Origin: Fibrobacterota bacterium
GTDB lineage: Bacteria; Fibrobacterota; Chitinivibrionia; Chitinivibrionales; FEN-1185
Length of the DNA stretch: 64,000 bases
Assembly: GCA_003165595.1 (NCBI GenBank)
Contig: PLWQ01000012.1
Span: 479,390-543,389 of the forward strand
Direction: 5' to 3'
Below are positions 1 through 64,000 of this stretch, in pieces. Below the pieces are notes generated by a model, which saw only the letters and a program-made list of their open reading frames with translations, was not told the origin of the DNA and searched no databases. The first letter of the stretch is position 1, and every line of letters starts with the position of its first letter. Both the position numbers and the translations under genes were made by a program.

Positions 1-2191
1 ACACTTGGGTCTTGTCGGCGTCAAGCCTGAAGGTGGCAGGGTTGAACACCTCCCCGATTACCGACACCGTACCGCTGGGCTTGGGTACCCAGATCGTGTC
101 CAAATCCTCAAGGATAAAGTCTTTATATGCTGACTGCCTGGTGAGGTCCATCACTACCCTTCCCATCGGTTCCTGCGCCTTCAGCTTGCCCAAAAGCAAT
201 TCCTGTTGAGCAAGCAGCTGCTGGGCCTCACCTACGCTCTGGCCTTTGGAAGCGAGCGCCGTGGTCATGGCGGCGGCGTCGGCTTCAAGCCTGTTAATGT
301 ACTCGTCTTCGCGTTTCCGTTCGAGGTCCTTTACGGAAACTCTCGTCACAATAGCGGCGGGCAGGTAGGCCTCGGAGGTGAACCCGCCCGCCCGGTCGAT
401 GAGATGTCCAAGCGTTTCCTTTTCCAGGATGACATATTCCCCGGGGAAAGTGAATTCGCCCTTGAGGACCACGCGGCGTTCGTCCTGCCATCCTTTTTTG
501 CTTCGAACGTAGACCCTGTCGGACTTTTTGAGCGGGAGATTGCTTGACGAATCGCCTTCAAGCGCGCAGCTCACGCAGAAATCGATCTTCTCGGTGAATA
601 CGTACTCGCCATTGTAGGTTCGTCTGTATATCTCGCCGTGATTGGGGCTGGCCTCATCGGTGAGCCCGCCCGCCTTGATAACAAGGTCGCGAACCTTCAT
701 ATTGTCAAGCAGCTTCTGGCTTCCGGGATTGGTCACCGCGCCGTCGATGGTTACGGTCCTGTCGGGCTCGAAGTAATCCCGCGAGTAAACAATCACTTCG
801 TCGCGGGGCTGCAGCGAGATGTTGTCGGAGGAAGCGTGGTCGGCCAGCCCGCGCTTGAGGTTGAACGGCACGAGTCGGTCGACAAAGGTGGGCGGAGCCT
901 GTCGCAGGACAATGGCATAATCGAAGTATGTTTCGGGCAGCACCGCATTGAAATCCGGCAGAATGTCGGAGAGCCGCATGCCGGGCTTGTACTCGTATTT
1001 TCCAGGTCTCGCCACGTTGCCGGAGAGATAGACCGCGTTCCTGTTCTTCTCGACAATCGGAAACACCTTGATAACGTCGCCATCCTGAACCTCAAATTCC
1101 GGGATCGTCTGCGGCTGGTCCGACGTCAGGTCGAGCACCACCTGCATCGCATTGTCTTTGAACCGCTCCACCTGGATCCTGCTTCCCCATGCAGCGGGCG
1201 ACATGCCGCCGGCCAGCCCGAGAGCTTCCTTGAGCGTTGTGTTGGCCTTGATTTCGTACAACGCGCTACGCCGTACGTTGCCGGCAACGGCGACCATTTT
1301 CTTGATAATAGGCACGATAATGGCGTCGCCGGATTTGATCCGGATGCTTGCGTTGTCCTTGCCCGAAAGAAGAAAATCGTAAAAATCAACCGTTGCGACC
1401 ACGTTGCCGTTCCGTTTGAGCTGGACATTCCGGAGGGACCCGCGGCGGGTGGGGCCGCCTGCCGCATAGAGCGCGTTCGTGACGCTGGACAGCCCGCTCA
1501 CGGTGTAATACCCGGGCGATTTCACCTCGCCTACGATAAAAACGCCGATGGAGCGCAGTTCACCCATCGACACGGACGCCTGCACGCCTTCGATGCTCTG
1601 CACGCGATCGAGAATGTTTTTCTGCAGCGCGCTGAACGGCAGACCCGCAACCGCGACCGGACCGATATGCGGGATGTTGATTCTTCCATCCCGGTCGACC
1701 TTGAGGCGGTATTCCCCCTCATTAATCCGCCCCCATAGGAGGACCACAATTTCGTCCCCGCTGCCCACGATATAGTCGGCAGGAGTGGCGGCGTAGTCTG
1801 CCGGAGCAAAGGTGGTAACCCTTGTGCCGGCAAAAGCATCGAGACCGAAAATGGTGAGCGTGCGAAGAAGTGAATCCGGATCGACCGTCTTGTTCCTGAC
1901 GATGTTCTCGTACGTGGACGCCAGCCGCAGCGTGTCTGCCCTGAGGCGGGCGGCGGCTGCGGTGTCGGCGGCCTTGGCCGCAGCCGTGGTGTCGACGGCC
2001 TGCGATCCCTTGAGCGTAGTGTCACGCTTCTGATAGGCTTTCGCCATGTTCTTCATGTCCGCCGGCGAAAGCCCCTTTTGCTGCATGTATTGCCGCGCAA
2101 GCAGGCTGTCCTGCGAACCTACCTGGGGAAATACCGCGCGCGCGCCAAACAACGTCCAGGCGCATACCAGCAGAACTGTCCTTCTCTTCAT
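1..2191 (-). CDS. SLBB-domain polysaccharide export outer-membrane protein (3' end beyond window)
   Basis: Translation of the minus strand from an ATG at 2191 stays open to the left edge (about 730 codons), so the C-terminus is missing. An AAAGG ribosome binding site lies about 6 bases upstream. The protein starts with a signal peptide (MKRRTVLLVCAWTLFGARA), then a polar Ala/Asp/Thr-rich stretch, then a Poly_export domain around residues 130-230 (ADYIVGSGDEIVVLLWG). Several SLBB repeats follow, recognisable by GEVKSPGYYTV, SGNVARPGKYEY, DGAVTNPGSQKL and KGEFTFPGEYVI. Wza-type family members form outer-membrane channels for capsule or exopolysaccharide; the multi-SLBB length is typical of FCB-group versions. 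It is the last visible gene of the minus-strand block, 126 bases after a nucleotide-sugar epimerase, which fits a role in surface polysaccharide export. The family is clear; the polymer is unknown. Confidence 0.9.
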   Translation of the reverse strand, partial: MKRRTVLLVCAWTLFGARAVFPQVGSQDSLLARQYMQQKGLSPADMKNMAKAYQKRDTTLKGSQAVDTTAAAKAADTAAAARLRADTLRLASTYENIVRNKTVDPDSLLRTLTIFGLDAFAGTRVTTFAPADYAATPADYIVGSGDEIVVLLWGRINEGEYRLKVDRDGRINIPHIGPVAVAGLPFSALQKNILDRVQSIEGVQASVSMGELRSIGVFIVGEVKSPGYYTVSGLSSVTNALYAAGGPTRRGSLRNVQLKRNGNVVATVDFYDFLLSGKDNASIRIKSGDAIIVPIIKKMVAVAGNVRRSALYEIKANTTLKEALGLAGGMSPAAWGSRIQVERFKDNAMQVVLDLTSDQPQTIPEFEVQDGDVIKVFPIVEKNRNAVYLSGNVARPGKYEYKPGMRLSDILPDFNAVLPETYFDYAIVLRQAPPTFVDRLVPFNLKRGLADHASSDNISLQPRDEVIVYSRDYFEPDRTVTIDGAVTNPGSQKLLDNMKVRDLVIKAGGLTDEASPNHGEIYRRTYNGEYVFTEKIDFCVSCALEGDSSSNLPLKKSDRVYVRSKKGWQDERRVVLKGEFTFPGEYVILEKETLGHLIDRAGGFTSEAYLPAAIVTRVSVKDLERKREDEYINRLEADAAAMTTALASKGQSVGEAQQLLAQQELLLGKLKAQEPMGRVVMDLTRQSAYKDFILEDLDTIWVPKPSGTVSVIGEVFNPATFRLDADKTQV

Positions 2192-2317
2192 TTCTGACCT
2201 TTACAAAAGGAGTGAACGTAGGCGTCTGAATCGTTGCCGCCGGAACCGGCAGCATCTTTATAATTTACAATTTGCAACACAGGAAAACACGGTTTTTTGG
2301 CAGGTGTACGGCCGCCG

Positions 2318-3265
2318 TCATACCCGGTAGTAATCCCGGTACCACTGCACAAACCGTTTTACTCCCGCGTCGATGTTGGTCTTCGGCGCGTACCCGAGCC
2401 TCGACAGCTTGTCTATGTCGGCGATGGTTGCGGGCACGTCGCCCGCCTGCATCGGCCTGAAATCGATAGCGGCCTTTGTGCCGAGGTTTGTTTCGATTTC
2501 GCCGATAAAGTCCATGAGATCTTCGGCCCTGCTGTTTCCGATATTGTAAATCTCTGAGGGAAGGGGATGGGAGAGCGTGAGCAGAATGCCGTCGACAATA
2601 TCGTCGACGTAGGTGAAATTCCGCTTCATTTTTCCACCGTTGAATACCTCTATCGGCCTCCCCTCGAGAATAGCTTTTGTGAAGAGGAACAGGGCCATGT
2701 CGGGCCGGCCCCACGGGCCGTAGACCGTGAAGAATCTGAGCCCCGAGCAATTGAGGCCATACAGGCGGCTGTAGCAGTGGGCAGTGAGCTCGTTGGACCG
2801 TTTCGTGGCGGCATAGAGAGACAGGGGATTGTCGACTCTGTCCGATTCCGAAAACGGAAGTTTGGCGTTGCCGCCGTACACCGACGACGACGATGCGTAC
2901 ACGAAGTTCTCCACGCGGCAGCATCGGGCAATCTCCAGGACGCTCAAAAACCCTTCGTTGTTTGACTTCTGGTAAGCGAACGGATTGGTGAGAGAATATC
3001 GCACCCCCGCCTGCGCCGCAAGATGACAGATGCGAGCCGGTCGATGGCGATCAACAATGGCCCGCAAGCCCTCGTAATCGCACATGTCGAGCCTGTGGAA
3101 TGTAAATCCTTTGAATCCTGCCAGAATCGCAAGCCTGGCCTCCTTGAGCGACGGATCGTAATAGGCGTTGAGATTATCGATTCCCACCACTTCGTAACCA
3201 TCCGCGACAAGCCGTTTGCACAGGTGAAACCCGATGAACCCCGCCGCTCCGGTGACAAGAATCAT
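2318..3265 (-). CDS. NAD-dependent nucleotide-sugar epimerase, UDP-glucuronate 4-epimerase-like
   Basis: This 315-residue protein belongs to the extended short-chain dehydrogenase/epimerase family. The N-terminal Rossmann motif is TGAAGFIGFH, followed by the NAD ribose-binding segment GIDNLNAYYDPSLK, which is characteristic of UDP-glucuronate 4-epimerases. The catalytic Ser/Tyr/Lys are in SSSSVYGG and YAATK, and FFTVYGPWGRPDMA matches the substrate-binding loop. It would interconvert UDP-glucuronate and UDP-galacturonate, or a related pair, in the cytoplasm to supply envelope polysaccharide precursors. Its ATG overlaps the ftsE stop by four bases (ATGA), so it is translationally coupled to the upstream gene. 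The SLBB export gene follows. Substrate specificity is inferred from the motif pattern only. Confidence 0.88.
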   Translation of the reverse strand: MILVTGAAGFIGFHLCKRLVADGYEVVGIDNLNAYYDPSLKEARLAILAGFKGFTFHRLDMCDYEGLRAIVDRHRPARICHLAAQAGVRYSLTNPFAYQKSNNEGFLSVLEIARCCRVENFVYASSSSVYGGNAKLPFSESDRVDNPLSLYAATKRSNELTAHCYSRLYGLNCSGLRFFTVYGPWGRPDMALFLFTKAILEGRPIEVFNGGKMKRNFTYVDDIVDGILLTLSHPLPSEIYNIGNSRAEDLMDFIGEIETNLGTKAAIDFRPMQAGDVPATIADIDKLSRLGYAPKTNIDAGVKRFVQWYRDYYRV

Positions 3266-3960
3266 GCAAACATCCTCCCGATCTTGGGCCGAACCGTTAT
3301 GTCCCCGCCGCGGATCAAGACGCCCCGGTCGAGAACGATCTCACGGTAATGGTACTGCTGCTTGAGAAATTCGTCGTGCGTAGCCATGATGACGGTTGTC
3401 CCCCAGCTATTGATTTTCTGAAACATCGCCATAATCTCCCGCGACACGGCCACGTCGAGGTTGCCGGTGGGCTCGTCGGCAAGGATAATCAGCGGGTCAT
3501 TGACAATTGCGCGGGCTATGCAGACACGCTGCTGTTCCCCTCCGGACAACTGCGGCGGGAAATAGGCGCATTTGTGGGACAAGCCGGTGAGCGCGAGCAC
3601 CTCGAAGACCTTGCGCTTCACCTCGCGCTCTTTTCTCCCGGTAACGCGCATTGCAAAGGCGACATTCTCGAATACGTTGCGGTCGGAGAGCAGCCTAAAG
3701 TCCTGGAACACGATCCCCAGCGTGCGGCGCAGGAGCGGAATGTCGCGTGAGCGCATGTAGGTGGAATCGTACCCTCCCACGAACACCTGGCCCTTCGTGG
3801 GGAACTCTTCCATGTAAATGTGCTTGAGCAGGGTGGTTTTCCCGGCGCCGCTCGCGCCGGTGAGAAAGACGAACTCGCCTTTGTCGATGAACACCGAGAC
3901 GTCCGAAAGCGCCTCGAACGACCCGGCATACTCCTTGGTAACATGGGAGAACTGGATCAT
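3262..3960 (-). CDS. ftsE: FtsE-like ABC transporter ATP-binding protein
   Basis: This is a 232-residue ABC ATPase. I start at the ATG at 3960 because the sequence from [11 protein letters not shown] onward matches FtsE; a longer reading upstream adds an unrelated basic stretch. Walker A is GASGAGKTT, the signature is LSGGEQQR, and Walker B is [10 protein letters not shown] followed by NLD. The D-loop and the switch histidine (MATHD) are present. FtsE normally pairs with FtsX to control septal peptidoglycan hydrolases. No ftsX follows: the next gene is a nucleotide-sugar epimerase, and the gene before is a methyltransferase, both overlapping by ATGA. The C-terminal tail after the H-loop is FtsE-like in length. 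LolD-type ATPases are close relatives, so an FtsE-like but functionally different protein is possible. Confidence 0.8.
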
Positions 3961-4781
3961 GCAGGCTCTCTCTTCCTTAAAAGAAAGTGGACGCGCTCGG
4001 AGCTTGCGGTGTGTTTCTTGAAGGAAAAGTCGTCCCAGATGCCCAGGATTTCGAATTGCGCGTCCGGAACGAAATCGCGGATAACGCCCACGGGGAACAC
4101 TTTTTGTTCGTGATGTTCGAGGCTCTTGGTGTACAATTCGCAATCATTTTTGTGAACGGGCCCGGCCGCGTTCTGCGTCGGGGCGTCAGCGGGGGAAAAC
4201 GTCGCGCCAATTCGGCCGGACTCATCACATCGGCGGAAGATCGTGAAGTCGTTATGTTGTATGCCCTCCGGCGAATGGTAATAACTGTGCCGGAAGTAAA
4301 AGCAATCGCCGAAATCGTCCGCGTCGACGTATTCGTTGAAGTTGTTGACGGAATTGAACACGGTGGTGACGTCGAATAGAAACAGTCCACCGGGCGAAAG
4401 CATCGAGTGCACCTCGCCGAACAGCCGAACATAAGAGTCGCGATCCTTGAGATAGTTGATGCCGTCGTACAGAAAAAGGACGAGGTCGAAGCAGGACGTC
4501 GCCCGGAACGGAAGATACCGGCCGTCGGCGCACACGACTCCGCCGAGGCGCGCGCGCGCCTGACGGCACATCGGGTAGGAAAGGTCGGAGGCAAGATACT
4601 GGAACCCCGAAACGCGCAAACGCTCCCCGAGCAGGCCGGTGCCGGCGCCGATTTCGAGAATGGACGGGCGGCTGGACCGCGCGTGGCGCTTTATTACTTG
4701 CTCAATGAGATTGTGCCAGCGGTGATATCCGACGTGCGACATGAGTCTGTCGTACAGGAGGGCGAGGTCGCCGTAGTTCAC
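3957..4781 (-). CDS. class I SAM-dependent methyltransferase
   Basis: This 274-residue protein begins at a GTG (4781). Motif I is ILEIGAGTGLLGERL, the SAM-binding glycine loop; YLASDLSYPMCRQAR and FDLVLFLYDGINYL correspond to motifs II and post-II, and SMLSPGGLFLFDV is motif III. The pattern is that of the Methyltransf_11/25 families with the CpsQ/YjhP-like LYDGINYL segment. The substrate cannot be read from the sequence. The gene lies 4 bases after the SurA-like gene and overlaps ftsE by ATGA, so it is embedded in an envelope-biogenesis block. Codon-level coupling on both sides argues that it is a real member of that operon and not a passenger. Confidence 0.85.
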   Translation of the reverse strand: MNYGDLALLYDRLMSHVGYHRWHNLIEQVIKRHARSSRPSILEIGAGTGLLGERLRVSGFQYLASDLSYPMCRQARARLGGVVCADGRYLPFRATSCFDLVLFLYDGINYLKDRDSYVRLFGEVHSMLSPGGLFLFDVTTVFNSVNNFNEYVDADDFGDCFYFRHSYYHSPEGIQHNDFTIFRRCDESGRIGATFSPADAPTQNAAGPVHKNDCELYTKSLEHHEQKVFPVGVIRDFVPDAQFEILGIWDDFSFKKHTASSERVHFLLRKREPA

Positions 4782-4785
4782 GGGG

Positions 4786-6075
4786 CTACAGCCTTATGTC
4801 TATGTAAATCTCATGGCGCCATTTCTTAACAAGATCGAGCAGCTTCTTCTGCGCCATGATTTCCCGCGCCTTCTCGGAAAGCAAGTCGTAGTCGTCCTCC
4901 ATGGTGAGCGCCCTGTTCTTCATCCGGTCGTCAAGCCGGTACAGGGATATCTCGTTGCCTTCGCGGACGGGGGCCGTCATGCCGCCACTTTGCAGGCTGT
5001 CGATGGCTGCGCGCGCCGCTTCGGCAAGACCGAACAAGGGCACCCATCCGACGCGTCCGTCGTGCGCGCGCGTTTGCGCATCGGTGGAGAACTTGTGCAC
5101 AGCATCGGCAAAATCGGCTTTGGTCTTTGCCGAAGTTCGCACTGAATCGAGGAGCGCCATGCACCGGTTGACCGCCGCCTCGGGCGGGGTGAGGCTCACG
5201 AAAATCTGGCGTACATGCACGGTCTGGTCTTTCTTCGCGACAATATTGACAATATGGAATCCGAGACGCGACTCGATAATGTCGCTGGTTTGACCCACGT
5301 TCAGGGAAAAAACCGCTTCCTCGAATTTGAGTTCGGAGAGCGTCCCCTTGGAGATAAATCCGAGGTCACCGCCGCTTGCCGCGTTCGGGTCTTCCGAATA
5401 TTGCTTGGCCACGGCGGCGAAATCTTCGCCCGCATCAAGGTGCCGCTTGATGCTCTTTGCCTTTGCAAAGGCAGCTTGGCGCAGGGAATCGGGCGTCACA
5501 AGTCTCACGGTGATTTTGTACAACAGCACGCTCTCGCCGATGGTGGGCAGGCTGTCTTTGTAGTCGCGGTAGAAGGTTTCGACATCGTTCTTGCTCACCG
5601 AAACCTGGCCGACATATAACTGGGACACCTTCTGTTTTACCAACTGTTCCTGGATCTGAGAGCGCAGCTGAGACTTGAATTTGGTGAGCCCCATGCCATA
5701 TTTCTCACGTAATTCCTTTTCGAGCGCGTCCATGGTCATGCTGTTCTGCGAGAGGATCTGGGAAATGTGTGCGTTCACCGCCTGGTCGACTTCGTTTTCC
5801 TTTACCACGATGTTGGAGTCCTTGGCGGCATGCACGATGAGCACTTTGCCGTCCACCAGGTCGCCGATAAGCTGCGTGCGCAAGGCGCGGAACTGGGAGG
5901 TATCGGGTTTTGCGCCAACGCTTGTCTGGCGCATCATGATATAGGCGTCCAGCTCCGACTGTGTTATCACCGAATCGCCAACAACCGCGGCTACGCCATC
6001 GAGACGGTCGGCGGCGCACGGCAAAGCCGCAAACACGGCAACCAGGACGGTCTTTGCAAAATTCGATAGGGTCAC
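4786..6075 (-). CDS. periplasmic SurA-like peptidyl-prolyl isomerase/chaperone
   Basis: This 429-residue protein starts at a GTG at 6075 with AGGAG eight bases upstream. A signal peptide (NFAKTVLVAVFAALPCAADR) leads into a SurA_N-type helical domain (DGVAAVVGDSVITQSELDAY, residues about 26-150). Two parvulin-like domains follow. The first, at about 175-275, is well conserved (AKQYSEDPNAASGGDLGFIS, ESRLGFHIVNI). The second, at about 278-380, is divergent (VHVRQIFVSL, HDGRVGWVP). The architecture is that of SurA, the periplasmic chaperone for outer-membrane beta-barrels. It follows a second parvulin-like lipoprotein gene by 4 bases, so the two are probably cotranscribed. The degenerate second domain may be catalytically inactive, as is common in SurA-type proteins. 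Confidence 0.9.
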   Translation of the reverse strand: MTLSNFAKTVLVAVFAALPCAADRLDGVAAVVGDSVITQSELDAYIMMRQTSVGAKPDTSQFRALRTQLIGDLVDGKVLIVHAAKDSNIVVKENEVDQAVNAHISQILSQNSMTMDALEKELREKYGMGLTKFKSQLRSQIQEQLVKQKVSQLYVGQVSVSKNDVETFYRDYKDSLPTIGESVLLYKITVRLVTPDSLRQAAFAKAKSIKRHLDAGEDFAAVAKQYSEDPNAASGGDLGFISKGTLSELKFEEAVFSLNVGQTSDIIESRLGFHIVNIVAKKDQTVHVRQIFVSLTPPEAAVNRCMALLDSVRTSAKTKADFADAVHKFSTDAQTRAHDGRVGWVPLFGLAEAARAAIDSLQSGGMTAPVREGNEISLYRLDDRMKNRALTMEDDYDLLSEKAREIMAQKKLLDLVKKWRHEIYIDIRL

Positions 6076-6079
6076 TCTG

Positions 6080-6991
6080 CTACTCCTGACTTTCCTTATG
6101 CGAGGAATCCGCGGGCGCAGCCGGACCTTTTTGCGATGCGCCCTCCGGCGACGTTTTGCGCTGCTCGGTGATGAGGTCCAGATGCGCCTCGACGATCATC
6201 TTGGTGCGCAGCGACGAGATGAGCCGCTCAAGTGCGGCGTTCTGCATCTTTGCCGCGAGTATATTGGCAATATCATCCCGCACCTCCGGCAACTGGCACA
6301 TGGTGCCTTTGGGCTGTTTGTCGAGCACGCGCACAAGGCAGAAGCTTGAGCCGGCCTTGATGACGTTTGTGGTCCCGTTGATCCTTGTTGTGGAGATCTC
6401 CTGGGCAACCTCGGGCGGAATGTCGCTGAGCTTTACATACGAGATGGTTTTCGAATCGGGCGGCGGGACTTTCGAGTACTGCGCCGCGAGGCTCATGAAA
6501 TTGTCGGGCGTCACAAGGGAGCGGACTTTCCACGCGGTATTGATGTCGTCACAGACGATCTGGAGGTATTTCGCGACGTTCTTTTCGCGCACGAAATTGG
6601 CCTTATTGTCGTTGTAGTAGGCTTCGATGGCCTCTTCGGGAACCTTTACCTCCTGCGGAGACACTGCGTTGCGGCTCACCATCTCGGCGCAGAGCAGGTC
6701 TTCCTTCATGCGTTTCAGGCGATCGCGTATGGTCTCCTCTTTGTCTATTTTGAGCCGGATCGCCTCATAATAGAGGATCTTGTTGTCGACCCATTGCTTG
6801 ACGTAGTTGACGATTTGCTCGCGCGTGATAAAATCGCTGTATTCGGTCGGAATGCTCTTGTACAATTCGTCGAGCGTAAGCACCGATTCGCCCACCCGCG
6901 CCACCACCGGCCCCTTGGGACGGTTTGCGCACCCCGCGAAGGCGCAGACGGCTAGGAGCCCGAAAACCAAACCATGTCGCAGTACATTCAT
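6080..6991 (-). CDS. parvulin-type PPIase-like lipoprotein
   Basis: This is a 303-residue predicted lipoprotein. I use the ATG at 6991 because it places a signal peptide directly ahead of a lipobox (VCAFAGC, Cys about 20), after which the mature protein begins CANRPKGPVVARVGES. The middle region resembles SurA_N/trigger-factor helices (LTLDELYKSIPTEYSDFIT, YVKQWVDNKILYYEAIR). A degenerate rotamase domain follows (VAKYLQIVCDDINTAWKV, NFMSLAAQYSKVPPPDS, ILAAKMQNAALERLISSL). The C-terminal tail is polar and charged. The likely role is chaperoning outer-membrane proteins from a membrane anchor, upstream of the SurA-like gene. It begins 46 bases after the mfd stop on the same strand. Confidence 0.8.
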   Translation of the reverse strand: MNVLRHGLVFGLLAVCAFAGCANRPKGPVVARVGESVLTLDELYKSIPTEYSDFITREQIVNYVKQWVDNKILYYEAIRLKIDKEETIRDRLKRMKEDLLCAEMVSRNAVSPQEVKVPEEAIEAYYNDNKANFVREKNVAKYLQIVCDDINTAWKVRSLVTPDNFMSLAAQYSKVPPPDSKTISYVKLSDIPPEVAQEISTTRINGTTNVIKAGSSFCLVRVLDKQPKGTMCQLPEVRDDIANILAAKMQNAALERLISSLRTKMIVEAHLDLITEQRKTSPEGASQKGPAAPADSSHKESQE

Positions 6992-7037
6992 GATATTATG
7001 AAAAAAATATATGATGGTGCCGCGGAAAGCCACGCGT

Positions 7038-10000
7038 TCATGGCTGCGGCGCAAGCAATTCTCTTGTCTCAATCGCCCTGTCTTCCACTGCCGTTGCCTG
7101 GAGTCGCGTTCGCAGCGAAACAGGAGGGCCGCTGATAATCTCAAACTGCCGCTTCGACGCGGAAACGATCTTGCCTATCGTCTCACGAACCGCGGCATCC
7201 TCGCCCTCAAAAGACAGGGCAAGTCCCCCCTCCTGCGCTATGGTCACCTTGACGCATCCGAGCGCCCGCGCAAGGACCTTGATCCGCATCAACAGCAGAA
7301 GCGCAATCACGCTCTTCGGCATGGGGCCGAACCGGTCGGCAAGCTCGCGTTCCACCTCGTCCACATCGGCGGTTGAGCCCGCGCCCGACAATTCCTGGTA
7401 CACCGAAATCCGCGCCGTGCCGTCCTCCACGTAGTCGGTGGGGATATAGGCGTCGAGCGGAATGTCGAGCGTGACTTCCTTGTCTTTCACGAGCGGCTGC
7501 TTTTCACCGCGCAGTTCCTTCACCGTTTCTTCGAGAAGACGGCAGTACAGTTCGAAGCCCACCGCGGCGATAAAGCCGTGTTGGTGAACGCCCAGGATGT
7601 TTCCGGCGCCGCGGATTTCCAGATCCCGCATGGCGATCTGAAACCCGGACCCGAGATCGGTGTACTGTTCGAGCACGCGCAAGCGGCGCAGCGAAATCTC
7701 GCTCGCTTCCCGGAACGACGGGGCGAGAAAGTACGCGTACGCCTGTTCCGACGATCGCCCCACCCTGCCCCGGAGCTGGTACAGCTGCGACAGCCCCATG
7801 GTATCCGCGCGGTTCACGAGGATGGTATTGACATTGGGAATATCGAGCCCATTTTCGATGATCACGGTGGAAACCAGCACGTCAAACCTCCCCGCGATAA
7901 ACTCTTTCATGATACGCGCAAGTTCCGATTCGTGCATCTGGCCGTGTGCGCACACCACGCGAGCCTTGGGAACCAGGGACTCGATAGTGTCGCGAATGGA
8001 GCCGAGCGTCTGGATCCGGTTGTGCACAACGTAGGTCTGGCCGCCTCTGTCAAGCTCGTTCTCGATAGCGGTCTTGAAGATCTCCTCGTGGTATTCGAGG
8101 ACGTGCGTCTCGATGGGCAGCCGGTTGCGCGGCGGGGTATTAATGATGGACAGATCACGCGCGCCGATGAGAGACAGGTGGAGCGTCCGCGGGATGGGCG
8201 TGGCGGTCATCGACAGTACGTCCACTTTGTACCTGAAGTGTTTGAGCCGTTCCTTGTGCCGGACCCCGAACCGCTGTTCTTCGTCTATGATGAGGAGGCC
8301 GAGGTTCTTGAAGATGATGTCCTGCGACAGGATGCGGTGCGTGCCCACGAGAATATCGACCGTCCCCTCCTTGACGCGCGCGACCACCTCTTTCTGTTCT
8401 TTTGCCGACAGGAACCGCGACAGCATGGCGACCCGCACCGGGAAATTCGCCATGCGCTCAACCAGCGTGGCGTAGTGCTGCGCCGTAAGGATGGTGGTGG
8501 GCGCCAGGAGCGCAACCTGGTAGCCGTCCATCACCGCCTTGAACGCGGCGCGCATTGCCACTTCGGTCTTGCCGAACCCGACGTCGCCGCACACCAGACG
8601 GTCCATAGGCTTCTTGGATTCCATGTCTTTCTTGACTTCCGCGATCGCGCGCGCCTGGTCGGGCGTCTCGTCGTAGACAAAGGAATCCTCGAATTCCTTT
8701 TGCCACATGGTGTCCTTGGAGAACTGTATGCCCTCGTAATACTGGCGTTTGGCGTACAGCTCGATAAGCTCCTGCGCCATTTCCCGCAGGGATTCCTTGG
8801 TGCGCGCCTTGAGCCGCTCCCACGATTCGCTGCCGAGCTTGGAAAGCGCCGGAACGACCGACTCCTTCCCGATGTACTTCTGGACTTTGTGGAAATCCTC
8901 AACCGGCACGCTCAGCTTTGCGCTGTTCTGGTACGCGATGAGCATGCAATCGCGGCCCGCGCCGCCGGCCACGATATGCTCCACGCCAAGGAACCTGCCG
9001 ATGCCGTGGTCGACATGGACGACAAAGTCGCCCGGCGACAGCGCATCGTAGGAAGGCAGCGGCTGGCCCTGACGCATCCGCTTGTGAACGATCTGGCGCG
9101 TAGGCGGGCGGTTGAAAATCTGCACATCGGAATAATACAGCCGCTTGTTCGTCCTGTCCACGAAGCCGCGCTGGAGGAAGCCCGTGCAAACCTTTACATA
9201 AGGGCATTGTTCGCCGATGAGCTCGAGGAGCCGCTCGGCGTGTCCCTGATTACCGCACACGACAACGGTTTCATCGCCGGACTCATCGTGACTGCGCAGG
9301 TCGGCAACCAGCGGTTCCATGGTTTGCGGGAAGGCGGGTTGTTCGGACATGCCGCAGTTGCAGGTCCACTGCGCTTCCACGCCTTCGGCGGTGCCCACGA
9401 ACACGCGCGAAAACAGCGTCAGGCCCTCCACCGCATCCTGCGTCGGCACCAGCAGCTTGTCCGGGGACGAAACGAAAGCCGAAAACGCATCGGGCACGCG
9501 TTCGAGGTGGCGCTCGTAGTTCTGCACGCATTCGTCAAGGCGACGCGGCGGCGGCAGCAGGTCGTCCCAAACAATAATCGCGTCCGAAGGAAGGTAATCG
9601 AGTACCGAGGCCGTAGCCGGGGCAAACCAGTGCAGAAACCACTCGATGCCGTCGTGGTCGGAAAGCGTCTTCCACTGGTGGGACAGTTTGGAAAAACCCG
9701 CTTCAAGGTCGCGCTTGCCCGCAGCGAACGCTCCCATGGCCGACAGCGCCCGTTCCACGGCTTCGGCCGAGAGGCAGTATTCCTTCATCGGAAAAATTTC
9801 AACTGTTTCACGCGTCCGCGATGTTTTCTGCGAAAACACATCAAATTCGCGTATCGTCTCTATTACGTCCCCGAAAAATTCGACGCGAACCGGGCCGTCG
9901 GTCATAAATGGGTAGATGTCCACGATGCCGCCGCGTATACAGAACGTTCCAAGGTCCGCCACCATGGATTCGCGCCGGAAGCCGTTTTCGGTGAGCCAGG

Positions 10001-10466
10001 AAGAAAGCGTTGCAATGGAGATTTCCTGCCCCGCGTTGAGCCTGATTATCCTGTTGAAGAGATCCTTAGGCAAGGCTACGGTCTGCACAAGCGCGGCATG
10101 CGGAGCAATGTACACGGCCTTTTTTCCGTCGAGAAGCGCGGACAGCACCGTGTACCTGCTCTCCACAACCGGGCCAAAGGGCGACTTCATGTTGTAGGGT
10201 ACCGCGTCCCGCGAGGGAAACAGGGACACCGCGTCCTCTCCGAGGAGGGAGACGCACTCAGCCGCCAGGACCTCGGCCTGTTTACCGGATTCCACGCACA
10301 CAAAAACGGTCTTGCCGGAGGCCGCAAACAGGCTCGAAATGAGAAATGCGTCGCTGGAGCCTGCGCATCCTGTAAAGAGCGCAGACTGCGGCCGCCGGCC
10401 CAGCCACTCGCTGATTCCGGGGAACGTTCCCCGCGACCATTGTTTGGAAAGAGGTTCTATTGCCAT
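7038..10466 (-). CDS. mfd: transcription-repair coupling factor Mfd
   Basis: At 1142 residues this has the normal Mfd length. Order: UvrB-homology region (ALFTGCAGSSDAF... FPSRDAVPYN, residues about 25-330), RNA polymerase interaction domain (LSPGDFVVHVDHGIGRFLGV, about 470-550), RecG-like translocase (Walker A GDVGFGKTEVAMRAAF; DEEQRFGV box; SATPIPRTL; QLRGRVGRS in motif VI), and a TRCF C-terminal domain. It displaces stalled RNA polymerase and recruits UvrA for strand-specific repair. It is the first gene of the minus-strand block and is read divergently from the toxin-gene remnant region. All helicase motifs appear intact. Confidence 0.97.
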   Translation of the reverse strand: MAIEPLSKQWSRGTFPGISEWLGRRPQSALFTGCAGSSDAFLISSLFAASGKTVFVCVESGKQAEVLAAECVSLLGEDAVSLFPSRDAVPYNMKSPFGPVVESRYTVLSALLDGKKAVYIAPHAALVQTVALPKDLFNRIIRLNAGQEISIATLSSWLTENGFRRESMVADLGTFCIRGGIVDIYPFMTDGPVRVEFFGDVIETIREFDVFSQKTSRTRETVEIFPMKEYCLSAEAVERALSAMGAFAAGKRDLEAGFSKLSHQWKTLSDHDGIEWFLHWFAPATASVLDYLPSDAIIVWDDLLPPPRRLDECVQNYERHLERVPDAFSAFVSSPDKLLVPTQDAVEGLTLFSRVFVGTAEGVEAQWTCNCGMSEQPAFPQTMEPLVADLRSHDESGDETVVVCGNQGHAERLLELIGEQCPYVKVCTGFLQRGFVDRTNKRLYYSDVQIFNRPPTRQIVHKRMRQGQPLPSYDALSPGDFVVHVDHGIGRFLGVEHIVAGGAGRDCMLIAYQNSAKLSVPVEDFHKVQKYIGKESVVPALSKLGSESWERLKARTKESLREMAQELIELYAKRQYYEGIQFSKDTMWQKEFEDSFVYDETPDQARAIAEVKKDMESKKPMDRLVCGDVGFGKTEVAMRAAFKAVMDGYQVALLAPTTILTAQHYATLVERMANFPVRVAMLSRFLSAKEQKEVVARVKEGTVDILVGTHRILSQDIIFKNLGLLIIDEEQRFGVRHKERLKHFRYKVDVLSMTATPIPRTLHLSLIGARDLSIINTPPRNRLPIETHVLEYHEEIFKTAIENELDRGGQTYVVHNRIQTLGSIRDTIESLVPKARVVCAHGQMHESELARIMKEFIAGRFDVLVSTVIIENGLDIPNVNTILVNRADTMGLSQLYQLRGRVGRSSEQAYAYFLAPSFREASEISLRRLRVLEQYTDLGSGFQIAMRDLEIRGAGNILGVHQHGFIAAVGFELYCRLLEETVKELRGEKQPLVKDKEVTLDIPLDAYIPTDYVEDGTARISVYQELSGAGSTADVDEVERELADRFGPMPKSVIALLLLMRIKVLARALGCVKVTIAQEGGLALSFEGEDAAVRETIGKIVSASKRQFEIISGPPVSLRTRLQATAVEDRAIETRELLAPQP

Positions 10467-10522
10467 TGGGATCTTCTGGAATCTTCGCAGTGCAATATGG
10501 AAACAAGCGCAAGCGCGCCATC

Positions 10523-10954
10523 ATGAAAATAGTTTGGGAATTCGTTTTGGTTCTCGGAATAGTGCTTGGGGGTCACTATCCCGCGTATTCGGACATGGCA
10601 CGTGGAAACGAGGAAGTGCTCGATGCCGTGCAAACAGCCGAGAACATCGGCGTAAACCCCGTCATTATCGGCGAATTACTCTCGGGTTTCACACAGGGAA
10701 GCCACGCACTGCAAAACGTCAAACAATTGGAAATGTTCCTCGACTCGCCGCGCTGCGTCGTATTGCCCATAGTCAAGGAATCCGCCCAGCGTTATGCCTA
10801 TATTCACAATACCCTTCGCAAAGCGGGCACGCCGATTCCCGCCAACGATTTGTGGATTGCAGCTACCGCCATGGAGCACGGGCTTACCGTGGTCACCCTC
10901 GATAGGCACTTTGCACGCATACCGCAGATCTTGTGCAGGGTGTGCGGGGGATAA
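10523..10954 (+). pseudogene. PIN-domain (VapC-like) toxin with altered N-terminus, probably inactive
   Basis: From about residue 20 onward the product is a standard VapC-type PIN ribonuclease: YSDMARGNEEVLDAV, VIIGELLSGF (second acidic residue), PANDLWIAATAMEHGL (third) and VTLDRHFARIPQI (fourth). Family members normally start with a short strand and a DTN motif supplying the first catalytic Asp. Here that position reads GHYPAYSDMA, behind a hydrophobic stretch (WEFVLVLGIVLGG). The Asp and Asn are absent, so the metal site should be impaired. No cognate antitoxin lies upstream: the preceding DNA is the divergent mfd start. The start ATG at 10523 has no convincing ribosome binding site. A second copy of its 3' end lies at 11568. 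I treat it as a degenerate toxin; a repurposed PIN protein is the alternative. Confidence 0.6.
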
Positions 10955-11042
10955 GACGAAGCTGCGTGGGTATGTTTAATTACACCTTATTTTTGCCGAC
11001 GTATATTTTATAGCGTGACTGCTTCTTGCAAGGAGTTTAGCC

Positions 11043-11231
11043 ATGATCAAAGAAAAAGATCAGGTCATAGAAATGATACGGGCATTGCCGGACGAGTCCA
11101 CCGTCGACGACATAATGGAAGAGCTCTATTTCCGCATGCAGGTCGATCGGGGCGTTAAACAACTTGACGAAGGGAAAGGCGTTCCACACCAGGACGTTCG
11201 CAACAGGCTGTCCCGATGGCTCGAAAAATAA
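11043..11231 (+). CDS. small antitoxin of a ParD/RelB-like type II pair
   Basis: This 62-residue acidic protein has an AAGGAG ribosome binding site about eight bases before the ATG. The sequence (IRALPDESTVDDIMEELYFR, then a Gln/Val-rich helix and DVRNRLSRWLEK) matches the short antitoxins commonly encoded just upstream of RelE/ParE-family toxins. In those proteins an N-terminal part dimerises and binds the operator, while the C-terminal helix wraps the toxin. Its stop overlaps the toxin start by 16 bases, the usual coupling for such modules. It should neutralise the neighbouring toxin and repress its own promoter, which would lie in the AT-richer 88 bases upstream. Confidence 0.8.
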   Translation: MIKEKDQVIEMIRALPDESTVDDIMEELYFRMQVDRGVKQLDEGKGVPHQDVRNRLSRWLEK

Positions 11232-11503
11232 TCTGGTCGCCACATGCAGCCCAGAGCCTCGAAGGAATCTGCATTTACATTGAGCGTGATTCACGCCGCT
11301 ATGCGGCGATATTTGCGCGGCGCGTTATTGACGCCATCGAAGTTTCTTCCGAATTCCCCGAAGCAGGCAGGATTGTGCCGGAGTACAAAAACCCGGTTTT
11401 ACGGGAAAAAATCCTGGGCGACTACCGCATTGTATACCGCGTAAAAGAAGACGCCATTGAAGTTGTCATAGTCGTTCATGGTTCACGTTTGTTAAAACTG
11501 TGA
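11216..11503 (+). CDS. RelE/ParE-family toxin
   Basis: This 95-residue basic protein has the ParE/RelE fold signature: KIIWSPHAAQSLEGICIYIE at the N-terminus, the FPEAGRIVPEY segment, and the C-terminal strands LGDYRIVYRVKEDAIEVVIV and VHGSRLL. ParE-type toxins poison gyrase and RelE-type toxins cleave mRNA in ribosomes; the motif set (GRIVPE, YRIVY, HGSR) is shared, so I do not choose between them. It overlaps the antitoxin gene by 16 bases. All expected segments are present, so the module looks intact, unlike the PIN fragments on both sides. Confidence 0.88.
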   Translation: MARKIIWSPHAAQSLEGICIYIERDSRRYAAIFARRVIDAIEVSSEFPEAGRIVPEYKNPVLREKILGDYRIVYRVKEDAIEVVIVVHGSRLLKL

Positions 11504-11567
11504 TCATTATTCGACGAGTTGCCTTCTCGCAGCGGCCTTCCTTATTCCCTATTCCCTCACGTATGCG

Positions 11568-11667
11568 TTTGGATTGCAGCAACCACCATGGATGACACAC
11601 CCGTGGTCATCCTGGATAGGCACTTTGCGCGCATACCGCAGATCTTGTGCTGGCTTGCGGGGGATAG
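11568..11667 (+). pseudogene. 3' fragment of a PIN-domain toxin gene
   Basis: The translated segment VWIAATTMDDTPVVILDRHF followed by ARIPQILCWLAGDS is clearly homologous to the end of the PIN gene at 10850-10954 (LWIAATAMEHGLTVVTLDRH). The DNA matches closely over about 100 bases, including the GATAGGCACTTTG block and the GGGGGATA around the stop. No N-terminal PIN sequence precedes it; the upstream 60 bases are low-complexity (TTCCCTATTCCCT). It is therefore a remnant. Together with the 10523 copy it brackets the intact toxin-antitoxin pair as an imperfect direct repeat. Confidence 0.75.
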
Positions 11668-11683
11668 TTCGAATCGGCCCGGA

Positions 11684-11782
11684 TCATTTCATCAAGGAGA
11701 TCATCTTTTCCTGATGAGACTCGCCGGCCCTGAACGCGACCAGATATGCGCCGGCGGCAAGCGAACCTAAACCTGGTGCGGT
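11684..11782 (-). pseudogene. remnant of a C-terminal sorting-domain tail
   Basis: On the minus strand these bases read TAPGLGSLAAGAYLVAFRAG, then a short tail ending MISLMK and a stop at 11684. That is the consensus end of a type IX/FlgD-like C-terminal domain (L-A-A-G-x-Y-L-V-x-F-x-A-G). Neither a start nor the rest of a protein is visible on the upstream side, so it is an orphan 3' end. It lies just downstream of the two beta-propeller genes, whose tails are of the same general type, and may be what is left of a third such gene or of a truncated secreted protein. Confidence 0.5.
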
Positions 11783-11871
11783 CATCGATCTCCCTCGCCA
11801 TGACGCGCCAAAAGCTTTCGGAGCAATGTGCCGGGTGCGTCTTCTTCACCACACCACAAAGATATTTCCCG

Positions 11872-13734
11872 CTAATAGACAACCGCTTTGCGCTGGACAG
11901 ACATCCCGTTGATGGTCAGCTTCACAACATACACGCCTTTCACCGCGCTGCGGCTGTCCAGGGCAATTTCGTGACTGCCGCAGGAAAGCGGGCCGGAGAA
12001 CAGTACCCTGATGCAGATGCCCTTGAGATCATAAAGAGCCAGGAGGGCTGACGAAAACTTATTTGAACCCTGAGGCACAAAAATCCTCAGCACCTTGGCA
12101 CCGCGGGTGTTCCGGTAGCTTTCCAAGAGTTCCCTGCTTTCGGGGCTCTTGTTGATTTCCGACACTATCCCCGTATTCGCCGCGGTTATGCTTTGATTCG
12201 TGCCCGGCACATATTGATCGCCGTCGCCCACGATGGTAAACGTGTATCTAGCGCCCACGACCGCCGCATCTTCGGGTTTCAAGCCGACGGTCGCGGATTC
12301 CTGGCCGGCCGGGATGGTCGCGGTTCCCTTGACTTGCTTCATGAGCGATTCGTTGTTTTCCGCTGCGTCAATGTTGTACACCACGTCGAGGCCGGCGGCG
12401 GTGGAGCCGCCCTTTCTCGTGACAACAAACTCGTTGACGTTTGAAGATGCGGCCACCTCCACTTCAACAAGCGAAGGCAGCAGCCCTTTCGCGACCTTCA
12501 TCCGCACGGGATTGAAACGCGTAACAAGGACGTTTATCCCGAAATTCGAAAAACTTGCGAAATAGAAATTCCCGTTGTTGTCCCACGAATCGTAGCCGAT
12601 CCACCACGTTTGTGCCGCTGCCTGGGCATCCAAATCTCCCACCGAGCACAGCGTGTTGATGACCTTTCCCGAGGCAATATCATATTCGACGATCGTATTG
12701 TTGCCGCTGTAAATCTTCTTTGAGTTCGGGGAGACCTCGAATATCCAGTTCGGGTCGTTGGGAAACGGTCTTCCCAGGGACGTCCACGTCACGGCTACAT
12801 CGTCGAACTCGAATGTATTACCTTTGTTGTCTTCCGTAAAGCAGAACTTTCTGTCCCTTGTCCACATTCCCATTTCAAGAGCGTTCAGGTTCAATGTCCA
12901 GTCATTCAAATCGCCGAAAGTATTGCTGGATGGTTCGTAATAATGGACGTGATTGTACACCGTGGCGTCGGACCCCGGAGACCAGTATTCGCTTCCCGCG
13001 GTGAAGTAAAGCCTTCCCCGTGAATCCACGAACATGAACCGGTTGGTATAAATCTCACGGTTGATTGAGGCGGGCCTACCCACGGTAAAGGACAGGTTTT
13101 TGGCCACATCGTAATAGACTATGTCGACGGTGGGAATCACCGCACCGTAGACGCGGTTGTTAAGCGGGTCGGGCGCCAGGGTGACCACCTGAAGATGCGG
13201 GGCGCCCACGCCGCCCGGATTGTTCACGCTCATGTCGGAAAACGTGTTCTTGGCAATATCATAGGCGTACACATGGTAGCCGCGCGTCGACAGGTACGCG
13301 TCATCGATGTCGGAGCGGTCAAGAGAATTCACATACACTTTTCCGTTATGGAACGTGGGCCTGTCGTGGAATTTCTGGCATGTTTCGCCGCTCTGCCAGT
13401 TATTGACCGCCTCGGATGCGGCGGCCGCATCGCCGAGGTAGCGGAGGGTATCGTCGCTCATGTAAATCCGATACAGGGCCGCATTGGTGGTGTGGTCCAT
13501 GCCGCCGACGTAGATGTCGCCGTCCGGCGCGTTTCCAATCGAATGCCAGCATGCGTGCGGCCTCATGCCGTTGGGCGTGTTGGGCAGCTGCCAGGTCCTG
13601 ACCCATGGTAATTTCCCAACATAGCCGCCGGTCTGAGGGACCGGCCAGCAATAAAAAGCCGTGCCGGCCACGAGGACGAACGACACCATGGACGTGACTG
13701 ATACCTTATTCCTTGATAAATTAGAAATAATCAT
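11872..13734 (-). CDS. secreted beta-propeller protein with C-terminal sorting-type domain
   Basis: This 620-residue protein has a GGAGGG ribosome binding site about seven bases before the ATG. An N-terminal hydrophobic signal (SMVSFVLVAGTAFYCW) precedes a propeller of about 380 residues with repeated blade-like segments: GDIYVGGMDHTTNAALYRIY, NGKVYVNSLDRSDI, HVYAYDIAKNTFSD, VDIVYYDVAKN, RGRLYFTAGSEYW, KKIYSGNNTIVEYD. A beta-rich, Calx-beta-like region follows (about 415-520). The end (LLALYDLKGICIRVLFSG, then KGVYVVKLTINGMSVQRKAV) is a type IX/FlgD-like sorting domain. Asp/His-rich blades such as those of SMP-30/gluconolactonase proteins suggest an enzyme or sugar-binding surface protein, but no active site is identifiable. 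The neighbouring upstream gene is a paralogue. Confidence 0.75.
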   Translation of the reverse strand: MIISNLSRNKVSVTSMVSFVLVAGTAFYCWPVPQTGGYVGKLPWVRTWQLPNTPNGMRPHACWHSIGNAPDGDIYVGGMDHTTNAALYRIYMSDDTLRYLGDAAAASEAVNNWQSGETCQKFHDRPTFHNGKVYVNSLDRSDIDDAYLSTRGYHVYAYDIAKNTFSDMSVNNPGGVGAPHLQVVTLAPDPLNNRVYGAVIPTVDIVYYDVAKNLSFTVGRPASINREIYTNRFMFVDSRGRLYFTAGSEYWSPGSDATVYNHVHYYEPSSNTFGDLNDWTLNLNALEMGMWTRDRKFCFTEDNKGNTFEFDDVAVTWTSLGRPFPNDPNWIFEVSPNSKKIYSGNNTIVEYDIASGKVINTLCSVGDLDAQAAAQTWWIGYDSWDNNGNFYFASFSNFGINVLVTRFNPVRMKVAKGLLPSLVEVEVAASSNVNEFVVTRKGGSTAAGLDVVYNIDAAENNESLMKQVKGTATIPAGQESATVGLKPEDAAVVGARYTFTIVGDGDQYVPGTNQSITAANTGIVSEINKSPESRELLESYRNTRGAKVLRIFVPQGSNKFSSALLALYDLKGICIRVLFSGPLSCGSHEIALDSRSAVKGVYVVKLTINGMSVQRKAVVY

Positions 13735-13749
13735 AGCCGCCCTCCCTCA

Positions 13750-15624
13750 TCAATAACACGGTACAATACGGCTGTACACATCTGCCCCTGTCTTACAAAC
13801 AGCGACATGCATTCCTGTTGAAACGTTTCCGGCAGCCTGCGACCGGGCCACCGGAAACTCATGGAGTCCTGCATCTAAATTGCCGTCTGCTAGCACGGCG
13901 ATGCATTTTCCACTCAAGTCGAAAATCGAAAGCCGGGTATGCGCCGGTTTCTGCATGTACAATTCCACAATGGCCCCGCTGCCAGTAACCTTTACGCGGA
14001 ACGGGGCATGCGGCGCGGCCTTCACCTCAGCGAGCGGCAAAACCTTCGAGGTGACCAGATGAAAACTTCGATCGGTGCCCGCAAGGTATTGGTCCCCGTC
14101 AGGGGCGACATCAAAAACCGTATTGGCGATCCCGATTGCCGAAGGCGTCTCCAACTGAGACATGGAAATCATAGCCGAGGCCTGTCCGGCCATGATTGTC
14201 GATCTGCCAAAAGTCCTCTTTAGCAACTTCCCGCCTTCGTCGTATCCGGAAACATCATAAAGCACCTCGAGCGCGTTTGTGGTCGCGCCGCTCCGGGAGA
14301 TCGTTATCGTCGAATTGTCCGTTTGCTTTGCCGTAACGAGGACCAGCTCAGGCAACAAACCCTTCGCAACCTTGATCTGTACAGGATTAGCTCGTGTCAA
14401 AACGACGGGTATACCATCGTACATGGTGTGCATTGCAAGATAAAAATTACCGTCTCGGTCCCAACTGTCGTAGCCGGTGAGGAAGTCAAAGGAGGCAGCC
14501 TTGTCGTCCAAATCCTTGACGGCGAAAAACGGCTTCGAAGTTTTGGTCGCCAGATCGAATTCGGAATAACCGTCTGCATTGTCACAGCGTCCCACAAACA
14601 ACTTTTTGCCATTAGGGGTAACTTGTATGCTCCATACTTTAATGGTGCCTGCAAAATCCGGCGTTCCCAGGTAGGTCCAAGACTGAGCAGAGTCATCGAA
14701 GCAATACAGGTGGCCCAGGTCGTCGCTGGTGTAAAGCTTTGTGTGTTCTCTGTTCCATGCGCCGCATTCCGTGCTGTTGGCGCCCTGAAGGGCAAAACCC
14801 TGCGCTTTTCCCATCTGGTTTGTAGCGACGTCGTAGTAATAAATGTTGTTGTAGATGGTTTTATCCTCCCCTGCGTACCATTGGGCGCGTTCGTTGCCGG
14901 CCGAAATGTATACCCTGCCCCGTGAATCGCACCACAAGAATCGGTTGACATAGATATACTGCTGGTTCCAGGCCGAAGGTTTCCCAAGGTTTATGGTCGT
15001 ATCCTTTGCGATATCGTGCTTGACAACAAAACCAACCGCGTTGCTCATGCCATAGAGCAAGTTCCGGATAGGGTCCACGGTAATTGATACAATCTGGAGA
15101 TGCGGTAATGCCGCGCCGGTAGGTTCCTGGGCGCTGACGTCGATAAATTTATTCAGAAAGATGTCGTAGGCGTACCAATGAAATCCCCTCGTGTTCAAGT
15201 AATCGCCGCCGATATCGGTACGGTCGGTGCTTGCAACATAAATTCTTCCATCGTGGTAGGTCGGATGCATATGGAACTTCTGGCATGTCTCTCCATTTTG
15301 CCAATTGTTCACATCCGTGGACGCCTGTTTTGCATCGCCTATCCAACGAAGGGTATCGTCCTTTTGGCTAAGGCGATAGAGAGCCGAATTCGTTGAATGA
15401 TCCATGCCCGACACATATATGTCGCCATAAGGATCATTGCCAACCGAATGCCAGTTTTGATCGGGCATCAGCCCGTCAGGGGTATTAGGCAAGAACCATG
15501 ATTTTACCCATGGGTATTTTCCAACCCAACCACCTGTCTTCGGCGGCTGAGAAAAAGAAATGGCTGAAAAAGAGATTGCCAGAAGAATTCCGGTTTTCCA
15601 GCTCATCCGGTTGAGGAACGTCAT
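13750..15624 (-). CDS. secreted beta-propeller protein, paralogue of the neighbouring gene
   Basis: This 624-residue protein has GGAGG six bases before the ATG. A signal peptide (TGILLAISFSAISFS) leads into the same propeller as its neighbour: GGWVGKYPWVKSWFLPNTPD, GDIYVSGMDHSTNSALYRLS, GETCQKFHMHPTYHDGRIYV, NLLYGMSNAVGFVVKHDIA, RGRVYISAGNERAQWY. The Calx-beta-like region and the C-terminal sorting-type tail (TRLSIFDLSGKCIAVLADGN) are also shared. The 15-base gap between the genes and the end-to-end similarity indicate tandem duplication followed by divergence. Both probably act at the cell surface or outside the cell. Function is not recognisable. Confidence 0.75.
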   Translation of the reverse strand: MTFLNRMSWKTGILLAISFSAISFSQPPKTGGWVGKYPWVKSWFLPNTPDGLMPDQNWHSVGNDPYGDIYVSGMDHSTNSALYRLSQKDDTLRWIGDAKQASTDVNNWQNGETCQKFHMHPTYHDGRIYVASTDRTDIGGDYLNTRGFHWYAYDIFLNKFIDVSAQEPTGAALPHLQIVSITVDPIRNLLYGMSNAVGFVVKHDIAKDTTINLGKPSAWNQQYIYVNRFLWCDSRGRVYISAGNERAQWYAGEDKTIYNNIYYYDVATNQMGKAQGFALQGANSTECGAWNREHTKLYTSDDLGHLYCFDDSAQSWTYLGTPDFAGTIKVWSIQVTPNGKKLFVGRCDNADGYSEFDLATKTSKPFFAVKDLDDKAASFDFLTGYDSWDRDGNFYLAMHTMYDGIPVVLTRANPVQIKVAKGLLPELVLVTAKQTDNSTITISRSGATTNALEVLYDVSGYDEGGKLLKRTFGRSTIMAGQASAMISMSQLETPSAIGIANTVFDVAPDGDQYLAGTDRSFHLVTSKVLPLAEVKAAPHAPFRVKVTGSGAIVELYMQKPAHTRLSIFDLSGKCIAVLADGNLDAGLHEFPVARSQAAGNVSTGMHVAVCKTGADVYSRIVPCY

Positions 15625-15939
15625 GAGAAACCTCCATCTCGGAACAAGTAAAGAACGTGTCAGCCGCTAATTATGCGCTTAAGGGCGGTTATATGCTTTT
15701 CTCATGGACTAATATATGAAAACAAATTCAATTCTCTACACAATAATCGATAATTAATTGAATGCCCATCATTCTTCAGACTGCTGCTGTTTCAGGTTCA
15801 TCATCCCATAGACCGAATGAACAGAATATGCCGCCGCTATTGATGCCGCCGTCGTCATCATCCACCAGGAAATAAAAAATGGCTGAGATTGATTCCCAGC
15901 CGTGTCGGATCCAACAAATCTTCAATTCAAATTACGCCG
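15625..15939 (-). other. intergenic, upstream of the beta-propeller pair
   Basis: These 315 bases are AT-rich around 15690-15770, as expected for the promoter of the propeller genes, and contain the terminator of the next gene upstream near 15873-15901. No gene is supported. Confidence 0.5.
15873..15901 (-). terminator. Rho-independent terminator after the Ala/Gln-rich gene
   Basis: On the minus strand an eight-pair stem (GGCTGGGA / TCTCAGCC, one G-U pair) with a five-base loop is followed by a T-rich run (ATTTTTTATTT). It lies about 39 bases after the stop of the small gene at 15940. Confidence 0.7.
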
Positions 15940-16266
15940 CTATTTCAACAGGTTCTCCGCCCCTTTACTTTCAGTATTCGTTGGAGGCTGTTGAGCAGCC
16001 TGAGCGGCAGCTTCCTTGGCTTGAAGTTTCTTAGCCTGGAGATCACCACCCTGAGCTTCCTTTGCGGTTTGGGCCGCAGTCTCTGTAGCTTCCTGAAGGG
16101 CCTGTTTCGCAGCGCTGCTGATTTGTACCGTATCCGCAGGTTGAACCTTTGGCGCTGCTTTGGGGTTTTCAACTGCAGCCTTGACGTTATCCGAAGCGAT
16201 GTTTGTTGACTTCGTATCGGCCGGCGGTTGAGGGGGCTGCTGAACGGTAGCTGGTTGGACATTCAT
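15940..16266 (-). CDS. small Ala/Gln/Pro-rich protein of unknown function
   Basis: This 108-residue, low-complexity protein has AGGGAG five bases before its ATG and a terminator after its stop, which supports a real gene. A Pro/Gln-rich N-terminus precedes a core DTVQISSAAKQALQEATET and an Ala/Lys/Gln helical tail. The ISSAAKQAL-type segment resembles a motif seen at the start of various flagellum- and motility-associated small proteins, but there are no flagellar genes here. No signal peptide or membrane segment is visible. I do not recognise the family. The next gene upstream is a lone receiver-domain protein. Confidence 0.6.
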   Translation of the reverse strand: MNVQPATVQQPPQPPADTKSTNIASDNVKAAVENPKAAPKVQPADTVQISSAAKQALQEATETAAQTAKEAQGGDLQAKKLQAKEAAAQAAQQPPTNTESKGAENLLK

Positions 16267-16430
16267 AAGTACTCCCTTGGTTGCACTGTGCTCTTCCCTG
16301 TAGCATAAATCAAAGTGAACCCATTATGCCTTATCTTAGAGTATCGTCAGATACTGGGATGGCTTGAGGTGAATTTTTTGATGTTGAAGAAAGGGGATGA
16401 ACGAGCAGTGGCGGAAATAGGATTGTCACT

Positions 16431-16799
16431 TCAATGAATTTGCTCCTGCTCCTCCGAAATAACTTTTGCCAGATCCGGCAAAAATACAGGTTTCCTGAAA
16501 TATGTGGCATTGAGCCTATGCAGTTTCTCCTCGTCGATATCTAATACATATCCAGAAACTATTACTTTTCTGACCTGTGCAGGAGTTGACTCCATGAGCT
16601 GGAGTCCATTACACTGAGGCATTTTATAGTCTGTAATGAGCACATCCACGGGATTGTGGGCAATATATTCCTTTGCGACGACGGAGTCGTTGAACGCATG
16701 AACCTGTACTCCCTGAGTAATGAGCGGTATGAAAGAGCTCAGGATTTCCGTAATTGCTTCTTCGTCGTCCACAACGACGATTTCAAGATCTCGATTCAT
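16431..16799 (-). CDS. single-domain response regulator (CheY-like receiver)
   Basis: This 122-residue protein is only a receiver domain. The acidic pocket is Asp11/Asp12 (VVVDDEEA), the phosphoacceptor is Asp57 (VLITDYKMP), the Ser of the switch is in KVIVSGYV, and the conserved Lys is in YFRKPV. There is no output domain, so it signals by protein-protein contact or serves as a phosphorelay intermediate. No histidine kinase is in the window. It lies 164 bases upstream of the small Ala/Gln-rich gene on the same strand. Confidence 0.92.
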   Translation of the reverse strand: MNRDLEIVVVDDEEAITEILSSFIPLITQGVQVHAFNDSVVAKEYIAHNPVDVLITDYKMPQCNGLQLMESTPAQVRKVIVSGYVLDIDEEKLHRLNATYFRKPVFLPDLAKVISEEQEQIH

Positions 16800-17137
16800 T
16801 CCGAAGCCCTCTTATGTGACTTCCTCCTGACTTGACCAAATCTTATCACAATAGCAAAAGGAACGCAATGATTTCTGCCCAGGGACACTCCTTGGAGACA
16901 TAATGCTCGATAGAATTTGGCCCTTTTCAAGCAAGATCAGCATCCGCCCGAAACAAAAGAACTGACGATTTGATAGGATGCGCTATCGGCCCCGATGCTT
17001 CTTGGCGCGGAGACCGGCCAACTGACCGGCGATACCAATTTTCGTAGTATTTGGGAGATTAGGGCTTTTATGCAAGGGAAAATAGAAAAAGTCCCATCTC
17101 CCCATGATTTTACTTGGAAAAAGGGACTTTTTAGAAT
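16800..17137 (-). other. intergenic between response regulator and tRNA-Lys
   Basis: Apart from the tRNA terminator at 17086-17132, I see no gene, repeat or recognisable RNA here. Confidence 0.5.
17086..17132 (-). terminator. terminator downstream of tRNA-Lys
   Basis: A perfect ten-base inverted repeat (AAAAAGTCCC at 17086 and GGGACTTTTT at 17123) lies six bases after the tRNA 3' end, with A/T runs on both outer flanks. The 27-base loop is long, but the position and tract fit a transcription terminator. Confidence 0.6.
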
Positions 17138-17209
17138 TGAGCTAGGCGGGATTTGAACCCACGACTCTCGCCTTAAAAGGGCGATACTCTACCGCTGAGT
17201 TACTAGCCC
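17138..17209 (-). tRNA. tRNA-Lys (anticodon TTT)
   Basis: On the minus strand the sequence folds as a cloverleaf. The acceptor GGGCTAG pairs with CTAGCTC (one G-U) and is followed by discriminator A. The D-arm is ACTC...GAGT, and the anticodon stem TCGCC/GGCGA carries the loop CTTTTAA (anticodon TTT). The T-arm is GTGGG-TTCAAAT-CCCGC. CCA is not encoded. Confidence 0.95.
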
Positions 17210-17367
17210 ATTTGCATGTCGGCAAATTTCAAAAGTGCTATAAAATATATCCGGTTTGGGAATAAGGGCAATTGGGATAAGGAAAATTGAGGTGAAGGGC
17301 GCACAGCGACGCCCAAACCTACTGTCAAGATTTGAGACAGGCTGTACTTTCCCACCAGCAGTATCAT

Positions 17368-20300
17368 TTACAAGTATGCTTTCACCTGCATCGACAGCAC
17401 ATGCAGCCCGGTTCCATTGTAGTAGTTCCTTCCCAGCTCGCCGTGATACGAGAGGTCGAGGCTGAAATGCGAGGCGAAGTCCACGTGGCCGGTGGCGTCA
17501 ATGGAGTGGGTTGTCCCGCTTGTAAATCCCTGCGCGATGCGCGGGTCGACGATGTTCTGCAGGCTCACGAACGAATACGTGTAGGAGACTTCCACGGTGC
17601 CCTTGCCGAACACCTGCCACTGCACGCCCGGGACAACGCGGTAATACCATCCCTCCGAGCCCGAGATGCCGGTTTGCTGCGCCCAGCCGCCCGTCTCCTT
17701 GACATACAGGGAAAGCGGCCGGATGACGGCGTATTTCTCGGTAGCCTGGCCGTGCCTGTCGGTAACTGCGTACTCGTTGTAATCCAGGAGCCCGTGACGC
17801 CACGCCGAGAGCATCGCGCCTTCGAAGCCGAGATACCAGGGTTCAAACGTGCGGTCGGCGGCGCCGCCCCAGTTCACGCCGTTCTCGTAGTAGTCTGAGA
17901 GTTTCTTTGCAAACGGCTCCGCATACAGCTTGCCGTGGACCCCTTTGAGGCTGTCGGGCGACCAATCCACGTTCTGGCGGTACGACACATCGGCAAACCG
18001 CAGGCTCGCGCTGTCACCGAGCCCGCTCTTTGAGAAAAGCGAAAAATATCCCGGCAGCCACGACGACGCGGGCAGCGCGTGCGCCATTGACAGGTGCTCT
18101 TCGGAAGAAAGTGATCCGTACCACGACAGGTCGCGCAGGATCCCGGTCCCGCGTTTCTTCGCGGGAGCGTATGACCAGTTGACAAGGAGCCGTGTCTTGC
18201 GCACCCGGTCGGTACCGGCCGTGTCGTATACCTCGTGCTGCTGCAGGATGTAGTCACCGTTGGCCTTGGCCACATAGGTCTGGAGGGAATCGCTCCATAC
18301 CGCGTCGCCGCGCCCCGGCCCGGCATAGACTCCGACGGTCTGGTAGCTTGAAGCCTTTTCCACATTTATGCGGTATTCCTGGTGCGACGTGAGGCCGGCC
18401 TGGGGAAGGGACACGTCGCTCGCCGCGGTGACCAGCACCGCCGACGTCTGCTGCAAATTAAAAATGTCAAGGTCCAGATAGTGGCTCGTGGCCTCCACCT
18501 TCCATGCCTTGGTGATGGACCGGGAAACCGATTGGTCCCAGGTAATCGACCTGCCCGTGTCCTGCGCGGACAGTTCACTGCCGTCTCCTTTTCTGTGAAG
18601 CTGATACTGCACTGATTCGTGCAGCATCCACGGCGTCCACGTCATGCTTGCGCCCGCGCCGGCCTGGCCGCGATTTCCCGATGTCTGGAACATTCGCCAC
18701 TCGTCGCGGCCGAAGACGTCCCAGTCAGTTGAGAAAAGCTTGAACTTCGCGTCAAGATCGTCACGTCGTGTGTTTTCGCCCCAGAGCACGTGGCGAAAGA
18801 GGCTGCCCTGGTATTCCAGTGAATAGTTCTTGAACACCGTTGCCTGGGCGTCGCCGGAAATGCGGTCGGTGTGGAGTTCGTTGTCGTGACGCAACTGGCC
18901 GTAGGATACTTCCGCCCAGGTCCCGGGAAGAATGGCGCCGCCCGCTGCGCTTTGCCACGCCTGGCGCGTTCCCGTCAGCATGTCGCCGCTCGTGTCGTCC
19001 CACACCATGCCGCCCTGGTAGGTGCTGAGCACCTCGTGCGTGAAATTCGGGGTCACATACAAGTGACTTCCCGTGAGCCAGAGCGAGCGCTGGTCCATCG
19101 CCCGCCTGCCGAGCGTTATCTGCGCGTTGGTCGCCGAGCCGAGATTGTCGTTGTCGTCTTTGGACGATGCAAGGTTCTTGTCCACGTCGGTTCCGGCAAC
19201 GTCGATGTCGGCAGACACCCACTTGTGGGGCCGGGCCGTCACGCGCATTTCGCCGTTGAGAACACCTTGCGGAAGGGGAACGGCGGTGGAATCGGTGGCG
19301 CTGCCCAGCCCCTGCCCGACGTATTTGTAAATCTGGGCGTGCAGCTCCGGATGGATGCCGGTGGAATCCGGGTCCACGCTGTAGGCGCCGTTGCCCTGAC
19401 CCACGTCGCGGAACCAGACCGCATAGAAGCCCGTGTCCTGCGTCGGCGTGAGCGGATTGTACTGCGTAAAAACGTATCGGCCCAGCGAATCCAGTTTGTA
19501 CAGCGGCTGCAGGCGGCTTTCCTGCGCCACCTCCACCGGCAGAATAGCACGGCCGCTGGGGTGCTGCGGCGGCGAATCTCCCGATTGCGCCATGAGGGCG
19601 ATGTCGCTTGACGAAATAGAGTTATCGAGCGGCCGGTTCTTGTCGTCGGCCTCATACCACACCGCGCCGTCAACCTTTACCGACGAATCGGGGAGCGAGC
19701 CGGTGACGTTGGCGCCAACGAGCGACCGTTGGTAGTCGAACAGACGGTATTGGTATTCCACGCGAATGATGTCGTCGTCCTGGATGAGCGTCTTGGGTGT
19801 AAAGGTGATATTTCCCATCTCGTAGTCCACCGTGAAATCGGCCTGGTCGCCTTCGGTGCGTTTCTGGCCGTTTACCGTGATCGATACCGAGCCCCGGATC
19901 GGCACGATGAACCCTTGTTCGCCTTCGCCCGTGAGGTAATACGGACCCTGCAGTGTGGCCTTTCCTTTTATCGTTTGAATAGTATACTTGCCTCCGCAAA
20001 TGGCGCCGAACCCCTTTACGCTGAAGCGCGACGAGCCCAGGCCGGCCAGTCCCGGCTCGCCGCCGGGAGTTCCTCCCCTGTACTCGGCGGAAATGCCGGT
20101 GAGCTTTTTCTGGTCACCGGAAAATATTCCCCCGGAAACGGGCCAATAGGCGTACTGATCTCCCACGACGAGCGAGTATTTCGGATTGTCCAGTTCCACG
20201 TATATCCTGTCGAAATCGGATAGTTCGCGCGTGCCCTCGATGTTCGTGCCCTGGTCGGTAAGGTGGCCCGACAGCGTGGTGTGCGGCGCTACTTCGCCCG

Positions 20301-20877
20301 ACAGGCTCACGTCCAGCGCCTGCTCCAAATTCATGTTTCCGCCGGTCCCCACCGACACGTTGATGCTCTTGTATCCGGACAGCGTCACGTTTTCCTCGGC
20401 GAATTCGTTCGTCTTTATTCTGAACAGCGAGTCGCGGATCATCACCAGCGTGTCGTGCGACCCGGCGAAACGCTTTTCGAAAAGCCAATACATCCGGGGC
20501 ATGCCGTAGTTGAACGTCGCGTAGCGGACACGCACCCTGTTGCCTTTGTCAAGAGGTTCGGAGAACAGGAGCGCGTTGGCTTCGTCGACAAACGTGTAGG
20601 ACGGAACGTACAGGGAGTCGGATCGCACCCGCCCTGCGCTGTCTTTGACGGGGGCGCTCGAAATGAACACGCGGATCGTTGAGGTGTCGATGAAGTATCT
20701 GCCGAGAGAATAGGGCCCCGGGCCGCCGTCGGCGACGATGACCGTATCCACGGTGGCGCAAAAGGCGGTGGATAGCGCGAAAAGAAGCAGCAAGCCGGCT
20801 TTCAACGTACGGGTATTCCTTTGCCGGGGAGAAGTTCGGATTCCGCTCTGCACAGGGAGCCTCGTCTCCGCGCTCAC
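17368..20877 (-). CDS. large outer-membrane beta-barrel protein, SprA-like N-terminal features
   Basis: This 1169-residue protein starts at a GTG at 20877 with AAGGGG six bases upstream. A signal peptide (LKAGLLLLFALSTAFCATVD) is followed by beta-rich repeats. The segment LSGHLTDQGTNIEGTRELSD, then FDRIYVELDNPKYSLVVGDQ, and the later DFTVDYEMGNITFTPKTLIQ resemble stretches of SprA/Sov-type and related FCB outer-membrane proteins. The second half consists of alternating amphipathic strands rich in Tyr, Trp and His, ending GRNYYNGTGLHVLSMQVKAY, with an aromatic close to the C-terminus as in barrels. It is about half the length of true SprA translocons, so I do not call it one. It stands alone on its strand, divergent from recG. 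Confidence 0.6.
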   Translation of the reverse strand: MSAETRLPVQSGIRTSPRQRNTRTLKAGLLLLFALSTAFCATVDTVIVADGGPGPYSLGRYFIDTSTIRVFISSAPVKDSAGRVRSDSLYVPSYTFVDEANALLFSEPLDKGNRVRVRYATFNYGMPRMYWLFEKRFAGSHDTLVMIRDSLFRIKTNEFAEENVTLSGYKSINVSVGTGGNMNLEQALDVSLSGEVAPHTTLSGHLTDQGTNIEGTRELSDFDRIYVELDNPKYSLVVGDQYAYWPVSGGIFSGDQKKLTGISAEYRGGTPGGEPGLAGLGSSRFSVKGFGAICGGKYTIQTIKGKATLQGPYYLTGEGEQGFIVPIRGSVSITVNGQKRTEGDQADFTVDYEMGNITFTPKTLIQDDDIIRVEYQYRLFDYQRSLVGANVTGSLPDSSVKVDGAVWYEADDKNRPLDNSISSSDIALMAQSGDSPPQHPSGRAILPVEVAQESRLQPLYKLDSLGRYVFTQYNPLTPTQDTGFYAVWFRDVGQGNGAYSVDPDSTGIHPELHAQIYKYVGQGLGSATDSTAVPLPQGVLNGEMRVTARPHKWVSADIDVAGTDVDKNLASSKDDNDNLGSATNAQITLGRRAMDQRSLWLTGSHLYVTPNFTHEVLSTYQGGMVWDDTSGDMLTGTRQAWQSAAGGAILPGTWAEVSYGQLRHDNELHTDRISGDAQATVFKNYSLEYQGSLFRHVLWGENTRRDDLDAKFKLFSTDWDVFGRDEWRMFQTSGNRGQAGAGASMTWTPWMLHESVQYQLHRKGDGSELSAQDTGRSITWDQSVSRSITKAWKVEATSHYLDLDIFNLQQTSAVLVTAASDVSLPQAGLTSHQEYRINVEKASSYQTVGVYAGPGRGDAVWSDSLQTYVAKANGDYILQQHEVYDTAGTDRVRKTRLLVNWSYAPAKKRGTGILRDLSWYGSLSSEEHLSMAHALPASSWLPGYFSLFSKSGLGDSASLRFADVSYRQNVDWSPDSLKGVHGKLYAEPFAKKLSDYYENGVNWGGAADRTFEPWYLGFEGAMLSAWRHGLLDYNEYAVTDRHGQATEKYAVIRPLSLYVKETGGWAQQTGISGSEGWYYRVVPGVQWQVFGKGTVEVSYTYSFVSLQNIVDPRIAQGFTSGTTHSIDATGHVDFASHFSLDLSYHGELGRNYYNGTGLHVLSMQVKAYL

Positions 20878-21025
20878 GGCCGCCCCTTGACGGGATCGGA
20901 CGATTCCAGGTACACGTCACCCCAAAAAGCCCTGCTGAAACGCGAGCCAACCTAATATACTTTTCCCCTGTTTTGGCCCACCACGTCCAATTACCTTAAT
21001 ATTAGTTTGGCGGGGTGATTTATTT

Positions 21026-23074
21026 TTGCGGTTCACCATGACCCGATCCATTGATACCCGCCTCGACTTTCTTTCGCCGGTGAGCGCCTTAGCTGGCCTG
21101 GGCGCAAAGCGCGTCACCGCGCTTGCCGAAGCGGACATTCTGACGGTGGGAGACCTTTTGCAACGTTTCCCGCGCCGGTACATCGACCGTTCGAAAGTGA
21201 CGCCCGTTGCCGAATGCAAGAACCTGGTAGGAGCATCCGTCAACATTATCGCAACCATAACCGCCGCGCGCGTCGAGCGCGGACGCCGGCCCCGCCTGCG
21301 CATCCGGCTCACCGACGATTCGGGCAGCATGGAAGCGCTCTGGTTCGCGGGCGTCGGTTTTCTCCGCAAGACACTTGTTTCGGGACAACGCGTGTTGTGC
21401 ACCGGCGTGCCGTCGATCCACACCGGCGTGCAGATGATCCATCCGGCAGTCGAGCGGATCGCTGAAGGCGCGGCCGCGCCGGCTATTCTCTATCTACCGG
21501 TATATCCGCTCACGCTTGCCATGCAAGAGGCCGGCATTCATCAGAAGCTAATGCAAAAAACCGTGCTGTGGGCCATTGACAACATCCGGCATTACCCGCA
21601 GGTGCTTCCCCGCAGCATCGAAAGCAAACGAGCTTTCCCGCCGTCCGAGAAATGCTATCGCGAAATGCACGTTCCGTCGGACCCGGCCGGGCTCGAGACG
21701 TTCCGGGCACGGCTTGTCTACGAGGAATTGTACCGCCTTGCAATCACCCTCCGGTGGAGCACGCGGAAGTTCGCGCTTCCCGGCCGGTCCATGAAGCCCG
21801 GTTCGCTGTATGCAAAGGCGGCGGCCGCCCTTTCCTTTACGCTTACCCCGGATCAGGAAAAGGCGGTTGCCGCGCTTCATGCCGATGCGGCCTCTACCAC
21901 CCGCATGCACCGGCTCTTGCAGGGTGACGTGGGCTCCGGCAAGACCGTTGTCGCATTTCTCGCTTGCCTTCCCGCTCTAAGCGAAGGCCTGCAGGCGGCG
22001 TGGCTTGCCCCCACCGAAATTCTGGCCCGTCAGGCGCACGCCACCCTGTCCGGCTGGCTCACCGGTCTTGGCATCGTTCCGGAAATTCTCCTTGGTCAAT
22101 TTGGTGCCGAGGACCGGAGACGCATCCGGGCCGGGCTCGCCGGCGGGAGCACGCGGTTTGTGGTGGGCACGCACGCCCTGCTTTCGCCGGAGGTGAAGTT
22201 CTCGAAGCTGGGCATGATCGTTATTGACGAACAGCACAAATTCGGCGCCCAGCAGCGCTTGACACTTGCGGAAAATGACACGGCCGCAGACCTGCTCGTC
22301 ATGTCGGCAACACCCATCCCTCAGACGCTCGCGAAGACGCTGTACGGCGACCTGGACATCGTGTCGATTCAATCGGCGCCGGCGGGCCGGCTGCCCGTGA
22401 GCACCCATCTAGTGCCGGAAAGCAAGCGCGGCGACATGGAGCGGTTCATCCTGAAGGAAATACGCGAAAAGAACGGTCAGGTGCTGTACATTGCCCCGCG
22501 CATCGACGGCGACGACGAACCGGGCGGCGAAGAGATCAAGGATGTTCGCTCGGTGTTCGAAGCGCTCAAAACCGGACCGCTGTCGTCGGTGGAGATGGGG
22601 CTGGTTCACGGTGCAATGGACCCTGCCGACCGCGACCGTTCCATGCGGAGGTTTTCGTCGGGTCAGGTTAAGATTTTGGTTTCCACCACCATCGTTGAGG
22701 TCGGCATTGATGTGCCGGACGCAACCGTTCTTGTGGTGGAGAACGCGGAACGGTTTGGCCTTTCGCAACTTCACCAGCTGCGCGGCAGGGTCGGCAGGTC
22801 GTCAAAGAAATCCTATTGTTTCCTTCTGGCAAACGCCGCCGGCGACTCGCCCGCGCATGCGCGGCTTGCGTACCTCTGTACTCATCACAACGGGTTCGAG
22901 ATTGCCGAGCAAGACCTTCTCATGCGCGGACCCGGCGAAGTGAGCGGCTTCCGCCAGAGCGGCTGGGAAGACCTTGTGCTTGCCGACATGTTGCGGGATG
23001 CCGGGCTGTTCCGCGAAATACAGAACGACCTGGACACGCTGTTTGCCGGCAGTGCCCGGAAAGCGGGGCAATAG
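21026..23074 (+). CDS. recG: ATP-dependent DNA helicase RecG
   Basis: The protein is 682 residues from a TTG at 21026, or 678 from the ATG at 21038. I prefer the TTG because a GGGGTGA ribosome binding site sits seven bases before it and about 19 before the ATG. An N-terminal wedge/OB domain (PVSALAGLGAKRVTALAEAD, TVGDLLQRFPRRYIDRSK) is followed by the helicase core: Walker A GDVGSGKTVVAF, motif II DEQHKFG, SATPIPQTLAKT, STTIVEVGIDVPDA, and motif VI QLRGRVGRS. The TRG region (FEIAEQDLLMRGPGEVSGFR) is present. RecG reverses stalled forks and branch-migrates Holliday junctions. Length and motifs are normal. Confidence 0.97.
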   Translation: MRFTMTRSIDTRLDFLSPVSALAGLGAKRVTALAEADILTVGDLLQRFPRRYIDRSKVTPVAECKNLVGASVNIIATITAARVERGRRPRLRIRLTDDSGSMEALWFAGVGFLRKTLVSGQRVLCTGVPSIHTGVQMIHPAVERIAEGAAAPAILYLPVYPLTLAMQEAGIHQKLMQKTVLWAIDNIRHYPQVLPRSIESKRAFPPSEKCYREMHVPSDPAGLETFRARLVYEELYRLAITLRWSTRKFALPGRSMKPGSLYAKAAAALSFTLTPDQEKAVAALHADAASTTRMHRLLQGDVGSGKTVVAFLACLPALSEGLQAAWLAPTEILARQAHATLSGWLTGLGIVPEILLGQFGAEDRRRIRAGLAGGSTRFVVGTHALLSPEVKFSKLGMIVIDEQHKFGAQQRLTLAENDTAADLLVMSATPIPQTLAKTLYGDLDIVSIQSAPAGRLPVSTHLVPESKRGDMERFILKEIREKNGQVLYIAPRIDGDDEPGGEEIKDVRSVFEALKTGPLSSVEMGLVHGAMDPADRDRSMRRFSSGQVKILVSTTIVEVGIDVPDATVLVVENAERFGLSQLHQLRGRVGRSSKKSYCFLLANAAGDSPAHARLAYLCTHHNGFEIAEQDLLMRGPGEVSGFRQSGWEDLVLADMLRDAGLFREIQNDLDTLFAGSARKAGQ

Positions 23075-23249
23075 GAATGCCCAATTTTTTCGTTGGTTGA
23101 AGACGTCCTTTGAATTTATTTTACTAAAGCCGTTCCTTTTGGGAGCTTCAATTCCAATATATTATATTATCTCGCTGTCAAATTCACGGCGTCCAAACGC
23201 ACAACAAGACGTAAACCACATGTCATACTTTCCAACCAGGTAGAACGCT

Positions 23250-24764
23250 ATGATCACCGCAATCGTGTGTATCCTCTATGGTGTATGCTCCATTGCACTT
23301 CTCGCCTACGGAGCGCAATGCTACATCCTTACCTATCTCTACCTCAAGAAGAGAAATTCGAAGCTCAGCTTTCAACGGAAGGTCATGGTTTACTTCGATA
23401 CTATTACCGACGAAAGCAAGTATCCTCTGGTGGTTACCCAGCTTCCCATGTACAACGAGAAAACCGTGGCCAAGCGGATTATCGAGTCGGTTGCGGCAAT
23501 GGACTATCCGCGGTCGAAGCACGAGATACAGGTCCTCGACGACAGCCGCGACGAAACCCGCGAACTGGTGGACAAGACCGTGGCCGACCTCAAGGCCAAA
23601 GGCCACAAGATTGCCGTCATCCGCCGGACAAACCGCACGGGCTTCAAAGCCGGCGCTCTGCAATACGGCCTCAAATTCACAAATGCGGAATTCGTCGCCA
23701 TCTTCGACGCAGACTTCGTTCCTCATCCGGACTTCCTCAAGAAGTCGATATGCTTTTTCATCGACCGTCCCAAACTCGGGCTGGTTCAGGGACGCTGGGC
23801 GCACCTCAATAGCAAGGCCTCGCTTATCACGCGCGGTCAGGCAATGGGGATCGACGGACATTTTATGGTGGAGCAGGCCGCCCGGAGCTGGAACGGTCTG
23901 TTCATGAATTTTAACGGCACCGCGGGCGTGTTCCGAAAAGAAGCGATTGAATCAAGCGGCGGCTGGCATCACGACACGCTTACCGAAGACATGGACCTGT
24001 CATACCGGATGCAGCTTAAGGATTGGGAAACCGAGTATGTACCCGATCTCGAAGTTCCCGCGGAACTGCCCGAAGACATCAACGCGTTCAAGAATCAGCA
24101 GTTCCGCTGGGCAAAAGGCTCCATCCAGACGGCGCTCAAGATTATTCCGATGCTCCGCGCAAAGAAGCTGTCCCTGTTCAAGTTTTCCCAGGCGGTCCTT
24201 CATCTTACACATTACACCGTGCATCCGCTCATGCTCATGCTGGCATTTCTCACAATGCCGGTCCTCCTTTTTGTTAAGGTATGCATGCATCCGGTGCTGC
24301 TGGCCTGCGTCATAAGCGCCATGATTCTCGCCACCAGCGGCCCCGCCAGCATGTACATGATTTCGCAGCATTTCCTGGGGAATAAGGTGCGGCGAAAAAT
24401 ATTTATTGTACCCGTGATGATGCTTGTGGGAACAGGGCTGGCGGTCAACAACGCAAAAGCCGTTCTTGAAGCGTTATTCCACAAGGACTCGGAGTTTCTC
24501 CGCACGCCCAAGAAGGGCCAGGCGTCAAAGACTTCGTACAAGCCTCTCAAGGACGTCACCTGGATAATCGAACTTTTCTGCGGACTGTATTGCCTCACCG
24601 GGCTGTGGATATTTATCGGATTCTCCAACGCGCTGGTGAGCCCGTTCCTTATATTGTACTCGGCCGGCTTTCTCTTTGTGGGACTGCTTTCCATTATTCA
24701 CTACAGGAAGCCCGAACTCATCTCCATCAAGTTGCGGCGCCAACCGCTTGCGCCGCAGGAATAG
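23250..24764 (+). CDS. membrane GT2 glycosyltransferase, cellulose/mannan-synthase-like
   Basis: This 504-residue protein has one N-terminal membrane helix (ITAIVCILYGVCSIALLAYG), a cytoplasmic GT2 domain and about four C-terminal helices (for example VHPLMLMLAFLTMPVLLFV and FILYSAGFLFVGLLSIIHY). The catalytic signatures of processive beta-glycan synthases are all there: VLDDSRDETREL, the FDADF metal site, TEDMDLSYRM, and QQFRWAKGS (the Q-x-x-R-W product-binding motif). It resembles CslA-type glucomannan or curdlan-like synthases and would extrude a beta-linked polysaccharide. There is no PilZ domain or BcsB-like partner nearby. It is followed 30 bases later by a ketopantoate-reductase-like gene. 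Confidence 0.85.
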   Translation: MITAIVCILYGVCSIALLAYGAQCYILTYLYLKKRNSKLSFQRKVMVYFDTITDESKYPLVVTQLPMYNEKTVAKRIIESVAAMDYPRSKHEIQVLDDSRDETRELVDKTVADLKAKGHKIAVIRRTNRTGFKAGALQYGLKFTNAEFVAIFDADFVPHPDFLKKSICFFIDRPKLGLVQGRWAHLNSKASLITRGQAMGIDGHFMVEQAARSWNGLFMNFNGTAGVFRKEAIESSGGWHHDTLTEDMDLSYRMQLKDWETEYVPDLEVPAELPEDINAFKNQQFRWAKGSIQTALKIIPMLRAKKLSLFKFSQAVLHLTHYTVHPLMLMLAFLTMPVLLFVKVCMHPVLLACVISAMILATSGPASMYMISQHFLGNKVRRKIFIVPVMMLVGTGLAVNNAKAVLEALFHKDSEFLRTPKKGQASKTSYKPLKDVTWIIELFCGLYCLTGLWIFIGFSNALVSPFLILYSAGFLFVGLLSIIHYRKPELISIKLRRQPLAPQE

Positions 24765-24794
24765 CGGCCGCCCGCTTCCCCTTGTGATTTCCCG

Positions 24795-25739
24795 GTGAAC
24801 ACCTCCTTCGCAATCATCGGCACCGGCGCTGTAGGAGGATTCTACGGCGCACGGCTTGCGCGAGCCGGGTTCGATGTACATTTCCTGGCGCGCAGCGACT
24901 TTTCCTACATTCGCGACCATGGCCTCGCCGTCGAATCCAAGGACGGCGACTTCGTTCTCCCCCGCGTAAATGTCTACGACGATGCACGCACCATGCCGCA
25001 ATGCGACGTTGCCGTCATCACGCTCAAAACAACCGCCAACAGCGCGCTTCCCTCAATACTTCCCTCGGTTGTCAAGAAAGACGGCCTCGTGCTGGTAATG
25101 CAGAATGGCCTCGGCTACGAACAAGAGGTGGCAAAGATCGTGGGACCGGACCGTGTGCTGGGGGTGCTGTGTTTTGTTTGCTCAAACAAGGCGGGTCCCG
25201 GCCGCATCAGGCATCTTGACTTCGGCCACATCACGGTGGGGCAGTACACGGACGACGGCTCCCCGGGCGGCATCACCTCCCGGATCAGGGAGATTGCCGG
25301 CTACTTTACAAAAGCAGGATTTGCCGTGGAAACTGCCAACGACCTCGGCACGGCGCGATGGAAAAAACTGGTATGGAACGTGCCGTACTCAGGGCTTTCG
25401 GTAGTTCTGTCGGCGACAACGGATATGCTCAATGCAAACCCGCATTCCCGCCGGCTTGCCGTTGACCTCATGCGCGAGGTGTGCGACGGCGCAGCCGCCT
25501 GCGGCCACCCCATAGAGCCTGCATTCATTGACAAAATGGTATCATACACCGATACGATGCCCCCCTACCTCACCTCCATGAAGCTCGACTACGACGCGCA
25601 CAGGCCCATGGAAGTGGAATCGATTTTCGGGAATCCCGTCCGGGCGGCGCAGGCGTCGGGAGCCAGGGCGCCGCTCATGGAGATGCTGTACCGAGAGTTG
25701 AAGTACCTGGACGAAGAAGTTGAAAAGTTTAGGGGTTGA
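24795..25739 (+). CDS. ketopantoate reductase family protein (PanE/ApbA-like)
   Basis: This 314-residue protein starts at a GTG at 24795. The N-terminal NADPH-binding motif is IIGTGAVGGFYGARLARAG. DVAVITLKTTAN and LVLVMQNGLGYEQEVAKIVG are the PanE core, and the C-terminal helical domain contains RWKKLVWNVPYSGLSVVLSA (the conserved Lys and Asn). PYLTSMKLDYDAHRPMEVES matches the substrate loop that ends the fold. PanE reduces 2-dehydropantoate in pantothenate synthesis. Other members act on unrelated ketoacids, and no pan genes adjoin it, so the substrate is open. The last codons run into a low-complexity AAGTTGAA repeat, which may have extended the C-terminus. Confidence 0.85.
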   Translation: MNTSFAIIGTGAVGGFYGARLARAGFDVHFLARSDFSYIRDHGLAVESKDGDFVLPRVNVYDDARTMPQCDVAVITLKTTANSALPSILPSVVKKDGLVLVMQNGLGYEQEVAKIVGPDRVLGVLCFVCSNKAGPGRIRHLDFGHITVGQYTDDGSPGGITSRIREIAGYFTKAGFAVETANDLGTARWKKLVWNVPYSGLSVVLSATTDMLNANPHSRRLAVDLMREVCDGAAACGHPIEPAFIDKMVSYTDTMPPYLTSMKLDYDAHRPMEVESIFGNPVRAAQASGARAPLMEMLYRELKYLDEEVEKFRG

Positions 25740-25766
25740 GAAGTTGAAAAGTTGAAGAGTTTGAGA
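25716..25766 (+). repeat. low-complexity AAGTTGAA-type repeat
   Basis: Purine/T-rich repeats of AAGTTGAAAAGTT and close variants (GAAGTTGAAAAGTT, GAAGTTGAAAAGTTGAAGAG) span the end and 3' flank of the ketopantoate-reductase-like gene. Confidence 0.6.
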
Positions 25767-25962
25767 GGGCAGAGTACAGAGTGTTCGGTGATGTCGAAGC
25801 GAACAGGGCTCCCCGAACCCGGAACGGTTCCTGGCCCGGTGAGCTTATATGTAGAAGTGCTTTCGCCCACTTCTACTATTATATATTTTTACTTTCCACA
25901 GTCTTTTGCCCTATTGAGAACACCAGAACAAGTCTTATATACACCCGGAAGGAGTCCTTGCT

Positions 25963-28900
25963 ATGAGTAGGAGTCGCCTGCACGTACGCGAAATCGTGTC
26001 TTCCATGATGCTGCTGTTTACCGTAACCCTCGCATTTTCCGACGAGACCTTCGACAAACTTATGGAGCAGAAGAACTACTCCGACGCGCTCTCCTATGCC
26101 GACAAGAAGATTCCCACCTCCGCGCGCGATGCGGTCTTGTGGGTCAAGATAGGCAAGGCAAACCTCGAACTCGGACTCACGGAAAAAGCCCTCGCCTGCT
26201 ATCTTGTCGCGACGCGCATGGACTCAAAGAATTACGAAGCATACCTTGGCACCGCGAAGGTCTACAATTCCATGAACCAGCCTGCCAATGCGGCGCCCGC
26301 GGCAAAGAAGGCGCTCGATGTTAACTTTACCGCAGATGCGAGCTGGGAATTTGCCCGCGCGTGCATTGCCCTGGGCAAACCCGCCGAGGCGAAGAAAGCG
26401 CTCGAAAAAGTCGTTGAAGCCGACCCGGCCAACATTTCCGCGGTCAAGGAACTCGGTCTTATTTACTACAACGAAAAATCATACCCCAAGGCGCTCGAAC
26501 TGCTGAAGGCCGTGTATGCAAAGCAGCCTGACGGCGCCCTGGCCCTCAAGATTGGCGCGGCAAGCCCGCCCGATTCGGCCATAGTCTATCTCAAGCTTGC
26601 AAAAGACAAGAAGCCTACATCGGTTGAGGCCAGCTACGAACTCGCAAAAATCTACTACACCACCCAGAAATTCGGCGAGGCCGCCGAGGAGTTCGATGCC
26701 TCGTCGTCGGACAGCAAGTTCGGAGCGCAGGAATATTACATGTGGGCCGTATCGCTCGCCAAGGCGAGCGCCCCCGCGGAAAAGATCGCAAAAGTCTACC
26801 AGTCCTTTCTTGACAAAGTGGGACCATCAAAATCGAAAGAGGCCCTGGAAGCCCACCGCGTCGTGGGCGCCCAGCTGCTCGAAAAGAAGGACTACCAGGG
26901 AGCGCTCGCCCATTTCCAGGCCATCTACGCGGCCGACTCCACGGGCAAGATCGTTCCGGACATCAATTTCTCTCTCGCCGCGTGCTACGAAGGTCTCGAT
27001 CTGCCGAAAAAGGCGATTCCCCACCTCGAAAAAGAACTGGCGGTCAACGCGAACAACGTGGAAGCCTATGCGAAACTCGGTGACTTGTACACAAAGTCCG
27101 GGCAGTCCGAAAAGGCCAAGGTGGTGTATGAGAAAATGCTGGCGCTTAACCCGAACAACCCGAAAATCCAGATGGCGCTGGGTGAATTCAACCTCAAGTC
27201 GAAGCGGTATCAGGACGCGCTCAAGTACTTCCAGAAAAGCTACACCCTCGAACGGTCGGCGCCCGCGGCTCAGGGTATGGCCCTTTCGGCGTTCGCCCTC
27301 AACCAGCCCGACATGGCGCGCGACGCGGCAGAATCTGCGCTGCATCTCGACGCAACGCTCTGGGAGCCGCGCGTGGTGCTGTCCACGATTTACATGAAGG
27401 ACAAGAACTATAAGGACGCCCGGGACCAGTTCGAGTTCATGGTTCGCAAACAGCCCGGCAACAAGGAATACTGGCTCCAGCTCGCCGCGTGCTACGAGCA
27501 GCTCAACGAGCCTCAGCGGCTTGCCGAGATAGACAGGAAGATACTGTCTCTGGACTCCCGCAATATTCCCTCGCGCCAGCGCCTTGCCAGGTTCGCACTC
27601 TCCGAGGGCGACACCAAGGCGGCGCTCGAACAATTCAAGGAACTTGCGTTGCTGTCGCCCAAGGATCCGGAGGTGTTCAAGAATCTGTACGAAATTTCGC
27701 TCAAGCTGGGCAATACTGCCGACGCGGCGGCCTATCTAAGAACGTACGTTGCGCTCAAGCCCAACAATGCGGAATCCCAGAAGGCGTTGGGCGACCTCCT
27801 GTACGAGAAAAAAGACATGGCCGGAGCGCTTGCTGCCTATCGCGCGGTTGTCAAAATCGACCCCGCGGCCAAGGGTGTGTACAAGCGCTATGCCGACTTG
27901 TTAGGGCCGGCGCCGCAGGACCCCACCGAGCTGACCGCGGCGCTTAGCGGCGCGATCTCCACCGCCGAAGCCGATGCGCAGACCTACGCCCAGCTCGGGG
28001 CCATTTACCTCAAACAGGGCCTGTGCCCAAAAGCTATCGAGATGCTCGATAAATCGGTGCAGCTCGATCCGAGAAATACCACTGTTCTCTCCATGCTCGC
28101 CCACTGCCAGGCAAAAACCGGCAATGCCAAGGAAGCAATTGTGTCGTACGAGCAGGCGATCGCCATGAACGACAAAGCCGTCGACGAGCTGCGCGCACTG
28201 GGCGACCTGTATGAGCAGGAGAACAAGACCGCCCAGGCGATTGGCGTTTACAAAAGATACCTCGCCAAAAAGCCGGGCGAACATCATATCGCCAAACTCG
28301 TCGCCGACTACGAATTCGGCCAAAAGAACTACGAGGAAGCCCTCAAGTACTATGCCATGGTGAGCGGCACCGAAGCACGAGAAGCGGAGTTCTTGTTCCG
28401 CTACGGCCAGTCGGCCTACTTTGCAAAAGACAATAAGAAAGCAAAGGAGATCCTCATCCAGCTCTCGCTCCTTACCCCGAAGAACGCCGAAGTTTACCGG
28501 CTGCTGTTCGATATCACGTCCAAAGACAGCGCCACGAGGGGCGAGGCTTCGGTCTATCTCCAGAAATACGCGGCGCTCAAGCCCGGCGATGCCGAAGCGC
28601 AGAAGAACCTCGGCGACATGATGTACGAAATGAAGAACCAGGCCGGGGCGCTCGCCGCGTATCGTTCGGCGCTCGCCGCCGATCCGTCGCTCAAGGGATT
28701 TTACAAGCGGTACGTGGAACTCGTGGGCGCACGGGGCACACCCGAGGAACTCGTGAAGGCGCTTACCGGCGCCATCGCCGCCGGTGAAGCCGACGCGGCC
28801 ATGTATGGCTCGCTCGGTAACGTGTACCAGAAGCAGGCCGCGTATGCAAAGGCAATCGACATGTACCAGAAGGCGCTGGCCATTGACCCAAAGAACGTTG

Positions 28901-31900
28901 CGGACCTCTCGGCGATAGCCCAGTGCCAGGCAAAAAGCGGCAGCGTCAACGATGCCGTGATCTCCTACGAGCAGGCCATTGCCATGAACGACAAGGCGGT
29001 GGACGAATACCGGGCTCTCGGCGACTTGTACCTGCAGCAGAAGAAGACGAGCCAGGCCGTCAGTGTTTACGAAAAGTATCTGGCCAAAAAACCGGCCGAC
29101 CGCCGTATCGCAAAGATCATCGCCGACTACGAATACAGCCAGAAGAATTACGACGAAGCAATCAAATATTTCGCCATGATTGCGACCGCAGAGACCACCG
29201 ATTCCGATCTGCTTTTCCGGTACGCCCAGGCGTGCTATTTGGTGAAAGACTACAAGAAGGCAAAGGAGCTCTTTGCGGCTCTCGCCGTGCTCACGCCGAA
29301 AAATGCCGACGTCTACCGGACTCTCTACGAAATAACTTCCAAGGACAATGCGGCACGCACCGAGGCTGCCTCGTACTTGCAGAAATACGCGGCGCTCAAG
29401 CCCGGCGACGCCGAAGCGCAGAAAAATCTCGGCGACATGCTTTACGAGTCCAAGAATCAGGTGGGAGCGCTCGCCGCCTACCGGACCGCCCTGGCGGCCG
29501 ATCCTGCCATCAAGGGGTTTTACAAACGCTATGTTGAGCTTGTGGGCATGCGGGGCACGGCCGAAGAGCTTGTAAAGGCTCTCACCGGAGCGGTTGCAGC
29601 CGGCGAAGCCGACGCAGCCATGTACAGCTCGCTGGGCACCGTGTACCAGAAGCAAGGCTCCTACGCAAAAGCCATCGACATGTACCAGAAGTCGTTGCAG
29701 ATCGACCCCAAGAACGTCTCCATCCTTTCGGCAGTGGCCCAGTGCCAGGCGAAAAGCGGTAAGACGGACGATGCGGTGATTTCCTACGAGCAGGCCGTTG
29801 CAATGAACGATAAAGCGGTCGACGAGTACAGGGCGCTGGGTGAGCTGTACGCGAAGCAGAACAAGACGAGCCAGTCGATCGCCATGTACAAGAAATACCT
29901 GGAAAAGAAACCGGGCGACTTCGCAATTGCAAAGGCTGTGGGCGACTACTCCTTTAGCCAGAAAAATTACGATGATGCGCTCAAATATTACGGCTTGGTC
30001 GGCGGTGCCGAAGCCAGAAACGCGGATTTTCTTTTCCGCTATGGTCAGGCATGCTACCTGGCAAAGAATTACAAGAAAGCAACCGAGGTGCTCAACCGGC
30101 TGGCGCTCATCACGCCGCTCAACGCCGAGGTTTACAAGACGCTGTACGACATCGCCGAGGAAAGCGGCGCATCGAAAGTGGAAGCGGCATCGTACCTCAA
30201 GAAATATGTTTCTGTCAAGCCGACAGATGCCGCGGCCCAGAAGAACCTCGGCGATCTTCTGTACGAACAGAAGAACTTCGACGCGGCCCTGGCAGCCTAC
30301 CAGGCCGCGCTCAAAGCCGATCCGTCCATCAAGGGATTCTACAAACGGTATGTTGAGATCGTGTCGACAAAGGGCGTTGCAAAAGACGTTGTTACAGCCA
30401 TGAAAGGCGCCATTGCCGCCGGCGAGGCCGATGCGCAGATGTACGAAACGATCGGAACCATCAATCAAAAGGCGGGCGCATGCGTCAAGGCCATCGAATA
30501 TTTCCAGAAATCGCTGCAGCTCGATCCGAAGAACACGCGCCTGCTGTCGGCGCTCGGTCAATGCCAGGCGAAAAACGGCAACACCAACGACGCGGTGGTG
30601 TCGTACGAACAGGCCGTCGCCATGAACCCCGACGCGGTCGACGACTACAAGACCCTCGGCGACCTGTACATGCAGCAGCAGAAGACGAGCCAGGCGATGT
30701 CGATGTACCGGAAGTATCTCGAAAAGCGGCCCGCCAACTACAAGGTTGCGCTCACGGTTGCCGACTATCTCAACGGCCAGAAGAACTACGACGAAGCAAC
30801 CAAGTACTACGGCATGGTCGGCGGCACCGATGCCAAGGGCTCCGAGTTCCTGTTCAAGTATGCCCAGGCGTGTTACAATTCCAAGAATTTCAAGAAGGCG
30901 TCGGAGGTTCTCCTCCAGCTTGCCAAGCTCACGCCGCTCAATGCCGAAGTGTTCAGGATGCTGTACGATATCTCGTCGAAGGAAAGCGGCAACAAGAAGG
31001 AATCTTCCGGGTATCTCAAGAAATACCTGAGTCTCAAGCCCGCCGATGCGTCGGCGCAAAAGAGCTTGGGTGATATGCTCTACGAAGAGAAGAACACCGC
31101 TGGCGCGCTTGCCGCGTACGAAGCGGCGCTCAAAGCCGATCCGGAAGTCAAGGGATTTTACAAACGCTATGTTGAGCTGGTGACCGCCGGCGGCGTTCAG
31201 GAATCCATCGTCAAGGCGCTCAAAGGCGCGATTGCCGCAGGCGAAGCCGACGCGGCCATGTATGCCACGCTCGGCGGGGTGTACAAGGCATCGGCGAATT
31301 ATCCCAGGGCGATCGAAATGTACGGCAAAGCGCTGCAGCTTGACCCGCGCAACACCGATGCCCTTTCGTCGCTTGCCCTGTGTCAGGCAAAGAGCGGCAA
31401 CGTAAAGGACGCCACGATTTCCTACGAACAGGTCGTTGCGCTCAATCCGCAGGACATCAAACAGTACAAGATGCTTGCGGACCTATACATGAAACAGAAC
31501 AAGACCGATCAGGCAATGAACATGTACAAGAAATGCCTTGAGAAGAACCCGAGTGATTACAAGACGGCAATGACGGTCGGCGAATATGAGTACAAGACCA
31601 AGGACTACGACGAAGCGGTAAAGTACCTGGGCATGGTGACCGGCGCCGATGCCAAGACCTCGGCGTATCTGCTGCTCTACGGGCAGGCCTGCTACAAGAG
31701 CAAGGGCTGCACCAAAGCGGCGGAGATTTTCCGCCAGCTCGCCATCCTCGCTCCCACTAACCCTGACGTGTTCAAGACGCTGTACGAAATTTCGGCAAAA
31801 GCCGGTAATACCGCGGATGCAGCCATGTACCTCAAGAAGTACGTTGCGCTCGATCCTTCCGATGCAGCGGCGCAGAAGAGCCTCGGCGACATGCTTTACG

Positions 31901-33759
31901 AACAAAAGGAAATGACCGGAGCGCTCAATTCCTATCGCGCTGCGCTCAAGGCCGATCCCTCCGTCAAGGGAATCTTCAAGCGCTACTGTGAGCTGGTGAT
32001 GACGCGCGGAACGCCGGAGGAGATCAGCAAGGCCCTTGCAGGCGCGGTTGCAGCGGGCGAAGCCGACGGAGCCATGTACTCATCGCTCGGCGCGATCTAT
32101 CAGAAGCAGGGTTCTTACGCAAAAGCCGTTGCCATGTACCAGAAGGCGCTGTCGCTTGACCCGCGCAATGTTGGCGTGCTCTCGTCCCTGGCGCTATGCC
32201 AGGCGAAAAACGGCGACGTGAACGACGCCGTCATATCATATGAGCAGTCGGTTGCGATGAACCCGGACGCCACCTCCGATTATAAGGCGCTCGGTGACCT
32301 TTATACAAAGCAGAACAAGGCCTCGCAGGCGCTGTCGATGTACAAGAAATATCTCGAAAAGAACCCGAAAGACGCGACGGTTGCGCGTTCGGTGGGCGAA
32401 GCGGCGTTTGCCGCAAAGAACTACGAGGAAGCCGTCAAATACCTTGCCCTGGTAACCGGCGAAGCCGCCAGAACGCTGGACTTCATCTTCGTGTACGGCC
32501 AGTCGTGCTATTACAGCAAAGACTACAAGAAGGCAATAGAGCTTTTCGAGCGGTTCCGGGAAATCAACTCCAAGCTTACGCAGAAGCATTCCGGCACGGT
32601 CACGGTCATGAAACTGCTCGGCGACGCGTACGATAAGTCGGCCAACGCGGAGAAGGCGCTCGAGGTTTACTCGATCTACACCAAGCTTTCCGGCGTTCAC
32701 GATCCCGAGGCATCGCTCCGCAAGGCGCAGCTCACCGAAGCCTCGAATCCGGCCGCTGCCGCCAAGATGTACGAAGAAAACACTGTTTTGTATCCGAAAG
32801 ACTACAAGAGCTTCCTGGCTGCCGGACTCTACTATGCCAAGCAGAAGGCAACCCTCGACAAGGCGCTTGCCCTGCTCAAGAAGTGCTCTGCCCTGGCAGA
32901 CACCATCCCGGCCATGTGGTTTGAAATGGGCCAGGTCTACGACAAGCTCGGCAAAGACAAAGACGAACTCGACGCGTTCAGGAAGTTCATCCAGCTCGAT
33001 CCGGAGAACGCCGAAGCTGCCGGCAAAATCGGTGAGCTGCTGATCGCCAAGCACAAATACAACGACGCCATGATGTTCCTGGAAACCGCCAACGCCCTCA
33101 AACCGAACGATCCCAAGTACATGGTTCCACTTGCGCAGGGTTATATCCAGACCGACCGTTCAAAGGACGCCCTGGATCTTCTGGAAAAGGCCGACAAGCT
33201 GAAACCGGAGGACGAGACTATTAAGATAACCCTGTTCGACCTGTACAAATCCACCGGGCAATCCAAGAAGGCTCTTGACGTTATGCAACAGATCGTGCAG
33301 AAGAAGCGCGACAACAAGACGCTGCTCAAGTACGCGGATGCCTTGTACCTCTCCGGCTCCTATGCCACAGCCGAAAGCACTATCAAAGACATCACCGCCA
33401 CCGATCCGGAAAATATTCCGGCACTCATGCTGTACGGCCAGATCCAGTCGATCCAGGGAAAGTGGGACGACGCGGTGGAGACCTACAAGGAAATTTCCTA
33501 TATCAATCCGAACTATGCTCCGGCCATGTACGAGCGCGCCGAAGTGTACCTCAACCAGTCAAAGCTTCCGTGGGCGAAGACGTTCTACGAACGTGCGCTT
33601 AAGGCCGATCCGAATTACGCGCTTGCCGAACTGGGGCTTGCCAAGCTCGCGAAAGTCCAGAAAAACATGGCCGATTACCAGATTCATCTCGACAAGGCGC
33701 TCAAGATGGACCCGACAAACAAAGAAATTCAGGAAGAAGCCGGCAAGAAGAAGAAGTAG
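25963..33759 (+). CDS. giant secreted TPR protein with six tandem ~273-residue super-repeats
   Basis: This 2598-residue protein starts at an ATG with AAGGAG about seven bases upstream. A signal sequence (SSMMLLFTVTLAFSDETF) is followed almost entirely by tetratricopeptide repeats, for example EKALACYLVATRMDSKNYEA and DDAVETYKEISYINPNYAPA. About residues 560-2200 are six copies of one larger unit, each about eight TPRs long. Landmarks in each copy are LGD(M/L)xYE, then (L/I)KG(F/V/I)(Y/F)KRY, EADAxMY, LDPxN, CQAKxGN and YExAxxYxxM. The product should be a long superhelical scaffold, probably periplasmic and soluble since no other membrane segment is seen. It is monocistronic, with a strong terminator after the stop. 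Its partners are unknown; large TPR proteins of this sort often organise envelope or secretion assemblies. Confidence 0.9.
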   Translation: MSRSRLHVREIVSSMMLLFTVTLAFSDETFDKLMEQKNYSDALSYADKKIPTSARDAVLWVKIGKANLELGLTEKALACYLVATRMDSKNYEAYLGTAKVYNSMNQPANAAPAAKKALDVNFTADASWEFARACIALGKPAEAKKALEKVVEADPANISAVKELGLIYYNEKSYPKALELLKAVYAKQPDGALALKIGAASPPDSAIVYLKLAKDKKPTSVEASYELAKIYYTTQKFGEAAEEFDASSSDSKFGAQEYYMWAVSLAKASAPAEKIAKVYQSFLDKVGPSKSKEALEAHRVVGAQLLEKKDYQGALAHFQAIYAADSTGKIVPDINFSLAACYEGLDLPKKAIPHLEKELAVNANNVEAYAKLGDLYTKSGQSEKAKVVYEKMLALNPNNPKIQMALGEFNLKSKRYQDALKYFQKSYTLERSAPAAQGMALSAFALNQPDMARDAAESALHLDATLWEPRVVLSTIYMKDKNYKDARDQFEFMVRKQPGNKEYWLQLAACYEQLNEPQRLAEIDRKILSLDSRNIPSRQRLARFALSEGDTKAALEQFKELALLSPKDPEVFKNLYEISLKLGNTADAAAYLRTYVALKPNNAESQKALGDLLYEKKDMAGALAAYRAVVKIDPAAKGVYKRYADLLGPAPQDPTELTAALSGAISTAEADAQTYAQLGAIYLKQGLCPKAIEMLDKSVQLDPRNTTVLSMLAHCQAKTGNAKEAIVSYEQAIAMNDKAVDELRALGDLYEQENKTAQAIGVYKRYLAKKPGEHHIAKLVADYEFGQKNYEEALKYYAMVSGTEAREAEFLFRYGQSAYFAKDNKKAKEILIQLSLLTPKNAEVYRLLFDITSKDSATRGEASVYLQKYAALKPGDAEAQKNLGDMMYEMKNQAGALAAYRSALAADPSLKGFYKRYVELVGARGTPEELVKALTGAIAAGEADAAMYGSLGNVYQKQAAYAKAIDMYQKALAIDPKNVADLSAIAQCQAKSGSVNDAVISYEQAIAMNDKAVDEYRALGDLYLQQKKTSQAVSVYEKYLAKKPADRRIAKIIADYEYSQKNYDEAIKYFAMIATAETTDSDLLFRYAQACYLVKDYKKAKELFAALAVLTPKNADVYRTLYEITSKDNAARTEAASYLQKYAALKPGDAEAQKNLGDMLYESKNQVGALAAYRTALAADPAIKGFYKRYVELVGMRGTAEELVKALTGAVAAGEADAAMYSSLGTVYQKQGSYAKAIDMYQKSLQIDPKNVSILSAVAQCQAKSGKTDDAVISYEQAVAMNDKAVDEYRALGELYAKQNKTSQSIAMYKKYLEKKPGDFAIAKAVGDYSFSQKNYDDALKYYGLVGGAEARNADFLFRYGQACYLAKNYKKATEVLNRLALITPLNAEVYKTLYDIAEESGASKVEAASYLKKYVSVKPTDAAAQKNLGDLLYEQKNFDAALAAYQAALKADPSIKGFYKRYVEIVSTKGVAKDVVTAMKGAIAAGEADAQMYETIGTINQKAGACVKAIEYFQKSLQLDPKNTRLLSALGQCQAKNGNTNDAVVSYEQAVAMNPDAVDDYKTLGDLYMQQQKTSQAMSMYRKYLEKRPANYKVALTVADYLNGQKNYDEATKYYGMVGGTDAKGSEFLFKYAQACYNSKNFKKASEVLLQLAKLTPLNAEVFRMLYDISSKESGNKKESSGYLKKYLSLKPADASAQKSLGDMLYEEKNTAGALAAYEAALKADPEVKGFYKRYVELVTAGGVQESIVKALKGAIAAGEADAAMYATLGGVYKASANYPRAIEMYGKALQLDPRNTDALSSLALCQAKSGNVKDATISYEQVVALNPQDIKQYKMLADLYMKQNKTDQAMNMYKKCLEKNPSDYKTAMTVGEYEYKTKDYDEAVKYLGMVTGADAKTSAYLLLYGQACYKSKGCTKAAEIFRQLAILAPTNPDVFKTLYEISAKAGNTADAAMYLKKYVALDPSDAAAQKSLGDMLYEQKEMTGALNSYRAALKADPSVKGIFKRYCELVMTRGTPEEISKALAGAVAAGEADGAMYSSLGAIYQKQGSYAKAVAMYQKALSLDPRNVGVLSSLALCQAKNGDVNDAVISYEQSVAMNPDATSDYKALGDLYTKQNKASQALSMYKKYLEKNPKDATVARSVGEAAFAAKNYEEAVKYLALVTGEAARTLDFIFVYGQSCYYSKDYKKAIELFERFREINSKLTQKHSGTVTVMKLLGDAYDKSANAEKALEVYSIYTKLSGVHDPEASLRKAQLTEASNPAAAAKMYEENTVLYPKDYKSFLAAGLYYAKQKATLDKALALLKKCSALADTIPAMWFEMGQVYDKLGKDKDELDAFRKFIQLDPENAEAAGKIGELLIAKHKYNDAMMFLETANALKPNDPKYMVPLAQGYIQTDRSKDALDLLEKADKLKPEDETIKITLFDLYKSTGQSKKALDVMQQIVQKKRDNKTLLKYADALYLSGSYATAESTIKDITATDPENIPALMLYGQIQSIQGKWDDAVETYKEISYINPNYAPAMYERAEVYLNQSKLPWAKTFYERALKADPNYALAELGLAKLAKVQKNMADYQIHLDKALKMDPTNKEIQEEAGKKKK
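27640..32554 (+). repeat. six tandem intragenic repeats, period 816-822 bases
   Basis: The codons for the Gly-Asp of the LGD(M/L)xYE landmark begin at 27790, 28612, 29431, 30250, 31069 and 31885. Spacing is therefore 822, 819, 819, 819 and 816 bases, always a multiple of three. Copies two and three are nearly identical in DNA around the landmark (GCGCTCAAGCCCGGCGA shared), which suggests recent duplication or gene conversion. Confidence 0.9.
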
Positions 33760-33782
33760 CGGTCCGGCGTACGTTTGTTTTG

Positions 33783-33823
33783 AAAGGGCTCCTTGTACTG
33801 TTGACAAGGAGCCCTTTCTTTTT
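33783..33823 (+). terminator. Rho-independent terminator of the TPR gene
   Basis: A perfect 14-base-pair stem (AAAGGGCTCCTTGT / ACAAGGAGCCCTTT) with a seven-base loop is followed by CTTTTT. It lies 24 bases after the stop codon. Confidence 0.93.
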
Positions 33824-34004
33824 GACGCGCGAGTAAGCAACCGTGTTGCACGCGCAGTGCATTGCGCGCGCGGTTCTTCCATTTCGCCGGCAGTAGGCTT
33901 GCTGCAATCGGGCAGGCGAAACGCCGCGCCTGCTCGCAGGGTGCCGTCGCGTTCTTGTCGGCTTTGTCGTTGAGGCCAAACCAGGCAACATGCAAAGCCA
34001 AAAC

Positions 34005-34035
34005 AGGAAAGGCATCCCGGCGGGATGCCTTTCCT
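34005..34035 (-). terminator. terminator of the GH2-like gene (stem symmetrical, may act both ways)
   Basis: A 14-base-pair stem (AGGAAAGGCATCCC / GGGATGCCTTTCCT) with a three-base loop lies 28 bases beyond the GH2-like stop. On the minus strand it runs into GTTTTGG, a short T tract. Confidence 0.8.
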
Positions 34036-34063
34036 TCCAGTAAGACTCGAACTCTCGCCAGCG

Positions 34064-36871
34064 TCAGGGAATCAAAACCACCCGCTTGACACACGGCAAA
34101 GCTCCGTCGGCGGAATATCTCACAAGAAAGATACCCGCGCAGTCTGCCGATCCCGAACGATTAACAAAATGCCAGCCAGCAGACTGCTTCTCGCAGGTGA
34201 TTCTACGGATCGACTTGCCGTTTGCAGCCAGGATCTCCAGGGAGACATTCGCCGTTTTGCTCAGGAAATACCTCAGCGCGCCGCCCGCACCGCTTATCGT
34301 GACCGTTGGGGTCAAGGATACATTTGTCGCTCGCATAGGAACGTGCGCAGACGAGGAGATAGACGACACCGGATAGGTGGTAAACGAAGCGGTGCCGGAG
34401 CCAAGCCCGGCAGCTGCGGCCGTGACCGTCGCCGTGCCCGGCGTGAACGTGGAGCGGACGGCCACCTTGCACATGCCGCCTTCGGCCGACAGCTCGTGGT
34501 CGAGCGGCGAGTGATAGTCGATTGGTTTCCCCGCGGTAACGAGCTGATCGCTTCCTCCTCGGTAGTCGCCCGGGCCGGAGACGCTGAACGTGATCAGGTT
34601 GCTTGCCGTGGGGCACCAGATTCCGTTGGCGTCAACCACGGTTGCGAGGACAAACGCGGCATCCGTGCCGTTTGCCTGGATCTGAAACGTGTCTCCGCTG
34701 GGCTTTACCAGGGCAGGCTCCACGGTAAGAAGGATATGGTCCGGATTGCCCGCGGTCTTCTTTTCGTCGAAACAGACCACATTTCCGCTTGCGTCAAGCC
34801 CCTCGGCGCGAAGCGTGCCGGCCGCCCATGTCACGTTCCAGAAACACTGATACGGCAGCTGTGTGGTGTTCTGGTCGGTGCCGTCGCCGGTCCCGGTCCA
34901 CGGGTTGGGCGTCTTGATTCCTTGACTCGTGCCATTGATGAGCAGCCGGACGCTTGGACAGTTGCTGAATGCGTTCACCTGCACGTTGCCCGAGCGGTTC
35001 CAGTGATGTGCAAGGGCCACAACCGGTTTCACCGAATAGGGTGTCCATGCCGCCTTGTAAATGTAGTACAGCATCTTGGGAATACGGTTGAAGTCCATCA
35101 TGGAGGAACCGAACGACCGCACGCTTCCCTCGCCCACGCCTTCGAGAAACGCGCCCGACTCGCCCGGCGTTTCGCACAGATACCATTGTGACAGCCCGAA
35201 GCAGTTTGCCTGCCGCGCTTTTCGCCAGTTTTGGACATAGGGGCCGGCGAACGCGAGTTCGTAGTCGTACGCATACCGTGCCGTCCTTGCGCCGCCCCAC
35301 GCTTCCGCGCCCCAGCAGGGAGTGTTCGGGAGGCTGTTCTTCATTGATATTTCGCAACCGGAAGACGAGCAGGAAATAATGTCCGCGATCGTGGGATCCG
35401 CCGCGCTCCCACCCCTGTCGGACTGCGCCCTCGTGTTGACAGAATCCCACGTCTTGGAGATGGCCTTGAGCTGGGCTGCAAATGTCGGGTCAATGGGCCC
35501 GTTGCTTACTTCCCAGGCAAGAATGGAAGGATCATTCCTGTCCCGAATTATCATGTCTCTGTGCAGTCCGGACTTGTAGGTCTTTTTCGTGTCGTTCAGC
35601 TGGGCCGTGCTGAACGTGCCTTCGAGCTCGCCGCTCGGCTGCACCAGCATCACGCCGTACGCGTCGCATGCATGGACGAATTCGGGGCTGCTGGAGGAAT
35701 GGCCCGGCCGCCACATGTTGGCGCTGCAGTTCGCAGCAAGCTTTGCGTCGCGCCACTGCTGTTCCTCGGGCACCGCGGTCCCCAGCGCGGGATAGTCGTA
35801 CCGGCTCGAAACTCCCCACATATAGTGCTGGTGTCCATTGATATACGGGAAATTGTGGTCCCAGGTGATAGTGCGTATGCCCAGCGGGCTCTGGAAGACA
35901 TCCACCGTTGTCCCGCCCACCTTTACAATGTGATACACCTGATACAGATACGGCTGTCCAAAGGTGCTGCCGGCCGGATACCACAGATGCGGATCGGCAA
36001 TGGTGCAGTTGACATCAAACACGAGGTTCGTGTCCGCGCCGACCGTCTGGGTATTATCCGACGTATATACAACGGTCTGCGTGGCATCAACAATCTTGGT
36101 GGTGACCGTCACCGCCTGGGCCGCTGCATTGTCGTTGCGCACATTGGTTTGCACCTTGACAACTGCCGAAGCGTCGGAACAGGAAACCGTGGCAACGTAG
36201 GTGCCCCATTGGTTCAGCACCGAGTATACGTTGAGCGGCACATGGACCTTGTCGGTGACATGCATGTACACGGGCCGGAACAGTCCGTAGTCGCCCTGCC
36301 CGAACCGGTAGTCTATGGAAAAGCCGGGATAGGTAAAAAATCCGCCGTTGCCGCTCATCTTGACGGCCAGGACATTGTCGGTTCCGTCGAATTTCGCGTA
36401 CGGGGTAATGTCCACCGCAAACCCGATGAACCCCACCACGTGCGTTGCATTGGCGTTAATGCCGTCGTTGCCGGGCAGGAACGTACCGTTGATGTATACC
36501 GCCGCGCCGAGGTGGGCACCTTCGAATTCCACGAATATTTTTCTTCCGGAATAACCCGAGTCGAGCGTGAAGTGCTTCCTGTACCACGAGACGCCTCCGT
36601 ACATGGACCCCGTGGCGCCGCCGCCCGACTGGTTGTTGAACGATTCCGTGTCGCTCCAGGTGTGGGGAATGCCGACGGTGCTCCATGTCGCATCGCTGGT
36701 GGCCGGAAGTTGCGCATTGGCAATATCGCCCTTTGCAAATTTCCACGGGGTGGCCCCCAGGTTGATTTTGACCCTGTTGCCTTGCTCCGGCGCGTACGTA
36801 TCCGCAAGACAGCCCGCGGCCGCCAAAATCACCGCGGCGCAAACTGCCGCAGCTCTTGTTTTGAAGAACAT
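34064..36871 (-). CDS. secreted glycoside hydrolase family 2-like protein with sorting-type tail
   Basis: I start this 935-residue protein at the ATG at 36871, which has GGGGGAG just upstream and begins a signal peptide (AAAVCAAVILAAAGCLAD). Domains in order are a jelly-roll sugar-binding domain (INLGATPWKFAKGDI, FNNQSGGGATGSMYGGVSWY, EFEGAHLGAAVYINGT), GH2 Ig-like sandwiches, a TIM-barrel domain (QHYMWGVSSRYDYPALG, RDRNDPSILAWEVSNG), further beta domains, and a C-terminal sorting-type tail (SLEILAANGKSIRRITCEKQ, GIFLVRYSADG). Where GH2 enzymes carry the acid/base Glu after Asn (N-E), this protein has N-G (EVSNGPID). A Glu in CWGAEAWGG could be the nucleophile. It is probably extracellular and acts on plant or microbial polysaccharide, or it has become a binding protein. 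Confidence 0.8.
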   Translation of the reverse strand: MFFKTRAAAVCAAVILAAAGCLADTYAPEQGNRVKINLGATPWKFAKGDIANAQLPATSDATWSTVGIPHTWSDTESFNNQSGGGATGSMYGGVSWYRKHFTLDSGYSGRKIFVEFEGAHLGAAVYINGTFLPGNDGINANATHVVGFIGFAVDITPYAKFDGTDNVLAVKMSGNGGFFTYPGFSIDYRFGQGDYGLFRPVYMHVTDKVHVPLNVYSVLNQWGTYVATVSCSDASAVVKVQTNVRNDNAAAQAVTVTTKIVDATQTVVYTSDNTQTVGADTNLVFDVNCTIADPHLWYPAGSTFGQPYLYQVYHIVKVGGTTVDVFQSPLGIRTITWDHNFPYINGHQHYMWGVSSRYDYPALGTAVPEEQQWRDAKLAANCSANMWRPGHSSSSPEFVHACDAYGVMLVQPSGELEGTFSTAQLNDTKKTYKSGLHRDMIIRDRNDPSILAWEVSNGPIDPTFAAQLKAISKTWDSVNTRAQSDRGGSAADPTIADIISCSSSGCEISMKNSLPNTPCWGAEAWGGARTARYAYDYELAFAGPYVQNWRKARQANCFGLSQWYLCETPGESGAFLEGVGEGSVRSFGSSMMDFNRIPKMLYYIYKAAWTPYSVKPVVALAHHWNRSGNVQVNAFSNCPSVRLLINGTSQGIKTPNPWTGTGDGTDQNTTQLPYQCFWNVTWAAGTLRAEGLDASGNVVCFDEKKTAGNPDHILLTVEPALVKPSGDTFQIQANGTDAAFVLATVVDANGIWCPTASNLITFSVSGPGDYRGGSDQLVTAGKPIDYHSPLDHELSAEGGMCKVAVRSTFTPGTATVTAAAAGLGSGTASFTTYPVSSISSSAHVPMRATNVSLTPTVTISGAGGALRYFLSKTANVSLEILAANGKSIRRITCEKQSAGWHFVNRSGSADCAGIFLVRYSADGALPCVKRVVLIP

Positions 36872-37252
36872 GTCTCCCCCTTTGTTGGAATCGTAACCGA
36901 CAAATTGTCTCGATGGAGCCGCGGGTATCATGTTTGAATGCGCCGCCCTGCAATCCCCACGCATTACTTACGTACACCCCTTTGTGACAAAATATAATGA
37001 ATATGAGACGAAATTGAGTCTTCCTTGCAATCATTGTTCACGCCCGTGAACAGGGGGGCCGGACGCAAGGCTCGCGCGCGACGGTGGGTGGGGACGTGTT
37101 TGAATCCAGATGGGCAAAAACGCCCGGGGGCTGCGGCCGAACTACTACTGCAAAAGCTGCACTATCCGGTGTACCATGACGGATACTGCGCAAACGGGCA
37201 GAAGCAATCTTCGCCAGGCGACTCGCTGCGGGGAATTTTCCCCTGGTTTTGA
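36872..37252. other. intergenic, GH2-like upstream region
   Basis: The part next to the GH2-like start is AT-rich and probably holds its promoter. The 37040-37160 part is GC-rich. I see no supported gene or repeat. Confidence 0.45.
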
Positions 37253-37795
37253 TCAATGCATATGCATCTCATTCATCGGCGTGCCGGATTCATACGGGAT
37301 AGTAACTTTCAGTCTCAATTTTTTACCGTTGACGATAAGTAAGATTGTCAACGGGCCGTTCGGCAACACCACGTTGTTGCCGTAATGCGTCGATTGTTCG
37401 CCCTTTCCGATTGCCTGCATCATGACAATCGGAACGTCAACAGGATCGCCGAATTGCTCCCCTTTTTCGTCAAGTGCCTGGAAACTCATTTTGACTTTTG
37501 CGTTTGTAATAGCCTTTTCCGTAAGTGCATTAAAAACATGGACGACCAGATGGCTGTTCGGTTTTGTTTCCGCATCAGGTTGCAAAGGCTTTGCCCCTCC
37601 CAGGATCAGCATTCCTTCCTTCGCGTTTCCGGCGGCAACCTGATCTTTTGTAAAGAATGGCTCGGCGGGCAGCACATGTAATTGGATATGCATGCCGCTG
37701 GTCGTTGTATCGGCCACAAAATGGCCGGCATGAACGCTACCGCAAGCAAGAAGGGAAAAGATGGCGGACAGGCCAAGAATGGGGAATTTACTCAT
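37253..37795 (-). CDS. small periplasmic protein with Met/His-rich C-terminus
   Basis: This protein is 180 residues if started at the ATG at 37795, which has AGGAGG nine bases upstream; another in-frame ATG six bases earlier sits too close to that site. A signal peptide (ILGLSAIFSLLACGSVHAGH) gives a periplasmic protein of about 155 residues. The rest is beta-rich (SGMHIQLHVLPAEPFF, HLVVHVFNALTEKAITNAKV, STHYGNNVVLPNGPLTILLI) and ends MNEMHMH. The GMHI and HYGNN segments recall periplasmic iron/copper-binding proteins of the P19/Tp34 type, but the resemblance is slight. The Met and His residues make metal binding plausible. No transporter adjoins it. Confidence 0.65.
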   Translation of the reverse strand: MSKFPILGLSAIFSLLACGSVHAGHFVADTTTSGMHIQLHVLPAEPFFTKDQVAAGNAKEGMLILGGAKPLQPDAETKPNSHLVVHVFNALTEKAITNAKVKMSFQALDEKGEQFGDPVDVPIVMMQAIGKGEQSTHYGNNVVLPNGPLTILLIVNGKKLRLKVTIPYESGTPMNEMHMH

Positions 37796-37801
37796 GCTCA
37801 T

Positions 37802-38185
37802 CTTCCTCCTGGAAAAAGTACGGTCACCGGACCATTAAATACTTTTGCGTACATCATGGAGGGAAATTACTCGGATGATGTTTTCCAATGGGAATTGTGC
37901 AAACCTTGTGCCACGCGAACAGGCACAAGCAGACGGATCGGGGCAACACGCTGCATTGAGAATCGAGCGAGCTGTTTTCTCGTTTTCAAGAAGAGTTTTC
38001 TCACAATAAGAATTATCTCCCAGCCAAGGAACTGGCTGGCGCCGGGAATTCCGGCGCGAGGCAAAAGCTTCACCGGTCCGAGGTTCGTCATTTTTCCAGT
38101 GGAGAGCAAGTATATTATTTATTCGTTACGCGGCCGTCGACGCAAGGCCGCCTCGCCCCGGCAAACAAGGACCCCTTTGAAGCGG
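37802..38185. other. intergenic, divergent upstream regions
   Basis: These bases separate the Met/His protein (minus) from the TPM protein (plus) and should carry both promoters. No gene, repeat or structured RNA is evident. Confidence 0.45.
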
Positions 38186-38956
38186 ATGAATCAGTCGAGA
38201 ATTCATATCTTTGTGCCGCTCCTGTGCGTATTTGCCCTGTGCACATGCGCGTTCGGCCAGACGTTCCCCGACCGGCCCTCCGGACCGGTGGCGGATCTTG
38301 CGGGCGTTGTGGACCAGCCCACGCAGCAGAAGATTTCGCTGGTGGCCCAGGCGCTCTGGGAGCAGGCCGGCTTCGGTCTTGTTGTGGCCACGTTGCCAAA
38401 GCTCGAAAACGCAACCGTCGACGACTATGCGCCGGAGCTTTACAAACGCTGGGGAATCGGAACAAAGGGATCCGACGAAGGGGTGCTGATCCTCCTCACG
38501 CTCGACCCCCGCAAAGCTCGCGTGGAAGTGGGCTACGGATCCGAAGGGTATCTCAATGATGCAAAGACGGGCAGAATACTTGACGAATTCGGAGTCCCGT
38601 ATTTCAAGAACAACGACTATGCCGCGGGCCTGCTCAACATTTCTCTTGCAATCGCCGGCGAGGTTTCGCGGGAGAAGCACATCACGCTGGCGCTTCCCGG
38701 ACCCAGCGGCTATGCAATTACCCGGCACTATGCAAAAGTTTCGCCGCTAAACCTGGTGCTCCTGCTCGCGGTCTTGATCTTCCTTCTGGCCACGCCCTTT
38801 GGCCGCACCATATTGTGGGCCATGCTCCTGAGCAGCCTGATGGGCGGCGGCCGCAGAGGCGGCGGCGGCTTTGGCGGGGGGTTCGGCGGCGGTGGTTTCG
38901 GAGGAGGGTTCGGCGGCGGCTCCAGCGGCGGCGGCGGGGCATCGCGAGGCTTCTGA
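38186..38956 (+). CDS. TPM-domain (YgcG-like) membrane protein with Gly-rich tail
   Basis: I start this 256-residue protein at the ATG at 38186, which places a signal peptide (IHIFVPLLCVFALCTCAFGQ) at the N-terminus. A TPM_phosphatase domain follows: ADLAGVVDQPTQQKISLVAQ, GLVVATLPKLENATVDDYAP, RWGIGTKGSDEGVLILLTLD, RVEVGYGSEGYLNDAKTGRI. A membrane helix (NLVLLLAVLIFLLATPF) and a Gly/Phe/Ser repeat tail (GGGFGGGFGGGG) end the protein. Related proteins are often found with LemA, which lies 0.9 kb downstream here. The molecular role is poorly known; some TPM proteins have phosphatase activity or act in photosystem repair. Confidence 0.88.
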   Translation: MNQSRIHIFVPLLCVFALCTCAFGQTFPDRPSGPVADLAGVVDQPTQQKISLVAQALWEQAGFGLVVATLPKLENATVDDYAPELYKRWGIGTKGSDEGVLILLTLDPRKARVEVGYGSEGYLNDAKTGRILDEFGVPYFKNNDYAAGLLNISLAIAGEVSREKHITLALPGPSGYAITRHYAKVSPLNLVLLLAVLIFLLATPFGRTILWAMLLSSLMGGGRRGGGGFGGGFGGGGFGGGFGGGSSGGGGASRGF

Positions 38957-38972
38957 AGTCGGCTCCAGAAGA

Positions 38973-39001
38973 TTCACCGCAAAGGCGCAAAGAACGCAAA
39001 G
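38973..39001 (+). repeat. dispersed CGCAAAG-type repeat, copy 1
   Basis: A 29-base element (TTCACCGCAAAGGCGCAAAG, then AACGCAAAG) is built from the unit CGCAAAG repeated every 8-9 bases. An identical copy lies at 62956, and a 28-base inverted variant at 63092. Confidence 0.85.
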
Positions 39002-39133
39002 GACAAATGAATAGTTGACAATTGACTGCAAAGAAGATATTCGAGGCCCAGCTCCGGGTCCCCGGCTCTCTAAATCCGGAATCTGGCATCGTTGGTACCT
39101 CGCGAAGCACCTGTTAGGAAAAGAGGTTCGTGT

Positions 39134-39865
39134 ATGGGAATAATTACCAACCCAATCGATCTTGCAAAACTGGCAGCCGCGGATTTTGCCGCCTGCTACG
39201 GAAGCGACCTCGTGTCGGTTATCGTGTATGGAAGCGCTGCGGGGCAGGATTTCGCCCCGAAAAGGTCCGACATCAACCTGCTCGTGGTTCTTTCGGCGAT
39301 CACACTTCCGGTGCTCGAAAAATCGATTGCGGTCCAGCAGAAATGGATGAAGAAGCGGTTTGCTCGACCGCTGTTTCTGGACAAGGAATATGTCGCGAGT
39401 TCACTCGATTCATTTCCCATCGAGTTCTTCGACATGAAGGACTGCCACAGCGTCGTTTTCGGCGAGGACGTTTTCCAGAATCTGGTGATCGAGAAAAGCG
39501 ACTTGCGGCTTCAGATCGAGCGGGAAGTCAAGGGAAAATGGCTGCACCTTAACCGGGGCTGGCTGGAGTCAAAGGGAAACCCAGCGCGACTCCGGCTGCT
39601 GCTGTCGCTTTCCATAAGGGATTTCTCGCCGATCTTCAGAGCCATCCTCCATGTGAAGGGGCTTCCGATTCCACGCGAAAGATCCGCCCTGTTTGCTGCC
39701 GCGGGCTCGGCCTTCGGTCTCAAAGGGGGATCGCTGGAAAACGCATTGACCGCAATCAAAAGCGGTGGCAGGCGCGAAATGACGGCAGCCTTCCCGCCCT
39801 ACGCGGACGCCATTAAATCCATGTGCAACGCCATAGACCAAATCTCAACAAAGGAGAAGTCATGA
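39134..39865 (+). CDS. nucleotidyltransferase-fold protein
   Basis: This 243-residue protein is started at the ATG at 39134. The N-terminal part has the minimal nucleotidyltransferase signature VIVYGSAAGQDFAP followed by RSDINLLVVL. The first Asp of the usual D-x-D is present (SDIN) but the second is Asn, and a later Asp/Glu is not obvious, so activity is uncertain. The rest is helical (KSDLRLQIEREVKGKWLHLN, SLSIRDFSPIFRAILHVKG), typical of these proteins. Its stop overlaps the lemA start by four bases (ATGA), so the two are cotranslated. It separates the usual TPM and LemA partners. Confidence 0.75.
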   Translation: MGIITNPIDLAKLAAADFAACYGSDLVSVIVYGSAAGQDFAPKRSDINLLVVLSAITLPVLEKSIAVQQKWMKKRFARPLFLDKEYVASSLDSFPIEFFDMKDCHSVVFGEDVFQNLVIEKSDLRLQIEREVKGKWLHLNRGWLESKGNPARLRLLLSLSIRDFSPIFRAILHVKGLPIPRERSALFAAAGSAFGLKGGSLENALTAIKSGGRREMTAAFPPYADAIKSMCNAIDQISTKEKS

Positions 39866-40428
39866 AAACATCGTACAAAGTCCTGATCGTTATCGGCATC
39901 GTGGTGGTGCTTGCGCTTGTCGTCGCCAGCCAGTTTATCGGATGGAAGAACCGGCTCGTTTCTCTGGACGAAAACACGAAGACCCAATGGGCCCAGGTGG
40001 AAAGCCAGTTGCAGCGCCGACTCGATTTGATCCCCAACCTTGTCGAAACCGTCAAGGGATACGCCAAGCATGAGGAGTCCGTTCTCACCGAAGTGACGAA
40101 GGCACGCGCGAGTGTCGCCGGGGCGAACACCCCTTCCGAGAAGATGGCGACAAATAATCAACTCACCTCCGCCCTGTCGCGGTTGCTGGTTGTTGTCGAA
40201 CGCTACCCCGATCTCAAAGCGAACCAGAACTTCCTGGCTTTGCAGGATGAGCTTGCGGGAACGGAAAACCGCATTTCGGTGGCGCGCCAGCGGTACAACG
40301 AAGCCGCCCGCGCGCTCAACGCTACGCGCAGAATGTTTCCCTACAGCCTGGTGGCGGGCACGTTCAAGGAAGCGCCCTATTTCGAAGCCACAGCAGAAGC
40401 GAAAGAGGCGCCAAAAGTTAAGTTTTGA
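39862..40428 (+). CDS. LemA family protein
   Basis: This 188-residue protein has AAGGAGA six bases before its ATG. An N-terminal membrane helix (KVLIVIGIVVVLALVVASQF) is followed by the LemA coiled helical core: NRLVSLDENTKTQWAQVESQ, LQRRLDLIPNLVETVKGYAK, ALSRLLVVVERYPDLKANQN, FLALQDELAGTENRISVARQ, YNEAARALN. The sequence is canonical and full length. LemA proteins are membrane-anchored and of unclear function, often encoded beside TPM proteins as here. It overlaps the nucleotidyltransferase gene by ATGA. The next gene is convergent. Confidence 0.95.
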   Translation: MKTSYKVLIVIGIVVVLALVVASQFIGWKNRLVSLDENTKTQWAQVESQLQRRLDLIPNLVETVKGYAKHEESVLTEVTKARASVAGANTPSEKMATNNQLTSALSRLLVVVERYPDLKANQNFLALQDELAGTENRISVARQRYNEAARALNATRRMFPYSLVAGTFKEAPYFEATAEAKEAPKVKF

Positions 40429-40482
40429 CGCCCTTTCCGGCGGCCCCAGAGGACGAGATGCGTGGAGATCCTCCGTCGCCGC

Positions 40483-41679
40483 CTATTTCCCTCTCCGCAT
40501 CCCCCGAAACACCACGTAGCTCACCATCCAGCAAATCCCCGCCGCGCCCAACGCCAGAATGATGCTGCCGAAAAACCAGTCCATGCCGCCTGAAATATAC
40601 GGCGCCAGCCTGCTGTGAACGAACCCCGCGCTCCAGGTCCGTGGCACTACGAGCTTTCCAATGGCGACTGCCGCCGCGATAATAAGCGGCAGAAACGGCA
40701 GCGAGGATATGCTGACTCCCAAGAAGGCAAGCGGCTTGTTGAGCCGCAGCGCCATGGCGAGCGCAAAAACGGTGAGCACCTGGAATCCGTAAATGGGAAA
40801 AATGCCTATGAACACGCCCAGCGACAGCGACCAGGCCGCCTCTTTCGGCGTCGAATGAGCTTGAAGTTCGTGCCGGAAGAGCGCTGCTATTTTTTGCCGC
40901 CATGTTGCGCCCGGCATATCCACGATGAGAAACGGCACGAACAGCTTGATTATCACCGCCTTCGAATTTACCGTGAATATTCGCAGAAAATCCCGGACCG
41001 GCCGGAAATGAGATACGGCTGTATTCCGAGGCGCATAGTAGAGCCGGACCGGGACCGATTTTACCGGAATGCCGTTCCAGGCTGCCTTGACAAGCGCTTC
41101 TTGTTCGAATTCGTACCGGTCGCCCTTGCAGGCGAGGGCCGCAATTTCCAAAAGCGGGAACGCGCGGAACCCGCATTGCGTATCGCCAATATCGAGTCCG
41201 GTAATGAATTTGTACCAGAACGACCCAAAGCGCCGGCCCGCGGCCGAGCGGCGGGGCTGGCCGGTCCGCCCCGAATCGAGAACCCGGTCGCCGATCCACA
41301 GCGCCTTCGGGTCCAGCGTGATGCTTCCCAGGAATGCCGGGATGTCGGCGGCGGAGTGCTGGCCGTCGGCGTCCAGCGTTATCGCGTGTGTGAATCCAAG
41401 GGCAAGGGCCTTTTCGAACCCGGCGCGAAGCGCCGCGCCCTTGCCGCGGTTGGTCTCGAATTCGGTGGCATGAACTCGCGCGTTCGATTCGGCAAGTTCA
41501 GCAAGAACCGACTTTGTTTCGTCCGTTGAGCCGTCGTTGACAACGATAATGTCGGGCAGGTATTCGGCCGTTTTCGCAACGACGGCGGCAAGGGTTCCGG
41601 CATTGTTGTACGTGGGGATTATTGCAATCGGGCGAACGAATGAAGAACGCGGAAGAGTTGCGGTATTGGTTGTAGGCAT
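40483..41679 (-). CDS. GT2 glycosyltransferase fused to a DUF2062 membrane domain
   Basis: The N-terminal half of this 398-residue protein is a GT2 domain: AIIPTYNNAGTLAAVVAKTA, DIIVVNDGSTDETKSVLAEL, KGAALRAGFEKALALGFTHA, ITLDADGQH (D-x-D). Dolichol-phosphate-mannose-synthase-like segments follow (DTQCGFRAFPL). The C-terminal part (about 270-398) is DUF2062: SLGVFIGIFPIYGFQVLTVF, RLNKPLAFLGVSISSLPFLP and a final membrane helix. This fusion is known and is sometimes found in lipid or pigment gene clusters with acyltransferases and ammonia-lyases. It would glycosylate a lipid carrier or lipid product at the inner membrane. It closes the minus-strand block that starts with the E1 gene. Confidence 0.88.
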   Translation of the reverse strand: MPTTNTATLPRSSFVRPIAIIPTYNNAGTLAAVVAKTAEYLPDIIVVNDGSTDETKSVLAELAESNARVHATEFETNRGKGAALRAGFEKALALGFTHAITLDADGQHSAADIPAFLGSITLDPKALWIGDRVLDSGRTGQPRRSAAGRRFGSFWYKFITGLDIGDTQCGFRAFPLLEIAALACKGDRYEFEQEALVKAAWNGIPVKSVPVRLYYAPRNTAVSHFRPVRDFLRIFTVNSKAVIIKLFVPFLIVDMPGATWRQKIAALFRHELQAHSTPKEAAWSLSLGVFIGIFPIYGFQVLTVFALAMALRLNKPLAFLGVSISSLPFLPLIIAAAVAIGKLVVPRTWSAGFVHSRLAPYISGGMDWFFGSIILALGAAGICWMVSYVVFRGMRRGK

Positions 41680-41715
41680 TTGGAGCGCGAAGCGGCCGGG
41701 CAGCGCTGCCGGAGG

Positions 41716-41940
41716 CTATGCGGCGCGGGACACGGCTTCGCGGAGTTCCTTTGAAAGCCTTACTTCCCTGAAAAAGGCCTTGGGGTACAAATAGTCCTCT
41801 CCGGATTCGTCAATCACTCGCACATGACCGTGTTTCTCGGCAGAAGCGTCCGGGATGCTTTCGTACAGCTTCCGCTGCTCCAGCGAGGCCGCATAGCCTT
41901 GGTTTTCGATGCAAACGACAAACGTACGATCTTTATTCAT
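41716..41940 (-). CDS. small conserved protein of unknown function, partner of the next gene
   Basis: This 74-residue protein has GGGAG nine bases before its ATG. The sequence (TFVVCIENQGYAASLEQRKL, HVRVIDESGEDYLYPKAFFR, LSKELREAVSRAA) is of a type I associate with short conserved proteins in diverse bacteria. No catalytic motif is apparent. Its start overlaps the stop of the preceding 81-residue gene by four bases (ATGA), so the two form a cotranslated unit. Toxin-antitoxin or other small-module roles are possible; nothing in the sequence decides. Confidence 0.7.
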   Translation of the reverse strand: MNKDRTFVVCIENQGYAASLEQRKLYESIPDASAEKHGHVRVIDESGEDYLYPKAFFREVRLSKELREAVSRAA

Positions 41941-42182
41941 GACTGTTTCTCCCGCACGAACCGTTTTACTTTCGTTTCCACCTTGCCTATCCCGTTGCAT
42001 TCGTACCAGTGAAGCTCGACCTCTGTTACAAATCCGTCGGCAAAACATACCGTCGCGATACCCTTCATTTTCATCCAGCGCCCAGGGCCGTAGACTTTCT
42101 TGAGCCGCCTGAGCTCACGGATCGATGCGCCTGTCGCAATTGTTTCCTTCTGCGACACCTCTGAAATTAATTCAAAGTACAT
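41937..42182 (-). CDS. small conserved basic protein, partner of the 74-residue gene
   Basis: This 81-residue basic protein (MYFELISEVSQKETIATGAS, then IRELRRLKKVYGPGRWMKMK and an HWYECNGIGK segment) is coupled by ATGA overlap to the following 74-residue acidic gene. The LRRLKKVYGPGRWMKMKG stretch with charged and aromatic residues would suit nucleic acid or protein binding, but no named family is certain. It lies 78 bases after the acyl-activating-enzyme gene. A basic/acidic small-protein pair resembles a toxin-antitoxin layout; that is inference only. Confidence 0.7.
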   Translation of the reverse strand: MYFELISEVSQKETIATGASIRELRRLKKVYGPGRWMKMKGIATVCFADGFVTEVELHWYECNGIGKVETKVKRFVREKQS

Positions 42183-42260
42183 TGGCTGAAAACCTTTTGT
42201 TTACGTCGGCGCAAACCATCTTTGCCCGGTATGCCACTCGGTCGTGACACCACAAGATCC

Positions 42261-43553
42261 TTACTTTGCCCTCCTTTTCCTCTTATCAACCACCCGTACT
42301 TTCTTGGCGCATTGCTCCCGATGGTGGTTGATTGTCGCGACATTCGACACCAACACCGGAATCTGAACCCGGGCCTGCGCCCGCAATTGGCTGCCGATCT
42401 TTTCAAGATTCGACGGCATGGTGGCCACGTGGATGGAAACGCGGTCCGAGAGCGATTCGTCATCTTCGATGATGATGATGTAATCGTCGATGCCTTCGAG
42501 CGAATCGAGCACGTTGGTTATTGCGAGCGGATACACCGTAGTGCCTTTCAGCTTGATCATATGCGCTTTGCGGGCGAGAATCGGGCCAACCCGGATGGAA
42601 TTGCGGCCGCAAGCGCAAGTGCCGGGAAGCTTGAACGTGATGTCGCCGGTCTTGTAGCGAACCAGCGGCACGCCTTCCACGCCCAGCGGCGTGGCAACGA
42701 GCTCGCCCGGCTGGCCGTCGGCAACCGGGTTTCCGCTTTCGTCGACAATCTCGGTATACACAAGCTCCGGGTGGCCATGACCGCCGTATTGCGCCGTGCA
42801 TTCGCAGTATGCGCACGAAAGCTCGGTTGACGCATAGGTCGAATACACCTTTGCATTGTAAAATTCCTCAAGTGCCTTGCCCACCTGATTGAGTTCCATG
42901 TCCTGGCCGCGGATGCTTTCACCGATGCAGAAGATCTTCCTGATGGTTGCGTTTTTCGGATCGAAGGACAGTTTATTGAGTTCCCTGGCGAGTTTGAGCA
43001 GGAAGGACGGCACGCCGACCACCACATTCGGTTTGAGCAGTTCGATGTAATGCTTCTGCATGTCGAAGGGAAGAACGCCGATGCGCGCCGTGTTTACACC
43101 CAGGAGCGACAACCCGCGGTAATACGCCATGCCCGCAATAAAAAGCCTGTCGAGCGACACGAGCACCTGCGCACGGTCGAGCGGGGTTACGCCCGCAGCG
43201 TAGAACGACAGCGCCTCGTTGAAGGCGAGGCGGTCTACGTCGTTTGCGGTCATGGAGAACACGAGCGGCTTTCCCGTGGACCCGCTGGTGATCACGGTTT
43301 CCACGATCTGTTCCGGTACCACACCCAGAAACAGGTCGGTGTCTTCGACAAGGTCCGATTTTTCGGTAAACGGCAGCTTACGGATATCGTCGGCGGTCTT
43401 GATGTCTTCCGGGAAAACGTCGAACAGCGCATTCTGGTAATGCGGCGATACTTCCTTGACGTGGCGAACGTGGTTCCGCACGCCGCGCACCGAGCGTGAT
43501 TCTATTTCGTCGGCCGATAGAAATTCCCATGAGAGTTCGGGTCTAAAAACCAA
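42261..43553 (-). CDS. acyl-activating enzyme, phenylacetate-CoA ligase (PaaK)-like
   Basis: This 430-residue protein belongs to the PaaK/coenzyme F390 synthetase branch of the ANL superfamily. The P-loop-like motif is VITSGSTGKPLVFS. YSTYASTELSCAYCEC is the adenine-binding region. LVRYKTGDITFKLPG contains the conserved Asp that binds ribose, and CGRNSIRVGPILARKAHMIK leads into the small C-terminal domain with KLKGTTVYPLAI. It would adenylate a carboxylate and pass it to CoA or another thiol. It overlaps the TonB-receptor gene by 11 bases and sits in the same block as KAS III and E1. Activation of an aryl or fatty acid for a lipid-like product fits, but the substrate is unknown. Confidence 0.85.
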   Translation of the reverse strand: MVFRPELSWEFLSADEIESRSVRGVRNHVRHVKEVSPHYQNALFDVFPEDIKTADDIRKLPFTEKSDLVEDTDLFLGVVPEQIVETVITSGSTGKPLVFSMTANDVDRLAFNEALSFYAAGVTPLDRAQVLVSLDRLFIAGMAYYRGLSLLGVNTARIGVLPFDMQKHYIELLKPNVVVGVPSFLLKLARELNKLSFDPKNATIRKIFCIGESIRGQDMELNQVGKALEEFYNAKVYSTYASTELSCAYCECTAQYGGHGHPELVYTEIVDESGNPVADGQPGELVATPLGVEGVPLVRYKTGDITFKLPGTCACGRNSIRVGPILARKAHMIKLKGTTVYPLAITNVLDSLEGIDDYIIIIEDDESLSDRVSIHVATMPSNLEKIGSQLRAQARVQIPVLVSNVATINHHREQCAKKVRVVDKRKRRAK

Positions 43554-45945
43554 TTATGATGCCTCCTGCAGGAAAGAACGGTAACTGGTAGACGTCGGCG
43601 GGCGAGGGGCGCCCGTCGGTGTACAGCCTGGTCCATATGTTTTTTCGGCCGTACACATTTTGTAAATCAAAATAGTACATCATCTGCACAAAACCAAAGC
43701 CAAATCTGCGTTCCCAGCGAATGTCGAGCGAATGGTATTCGCCGTACACGTCGGCGTTGAGCGGGGCGCGGTTGTCCACGTACCACCGCTGATATGTTGA
43801 GTCGTACACGGGCGAGGTATGCGGCCGGGGGCCAAGGTAGCGCCACTTGAACGAAATCTCGTTTCTGTCGGCCAGCGGCATGACGGGAGACAAGATTTTG
43901 AACCACAGATGGTTGCGCAATGCCTTGTACCAGGCATACCCGAGCAGATCCTTTTTCCAGCCGCCGGTGAGCGCAAGCGAATTGGTGAAATCGAAATCGG
44001 CCCGGTACCACTGTCCCTCGTGACCGGGACGCGGGTCCATGTCTTCCGATTTCGACAAGGAATATGCCAGGCTCCACGAGACCTCATGCGTCAGGTTCTT
44101 TTGTGCGAACAACTCCAGGCCGTAGCTTCTCCCCTTGCCTATAGACAGCAGATTGTTCGATGTTGCAAAGGTGTCCAGCGCCGTGCCGCGGGTACGGAGA
44201 AGCGAAGAATCCACAGTGATGCCGGAATACTGTTTGTAAAATCCCTCGCCGGTGCATTTCATTCCCATCGACGCGAGCTGGTATTCGAGCCCCACCACCG
44301 CAGTCTCGGCCTTCTTGGGTGACAGCCGTTTGTTGAAAGCGGACGCGGCAAGCGCGCTGTAATCCGGGTCCTGGTATTGCACGCCAAGGGCACAGGTGAC
44401 TTCAAGCTCGGGCACAAGCGCCCAGGCCGCGCCGAGCCGGGGAGAGAGGCACACGTTGTGCGTAATCGAAAATGCATCGACGCGCATGCCCGGAACGACG
44501 CGAAGCCTGTTGGTGGGCCTCACGATACCCGAGACAAACCCGCCATATTTGTACCCGATGTCGCGCTCCGCAACCGATTGCTGCCAGACAACGTGCTCCG
44601 ACCCGGCGCCGTCGACAACGGTTCCCAGGGTGTCGGATGCGCCGGCGTACCGTCTGAGCGTGTCGGGCTTGTTCCACAAGTCTATGCTGAAATCGGCTCT
44701 TTTGACATATGCGCCGACGGTCAGCCTGTTCGCGTTGTCGAAATCCAGCGAAGCCCGCGCCTTGCATTCCTGTTCCTGTTCGAGCGACGTGTTCCTGAAG
44801 AACGTGTCCGCGCCGGTATATTCGAGCCGGCCGTAGGAATTGCCGACCGCCGACAGGGTGACACTGGTTGACAGACGCTTCGTTACGAACTGGTCCCAGG
44901 TGACACCGCCCGCGTACACGGAGCCGCCCGAACTGATGGTTGAGCCTTTGGTGCCGTAGTAAACATCCGACGAATCGATGGTGATGGCGCTGTTGCCGTA
45001 GATACCGTCTGCATAGATCTTGTGATCGGCCGCGTTGTTCGCGACCCGCCCTTCCAGGCCCCAGTATTCCGGCACGGCGGCGGCCTGGTTGTTGAGCGCC
45101 GTGTGCGCCACGAAGTCCAGGTAGCTCTTTGTCGCCGAGAATATGAAGTTTGTCTGCGGGGAAAAAAGCGGGCCTTCCACGTGAACCCCCGCGCCCGCCA
45201 CGCCCAGGTCGAGGCCGCCCAGGACGATAGCGGAGTTGCCGTCGCGCATCGTGACATCGAGCACGCTCGATGCCTTGCCGCCGTACTGGGCGGGAGGCGC
45301 GCCCGCGTTAAAAGTGAGCCCCTTAACGAGCAATGGATTGATAAGAGAGATTACTCCGCCGCCGGTTCCCTGCTCGCCGAAGTGGTTGGGGTTGGGTATC
45401 TCGATGTTGTCGAGCAGAAACAGGTTCTCGCCGGGCTCGCCGCCGCGCACGACGATCTCGTTGGTGTTGTCTCCGCCCGAGGTGACGCTGGGCAGCATGG
45501 TAACCACGCGCTGAACGTCAAGCAGCGCGCCGGGCGCGCGCAGCAGCTCGTCTGCGGCGATCACCTTGGTCGACGAGGTCATGTCCGGAGGCCGCCGGAA
45601 CGACGTTCCGCGCACCACCATGCGGTCGACGACTGTGGCCCGCGGCGAAAGACCGGCATCGCAGCGTTTTTCCGCGTCACCCGACACATATACGTCATTT
45701 ACAACAAGAGAATCGTAGCCGGCGAGGAAAAACATCAGGTTGTAACTTGCGGCGGGGACCGAATCGAACCGGTACGAGCCCGCGCTGTCGGTGAGCGTGC
45801 GGTACGGCGTGCCGGCGACGGTCACGGTGGCGTTTGCAAGGCCCTTTCCCGTCTGCGCGCTTGTCAACGTTCCGCGGATGGTCCCGGCCGGGGAAGCGGC
45901 CACCATGGCCGCAATGCATACGCAGGCTGCGACGCCACGGTTCAT
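43543..45945 (-). CDS. TonB-dependent receptor with N-terminal carboxypeptidase-regulatory-like domain
   Basis: I use the ATG at 45945 for this 800-residue protein, because it gives a signal peptide (RGVAACVCIAAMVAASPAGT) and an ATGA overlap with radC. A CarboxypepD_reg-like domain (IRGTLTSAQTGKGLANATVT, DSAGSYRFDSVPAASYNLMF) is followed by the plug (VQRVVTMLPSVTSGGDNTNE, VVRGGEPGENLFLLDNIEIP). A long beta-barrel ends NVYGRKNIWTRLYTDGRPSP and a C-terminal aromatic (IIIGF). This architecture takes up bulky ligands such as glycans, siderophores or peptides using TonB energy. No SusD partner, ExbBD or TonB gene is nearby. The barrel overlaps the start of the acyl-activating gene. Confidence 0.92.
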   Translation of the reverse strand: MNRGVAACVCIAAMVAASPAGTIRGTLTSAQTGKGLANATVTVAGTPYRTLTDSAGSYRFDSVPAASYNLMFFLAGYDSLVVNDVYVSGDAEKRCDAGLSPRATVVDRMVVRGTSFRRPPDMTSSTKVIAADELLRAPGALLDVQRVVTMLPSVTSGGDNTNEIVVRGGEPGENLFLLDNIEIPNPNHFGEQGTGGGVISLINPLLVKGLTFNAGAPPAQYGGKASSVLDVTMRDGNSAIVLGGLDLGVAGAGVHVEGPLFSPQTNFIFSATKSYLDFVAHTALNNQAAAVPEYWGLEGRVANNAADHKIYADGIYGNSAITIDSSDVYYGTKGSTISSGGSVYAGGVTWDQFVTKRLSTSVTLSAVGNSYGRLEYTGADTFFRNTSLEQEQECKARASLDFDNANRLTVGAYVKRADFSIDLWNKPDTLRRYAGASDTLGTVVDGAGSEHVVWQQSVAERDIGYKYGGFVSGIVRPTNRLRVVPGMRVDAFSITHNVCLSPRLGAAWALVPELEVTCALGVQYQDPDYSALAASAFNKRLSPKKAETAVVGLEYQLASMGMKCTGEGFYKQYSGITVDSSLLRTRGTALDTFATSNNLLSIGKGRSYGLELFAQKNLTHEVSWSLAYSLSKSEDMDPRPGHEGQWYRADFDFTNSLALTGGWKKDLLGYAWYKALRNHLWFKILSPVMPLADRNEISFKWRYLGPRPHTSPVYDSTYQRWYVDNRAPLNADVYGEYHSLDIRWERRFGFGFVQMMYYFDLQNVYGRKNIWTRLYTDGRPSPADVYQLPFFPAGGIIIGF

Positions 45946-46640
45946 GGCATGCTTCCGCGGCGGTCGGGCCACCTCGGCAAATCGCGCAGGCTCACCGCCG
46001 CGTCGCGTGTGACAATCACGTGGTCGAGCAGCTGGATTTCCAGAAGCCTGCAGATCTCAAAAAGCCTGAGCGTGATGGCCCAGTCGGCTTCCGAAGGACC
46101 GGTCGCTCCGCCCGGATGATTGTGAGCCAGAATCAGCGACGCGGCTTTGCACCGCACCGCTTTTTCCACGATGGTCCGGGGATACACGGCGCACTGGTTC
46201 ACGGTGCCTTCGCACACGATCTCGGTGGAAAGCACGTTGTTGCCGTTGTCAAGATACACCGCAGCCACGTACTCGTCGCCGCGCGAACCGAAATTGAACC
46301 GGAGATATTCTTCCACGTCGCTGCGGTGGCGAAGGGGACGGCGCTCGAACTTCTCCTGCAGGCAATAGGCCGATGCGTCGCGGACAAGCCGGAAAAGCTG
46401 GGCCGACCGCTCGCCGATTCCCTTGACGGAAACAAGCGCATGCGTGTCGGCGTTGAGCAGGCCGCCCAGCGACTTGAATTTCCTGAGCAGTTCCTTTGCC
46501 AGAGATTTGGTGTCGCGCCGCGGGGTTACGTAGGCGAGGAGGAGTTCGACGATTTCGTAGTCGGCAAGCGAGGAAATTCCCGCTTCGTCGTACCGCGCCC
46601 GCAGCCTGGCATGGTGGCCCTCACGGTCTGCGACAGTCAC
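45942..46640 (-). CDS. radC: RadC family JAMM/MPN+ protein
   Basis: I prefer the GTG at 46640 (232 residues), 16 bases after the KAS III stop; a TTG at 46682 would extend it into KAS III. An N-terminal helix-hairpin-helix region (DYEIVELLLAYVTPRRDTKS, LVSVKGIGERSAQLFRLV) precedes the JAMM domain: EYVAAVYLDNGNNVLSTEIV, TIVEKAVRCKAASLILAHNH, PGGATGPSEAD. The H-x-H-x10-D metal site and an upstream Glu are present, so it should be catalytically competent. RadC-type proteins are of uncertain function, with links to DNA repair and mobile elements. Here it is translationally coupled to a TonB receptor and sits inside a lipid-type operon, which is unusual. Confidence 0.88.
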   Translation of the reverse strand: MTVADREGHHARLRARYDEAGISSLADYEIVELLLAYVTPRRDTKSLAKELLRKFKSLGGLLNADTHALVSVKGIGERSAQLFRLVRDASAYCLQEKFERRPLRHRSDVEEYLRFNFGSRGDEYVAAVYLDNGNNVLSTEIVCEGTVNQCAVYPRTIVEKAVRCKAASLILAHNHPGGATGPSEADWAITLRLFEICRLLEIQLLDHVIVTRDAAVSLRDLPRWPDRRGSMP

Positions 46641-46656
46641 GAGCGAATGTTCCCCG

Positions 46657-47985
46657 CTACCATTCGATGGTAAGGGCCGCAATGGTCACCCCTGCGCCAA
46701 CCGAGCACAATACAAGACGGTCGCCGGGCCGCAGATCTTTTTGCAGATCCAGCATGGCAAGCGGGATGCTTGCGCTTGACGTATTGCCCACCCGGTCGAT
46801 GTTGATGTAGAACCGTTCGAACGGCACTCCGGATTTCTGCGCGGCTGCCTTGAGTATCCGCGCATTTGCCTGGTGCGGCACCACCCACCCAACGTCCTGG
46901 GGGTTCCAGCCGCTTTTTGCGACAACATCCTGGATGATGGTGGCGAACCCTCCGGTCGCGAAGCGGAACAGGGCATGGCCGTCGAGCCTGATCCACGGAT
47001 TGAGATTTTCGAGTCCTATGGGGATCTTGTATCCGGGCACCGAACGCTTGGCAAGCGGCAGTCCCTTGGAATCGGCCTTGAGGATCGCCTCACGCATTGC
47101 ATGGCCGGGGCGCTTTCCCGACACCACGGCCGCGCCTGCGCCGTCGCCAAAAAGGAAATAGGTGCCCATGTCTGTTTTGTCAAGAAGCTGCGACTGCATT
47201 TCCACGCCGGTCACCAGGATGTCGTCGGCCACGCCCGCAAGGATGAGCCCTTTGGCGACCGACAATCCGTACAGCCAGCCCGAACAGGCCGCCTTGAGGT
47301 CGAACGACGGTATCCCGCGCAAGCCGAGCATGTCCTGGAGGATACATGCGGTTGACGGCATGGAAACGTCGGGCGTTTCCGTGGAAACGATGATGCCGCC
47401 GATATCCTTGGGATCGAGCCCGGATCTGCGGATCGCCTCGCTCGACGCCTGAAAAGCCATGTCGGACGGCTTCTCGCCGTCTTTGGCCCAGCGCCGCTCC
47501 CTGATGCCGGTAACGCCGAAAATGTATTCTTCGGTGACCGCGGGGAACTCGCGCAACAGTTCCTTGTTGGTAACCACCCGGTCGGGAAGGTATCCGCCGA
47601 GGCCGAGAATGTTGACGGCGCGGACGGTGGCCGCAGCGGAGGCCGTAGAACCGGCCGAGGGACGCGGCGCCGCCTTGGGCGGTGCGGCATTTGCCGCTTG
47701 CGCAGCGGGAATGGCGTTCTTCATGGATACGTCGCTCGTCTCGATCTCCATGACCGGTTCTTCAAACGAAATGGTATCCCCTTCCACCGACAGCATCTTT
47801 ACCACTGTCCCGTCGCACGGCGCCTCGAAATCGAACGCCGTCTTTGCGCTCTCTATTTCGCCCAGGATCTGGCCTTTCTTGAATGCGTCGCCGGCAGAAA
47901 CGTTCCATTTTGTGATGGTCGCCTCTGTTTCCGCCGCTGCCTGCGACGGGAGGTACAACGGAGTTTTGAAAGTGTCGTTACTCAC
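46657..47985 (-). CDS. lipoyl-domain / ketoacyl-ACP synthase III fusion
   Basis: This 442-residue protein starts at a GTG at 47985 with GGAG eight bases upstream, two bases after the E1 stop. Residues about 5-85 form a lipoyl/biotinyl domain: EATITKWNVSAGDAFKKGQI, then GEIESAKTAFDFEAPCDGTV, with modifiable Lys48 in ESAKTAFD. An Ala/Pro linker (about 90-122) leads to a complete KAS III: LGLGGYLPDRVVTNKELL, active-site Cys234 in KAACSGWLYGL, His371 in VVPHQANARI and Asn401 in RVGNTSS. KAS III condenses an acyl-thioester primer with malonyl-ACP. Carrying a lipoyl arm on the same chain, next to E1, suggests that the acyl group formed by E1 is delivered straight to the synthase. No E2 acyltransferase domain is present. 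Confidence 0.93.
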   Translation of the reverse strand: MSNDTFKTPLYLPSQAAAETEATITKWNVSAGDAFKKGQILGEIESAKTAFDFEAPCDGTVVKMLSVEGDTISFEEPVMEIETSDVSMKNAIPAAQAANAAPPKAAPRPSAGSTASAAATVRAVNILGLGGYLPDRVVTNKELLREFPAVTEEYIFGVTGIRERRWAKDGEKPSDMAFQASSEAIRRSGLDPKDIGGIIVSTETPDVSMPSTACILQDMLGLRGIPSFDLKAACSGWLYGLSVAKGLILAGVADDILVTGVEMQSQLLDKTDMGTYFLFGDGAGAAVVSGKRPGHAMREAILKADSKGLPLAKRSVPGYKIPIGLENLNPWIRLDGHALFRFATGGFATIIQDVVAKSGWNPQDVGWVVPHQANARILKAAAQKSGVPFERFYINIDRVGNTSSASIPLAMLDLQKDLRPGDRLVLCSVGAGVTIAALTIEW

Positions 47986-47987
47986 CG

Positions 47988-49979
47988 TTAGTCTCCAATC
48001 AATTGCGAAATGACAAGTTTCACCCGGTCTTTGTCGGGCCGGTACAGCACCTCCAGTTCGGAGGCGAACGGCACCGGCGCGTCGGGCGCGCTCACAAGAA
48101 CGGGCGCCTTTTTCAAACAGGAGAAGCACTCCCTGCATACCATGGAAATAATCCGGTCGCCGAGCCCGGCCGTGGCGGTGCTTTCCTGCACCACGCACAA
48201 CCGTCCCGTCTTCCGTACCGATTCTATTATCTGTAAAGGCCGCAACGGGTTCAAAACGAACGGATTGAAGATATCGAAGCTACCCCCCAGTTCTTTGCAC
48301 GCCGCCAGCGCCACGTCGAGCATGGCGCCGGTGCCGATCACCGTGCAGTCGGTCCCGGCCGCATACTGCCGTTCCTTCCAGACCTTGGAGAGGTCGCCGT
48401 CGAAGTTGATATCCGAGCCCTTGGCGCTGCCGTACAGCAATTTGTGCTCGAACACCATGCACGGATTCGGGTCGTAGAACCCCGCAACCAGGGCCTCGAA
48501 CATTTCCTGCGGCGTAAAGGGATACAGAAGCTTGAGACCGCAGAACCGCGACCACAACCCTTCAAATTCTCCGGAATGAAATGCGCCCAGCGTTATGCCG
48601 CCGCCACAGGGAAGCCGGACAAGCAGCGGGGCTTCCTTGCCGCTCCGAAAATACCATGTGCCGGAGTTGAGCCCCAATTGGGTGACGCTTTCGGTGGAGA
48701 AATCCGCGAACTGGAATTCGATGATGGGACGCGAGCCGGTTTGCGAGGCGCCGAGGGCGAATCCGGTGATCGCCGATTCGGCGAGCGGCATGTCCATTAC
48801 CCGGTCTTTGCCGTATTTGTCAAACAGTCCCTTGCACGTTTTGAACGCGGAGCCGTAGGGCCCTATGTCGAGTCCCATGAGCACCGCAGACGGTTCGTTG
48901 GCAAGGAGGTAATCCTGCGCAAGGGTCACTGCGCTCAGATACTTCACTTTTTGCGCGGAAAACGGTTTGCAGGTTTGAACCTTCGCGGGTTCGGCGAACA
49001 CATGGCCCACAGCAATTGCGGGATCGGGCCTGGGGGGCAACAGGGCCTTGCGAACCGTTTCTTCAACCTCGGCTTCCACCTGCCGTTCGATGTCGACGAC
49101 GAGCGCCTCCGCATTTCCGGCATCGAGCAGCGCCCGGCGCGCCCGCATCAGCGGTTCGCGGGTGAGCCACTCGTCGCGTTCCTCCTTTGTCACATACTCG
49201 GCCTTGTCGTACACCGCATGACCTTCAAGCCGGAGCGTCATGCATTCGAGAATGTACGGGAGCGACGTCGCGGTCATTTCGTCGAGAGCCGCGCATACCG
49301 CGGCATACACTTCCCACACGTCGGTGCCGTCTATGGTTCTTCCCTTGATGCCGTAGCCCGCGGCCCGGTCCGAAAGCTTCCGGCACGCGTACTGAAGCCT
49401 TGTGGGCGTGGAATAGGAATAGTGGTTATTCTGGATGAGAAACAGCACCGGCACTTTGCGCACCGACGCGATGTTGATTGACTCGTGAAACTCGCCCTTG
49501 CTGCTTCCGCCGTCGCCGATGACGGCAAGTCCCAGCGCGTCCTCGCCGTGTTGACGCGCGCTCCAGGTTCCCCCGACAACGGTTGACAACATGTTTGACA
49601 AATGGCTTATCATGGGGAAACGGCGCTCATGAGCGTTTCCATGATGCACGTTGCCTTCGCGGCCGTGCGTGGGGCTGTCGGCATTGGCGATGTACTGACA
49701 CAGCATGGAATACGGCGTTTCGCCCATGGTCATATGCGCCGCGAAATCGCGCTGCATGAGCGAAAGCACGTCTTTCCCGGGGCGAAACGGCATACTCATG
49801 CCAACGGCGGTGGCTTCGTTGCCGATACCGAGCGTCACGGTTCCCTTGACATACCGCTTCTTGTAGAGCTCGCTGATCTTTTCTTCAAGTTTTCTTGATA
49901 AATACATCCAGCGGTAAGCGACGGGAAGGAACTCGTTCCTCCCGAGTTTACCGGGGTACCGAGTGAATGCGGCGCTCAT
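47988..49979 (-). CDS. 2-oxoacid dehydrogenase E1, fused alpha and beta subunits
   Basis: At 663 residues the protein spans both subunits. The alpha part (about 15-320) has the thiamine-diphosphate motif GDGGSSKGEFHESINIAS ending near Asn184-Asn185 (LIQNNHYS). The beta part (about 340-663) has GLDIGPYGSAFKTC, DMPLAESAITGFALGASQTG, LVRLPCGGG and CVVQESTATAGLGDRIISM. Fused E1 of this type is usually annotated as branched-chain or 2-oxoisovalerate dehydrogenase. It decarboxylates a 2-oxoacid and transfers the acyl group to a lipoyl arm. No E2 or E3 gene is in the window; instead the next gene supplies a lipoyl domain fused to KAS III. It is the first gene of a minus-strand block, with GAGG before its ATG. 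Confidence 0.93.
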   Translation of the reverse strand: MSAAFTRYPGKLGRNEFLPVAYRWMYLSRKLEEKISELYKKRYVKGTVTLGIGNEATAVGMSMPFRPGKDVLSLMQRDFAAHMTMGETPYSMLCQYIANADSPTHGREGNVHHGNAHERRFPMISHLSNMLSTVVGGTWSARQHGEDALGLAVIGDGGSSKGEFHESINIASVRKVPVLFLIQNNHYSYSTPTRLQYACRKLSDRAAGYGIKGRTIDGTDVWEVYAAVCAALDEMTATSLPYILECMTLRLEGHAVYDKAEYVTKEERDEWLTREPLMRARRALLDAGNAEALVVDIERQVEAEVEETVRKALLPPRPDPAIAVGHVFAEPAKVQTCKPFSAQKVKYLSAVTLAQDYLLANEPSAVLMGLDIGPYGSAFKTCKGLFDKYGKDRVMDMPLAESAITGFALGASQTGSRPIIEFQFADFSTESVTQLGLNSGTWYFRSGKEAPLLVRLPCGGGITLGAFHSGEFEGLWSRFCGLKLLYPFTPQEMFEALVAGFYDPNPCMVFEHKLLYGSAKGSDINFDGDLSKVWKERQYAAGTDCTVIGTGAMLDVALAACKELGGSFDIFNPFVLNPLRPLQIIESVRKTGRLCVVQESTATAGLGDRIISMVCRECFSCLKKAPVLVSAPDAPVPFASELEVLYRPDKDRVKLVISQLIGD

Positions 49980-50094
49980 AAACCTCGCATAAGCAGGAGT
50001 GAGAAGTCAATGGTTGCATACAATATACGTTAGGTCGTTCGAGGCCTGTTTTGATTTTTGCTCCTCACGGGAACAGGATCTATATTTTCGGACC

Positions 50095-50526
50095 ATGACG
50101 GCAAGACCCAGCCTCATAGTTGCATGCGCAATCATCGAGAAACATGGCGTGATACTCGCCGCCCGGCGAAGCCGTGCCCGATCGCAGGGAGGCTACTGGG
50201 AATTTCCGGGCGGTAAGGTTTCCCCCGGCGAATCGCCCGAGGCCGCGGTTGTCCGCGAAATCAAGGAAGAGTTGGGTGCGTTTGTCCAGGTCAAACGCGG
50301 GCTCGCGGCCGTCACGTTTGAGTATCCCGACAAAACAGTAACGCTTGTCCCCTTTGTGTGCGACGGAACCGGCGCGGCATTTGCCGCCCAAGAACACGAA
50401 GCGCTCCGGTGGGTGGACGAAGAGAGTTCCCGCGCGTTATCGTGGCTGCCGCCGGACGTCGAGATTCTCGAAGCATTTTGGAAGGAAGCAAAGGTTGACA
50501 GCCGACGGTCTTCTCTTGACGGTTGA
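50095..50526 (+). CDS. Nudix hydrolase, MutT-like
   Basis: This 143-residue protein is started at the ATG at 50095; longer readings add an unrelated sequence. The Nudix box is complete: GGKVSPGESPEAAVVREIKE followed by ELGAFV (G-x5-E-x7-R-E-x2-E-E-x-G). Flanking segments IVACAIIEKHGVILAARRSR and YWEFPGG and the closing LRWVDEESSRALSWLPPDVE fit the MutT/NudG group, which hydrolyses oxidised nucleotides (8-oxo-dGTP or related). It is read divergently from the E1 gene across about 115 bases. Exact substrate is uncertain, but the W-E-F-P-G-G-K sequence is typical of MutT. Confidence 0.92.
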   Translation: MTARPSLIVACAIIEKHGVILAARRSRARSQGGYWEFPGGKVSPGESPEAAVVREIKEELGAFVQVKRGLAAVTFEYPDKTVTLVPFVCDGTGAAFAAQEHEALRWVDEESSRALSWLPPDVEILEAFWKEAKVDSRRSSLDG

Positions 50527-50673
50527 ACCTGCCCGCAACCGCGAAACCGCGCGTCCAAGTGCCTAACGCATCGTGTCCTCGATCAAACGCAGTTTGCCCC
50601 AAGAAAAGCCTTGTCTTATTTGACCCCCGGTTCATATAATTTGGATTACACCCGCTCAAGCAGAAGAGCAATC

Positions 50674-51423
50674 ATGACCCCAATTCATCTTGCTTTCCGT
50701 CACGAGAAACACCGGCGAGTCGTGTCGGCTCTTGCCCTGTCCGTTTGTGCGGCCTGGCTTGCAGGAGGATGCATTTACAACAACACGCCGCCGGCTCAGG
50801 CCATTACGCTCGACTGGATCGGCGCGACCAGCCAGCCCGTTTCTCCCGCCCCGACCATGCAGTTTGCATTGTCGGCCCAGCTTGCCGATACTTCGGTCGA
50901 TGTCGTGTTTTCTCCGCCCTTTGCCGGCGCCTACGACATCGACCTTAACGCAACAAGAGATACGCTCACGCTTTCCGTTCTCGACATGCTTCAGGGCAAC
51001 ACCACCTATGTGCTCAAGCTCAAGTCCTCCGTGCACTCAACGGCCGGAGCATGGCTGTACCCCTATCAGGATTCAGTGGTGTTCACCACGGCGGCCCGCG
51101 AACAGGAACCCAACGGCACCTTTGCCCTTGCCGACACGCTTCTGGCGCCGGTGATATATGGCATGATTTCGGACGCTCAGGATACCGACGTTTATCTCGT
51201 TCCCGCGGCCCGGCGCGGCACGCTCTTTGTGTCGTCTGCTGACAACCGCGCCGCCTTCCTGGTGTTCGATTCGCTGGGACGCGGCGTGGCGGTCTCGTCG
51301 GCGGCGTCCGCCCCCGACACCTTTACAATTCCGGACAGCGTCGACTTCCCCGTGTACATCAAAATATTTGGCTTTATCAATGGAATGCCCGGCATGTACC
51401 AGTTCGGAATTCTACAACGATAG
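50674..51423 (+). CDS. lipoprotein with Ig-like and pre-peptidase-type domains
   Basis: This 249-residue protein has a lipoprotein signal with lipobox LAGGC (Cys about 31). The first part is an Ig/SbsA-like beta-sandwich (ADTSVDVVFSPPFAGAYDID, NTTYVLKLKSSVHSTAGAWL, DSVVFTTA). The second resembles a bacterial pre-peptidase C-terminal (PPC) domain: EQEPNGTFALADTLLAPVIY, DAQDTDVYLVPAARRGTLFV, FDSLGRGVAVSSA. Both are surface-protein modules. It is followed eight bases later by a coiled-coil/TPR gene, so the two probably form one unit. Function is unknown. Confidence 0.75.
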   Translation: MTPIHLAFRHEKHRRVVSALALSVCAAWLAGGCIYNNTPPAQAITLDWIGATSQPVSPAPTMQFALSAQLADTSVDVVFSPPFAGAYDIDLNATRDTLTLSVLDMLQGNTTYVLKLKSSVHSTAGAWLYPYQDSVVFTTAAREQEPNGTFALADTLLAPVIYGMISDAQDTDVYLVPAARRGTLFVSSADNRAAFLVFDSLGRGVAVSSAASAPDTFTIPDSVDFPVYIKIFGFINGMPGMYQFGILQR

Positions 51424-51431
51424 GCAACACC

Positions 51432-53138
51432 ATGCACTTGACGGATCAGGCGCGGGCGACGCTAAAAGGGCTCAAACAATCGACGCCCGACTCGGCGAAT
51501 GCCCGCGAGCTGGGGTCGGTCTACTGGACCGCGCTTTCTCAAGGAATTGCGGAATGCGTGCGCGCGAAATCCGATCTCTCCGCTTACCTTGAATCGGAGC
51601 GCGACTTTGTGGATTTCGGCCTTGTTCCCGAGGTGGTTGGCAACTGCGCCGACATCGGGAACAAAATTCTCGAAAAGCCGGCAACGCCGCCCTATTGCAC
51701 CATTCTCCTTTTTTCCGATTGGCTTTCCCAGGTATGCGCCAAGATTCTCCAGGGAGACAAACGGGAACTGCTCGAAAAGGAAATTGCCGTTCATTACCAG
51801 CAAATCGAGCGGCTCGAATCGGAATCACGTGACCTGCAGCGCCAGCGCAGGGACGGCATCGTCCAGGAGCTGGAAAAGAACACGCCGTCGTTCAAACCGG
51901 CCGATGCCCGTATTCATCTTGAGAACATGGATCAACTCGACGCCCTCCTGCGCCAGAATCTCAAATTCAAAAAAGCGGTATCTAAAGGCATGTTCTTCTC
52001 CGTGCCCGAAAAAAGGGCGTACTGCGAGCGGGAGAACGCCATCGCATCGCTGCGTTCCAAAGCCGACGATGTTCTCAACGCCATTCCACCGAAAGAACGG
52101 ACGGTTATCAAGGGATACTCAACGCAGATAAGCGACAACCTGGGACGCATCATCGATTACGAAGACTCCGTGGAGAAAATGAAGAAGGAATGCGCAGAGC
52201 TGGAGAAAAAGAAAGAGGCCATTTCACCCGTGGAGATCGAAGCCCGGATTGTCAAGGAAATCGACTATCTTCGCGATCTCCTTAAACTCGCGGCGAAACG
52301 GTTGCACTTGGAAAGCTGCCCTTTTGCTCGGGAAAGCGACAAAAGCCTTACGCTGCAGGAGCTGGCGTCCTGTCTCGACCGGATCCTCGAATTCGACCCG
52401 CGGATCTTTCATAACGACCGCGTGGCGATTTTCGGAAAGCCGAGCGTTCTGCTGGTGCCGGGCAACGGAAATTCGTTGTACGACTGGAAGAACAACGTGA
52501 TTATCGTGCCCACGCTCCCTCCGTCGGGCAACCGCATGGCATCCGTCGCCTGCGGCGCCATAGAATACCGACTCGATACCGACGAAGACAAGAACCTGCT
52601 TACTTCCTACAACAAGCTGCCGCAGCACGAAAGCGTAAAATCGATATTTCACCTGCGAACAGAATTGACAAAAGACTATATTGTTTGGATGACCTCAGAG
52701 TACAAGGGCTACAAGAACCTTTCGCGCGAAGCGCGCAAGTGGTTCGAACACGAGATCGCGCCGGGGAAGAACGACATCTACATCCCGCCGCAGCTCCAGC
52801 CGTTCGTGATTTCCACCGAAGAGTTCGCCGCGCTCCTCGACGGCTGCGAGTCCCGGCTGGCGGGCGGCACCACCTTTGCTTTGGAAGAAGACCTGTGGAC
52901 GGCAAGCATTCTTAATTATCAACTCGGAAAGTTCGAGCACAGCGTGGAGATCCTGAAGGCACTCGTTGCCAAAAATCCTTCCAACCAGAAGGCCCTGTAC
53001 AATCTCGGCTTCATCTGCATGAAGCTGATGCACAAGCAGGAAGCCATCAGAAGCTTCCAGGAATATGCAAAGCTCAATCCGCAAAGCTGGTGGACCGGCG
53101 TCGTGATGGACAATATCCGGCGGCTGCAAGCGGGATAG
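51432..53138 (+). CDS. coiled-coil protein with C-terminal TPR, unknown function
   Basis: This 568-residue soluble protein has no signal peptide or membrane helix. There are two coiled-coil segments (about 115-145, KREL LEKEIAVHYQQIERLESE; and about 230-285, EDSVEKMKKECAELEKKKEA), then a compact central region of unknown fold (FHNDRVAIFGKPSVLLVPGN, NNVIIVPTLPPSGNRMASVA). The C-terminal end is TPR-like (LNYQLGKFEHSVEILKALVA, KALYNLGFICMKLMHKQEAI). I do not recognise the family. Its ATG is 8 bases after the lipoprotein stop, suggesting a shared transcript. A role as cytoplasmic scaffold is possible. Confidence 0.65.
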   Translation: MHLTDQARATLKGLKQSTPDSANARELGSVYWTALSQGIAECVRAKSDLSAYLESERDFVDFGLVPEVVGNCADIGNKILEKPATPPYCTILLFSDWLSQVCAKILQGDKRELLEKEIAVHYQQIERLESESRDLQRQRRDGIVQELEKNTPSFKPADARIHLENMDQLDALLRQNLKFKKAVSKGMFFSVPEKRAYCERENAIASLRSKADDVLNAIPPKERTVIKGYSTQISDNLGRIIDYEDSVEKMKKECAELEKKKEAISPVEIEARIVKEIDYLRDLLKLAAKRLHLESCPFARESDKSLTLQELASCLDRILEFDPRIFHNDRVAIFGKPSVLLVPGNGNSLYDWKNNVIIVPTLPPSGNRMASVACGAIEYRLDTDEDKNLLTSYNKLPQHESVKSIFHLRTELTKDYIVWMTSEYKGYKNLSREARKWFEHEIAPGKNDIYIPPQLQPFVISTEEFAALLDGCESRLAGGTTFALEEDLWTASILNYQLGKFEHSVEILKALVAKNPSNQKALYNLGFICMKLMHKQEAIRSFQEYAKLNPQSWWTGVVMDNIRRLQAG

Positions 53139-53268
53139 CCCGCCATCGGGGAGAGGCGCTCCGTCTGCCATCCATATCCGCGGCTTTGACGAAAGGCTTC
53201 ATTGAATTATTTTGTCCTTTGTCCGACGATCGGCCATCGCGCACCGCAAAAGGAAACAGCTTGTACAA

Positions 53269-54846
53269 ATGACACCTCAGGCTCCGCACGACAAGAACGC
53301 GCCCGGTTTCTTCTCTTCGATTCCGCAGGCGACGTGGGTACGAGTCCTCATTGTTCTCCAGCTTTCGCTGCTCGCCTGGGAATTCTATCCCGATCTTTCC
53401 ACCAACGGCGATGATGCACGGTACTACCTGCTGGGACAGGCCATGCGCGAGGGAAAGGGCTACCGGCAAATCCAGCTCCCCAATGCTCCGGTGGAAACCG
53501 GATACCCCATCGCTTTTCCACTTTTGTTAACGATTGTGTCGTTTGTATCCAGCAGCATTATGGTGGCCAAGATTTTTCTCGCGCTGTGCGGAGCGCTTAC
53601 CACGCTCCTGTGTTACTTCCTTTTCAAGAATCACCTGCGGCGGCTCCTTGTTCCAATGCTTGCGCTCTGGGCCGTTTCCTCCCTCATGGTGGAGTTCAGT
53701 TCGAGCCTCATGAGCGAAATTCCCTTTCTCCTGTTTTCGATTCTCGCCCTCGTCTTGTACGAGCGGAGCGCGGCAGACCCGAAAAACGCCTGGCTGTTCT
53801 GGTTGACAATTGCGGTTTCCGTGGTGCCCATGCATTGCCGGAGCGTTGGGCTGGCGTTTTCGGCGGCGTGGATACTCAATACGCTTGTTGACAAAAGGTA
53901 TCGTTTTGCCCTTGCACACGTGGGCATGCTTGCGGTTACCGTGGTCGTGTTCCACGTGTTTACAACCTGGCAGAATTCCTATCTCCTGCAGCTCGTGCAG
54001 AAAAACAGCTACGCGCCGGATCTGGGGTATGTGACGGTCGCCGACATGCTTGAGCGCATCGGACAGAACATCAAGGCCTACGGGCTCTCAATCGTTTCGC
54101 AATCCCTTATCCCGCTCCCCTATGCGTTTCCGCCCTTTGCCAAGACGATCGTTTCGGCGCTCTGCGTCGCCCTGATTCTCACCGGCTGGGTGCGGGGATT
54201 CTTCGGCCGGATGCGATTCGCCTCCCTGTATGTCTTCCTGTACTTCGGGATTCTTGTCATGTGGCAGTTTCAATGGTCGAGCGAACGGTTTGTGGTGGGC
54301 GTGCTCCCGTTTCTCTACTACTTTCTGCTGAGCGGGCTCGATGCGCTGATGAGCCTTGTCGTGCCCGCCAAGGACGCATCCCTCGCGCGAAAATTTACCG
54401 CCGGGTCCGAAGCGCCGTCGCGCGCGGGGGGCATCGTGGTGTGGGCGGTAGTCGCGATCATCGGCTTTTTCAATGTTTACAATCAACCGAAGGACCTTCA
54501 TCTCAAGCGGTACCTGGGGCCCGACTGGCGCAATTTCTACAGTTGCGCAGACTGGGTGCGCATTAACGCCCCGCAAGACGCGGTGGTCATGAGCCGCAAG
54601 CCCGAATTGTTTTACGTGCGGGCGAAACGAACCGGTCTGGTATATCCTTTCACGCACAACACCCAGAAGATCATCGACGCCATCGATTCGATGCGGGTTT
54701 CGCATGTGGTCCTCGACAATTTCGCGTGGACCGCGACGTCGGGAGAATACCTCTATCCTGCCATCCGCAGCAACCCGGGCCGATTCAAGATCGCCTACGC
54801 GCTCAACAATCCGCCCACGGTTGTGTATGAGGTGGTCAAACGATGA
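53269..54846 (+). CDS. polytopic GT-C-type glycosyltransferase-like membrane protein
   Basis: I use the ATG at 53269 (525 residues). The sequence has about ten membrane helices and the first-loop acidic motif of GT-C enzymes (DLSTNGDDARYYLLGQAMRE, followed by GYPIAFPLLLTIVSF). This layout is that of ArnT/PMT/Dol-P-Man-dependent transferases that move sugars from polyprenyl phosphate to lipids or proteins on the periplasmic face. The C-terminal periplasmic part begins near NVYNQPKDLHLKRYLGPDWR. It is translationally coupled (ATGA) to a TPR protein, which in turn is coupled to an acyltransferase. Together they suggest modification of an envelope lipid. Sugar and acceptor are unknown. Confidence 0.75.
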   Translation: MTPQAPHDKNAPGFFSSIPQATWVRVLIVLQLSLLAWEFYPDLSTNGDDARYYLLGQAMREGKGYRQIQLPNAPVETGYPIAFPLLLTIVSFVSSSIMVAKIFLALCGALTTLLCYFLFKNHLRRLLVPMLALWAVSSLMVEFSSSLMSEIPFLLFSILALVLYERSAADPKNAWLFWLTIAVSVVPMHCRSVGLAFSAAWILNTLVDKRYRFALAHVGMLAVTVVVFHVFTTWQNSYLLQLVQKNSYAPDLGYVTVADMLERIGQNIKAYGLSIVSQSLIPLPYAFPPFAKTIVSALCVALILTGWVRGFFGRMRFASLYVFLYFGILVMWQFQWSSERFVVGVLPFLYYFLLSGLDALMSLVVPAKDASLARKFTAGSEAPSRAGGIVVWAVVAIIGFFNVYNQPKDLHLKRYLGPDWRNFYSCADWVRINAPQDAVVMSRKPELFYVRAKRTGLVYPFTHNTQKIIDAIDSMRVSHVVLDNFAWTATSGEYLYPAIRSNPGRFKIAYALNNPPTVVYEVVKR

Positions 54847-55730
54847 AAATGCGCCTTGTCAGCCGCGACATCGCCTTCTACCCGCTTATCTTTGTGATAT
54901 GGACCATCATCATTGTGGCCATGCACGGCAACCACTCCTATTTCGGGATGCCATTGCCCGCCATGGAGGTGCGTCAGAACGACAGCGACTACTACCGGCC
55001 CGCGTCCGGAGGTTTCAACATGGTTCAGGCGCAGAAGGCGCTTGCAGGCGAGCGCAATCCAAAGGAGCGCGCCCGCATTCTCGAGGCGATCGGTATCGCC
55101 TGCTTCGACAAATATCGAACGGAGCGTGCTCCGCAGTACCTCGATTCTGCGCAGCGCTATGTGCAGGAAGCGGTCACTTCCGCCCCCGACGTCCCCGGGT
55201 ATTACTACAATCTTGCACGCATCTGCACGGAGAAGAAAGACTTTGCATCCGCAAAGGCGTGTTACGAGAAAGCCGCGGCTGTTGACCCGAAGAATTACAT
55301 GTCGTACCATAATCTCGGATTGCTTTCCTATTACGAGTTCAAGAATCCCGACATGGCAAAGTCGTATTTCGAAAAGGCGCTCTCAATCGATACCGCCCTG
55401 CCTATCGACAACTATCTGCTTGCCGAAATCGCGCTGGGAAAGAAGGACTATTCGGCCGCCGCGCTGCACTACGGCAGGGAATTGCAACTGTACGCCGCGG
55501 GGCTCAGCGCCAGGGCCACGGTTATGGCCGATCAAGCGAGTCTGAGGCTTGCCGCAACACTGTCGGCCCTGGAGCTTGCCATGCTGTATTCGTCGGCTAC
55601 TCCCAATGAGCAATTGGCGAACTCTTACTTCGGCGCCTATCTCAAACTTGAGACGGACCAGCAGCGCAGGCAGAATTCCATCAACGAATTTCAGAAACGC
55701 CACCCCGGCGCGGGCGTACCGGCTCCATGA
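54843..55730 (+). CDS. membrane-anchored TPR protein
   Basis: This 295-residue protein has an N-terminal membrane anchor (IAFYPLIFVIWTIIIVAM) and a periplasmic TPR region: YYYNLARICTEKKDFASAKA, YHNLGLLSYYEFKNPDMAKS, YLLAEIALGKKDYSAAALHY, LALELAMLYSSA-type helices. Its ATG overlaps the stop of the GT-C gene and its stop overlaps the start of the acyltransferase gene (ATGA at both ends), so all three proteins are probably made together. It may hold the two enzymes in a complex. No catalytic motif is present. Confidence 0.8.
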   Translation: MKMRLVSRDIAFYPLIFVIWTIIIVAMHGNHSYFGMPLPAMEVRQNDSDYYRPASGGFNMVQAQKALAGERNPKERARILEAIGIACFDKYRTERAPQYLDSAQRYVQEAVTSAPDVPGYYYNLARICTEKKDFASAKACYEKAAAVDPKNYMSYHNLGLLSYYEFKNPDMAKSYFEKALSIDTALPIDNYLLAEIALGKKDYSAAALHYGRELQLYAAGLSARATVMADQASLRLAATLSALELAMLYSSATPNEQLANSYFGAYLKLETDQQRRQNSINEFQKRHPGAGVPAP

Positions 55731-56662
55731 ACCGGCAGGCGCAATGGGACGGGCGATCCACGGGAAGCGCCGCGGGCACGGGAATTTTCGTATGGCTCAT
55801 TTCCAATGCCGGTGTGGTGCCGGCCTATTGCCTGCTTCTTTTTGTGAGCCTGTTCTACGCATTGACAGACAAGAAGTCCGCACGGGCGGTGGCCGCGCTT
55901 CGCTCCCATCTTGGGCAGCCCTCTTCGGCGTGGCGCCGCTTTCGGCACTGTTTCTCTTTCGGCATGAGCATAATTGACAGATACGCGTTTCTCACCGGCA
56001 AGCAGTCGTTCTTTACTTCCGAGGCCCGCCGGGAAGATCTCATTTCGGCCGCCGTGGGAAAAGGCTCTGGCGCCATTCTCCTCGGCGCTCACGTCGGCAA
56101 CTGGGAAATCGCTGGCAACCTGCTCACGGACCGTCTCAAAGTCCCTGTTCACTATGTGATGATGGACGCAGAACGTCCCGAAATGAAGGACATCCTCAAG
56201 GAAGCCATCGAGGCCCGCAAAACAAACATTATTCCCGTCGATTCTGACCCTCTTGACCTCGTGATGGCCGTGCGCGACGCGATCAAGAAGAACGGCATCG
56301 TGTGCATGAATGGCGACCGCATAGGGCACGGGCAAAAAGGCCAAAAGCACAACTTCCTTGGCGCAGACGTGAGCTTTCCCCTGGGCCCCTTTGCTGTAGC
56401 TGCCGCCACCGGCGCGCCGATTATTCCTGTTTTGGTAACAAAATCAGGAATCAGAAAGTATATTTTCAAGGCCTATGCACCTATTCTTTTTGACGGCATT
56501 ACCAGGGAGAACCGCGAGAAATACATTTTTACTGCTCTGGAACGATACGTGGGAATTCTTGAGCAGGCGGTCAAGGAAAAGCCGTATGAGTGGTTTAATT
56601 TTTACGACTTCTGGGAAGAAGGCGGCAGTCCGGCGGGCTCAGCCGGCGTAGAAACACGGTAA
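55727..56662 (+). CDS. lysophospholipid/lipid A acyltransferase (LpxL/HtrB family)
   Basis: This 311-residue protein has an N-terminal membrane segment (IFVWLISNAGVVPAYCLLLF) and the acyltransferase motif AILLGAHVGNWEIAG (H-x4-D/E). The substrate-binding block GIVCMNGDRIGHG and the PVLVTK segment (FAVAAATGAPIIPVLVTK) are LpxL-type. It adds a fatty acyl chain from acyl-ACP to a lipid A precursor or related glycolipid at the inner membrane. It is coupled by ATGA to the TPR gene. Such enzymes are also found in flexirubin and aryl-polyene clusters, with which the ammonia-lyase, GT2-DUF2062 and acyl ligase in this window would also fit. Confidence 0.88.
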   Translation: MNRQAQWDGRSTGSAAGTGIFVWLISNAGVVPAYCLLLFVSLFYALTDKKSARAVAALRSHLGQPSSAWRRFRHCFSFGMSIIDRYAFLTGKQSFFTSEARREDLISAAVGKGSGAILLGAHVGNWEIAGNLLTDRLKVPVHYVMMDAERPEMKDILKEAIEARKTNIIPVDSDPLDLVMAVRDAIKKNGIVCMNGDRIGHGQKGQKHNFLGADVSFPLGPFAVAAATGAPIIPVLVTKSGIRKYIFKAYAPILFDGITRENREKYIFTALERYVGILEQAVKEKPYEWFNFYDFWEEGGSPAGSAGVETR

Positions 56663-56772
56663 CCGGTAGGGCGGGTTTCCCGTCAAACAGAATGAAATTG
56701 GAAGCCGGAACGAATGCCTCTCCCGTTGCAAACAATGCATACCATCGCTCACCAAACAATGGAGGTGTCTAC

Positions 56773-57324
56773 ATGAGGTCACGGTTGATTTGCAGACTTG
56801 CTTTTTCGGTGGCGGTCCTTGCAATCGGTTCGTCGTTCGTTTTCGCGGGCGAGGAGACTTACCAGGGATTTAAATTGACCACGGACAACGGCGGCCATAT
56901 CACGGCCATGGTCGTGAACTCACCCGATTCGTATCTGGGAATCGAGGCTGAATACGCGTTTACGGTGTCTCCCGACGGGACGCCTGCCAGTTGCACTATC
57001 ACCTTCAAAAACAACGTTCAGCGCCAGATGAAACCGATGGAACTCTCGCTCCATTTCGCTCAATGCGGCGGACCTATTGCTATATGGGACTATTACGGCC
57101 AGCACGGCAAAACGGTTTCTTATGCAATCGCCAGCGACAAGGTGCCGTTCGACGTGTTCGGCAAAACGTCCCGGCTGATTCTCAATGACGGGAAACAGTA
57201 CATCGGCAAGCTTGCGAAGCTCTCCGGACTTGGCGAGGGTTACTCGCTCACCATCGACGGAGCATGCTGCGGCCCGCTTCAGTTTACGAACAATACGGTA
57301 AAAGAGATTCAGGTTATGAAGTAA
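56773..57324 (+). CDS. secreted small protein, VKEIQ-tail family (member 1)
   Basis: This 183-residue protein has GGAGGTG just before the ATG at 56773. A signal peptide (ICRLAFSVAVLAIGSSFVFA) gives a beta-rich periplasmic or secreted product. Shared features with the proteins at 57411 and 60269 are a YLGIEAEYAF-type strand, ITFKNNVQRQMKPMEL, KTVSYAIASDKVPFDVFGKT, GKQYIGKLAKL, and the end NTVKEIQVMK. The C-terminal GKxYIG...LxIxG...VKEIQ segment looks like a small five-strand barrel. It has no recognised domain name. It is transcribed toward member 2, with a strong shared terminator between them. Confidence 0.7.
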   Translation: MRSRLICRLAFSVAVLAIGSSFVFAGEETYQGFKLTTDNGGHITAMVVNSPDSYLGIEAEYAFTVSPDGTPASCTITFKNNVQRQMKPMELSLHFAQCGGPIAIWDYYGQHGKTVSYAIASDKVPFDVFGKTSRLILNDGKQYIGKLAKLSGLGEGYSLTIDGACCGPLQFTNNTVKEIQVMK

Positions 57325-57344
57325 TGGGTCGAAATAAGGGCTGG

Positions 57345-57384
57345 AAAAGAAAAGACCGCTGTTAGACCGGCGGTCTTTTCTTTT
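57345..57384. terminator. bidirectional terminator between paralogues 1 and 2
   Basis: A perfect 15-base-pair stem (AAAAGAAAAGACCGC / GCGGTCTTTTCTTTT) with a ten-base loop. T tracts are formed on both strands, so it can end both convergent genes. Confidence 0.9.
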
Positions 57385-57410
57385 GGATTGTCGCTTGCCG
57401 TAATCAGGCG

Positions 57411-57950
57411 CTACTTGAGCATCTGGATTTCCTTTACCGCGTTCCTATAGAACATCATGATGCTGCCCCTGATGTTGAGCGTAAACCATTCGGGGGAACC
57501 GGGCAGCAAGCTCAGAACCCCGATATAATCCTTCCCTTCCTTGGAAATTGCCCGCGTCAACTGGCCCGCAAAGATCTGCGGAATTGCATCGGCCGTAAAT
57601 GAAAAGCTCGTGATGCTGTTTTGTTTTTCGCGAAAGTCCCAGTAGGCGTTATCACCCCGGTATTCCGAGAAATAAAACGCCACCTCGCCCGGCGTCATGG
57701 CCCGCGTAACGCCGTTTTTGAAATGAATGTTCCCGCTCGCGGCCGATCCCGCGGCATCGACCGACAGATCGAGGTCCGATTCTATTTTCAAATAGGTTGC
57801 GGGATTCGCATAGGTCATTGTGACGGCCTTGCCATCTACGCCGGCGGAGATGGCCCAATTGTCAAAAGTCTGCTGACCGGTTGCGCCCTGTGGACAAAAA
57901 GCCGCTACAACACAGATAACAACCATCAATTTCTTCACATGAAACTCCAT
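57411..57950 (-). CDS. secreted small protein, VKEIQ-tail family (member 2)
   Basis: This 179-residue protein has AGGAGA about four bases before the ATG at 57950. A signal peptide (KLMVVICVVAAFCPQGATG) is followed by QQTFDNWAISAGVDGKAVTM, YLKIESDLDLSV, IHFKNGVTRAMTPGEVAFYF, KQNSITSFSFTADAIPQIFA, GKDYIGVLSLL and the tail NAVKEIQMLK. It matches member 3 closely (both mature proteins begin QQ-x-FDNW) and member 1 more distantly. No catalytic residues are evident. It is read away from the divergent ECF sigma gene, which may control it. Confidence 0.7.
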   Translation of the reverse strand: MEFHVKKLMVVICVVAAFCPQGATGQQTFDNWAISAGVDGKAVTMTYANPATYLKIESDLDLSVDAAGSAASGNIHFKNGVTRAMTPGEVAFYFSEYRGDNAYWDFREKQNSITSFSFTADAIPQIFAGQLTRAISKEGKDYIGVLSLLPGSPEWFTLNIRGSIMMFYRNAVKEIQMLK

Positions 57951-58063
57951 GGCGTCTCCTTTGATAAATGGAAAATACCTCTCCGCTGTTTGCCTCCCCC
58001 GGCACTGCCGGTCATCGTGCCTCCGCAATCTGCTCCTCGTCAACCCATCAATTAGACGTGGGG

Positions 58064-58095
58064 GGAACTTGACCGGTTTCCACCTTTTCGCGTAC
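58064..58095 (+). promoter_or_regulatory. possible ECF-type promoter of the sigma operon
   Basis: GGAACTT, the -35 consensus of sigmaE-like ECF factors, occurs at 58064 upstream of the sigma gene, followed at about 16 bases by TTCGCGTA, a weak -10 candidate. ECF factors often activate their own operon. The same motif was not found upstream of the three secreted paralogues, which weakens the case. Confidence 0.25.
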
Positions 58096-58188
58096 CCACA
58101 TCCGCCCTTAAAATCATATATTTAGATGCGCGCCGTCGCGCTTGTTCCCCGATACTGGAAACCTTTCTGCTTTTCCCGGGTCACACAC

Positions 58189-58761
58189 ATGGATACCGGA
58201 CCTGATCCCGATAGCGATCTCGTTGAGCGAAGCCGGCAGGGAGATGCTTCCGCGCTGCGGGAACTTCTCCATGCGAATGCGAGGCTGATCCAGTCGGTGG
58301 CGGCGCGCCTTACCCGCAATCCTCAATTGCAGGAGGACATCTTTCAGGAAGTGGTGATGCGCGTCATCCGGAAAATAAGCGAGTTCAGGGGAAATTGCAA
58401 GTTCAGCACCTGGGTATACCGGATAACCGTGAATGTAACATTCTCCATGCTTTCAAGAGAGGGAGTGCACAAAAATGCCCTTGGTCTCGACGAGGTCGCG
58501 GAGCAATTATCGGGCGGGGAACATGGCATCGAGGATACCATCGACCAGAAACGGATGTTCAAGGAGGCGGTGTCCGTCATTATGGGCATGCCGCAGAACA
58601 ATCGCGAGGTCTTTTCAATGTTCTACCTCGCGGATGCAAGCCTTGACGAGATAGCAAAGCAAACCGGCAAAAGTCAAAACGCAATCAAGGCGATACTTTT
58701 TAAGGGGCGAAAGCTGATCACTAGGCACCTCAGGAGAAACGGGATGCTTTCGAACGTATGA
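58189..58761 (+). CDS. ECF-type RNA polymerase sigma factor
   Basis: The protein is 190 residues from the ATG at 58189; an upstream ATG at 58126 would add 21 residues that look unlike the family. Region 2 is NPQLQEDIFQEVVMRVIRKI, then FRGNCKFSTWVYRITVNVTF; region 4 is MPQNNREVFSMFYLADASLD followed by EIAKQTGKSQNAIKAILFKG (helix-turn-helix). Its stop overlaps the start of a zinc-finger FecR protein (ATGA), the standard sigma/anti-sigma arrangement. It probably answers an envelope signal. The nearest candidate targets are the three small secreted paralogues around it. Confidence 0.92.
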   Translation: MDTGPDPDSDLVERSRQGDASALRELLHANARLIQSVAARLTRNPQLQEDIFQEVVMRVIRKISEFRGNCKFSTWVYRITVNVTFSMLSREGVHKNALGLDEVAEQLSGGEHGIEDTIDQKRMFKEAVSVIMGMPQNNREVFSMFYLADASLDEIAKQTGKSQNAIKAILFKGRKLITRHLRRNGMLSNV

Positions 58762-60176
58762 AATGCCGAGTAAGCCAGCGCCGGGTTTATCTGCTGTGTG
58801 ACGGCCTGCTGCCCGGGGACGAAAGCGCCGCGCTGGAAGCGCACATTGCAAAATGCAATCGATGCGCGTCCCTGTTGCGCGAAGCGCGGCTGTCGCTGGC
58901 AGTGCTGCGGTCGGTCCGGACGGAGCCGGCGCCTACGGACGAGGCATCGGCAGACGCCGCCATTGCGCGCGGGTTTGAGGCGGCCGGGCGGCAACCCAGG
59001 ATGCTGGAATTCCCGCATGTTCAAAAGCAACGATGGCTTGCCGCTGCGGCGACTGTTGTCTTGTTCGCCGCCGCCTTCTCCGCATACTTTTGTTTACATG
59101 GAGTGAATCGCGAAGGCTTCAGATCTGCGGGCATGAAGTCCGGACCTCAAGGGAGCATCATGTGCACCCTGGCCAGGGACACAACCGTCATTTTTAACAG
59201 GATGTGCGGCCTGCGGATATGTGCAAACTCACGGGTGACTCTCAACCAGCCAAGCCCGCGCGTGGTGCATTTCGATCTGGCAGCCGGCGGCGTGCGCATC
59301 GCAGCTCATAAAGGGCTGTACGATACCATATCGGTCCGGTGCGGAGCGGTTTCGGTGATGGCGACGGGAACACATTTTGCCGTTGACCGCGGCGGCGACG
59401 AAATCCGCGTCGCGGTCGTGGAAGGAACGGTCGTTGTCCGCAACGGACAAACGGGCAGCCGATCGGCGGTCGCCTGCGGCGAGCTCTGCGTTGCAAACGG
59501 CGAAAGCGGCACCATGAGCACGGGTCCGATGCCGCAGTCGTTGCGATCGCAACTTGCCGAGGGTTTCGAGACCCTTGGCCCGTGGGACTTTCCGCTCGGT
59601 CTGTCGCGTGGACAGTGGCCGCAAACGAGATCTGCTCACGCTCAGGAAGACGGTTCTGCGGCCCAACGAACCTTTGCAGCCATCCGGCATACCATCCGCC
59701 GCGCAGAATACGACAGCGCGATTGTCGCCTTAGTTAACTATCTCGCCCGGTACTCCGTCGACAAGGATGTCGCGTGGTGCGACCTTGCGCTCTGCTACAG
59801 CAAGACCTCCCGGTGGGAAAGTGCACTTGACGCCTACAAACATACCATGTCCGCGACATCCGACACCCTTGTGCAGGAAGCCGTTCTCCACAGGAGCAAC
59901 AGCATCCTGTTTTCTAAACTCGCACGGTTCAAGGATGCGGAAAAGGGAATTCGCGACTATCTTGCGGCCTATCCCATTGGAGCGTGGCGCGAGAGGGAAT
60001 ACGGCATGCTGGTAAAGATCGAACTTGCCGAGAAACGGCGGGACGACGCGGCGCAAACCATTGAAGCGTACCAGTCGGAGTTTCCGGCCTCATGCAGCGT
60101 GGAAGAGATGCGCATGGAGATCGCGAATCTCTCGCGGGATTCTGATGTCAAGGGGGACGCCGGTCGCGGACGATAG
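58758..60176 (+). CDS. membrane anti-sigma factor with FecR and TPR domains
   Basis: In this 472-residue protein the N-terminus is a zinc-binding anti-sigma (ZAS) domain with His29, Cys33 and Cys36 in HIAKCNRCASLL. A membrane helix (WLAAAATVVLFAAAFSAYFC, about 93-113) follows. The periplasmic part has a FecR domain (about 140-255: RICANSRVTLNQPSPRVVHF, ATGTHFAVDRGGDEIRVAVV, EGTVVVRNG) and then a TPR-like domain (IVALVNYLARYSVDKDVAWC, LALCYSKTSRWESALDAYKH). FecR proteins sense outer-membrane events and release their sigma factor. Adding TPRs to FecR is less common and suggests protein-partner sensing. The start overlaps the sigma stop by four bases. Confidence 0.85.
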   Translation: MKCRVSQRRVYLLCDGLLPGDESAALEAHIAKCNRCASLLREARLSLAVLRSVRTEPAPTDEASADAAIARGFEAAGRQPRMLEFPHVQKQRWLAAAATVVLFAAAFSAYFCLHGVNREGFRSAGMKSGPQGSIMCTLARDTTVIFNRMCGLRICANSRVTLNQPSPRVVHFDLAAGGVRIAAHKGLYDTISVRCGAVSVMATGTHFAVDRGGDEIRVAVVEGTVVVRNGQTGSRSAVACGELCVANGESGTMSTGPMPQSLRSQLAEGFETLGPWDFPLGLSRGQWPQTRSAHAQEDGSAAQRTFAAIRHTIRRAEYDSAIVALVNYLARYSVDKDVAWCDLALCYSKTSRWESALDAYKHTMSATSDTLVQEAVLHRSNSILFSKLARFKDAEKGIRDYLAAYPIGAWREREYGMLVKIELAEKRRDDAAQTIEAYQSEFPASCSVEEMRMEIANLSRDSDVKGDAGRGR

Positions 60177-60217
60177 CGTGCCGAAAAGAAACCTGCACCG
60201 CCTCACCACCTAAAAAG

Positions 60218-60247
60218 AAGGCCGCCGGATTGACCCGGCGGCCTTTT
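60218..60247. terminator. bidirectional terminator after anti-sigma and paralogue 3
   Basis: An 11-base-pair GC-rich stem (AAGGCCGCCGG / CCGGCGGCCTT) with a six-base loop is followed by TTTT on the plus strand and CTTTTT on the minus strand. It lies between the convergent anti-sigma and paralogue 3 genes. Confidence 0.88.
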
Positions 60248-60268
60248 CGTTACCGATTCCGACTTTTA

Positions 60269-60802
60269 TCACTTGATCTGCTGGATTTCCTTGACAGCCT
60301 TTCTCCAGAAAAGAATGCGATTGCCCTTGATGTTGAGTGAGAACCAGTCGGGCGTGTTGGTGTTCTGGGCCAGGGTGCCGACGTAAATATTGTTTTCGTT
60401 TGAAATCACGCGTACCGTGCGCCCGAGGAAACCAAATGGTATCTGGTCAGAGTTTGAGGTAAAGCTGGTGATTTTCCCCTGCGCCTGGAGGTAGTTCCAG
60501 AACGCGTTGGGCCCTTTCAGGTAGTCCCAGAAAAACACGACTTCGTCCGCTGTCATAGCGCGCTGAATGCCGTCTTTGAACTTCACGGTTGCCTTTGACG
60601 GAACGCCGCCGTTGTCGATCTGGTAATCCATCTCGGCTTCTATGTTGAGAGGAGTAGCGGGATTTGAAATCAGCATCCCTACCGATCCGTCGGCAGCCGG
60701 AGTAACTTTCCAGTTGTCGAACATCTGCTGCGCCGAAACCGGTACAACAAACAATGCGGAAATGCAGCAGCCGGCAATAAGCGTCTTCTTCGCACCTGTC
60801 AT
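60269..60802 (-). CDS. secreted small protein, VKEIQ-tail family (member 3)
   Basis: This 177-residue protein has AGGAGG close before the ATG. A signal peptide (LIAGCCISALFVVPVSA) precedes QQMFDNWKVTPAADGSVGML, PLNIEAEMDYQIDNG, VKFKDGIQRAMTADEVVFFW, QGKITSFTSNSDQIPFGFLG, NNIYVGTLAQNTNTPDWFSL and the tail KAVKEIQQIK. It aligns along its length with member 2 (IEAEMD/IESDLD, GIQRAMTADEV/GVTRAMTPGEV) and shares its final block with member 1. Function is unknown; the C-terminal half might be a small Sm-like barrel, which is a guess from strand pattern alone. Confidence 0.72.
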   Translation of the reverse strand: MTGAKKTLIAGCCISALFVVPVSAQQMFDNWKVTPAADGSVGMLISNPATPLNIEAEMDYQIDNGGVPSKATVKFKDGIQRAMTADEVVFFWDYLKGPNAFWNYLQAQGKITSFTSNSDQIPFGFLGRTVRVISNENNIYVGTLAQNTNTPDWFSLNIKGNRILFWRKAVKEIQQIK

Positions 60803-61347
60803 GGGTCCTCCTTGTAAAATTGGCAGCCCTCGCCTCTTTGAAAATAAGATAGAGCTACACGGGAGGGAAATGTTTTTGTGAGAATCTTGCGGGGGAGGGC
60901 ATTCAACAGGATTAACATGACAATCCGGGCGCCCCGCCTTAACTCAAGATTCCAGGGGATCATGATCTAGTGGGGGCACCGCTCCGCGTTTCCCCCTGGC
61001 CCCAAGCCTCCTCGCCGCGCTACGCGCGTCTGCGGGGTCTTGAGGCACACCCCCTCCAGCGGGAACTCGCACGATGCGCATAGCTTGCGCAATGCGCGTG
61101 TCGCGTTCCCGCAACGCCTTCTCTATGGAAGGAAACAAACCGAATACTATTTGGACCAATTTGGATTGAAAGGCTTGCGGCTAACTAACTTCTACCCGCG
61201 CGCCAGGTTGGACCGCCGGGTGCGCCGGAGCCCAGGGCTGTCTGACCGCGCCGATAGGCGTAGCGGCAGGCAGCACCGAGGCCAACGGGCCGAGCTCATA
61301 GGGAGAACCGCCGCCGAAGGCGGGGCGCCCATATCTACTCTTTGCTC
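60803..61347. other. intergenic with large inverted repeat and GC-rich patches
   Basis: These 545 bases separate paralogue 3 from the ammonia-lyase. They contain a long hairpin (61061-61110) and GC-rich, palindrome-prone stretches (for example GCCGCCGAAGGCGGGGC near 61311). Short open frames are present on both strands, but none has a credible ribosome binding site or recognisable product. The GC skew and structure suggest an old mobile-element or structured-RNA remnant, not identified. Confidence 0.4.
61061..61110. repeat. long imperfect inverted repeat (hairpin)
   Basis: GGGAAC at 61061 pairs with GTTCCC at 61105; inside it, CGCAC / GTGTCG and GCGCA / TGCGC arms pair imperfectly around a TAGCT loop. 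No T tract follows, so it is not a typical terminator. Confidence 0.55.
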
Positions 61348-62931
61348 TTAGTAGTAAATTGACAAATCATCAAACAACTGGCTCGAAAACAGCAATTTGC
61401 GGAACTTCACCAAGTCGTCATGGAATACTCTGGTGTTGTCGTACACCGAAAAATGCGGTTTGAGCGCGTTGTATACCCTGGTGGTGCCCTTCCCCATCGT
61501 GGCCGCGTTGCGAAACGAGAGCGCCTGCATTTGCGCGAGCGTTTCGAGCGTGAGCACGTGCTTGGCGTTGCTCACCGACTTGAAGGCCTTGCGCGCCGCC
61601 ACCGTGCCCATGCTCACCACGTCCTGGTTGGACGCGTTGCACGAGATGGAAAGCGTACTCACGGGATTTGCCATCTGCCTGTTCTCGGCGGTCGTGGACG
61701 TTGCCAGATATTGCGCGCCCATGAAACCCATGGTGAGGCCGACGGTCCCGGCTATCAGATGCTCGGGCAAACCCTCGTTGAGGTTTTTGTCAAGCAGCTT
61801 GTTGAGCTGCCGCTCCGACAGCGTACACAGTTCCGAGACCGCAATGCACAGCATGTCCATGGCAAACCCCACGCTCTGGCCATGAAAATTGCCGCCGTGG
61901 ATGATCTTCTTCTTGTCCGGAATAATAATGGGGTTGTCGTTGGACGAATTCGCCTCAATCTCTATCGTCTTGGTCGCCGCCTCGATCGACTCGCACACCG
62001 GCGCAAGTATCTGAGGCGAGCAACGAATGGAATACACATCCTGCACGTTGATACTGGTCTCGAACACCCTGTCGCCGGTCTGCTGGCGGCGGATGATCTC
62101 GTGCATGTCCTTGCGCAACGTGATGTTTTTCGAGCCGCTGTACAACCGCCGGATGATGCCGGCGACGGCCTTCTGGCCGGGATGCGGTTTAAGCTCGTGC
62201 AGGTCTTCGTCGAAAGCGTCGTCGATGCCGCCGAAGATCTCTATGGAAAACGCCGCATTGACACATGCGATACGGAGCAGCTTCTTGGCGCCGAACAGCG
62301 CGAACGCGGCGATCGCGGTCATGGCGCTCGTGCCGTTCATGATGGCGATTCCCTCTTTGTAACTGAGTCGCGCTGGCGTGAGCCCTGCCCCGGCAAACGC
62401 CTGCGGAGCAGGCATGAATTCCTTCTTATAAAACACATTTCCCTCGCCGATCACTGCGAGCGCAGTGTGCGCAAGATGCACCAGGTCGCCCGACGCGCCG
62501 ACGCTTCCGCATTCCGGGATAAAGGGCGCGATTCCCGCGTTCACCATGCCAGCCACGAGCATAACCAGCTCGGTCCGGACGCCGGAGAACCCCTTGATAA
62601 GCGTGTTGAGGCGGACGGCCAGGACGGCAAGCGCGATGTACGGTTTCAGGGGATCGCCCAGTCCGGCCGCATGGCTCTTGATGAGATTTATTTGCAGCGC
62701 TTCGATATCGTTGTCGTTGATGATCTTGTTGCACATGGGCCCGAACGACGTGTTGACGCCGTAGATTATGCGCTTGGCCTCAATCTCTTCGGTGAGAAAA
62801 TCACGTGATGCCTTGCAGCGCGCAAGCGCGGCCGGGTCGATCTCAACGCGCTTGTCGCCGATGCCGATCGCCACGATGTCTTCGACAGTGAGGTCGTTGC
62901 CGGTGAGGACCACTGCCGGACGATTGTCCAT
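61348..62931 (-). CDS. aromatic amino acid/histidine ammonia-lyase family (MIO enzyme)
   Basis: I start this 527-residue protein at the ATG at 62931 (AAGGAG upstream). The Ala-Ser-Gly that cyclises to the MIO electrophile is in CGSVGASGDLVHLAH (about residues 146-148). Other landmarks are IIYGVNTSFGP (catalytic Tyr), LQINLIKSHAAGLGD, SSNDNPIII and GGNFHGQSVGFAMD. The two residues that set substrate choice are Ser-His (IKSHAAG), the histidase pattern; tyrosine and phenylalanine lyases usually have His-Leu or Phe-Leu there. It should therefore convert histidine to urocanate. No hutU or hutI is nearby, and related lyases are found in pigment clusters, so another substrate remains possible. Confidence 0.85.
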   Translation of the reverse strand: MDNRPAVVLTGNDLTVEDIVAIGIGDKRVEIDPAALARCKASRDFLTEEIEAKRIIYGVNTSFGPMCNKIINDNDIEALQINLIKSHAAGLGDPLKPYIALAVLAVRLNTLIKGFSGVRTELVMLVAGMVNAGIAPFIPECGSVGASGDLVHLAHTALAVIGEGNVFYKKEFMPAPQAFAGAGLTPARLSYKEGIAIMNGTSAMTAIAAFALFGAKKLLRIACVNAAFSIEIFGGIDDAFDEDLHELKPHPGQKAVAGIIRRLYSGSKNITLRKDMHEIIRRQQTGDRVFETSINVQDVYSIRCSPQILAPVCESIEAATKTIEIEANSSNDNPIIIPDKKKIIHGGNFHGQSVGFAMDMLCIAVSELCTLSERQLNKLLDKNLNEGLPEHLIAGTVGLTMGFMGAQYLATSTTAENRQMANPVSTLSISCNASNQDVVSMGTVAARKAFKSVSNAKHVLTLETLAQMQALSFRNAATMGKGTTRVYNALKPHFSVYDNTRVFHDDLVKFRKLLFSSQLFDDLSIYY

Positions 62932-62955
62932 GGGATGACTCCTTCGAAAGAAATA

Positions 62956-62984
62956 TTCACCGCAAAGGCGCAAAGAACGCAAAG
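62956..62984 (+). repeat. dispersed CGCAAAG-type repeat, copy 2
   Basis: Identical over 29 bases to the element at 38973. It lies just upstream of the ammonia-lyase start and forms an inverted pair with the copy at 63092. Confidence 0.85.
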
Positions 62985-63091
62985 TGGAACGCCAAGAAAG
63001 AAGAATCTAGAATCAGAAGAACTCTCGGTAAGGCGCGCATTTCTGAATTCTAATTTCCAATTTTCGTCCTCCACCTGAACTCTGCGGCCTT

Positions 63092-63119
63092 CTTTGCGTC
63101 CTTCGCGTCTTTGCGGTGA
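63092..63119 (-). repeat. dispersed CGCAAAG-type repeat, inverted copy 3
   Basis: On the minus strand it reads TCACCGCAAAGACGCGAAGG followed by ACGCAAAG, matching copies 1 and 2 at 25 of 28 positions. Confidence 0.8.
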
Positions 63120-63133
63120 GGATCTATTTGACG

Positions 63134-63160
63134 AAAAAGGGCATAGACTCGTCTATGCCC
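63134..63160 (-). terminator. Rho-independent terminator of metK
   Basis: On the minus strand a nine-base-pair stem (GGGCATAGA / TCTATGCCC) with a four-base loop is followed by TTTTT. It lies 27 bases after the metK stop. Confidence 0.88.
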
Positions 63161-63187
63161 TCAGGTATGATCCGCTTGCACACCGCC

Positions 63188-64000
63188 TTACTTGATCTTC
63201 GCAGCTTTCTTGATTTTGTCCACCATGTCAAGTTTTTCCCAGGTGAAGTTCGCGAACTCGCGGCCGAAATGCCCGTTGCGCGCCGTCTCGCGGTAAATGG
63301 GACGCCGCAGCTGAAGGCTCTCGATGATCGCCGCCGGCCGCAGATCGAACACCTTCTCGACAATGGCGCTTATCTTGTCGTCCGGCATGATGCCGGTTCC
63401 ATAGGTGTCAACAAAAATGGAAATGGGCCGCGCAACGCCGATGGCGTAGGAAACCTGGATCCGGCATTTCTTTGCCAGCCCGGCCGCCACGATGTTCTTT
63501 GCGATCCACCGAGCCGCGTATGCCGCGCTACGGTCGACCTTGGTGGGGTCCTTGCCCGAAAACGCGCCGCCGCCATGACCGCCGTGGCCGCCGTAGGTGT
63601 CCACGATGATTTTTCTGCCGGTGACGCCGCTGTCGCCGTGAGGACCGCCGATAACGAACCTGCCCGTGGGATTCACGTGATAAACGGTGTTTTTGTCAAG
63701 TAATTTCGCGGGGATGACCTTTTTTATCACTTTTTCGATCATGTCTTTTCGGATCTTTTCGTGCGACACGTCGGGAGCGTGCTGGGTCGAAATCACCACC
63801 GTGTGAACGCGCGCCGGCTTGTCGTTGACGTACTCAATTGTCACCTGCGACTTGCTGTCGGGCCGCAGGTAGGGAATGAGTTTCTTTTCCCTCGCGTACG
63901 TGAGATATTCCACGAGCCTGTGGGCAAGATGGATGGAAAGCGGCATGTAGGTCTTTGTCTCGTCGCACGCGTAGCCGAACATCATGCCCTGGTCGCCGGC
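63188..64000 (-). CDS. metK: S-adenosylmethionine synthetase (5' end beyond window)
   Basis: The last 271 codons of metK are inside the window and the reading frame is open to the right edge, where the conserved [11 protein letters not shown] of the active site appears. Further MetK landmarks are [52 protein letters not shown] and [12 protein letters not shown], which contain the ATP- and methionine-binding Asp, Lys and His residues. The enzyme makes S-adenosylmethionine from ATP and methionine. Sequence and length of the visible part are normal. Any promoter or SAM riboswitch would lie beyond the window. Confidence 0.97.

Follow-up and report, generated by a model that had tools for sequence, protein, structure and literature searches.

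A ketoacyl-ACP synthase III with its own lipoyl arm, paired with a 2-oxoacid dehydrogenase E1 in three phyla, suggests that fatty acids are begun straight from 2-oxoacids

What would a ketoacyl-ACP synthase III (KAS III) do with a lipoyl arm of its own? The question is raised by two adjacent genes in a 64,000-nucleotide stretch of DNA from a member of the Fibrobacterota (the whole of which is referred to here as the window), one coding for a 2-oxoacid dehydrogenase E1 and the other for a lipoyl domain fused to KAS III. The known recipient of a lipoyl-borne acyl group is CoA or, in a few antibiotic pathways, ACP; KAS III is usually presented as the gate into fatty acid synthesis that depends on acyl-CoA. 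The occurrence of E1 together with a lipoyl-armed KAS III in three phyla suggests that (probably branched) fatty acids are begun straight from 2-oxoacids, with acyl-CoA bypassed.

The initial annotation of this DNA described a complete E1 with its alpha and beta halves fused, followed after two bases by a 442-residue protein, and the coordinates, strand, gap and lengths are all as it gave them (Table 1). The E1 reading frame runs from an ATG at 49979 to a TAA ending at 47988; after the bases CG the fusion opens with a GTG at 47985, an intergenic gap of 2 bases, and the GGAG preceding it makes translational coupling of the fusion to E1 likely. All three E1 domains score above their Pfam cut-offs (PF00676 at residues 25–318, PF02779 at 344–516 and PF02780 at 541–653), and in the alignment the ThDP motif and the catalytic Glu and His are kept throughout the subfamily. 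Other neighbours at the locus are RadC, a TonB receptor-like protein, a PaaK-like CoA ligase and NUDIX.

Table 1. Features of the E1 and lipoyl–KAS III genes, in window coordinates.
Feature	Position	Strand	Basis
2-oxoacid dehydrogenase E1, alpha and beta in one 663-aa chain	47988..49979	minus	Pfam
ThDP-binding motif GDGGSS...NN, E1 residues 155–185	49425..49517	minus	Alignment with homologues and PDH E1 rows
Lipoyl–KAS III fusion, 442 aa, GTG start 2 bases past the E1 stop	46657..47985	minus	Pfam; homologues with the same start point
E2-type lipoyl domain, residues 1–83, Lys48 at 47844–47842 in ESAKTAFDFEAPCDG	47737..47985	minus	PF00364; NCBIfam; motif
Flexible Ala/Pro/Ser/Thr-rich linker, residues 84–122	47620..47736	minus	Composition; pLDDT
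KAS III (FabH-like) domain; Cys234 at 47286–47284, His371 at 46875–46873, Asn401 at 46785–46783	46660..47619	minus	NF006829; residue table; fold
GGAG Shine-Dalgarno-like site within the E1 3' end, ahead of the fusion GTG	47993..47996	minus	Sequence

The second protein had been read as an N-terminal lipoyl domain with Lys48, a linker and an intact KAS III with Cys234, His371 and Asn401. Pfam and an alignment of 31 homologues, in which all four residues are invariant, confirm this architecture. PF00364 (residues 12–81, 46 bits), PF08545 and PF08541 are all above cut-off; in the same Pfam analysis the fusion has no match to the acyltransferase domain PF00198 and no recognisable E3-binding domain. 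The KAS III family model NF006829 is passed (312 bits, cut-off 249) and the FabH subfamily model TIGR00747 is missed (284.9 bits, cut-off 292.1). An AlphaFold model (mean pLDDT 85.6) has two folded parts, with residues 96–119 disordered (pLDDT < 50) in a linker that is 67% Ala, Pro, Ser or Thr, and Foldseek matches its KAS domain to E. coli FabH with a TM-score of 0.92 by target length. Homologues from three phyla share this domain order and start point, which rules out an artefact or chimeric reading frame; these independent homologues also exclude a sequencing error, which the initial annotation had named as a possible source of the fusion.

The N-terminal domain could also be imagined as a biotinylated carboxyl carrier feeding CO2 or malonyl chemistry, in that PF00364 spans both kinds of domain and Lys48 lies in the usual hairpin. 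We give this reading next to no credence. The best NCBIfam matches of the region are E2 components (acetoin, 2-oxoglutarate and pyruvate), with biotin carrier far weaker, and the E2 models align to residues 9–119. There is no (A/V)MKM; Lys48 stands instead in an (E/D)S(A/D)K motif, present as ESAK, DSAK or ESDK in 31/31 members, and a biotin carrier identity was rejected on this motif and the E2-type matches. The E1 adjacency, and the E3-binding domain that follows the lipoyl domain in the Opitutae homologues described below, also speak against it.

The initial annotation had left it to database searching whether such fusions occur in other genomes, and beside E1; the fusion is widespread elsewhere, with E1 adjoining in two groups. 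When 84,980 species genomes were scanned for homologues, 32 fusion relatives emerged in three phyla, from Chitinispirillia, Planctomycetota and Opitutae, which are respectively 57–61%, 54–59% and 37–39% identical to the window fusion over the alignment. Among 167 genomes of its own phylum that were searched, the fusion is present in 27 of the 40 from its own order, including the window's genome (26 are full length), and in none of the 127 outside that order. Among Chitinispirillia and Planctomycetota loci with upstream sequence, each of the 16 has the E1 gene immediately upstream; so do 23 of the 26 loci from the window's own order, where two of the three exceptions begin near a contig end, and some genomes are common to both sets. 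A well-supported branch (99) sets all the fusions apart in a tree of KAS III, a branch of support 100 does the same for their partners in a tree of E1, and the two trees split the partners in a matching way. By these sequence comparisons, the fusion and E1 are co-inherited in three phyla.

The Opitutae fusions have CTP synthase, a KdsA-like protein and an RNA methyltransferase as neighbours, and E1 is unlinked. A fused alpha/beta E1 of the window's subfamily is nevertheless encoded, unlinked, in 11/11 of the Opitutae fusion genomes sampled; these E1s are about 38–42% identical to the window E1, other E1s there being about 30% or less. In one genome the E1 and fusion genes are about 12 kb apart (L178). 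Most Opitutae have PDH- and OGDH-type E1 and E2 genes in addition, and in the Opitutales genome L031 no PF00198 was found, yet the subfamily E1 is present (L180). All 13 aligned Opitutae fusions consist of a lipoyl domain, E3_binding (PF02817) and KAS III, and by this domain order have the layout of an E2 in which KAS III replaces the acyltransferase; we regard this form of the fusion as the most informative one.

The initial annotation noted that neither an E2 acyltransferase domain nor an E3 is encoded in the window. This holds, and the absence of PF00198, the E2 catalytic domain, extends to the whole of the window's genome, which is 98% complete (the control search was positive in 10/14 genomes); a search for an E2 elsewhere in it as the normal partner of E1 found none, and E1 and PF00198 searches found no PDH complex. 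The genome has one genuine E1. Its one other PF00364 domain is a biotin-type carboxylase domain, and the fusion is its sole E2-type lipoyl domain. Because genome searches found no others, the fusion and GcvH are the only possible lipoyl partners of E1, and the genome has no second system like the E1–fusion pair. The E3 that was predicted to be required elsewhere for dihydrolipoyl reoxidation was found on another contig, single-copy and intact, at 442 bits and with the disulfide motif GGVCLNEGCIPSK. LipA and one LplA-type lipoate transferase are also present, as is GcvH. As a counterpoint, the glycine cleavage system draws on E3, LipA and the transferase as well. Of the 33 genomes with the fusion, a further 10, of unstated completeness, gave no PF00198 match, and a Chitinispirillum MAG (L003) has the E1–fusion pair with E2 undetected.

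The fusion as the cell's sole KAS III is ruled out by a canonical FabH at C3:118997–119941, and other KAS III genes are present in every fusion-bearing genome searched for them. The genomic context of the canonical FabH reads as a fatty-acid gene cluster.

Trp32 and Arg151 of FabH sandwich the CoA adenine, and pantetheine is held by Arg36 (PMC4606726). We compared these positions, in E. coli FabH numbering, among 36 distinct fusions of Chitinispirillia and Planctomycetota (group A), 14 Opitutae fusions and 42 distinct plain FabHs, the last drawn, with few exceptions, from genomes of the kinds that carry the fusions. The window fusion has Tyr154, Val158 and Met273 in place of Trp32, Arg36 and Arg151. 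Trp32 is kept in none of the 50 fusions, being Tyr in 36/36 of group A and Glu in 14/14 Opitutae, and Arg36 is likewise kept in 0/50 (Val in 36/36 of group A; Val, Leu, Thr or Ile in 14/14 Opitutae). Plain FabHs keep Arg36 in 42/42 and Trp32 in 40/42 cases, and the FabH of the window's own genome keeps all three contacts. Arg151 is lost in the window fusion and all Opitutae and is kept in 18/36 of group A, so the loss of the CoA site is incomplete in that group. As ACP has no adenine, loss of Trp32 should harm a CoA donor more than malonyl-ACP.

These losses bear on a conventional route, in which acyl-CoA from ferredoxin oxidoreductases or an acyl-CoA ligase would feed the fusion and the lipoyl domain would be a structural or redox add-on. 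The window's genome encodes four ferredoxin-dependent 2-oxoacid oxidoreductase (POR-type) homologues, which could be a source of branched acyl-CoA for the canonical FabH, and these genes, the PaaK-like ligase nearby and the retention of Arg151 in half of the group A fusions are what favours such a supply. We regard it as very improbable, given the loss of Trp32 and Arg36 in all fusions, the invariant Lys48 block, the co-inheritance of E1 and the E3-binding domain of the Opitutae fusions.

Cys112, His244 and Asn274, together with the ACP-docking Arg249, are invariant in fusions and plain FabHs alike. Non-condensing KAS relatives usually alter the Cys-His-Asn triad. The fusion might still be a substitute E2 whose KAS III Cys relays the acyl group from lipoyl to CoA, or to ACP as acyl-ACP, with no condensation. 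The window's genome, having no E2, leaves a place for such an enzyme, and there is a precedent in Qnc/Scl, where a lipoyl-bound unit reaches ACP by means of a lipoyl and acyltransferase protein (PMC6335953). The complete condensing triad in every fusion and the lost CoA contacts Trp32 and Arg36 argue the other way, and we hold a non-condensing role to be distinctly unlikely.

The nature of the 2-oxoacid is suggested by the acyl pocket, by E1 and by the lipids of relatives. Phe87 limits E. coli FabH to acetyl, and Thr at this position admits long chains in M. tuberculosis (PMC3734052). Position 87 is Met in 34/36 group A fusions and Val in 14/14 Opitutae; it is Phe in 33/42 plain FabHs, including that of the window's genome. 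The closest solved structure to the E1 beta half is 2-oxoisovalerate dehydrogenase and to the alpha half a branched-chain dehydrogenase, each by a small margin. The top NCBIfam families of E1 are PDH models, all below cut-off: TIGR03182 gives 195.8 bits (cut-off 393.9) and TIGR03181 gives 194.3 bits (cut-off 411.4), both short of the equivalog level for pyruvate dehydrogenase. Anteiso-C15:0 needs a 2-methylbutyryl starter. The main lipid acyls of the cultured relative Chitinispirillum alkaliphilum are aiC15:0 and C16:0, with iC16:0; two other genera of the phylum, Chitinivibrio and Fibrobacter, have straight chains (PMC4814513). These data are from species other than the window's, and the fusion in the genus Chitinispirillum is known here from the MAG L003. 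Coraliomargarita, compared here only as a member of the class Opitutae, has iso-C14:0 and anteiso-C15:0. The substrate is most likely branched (3-methyl-2-oxopentanoate or 2-oxoisovalerate), the specificity of E1 being illegible from its sequence.

The same route from E1 through lipoyl to KAS III could instead use pyruvate (or 2-oxobutyrate), giving acetoacetyl-ACP and straight chains directly from pyruvate. This would agree with the PDH models as best matches of E1, none above cut-off, and in a genome with no PDH complex a pyruvate-using E1 would not be redundant. We nonetheless judge it rather unlikely. Met or Val at position 87 is linked in FabH to longer acyl groups, the nearest solved relatives of E1 are branched-chain enzymes (by that small margin), and anteiso-C15:0 occurs in a relative; furthermore, all fusion genomes searched have other KAS III genes (the window's own FabH has Phe87), and most Opitutae hold PDH- and OGDH-type E1 and E2 besides.

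Our preferred reading, which we consider fairly probable, is that the pair is an undescribed 2-oxoacid dehydrogenase–ketosynthase, in which the lipoyl arm couples oxidative decarboxylation to a C–C-forming KAS III and branched fatty acids would begin with no acyl-CoA involved. E1, with ThDP, would decarboxylate the 2-oxoacid and reductively acylate the lipoyl group predicted on Lys48, the standard step for E1 and E2 lipoyl domains. With the flexible linker, the S-acyl-dihydrolipoyl arm would be able to swing into the pocket of KAS III; lipoyl-lysine does not extend as far as phosphopantetheine, and its reach to Cys234 therefore needs a fitted mouth. Cys234 would take the acyl group directly from dihydrolipoyl by thioester exchange, which is the new step proposed. 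Malonyl-ACP would dock at the basic patch, which is conserved, and a decarboxylative condensation, the standard chemistry of KAS III, would give a branched 3-oxoacyl-ACP as the earliest intermediate on the way to branched fatty acids. Dihydrolipoyl would presumably be reoxidised by the single E3 of the genome, yielding NADH. KAS III would thus occupy the place of the E2 acyltransferase, with no acyl-CoA released. The initial annotation had proposed that the acyl group passes from E1 to lipoyl to the KAS Cys, making branched primers without free CoA, and the computable predictions of this proposal are supported (co-inheritance, absence of E2, presence of E3, LipA and a transferase, E3 binding in Opitutae, loss of CoA contacts and branched lipids in a relative), the transfer and the substrate being inferred.

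In the open literature we found no paper joining a lipoyl domain with FabH, an absence that is not proof, as subscription papers lie mostly outside that search; titles and abstracts of open papers on lipoyl and ketosynthase likewise hold none on such a fusion. What comes closest among published ideas is the passage of a glycolyl unit from lipoyl to ACP in the Qnc/Scl clusters (PMC6335953). The parts and the swinging-arm logic are known, and the junction from lipoyl arm to KAS III is undescribed. If true, it would be a new junction of 2-oxoacid catabolism with lipid synthesis, would explain branched membrane lipids in bacteria without E2, and would offer a CoA-free choice of starter unit for engineered fatty acid or polyketide synthesis.

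There are clear parallels to the PDH, BCKDH and OGDH complexes in the alpha/beta-type E1, the E2-type lipoyl domain, the Ala/Pro linker, the E3 in the genome and, in the Opitutae fusions, the E3-binding domain. Unlike the E2 of those complexes, the fusion lacks the PF00198 acyltransferase and has a C–C-forming KAS III in its place, and the acyl group therefore need not go to CoA. In the Bkd and FabH route to branched fatty acids of Bacillus and Listeria, E1-E2-E3 release acyl-CoA, which FabH binds. Decarboxylation of a branched 2-oxoacid (here proposed) followed by KAS III condensation with malonyl-ACP is common to both, but in the fusion KAS III has the lipoyl arm built in and has lost Trp32 and Arg36 as CoA contacts. 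The glycolyl-ACP loaders QncN/QncL and SclQ1-4, and NapB/NapD of the same kind, are similar in that a lipoyl domain is charged by a ThDP enzyme and its load bypasses CoA for a carrier protein. In the Qnc/Scl loaders the transfer is ascribed to an acyltransferase catalytic domain, a ketose phosphate serves as donor and the context is peptide synthesis, with no KAS III condensation described (PMC6335953); the fusion differs from the Nap, Qnc and Scl loaders in having no E2-type acyltransferase domain and locus neighbours that are not a peptide synthetase cluster. With canonical FabH, both of E. coli and of its own genome, the fusion shares its fold, the Cys-His-Asn triad and the ACP-docking Arg249, whereas canonical FabH has no lipoyl domain, keeps Trp32, Arg36 and Arg151, and mostly has Phe87. 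To judge by its domains and residues, the fusion is neither an E2, having no PF00198, nor an ordinary FabH, having lost the CoA residues; it probably works like an E2 and reacts like a FabH.

The Opitutae fusion of a lipoyl domain to KAS III adjoins pyrG and a kdsA-like gene (loci L174, L178, L179, L181 and L020–L034 were considered), and the matching, unlinked Opitutae E1 adjoins LptB-like and HPr kinase-like genes, as read by eye in locus L174. Both genes are thus found in lipopolysaccharide/Kdo neighbourhoods, which suggests either an old common locus or a connection to lipid A acyls.

Both E1 and the fusion are also present in a record labelled Candidatus Nealsonbacteria (L013, JABMRB010000453.1). 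The placement of the two proteins within Planctomycetota branches of the trees, together with a genome of 9.1 Mb, speaks for a mislabelled bin. Some Planctomycetota have a second, distinct family of alpha/beta-fused E1, seen at loci L102 and L099 (from the genomes of loci L019 and L018), with frames of 831 and 770 aa, respectively, and an identity of 30%.

Within the window a PaaK-like CoA ligase gene lies a few genes away from the fusion; among the loci compared, such a gene is near the fusion only in the Chitinispirillum MAG locus L003.

Features of the window, with the source or closest relative where available.
Feature	Window position	Strand	Remark
PaaK-like CoA ligase	42261-43553	(-)	Flexirubin ligase FlxY closest
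2598-aa single ORF, largely tetratricopeptide repeats	25963-33759	(+)	
Invariant block after Lys48, residues 48-59	47844-47809	(-)	Alignment of homologues

Shortly past the predicted lipoyl-bearing Lys48, the residues F-D-F-E-A-P-C-D-G, Cys57 included, are invariant in all homologues across three phyla. This block is perhaps a docking surface toward E1 or KAS III, and its conservation is unusually strict for a lipoyl domain.
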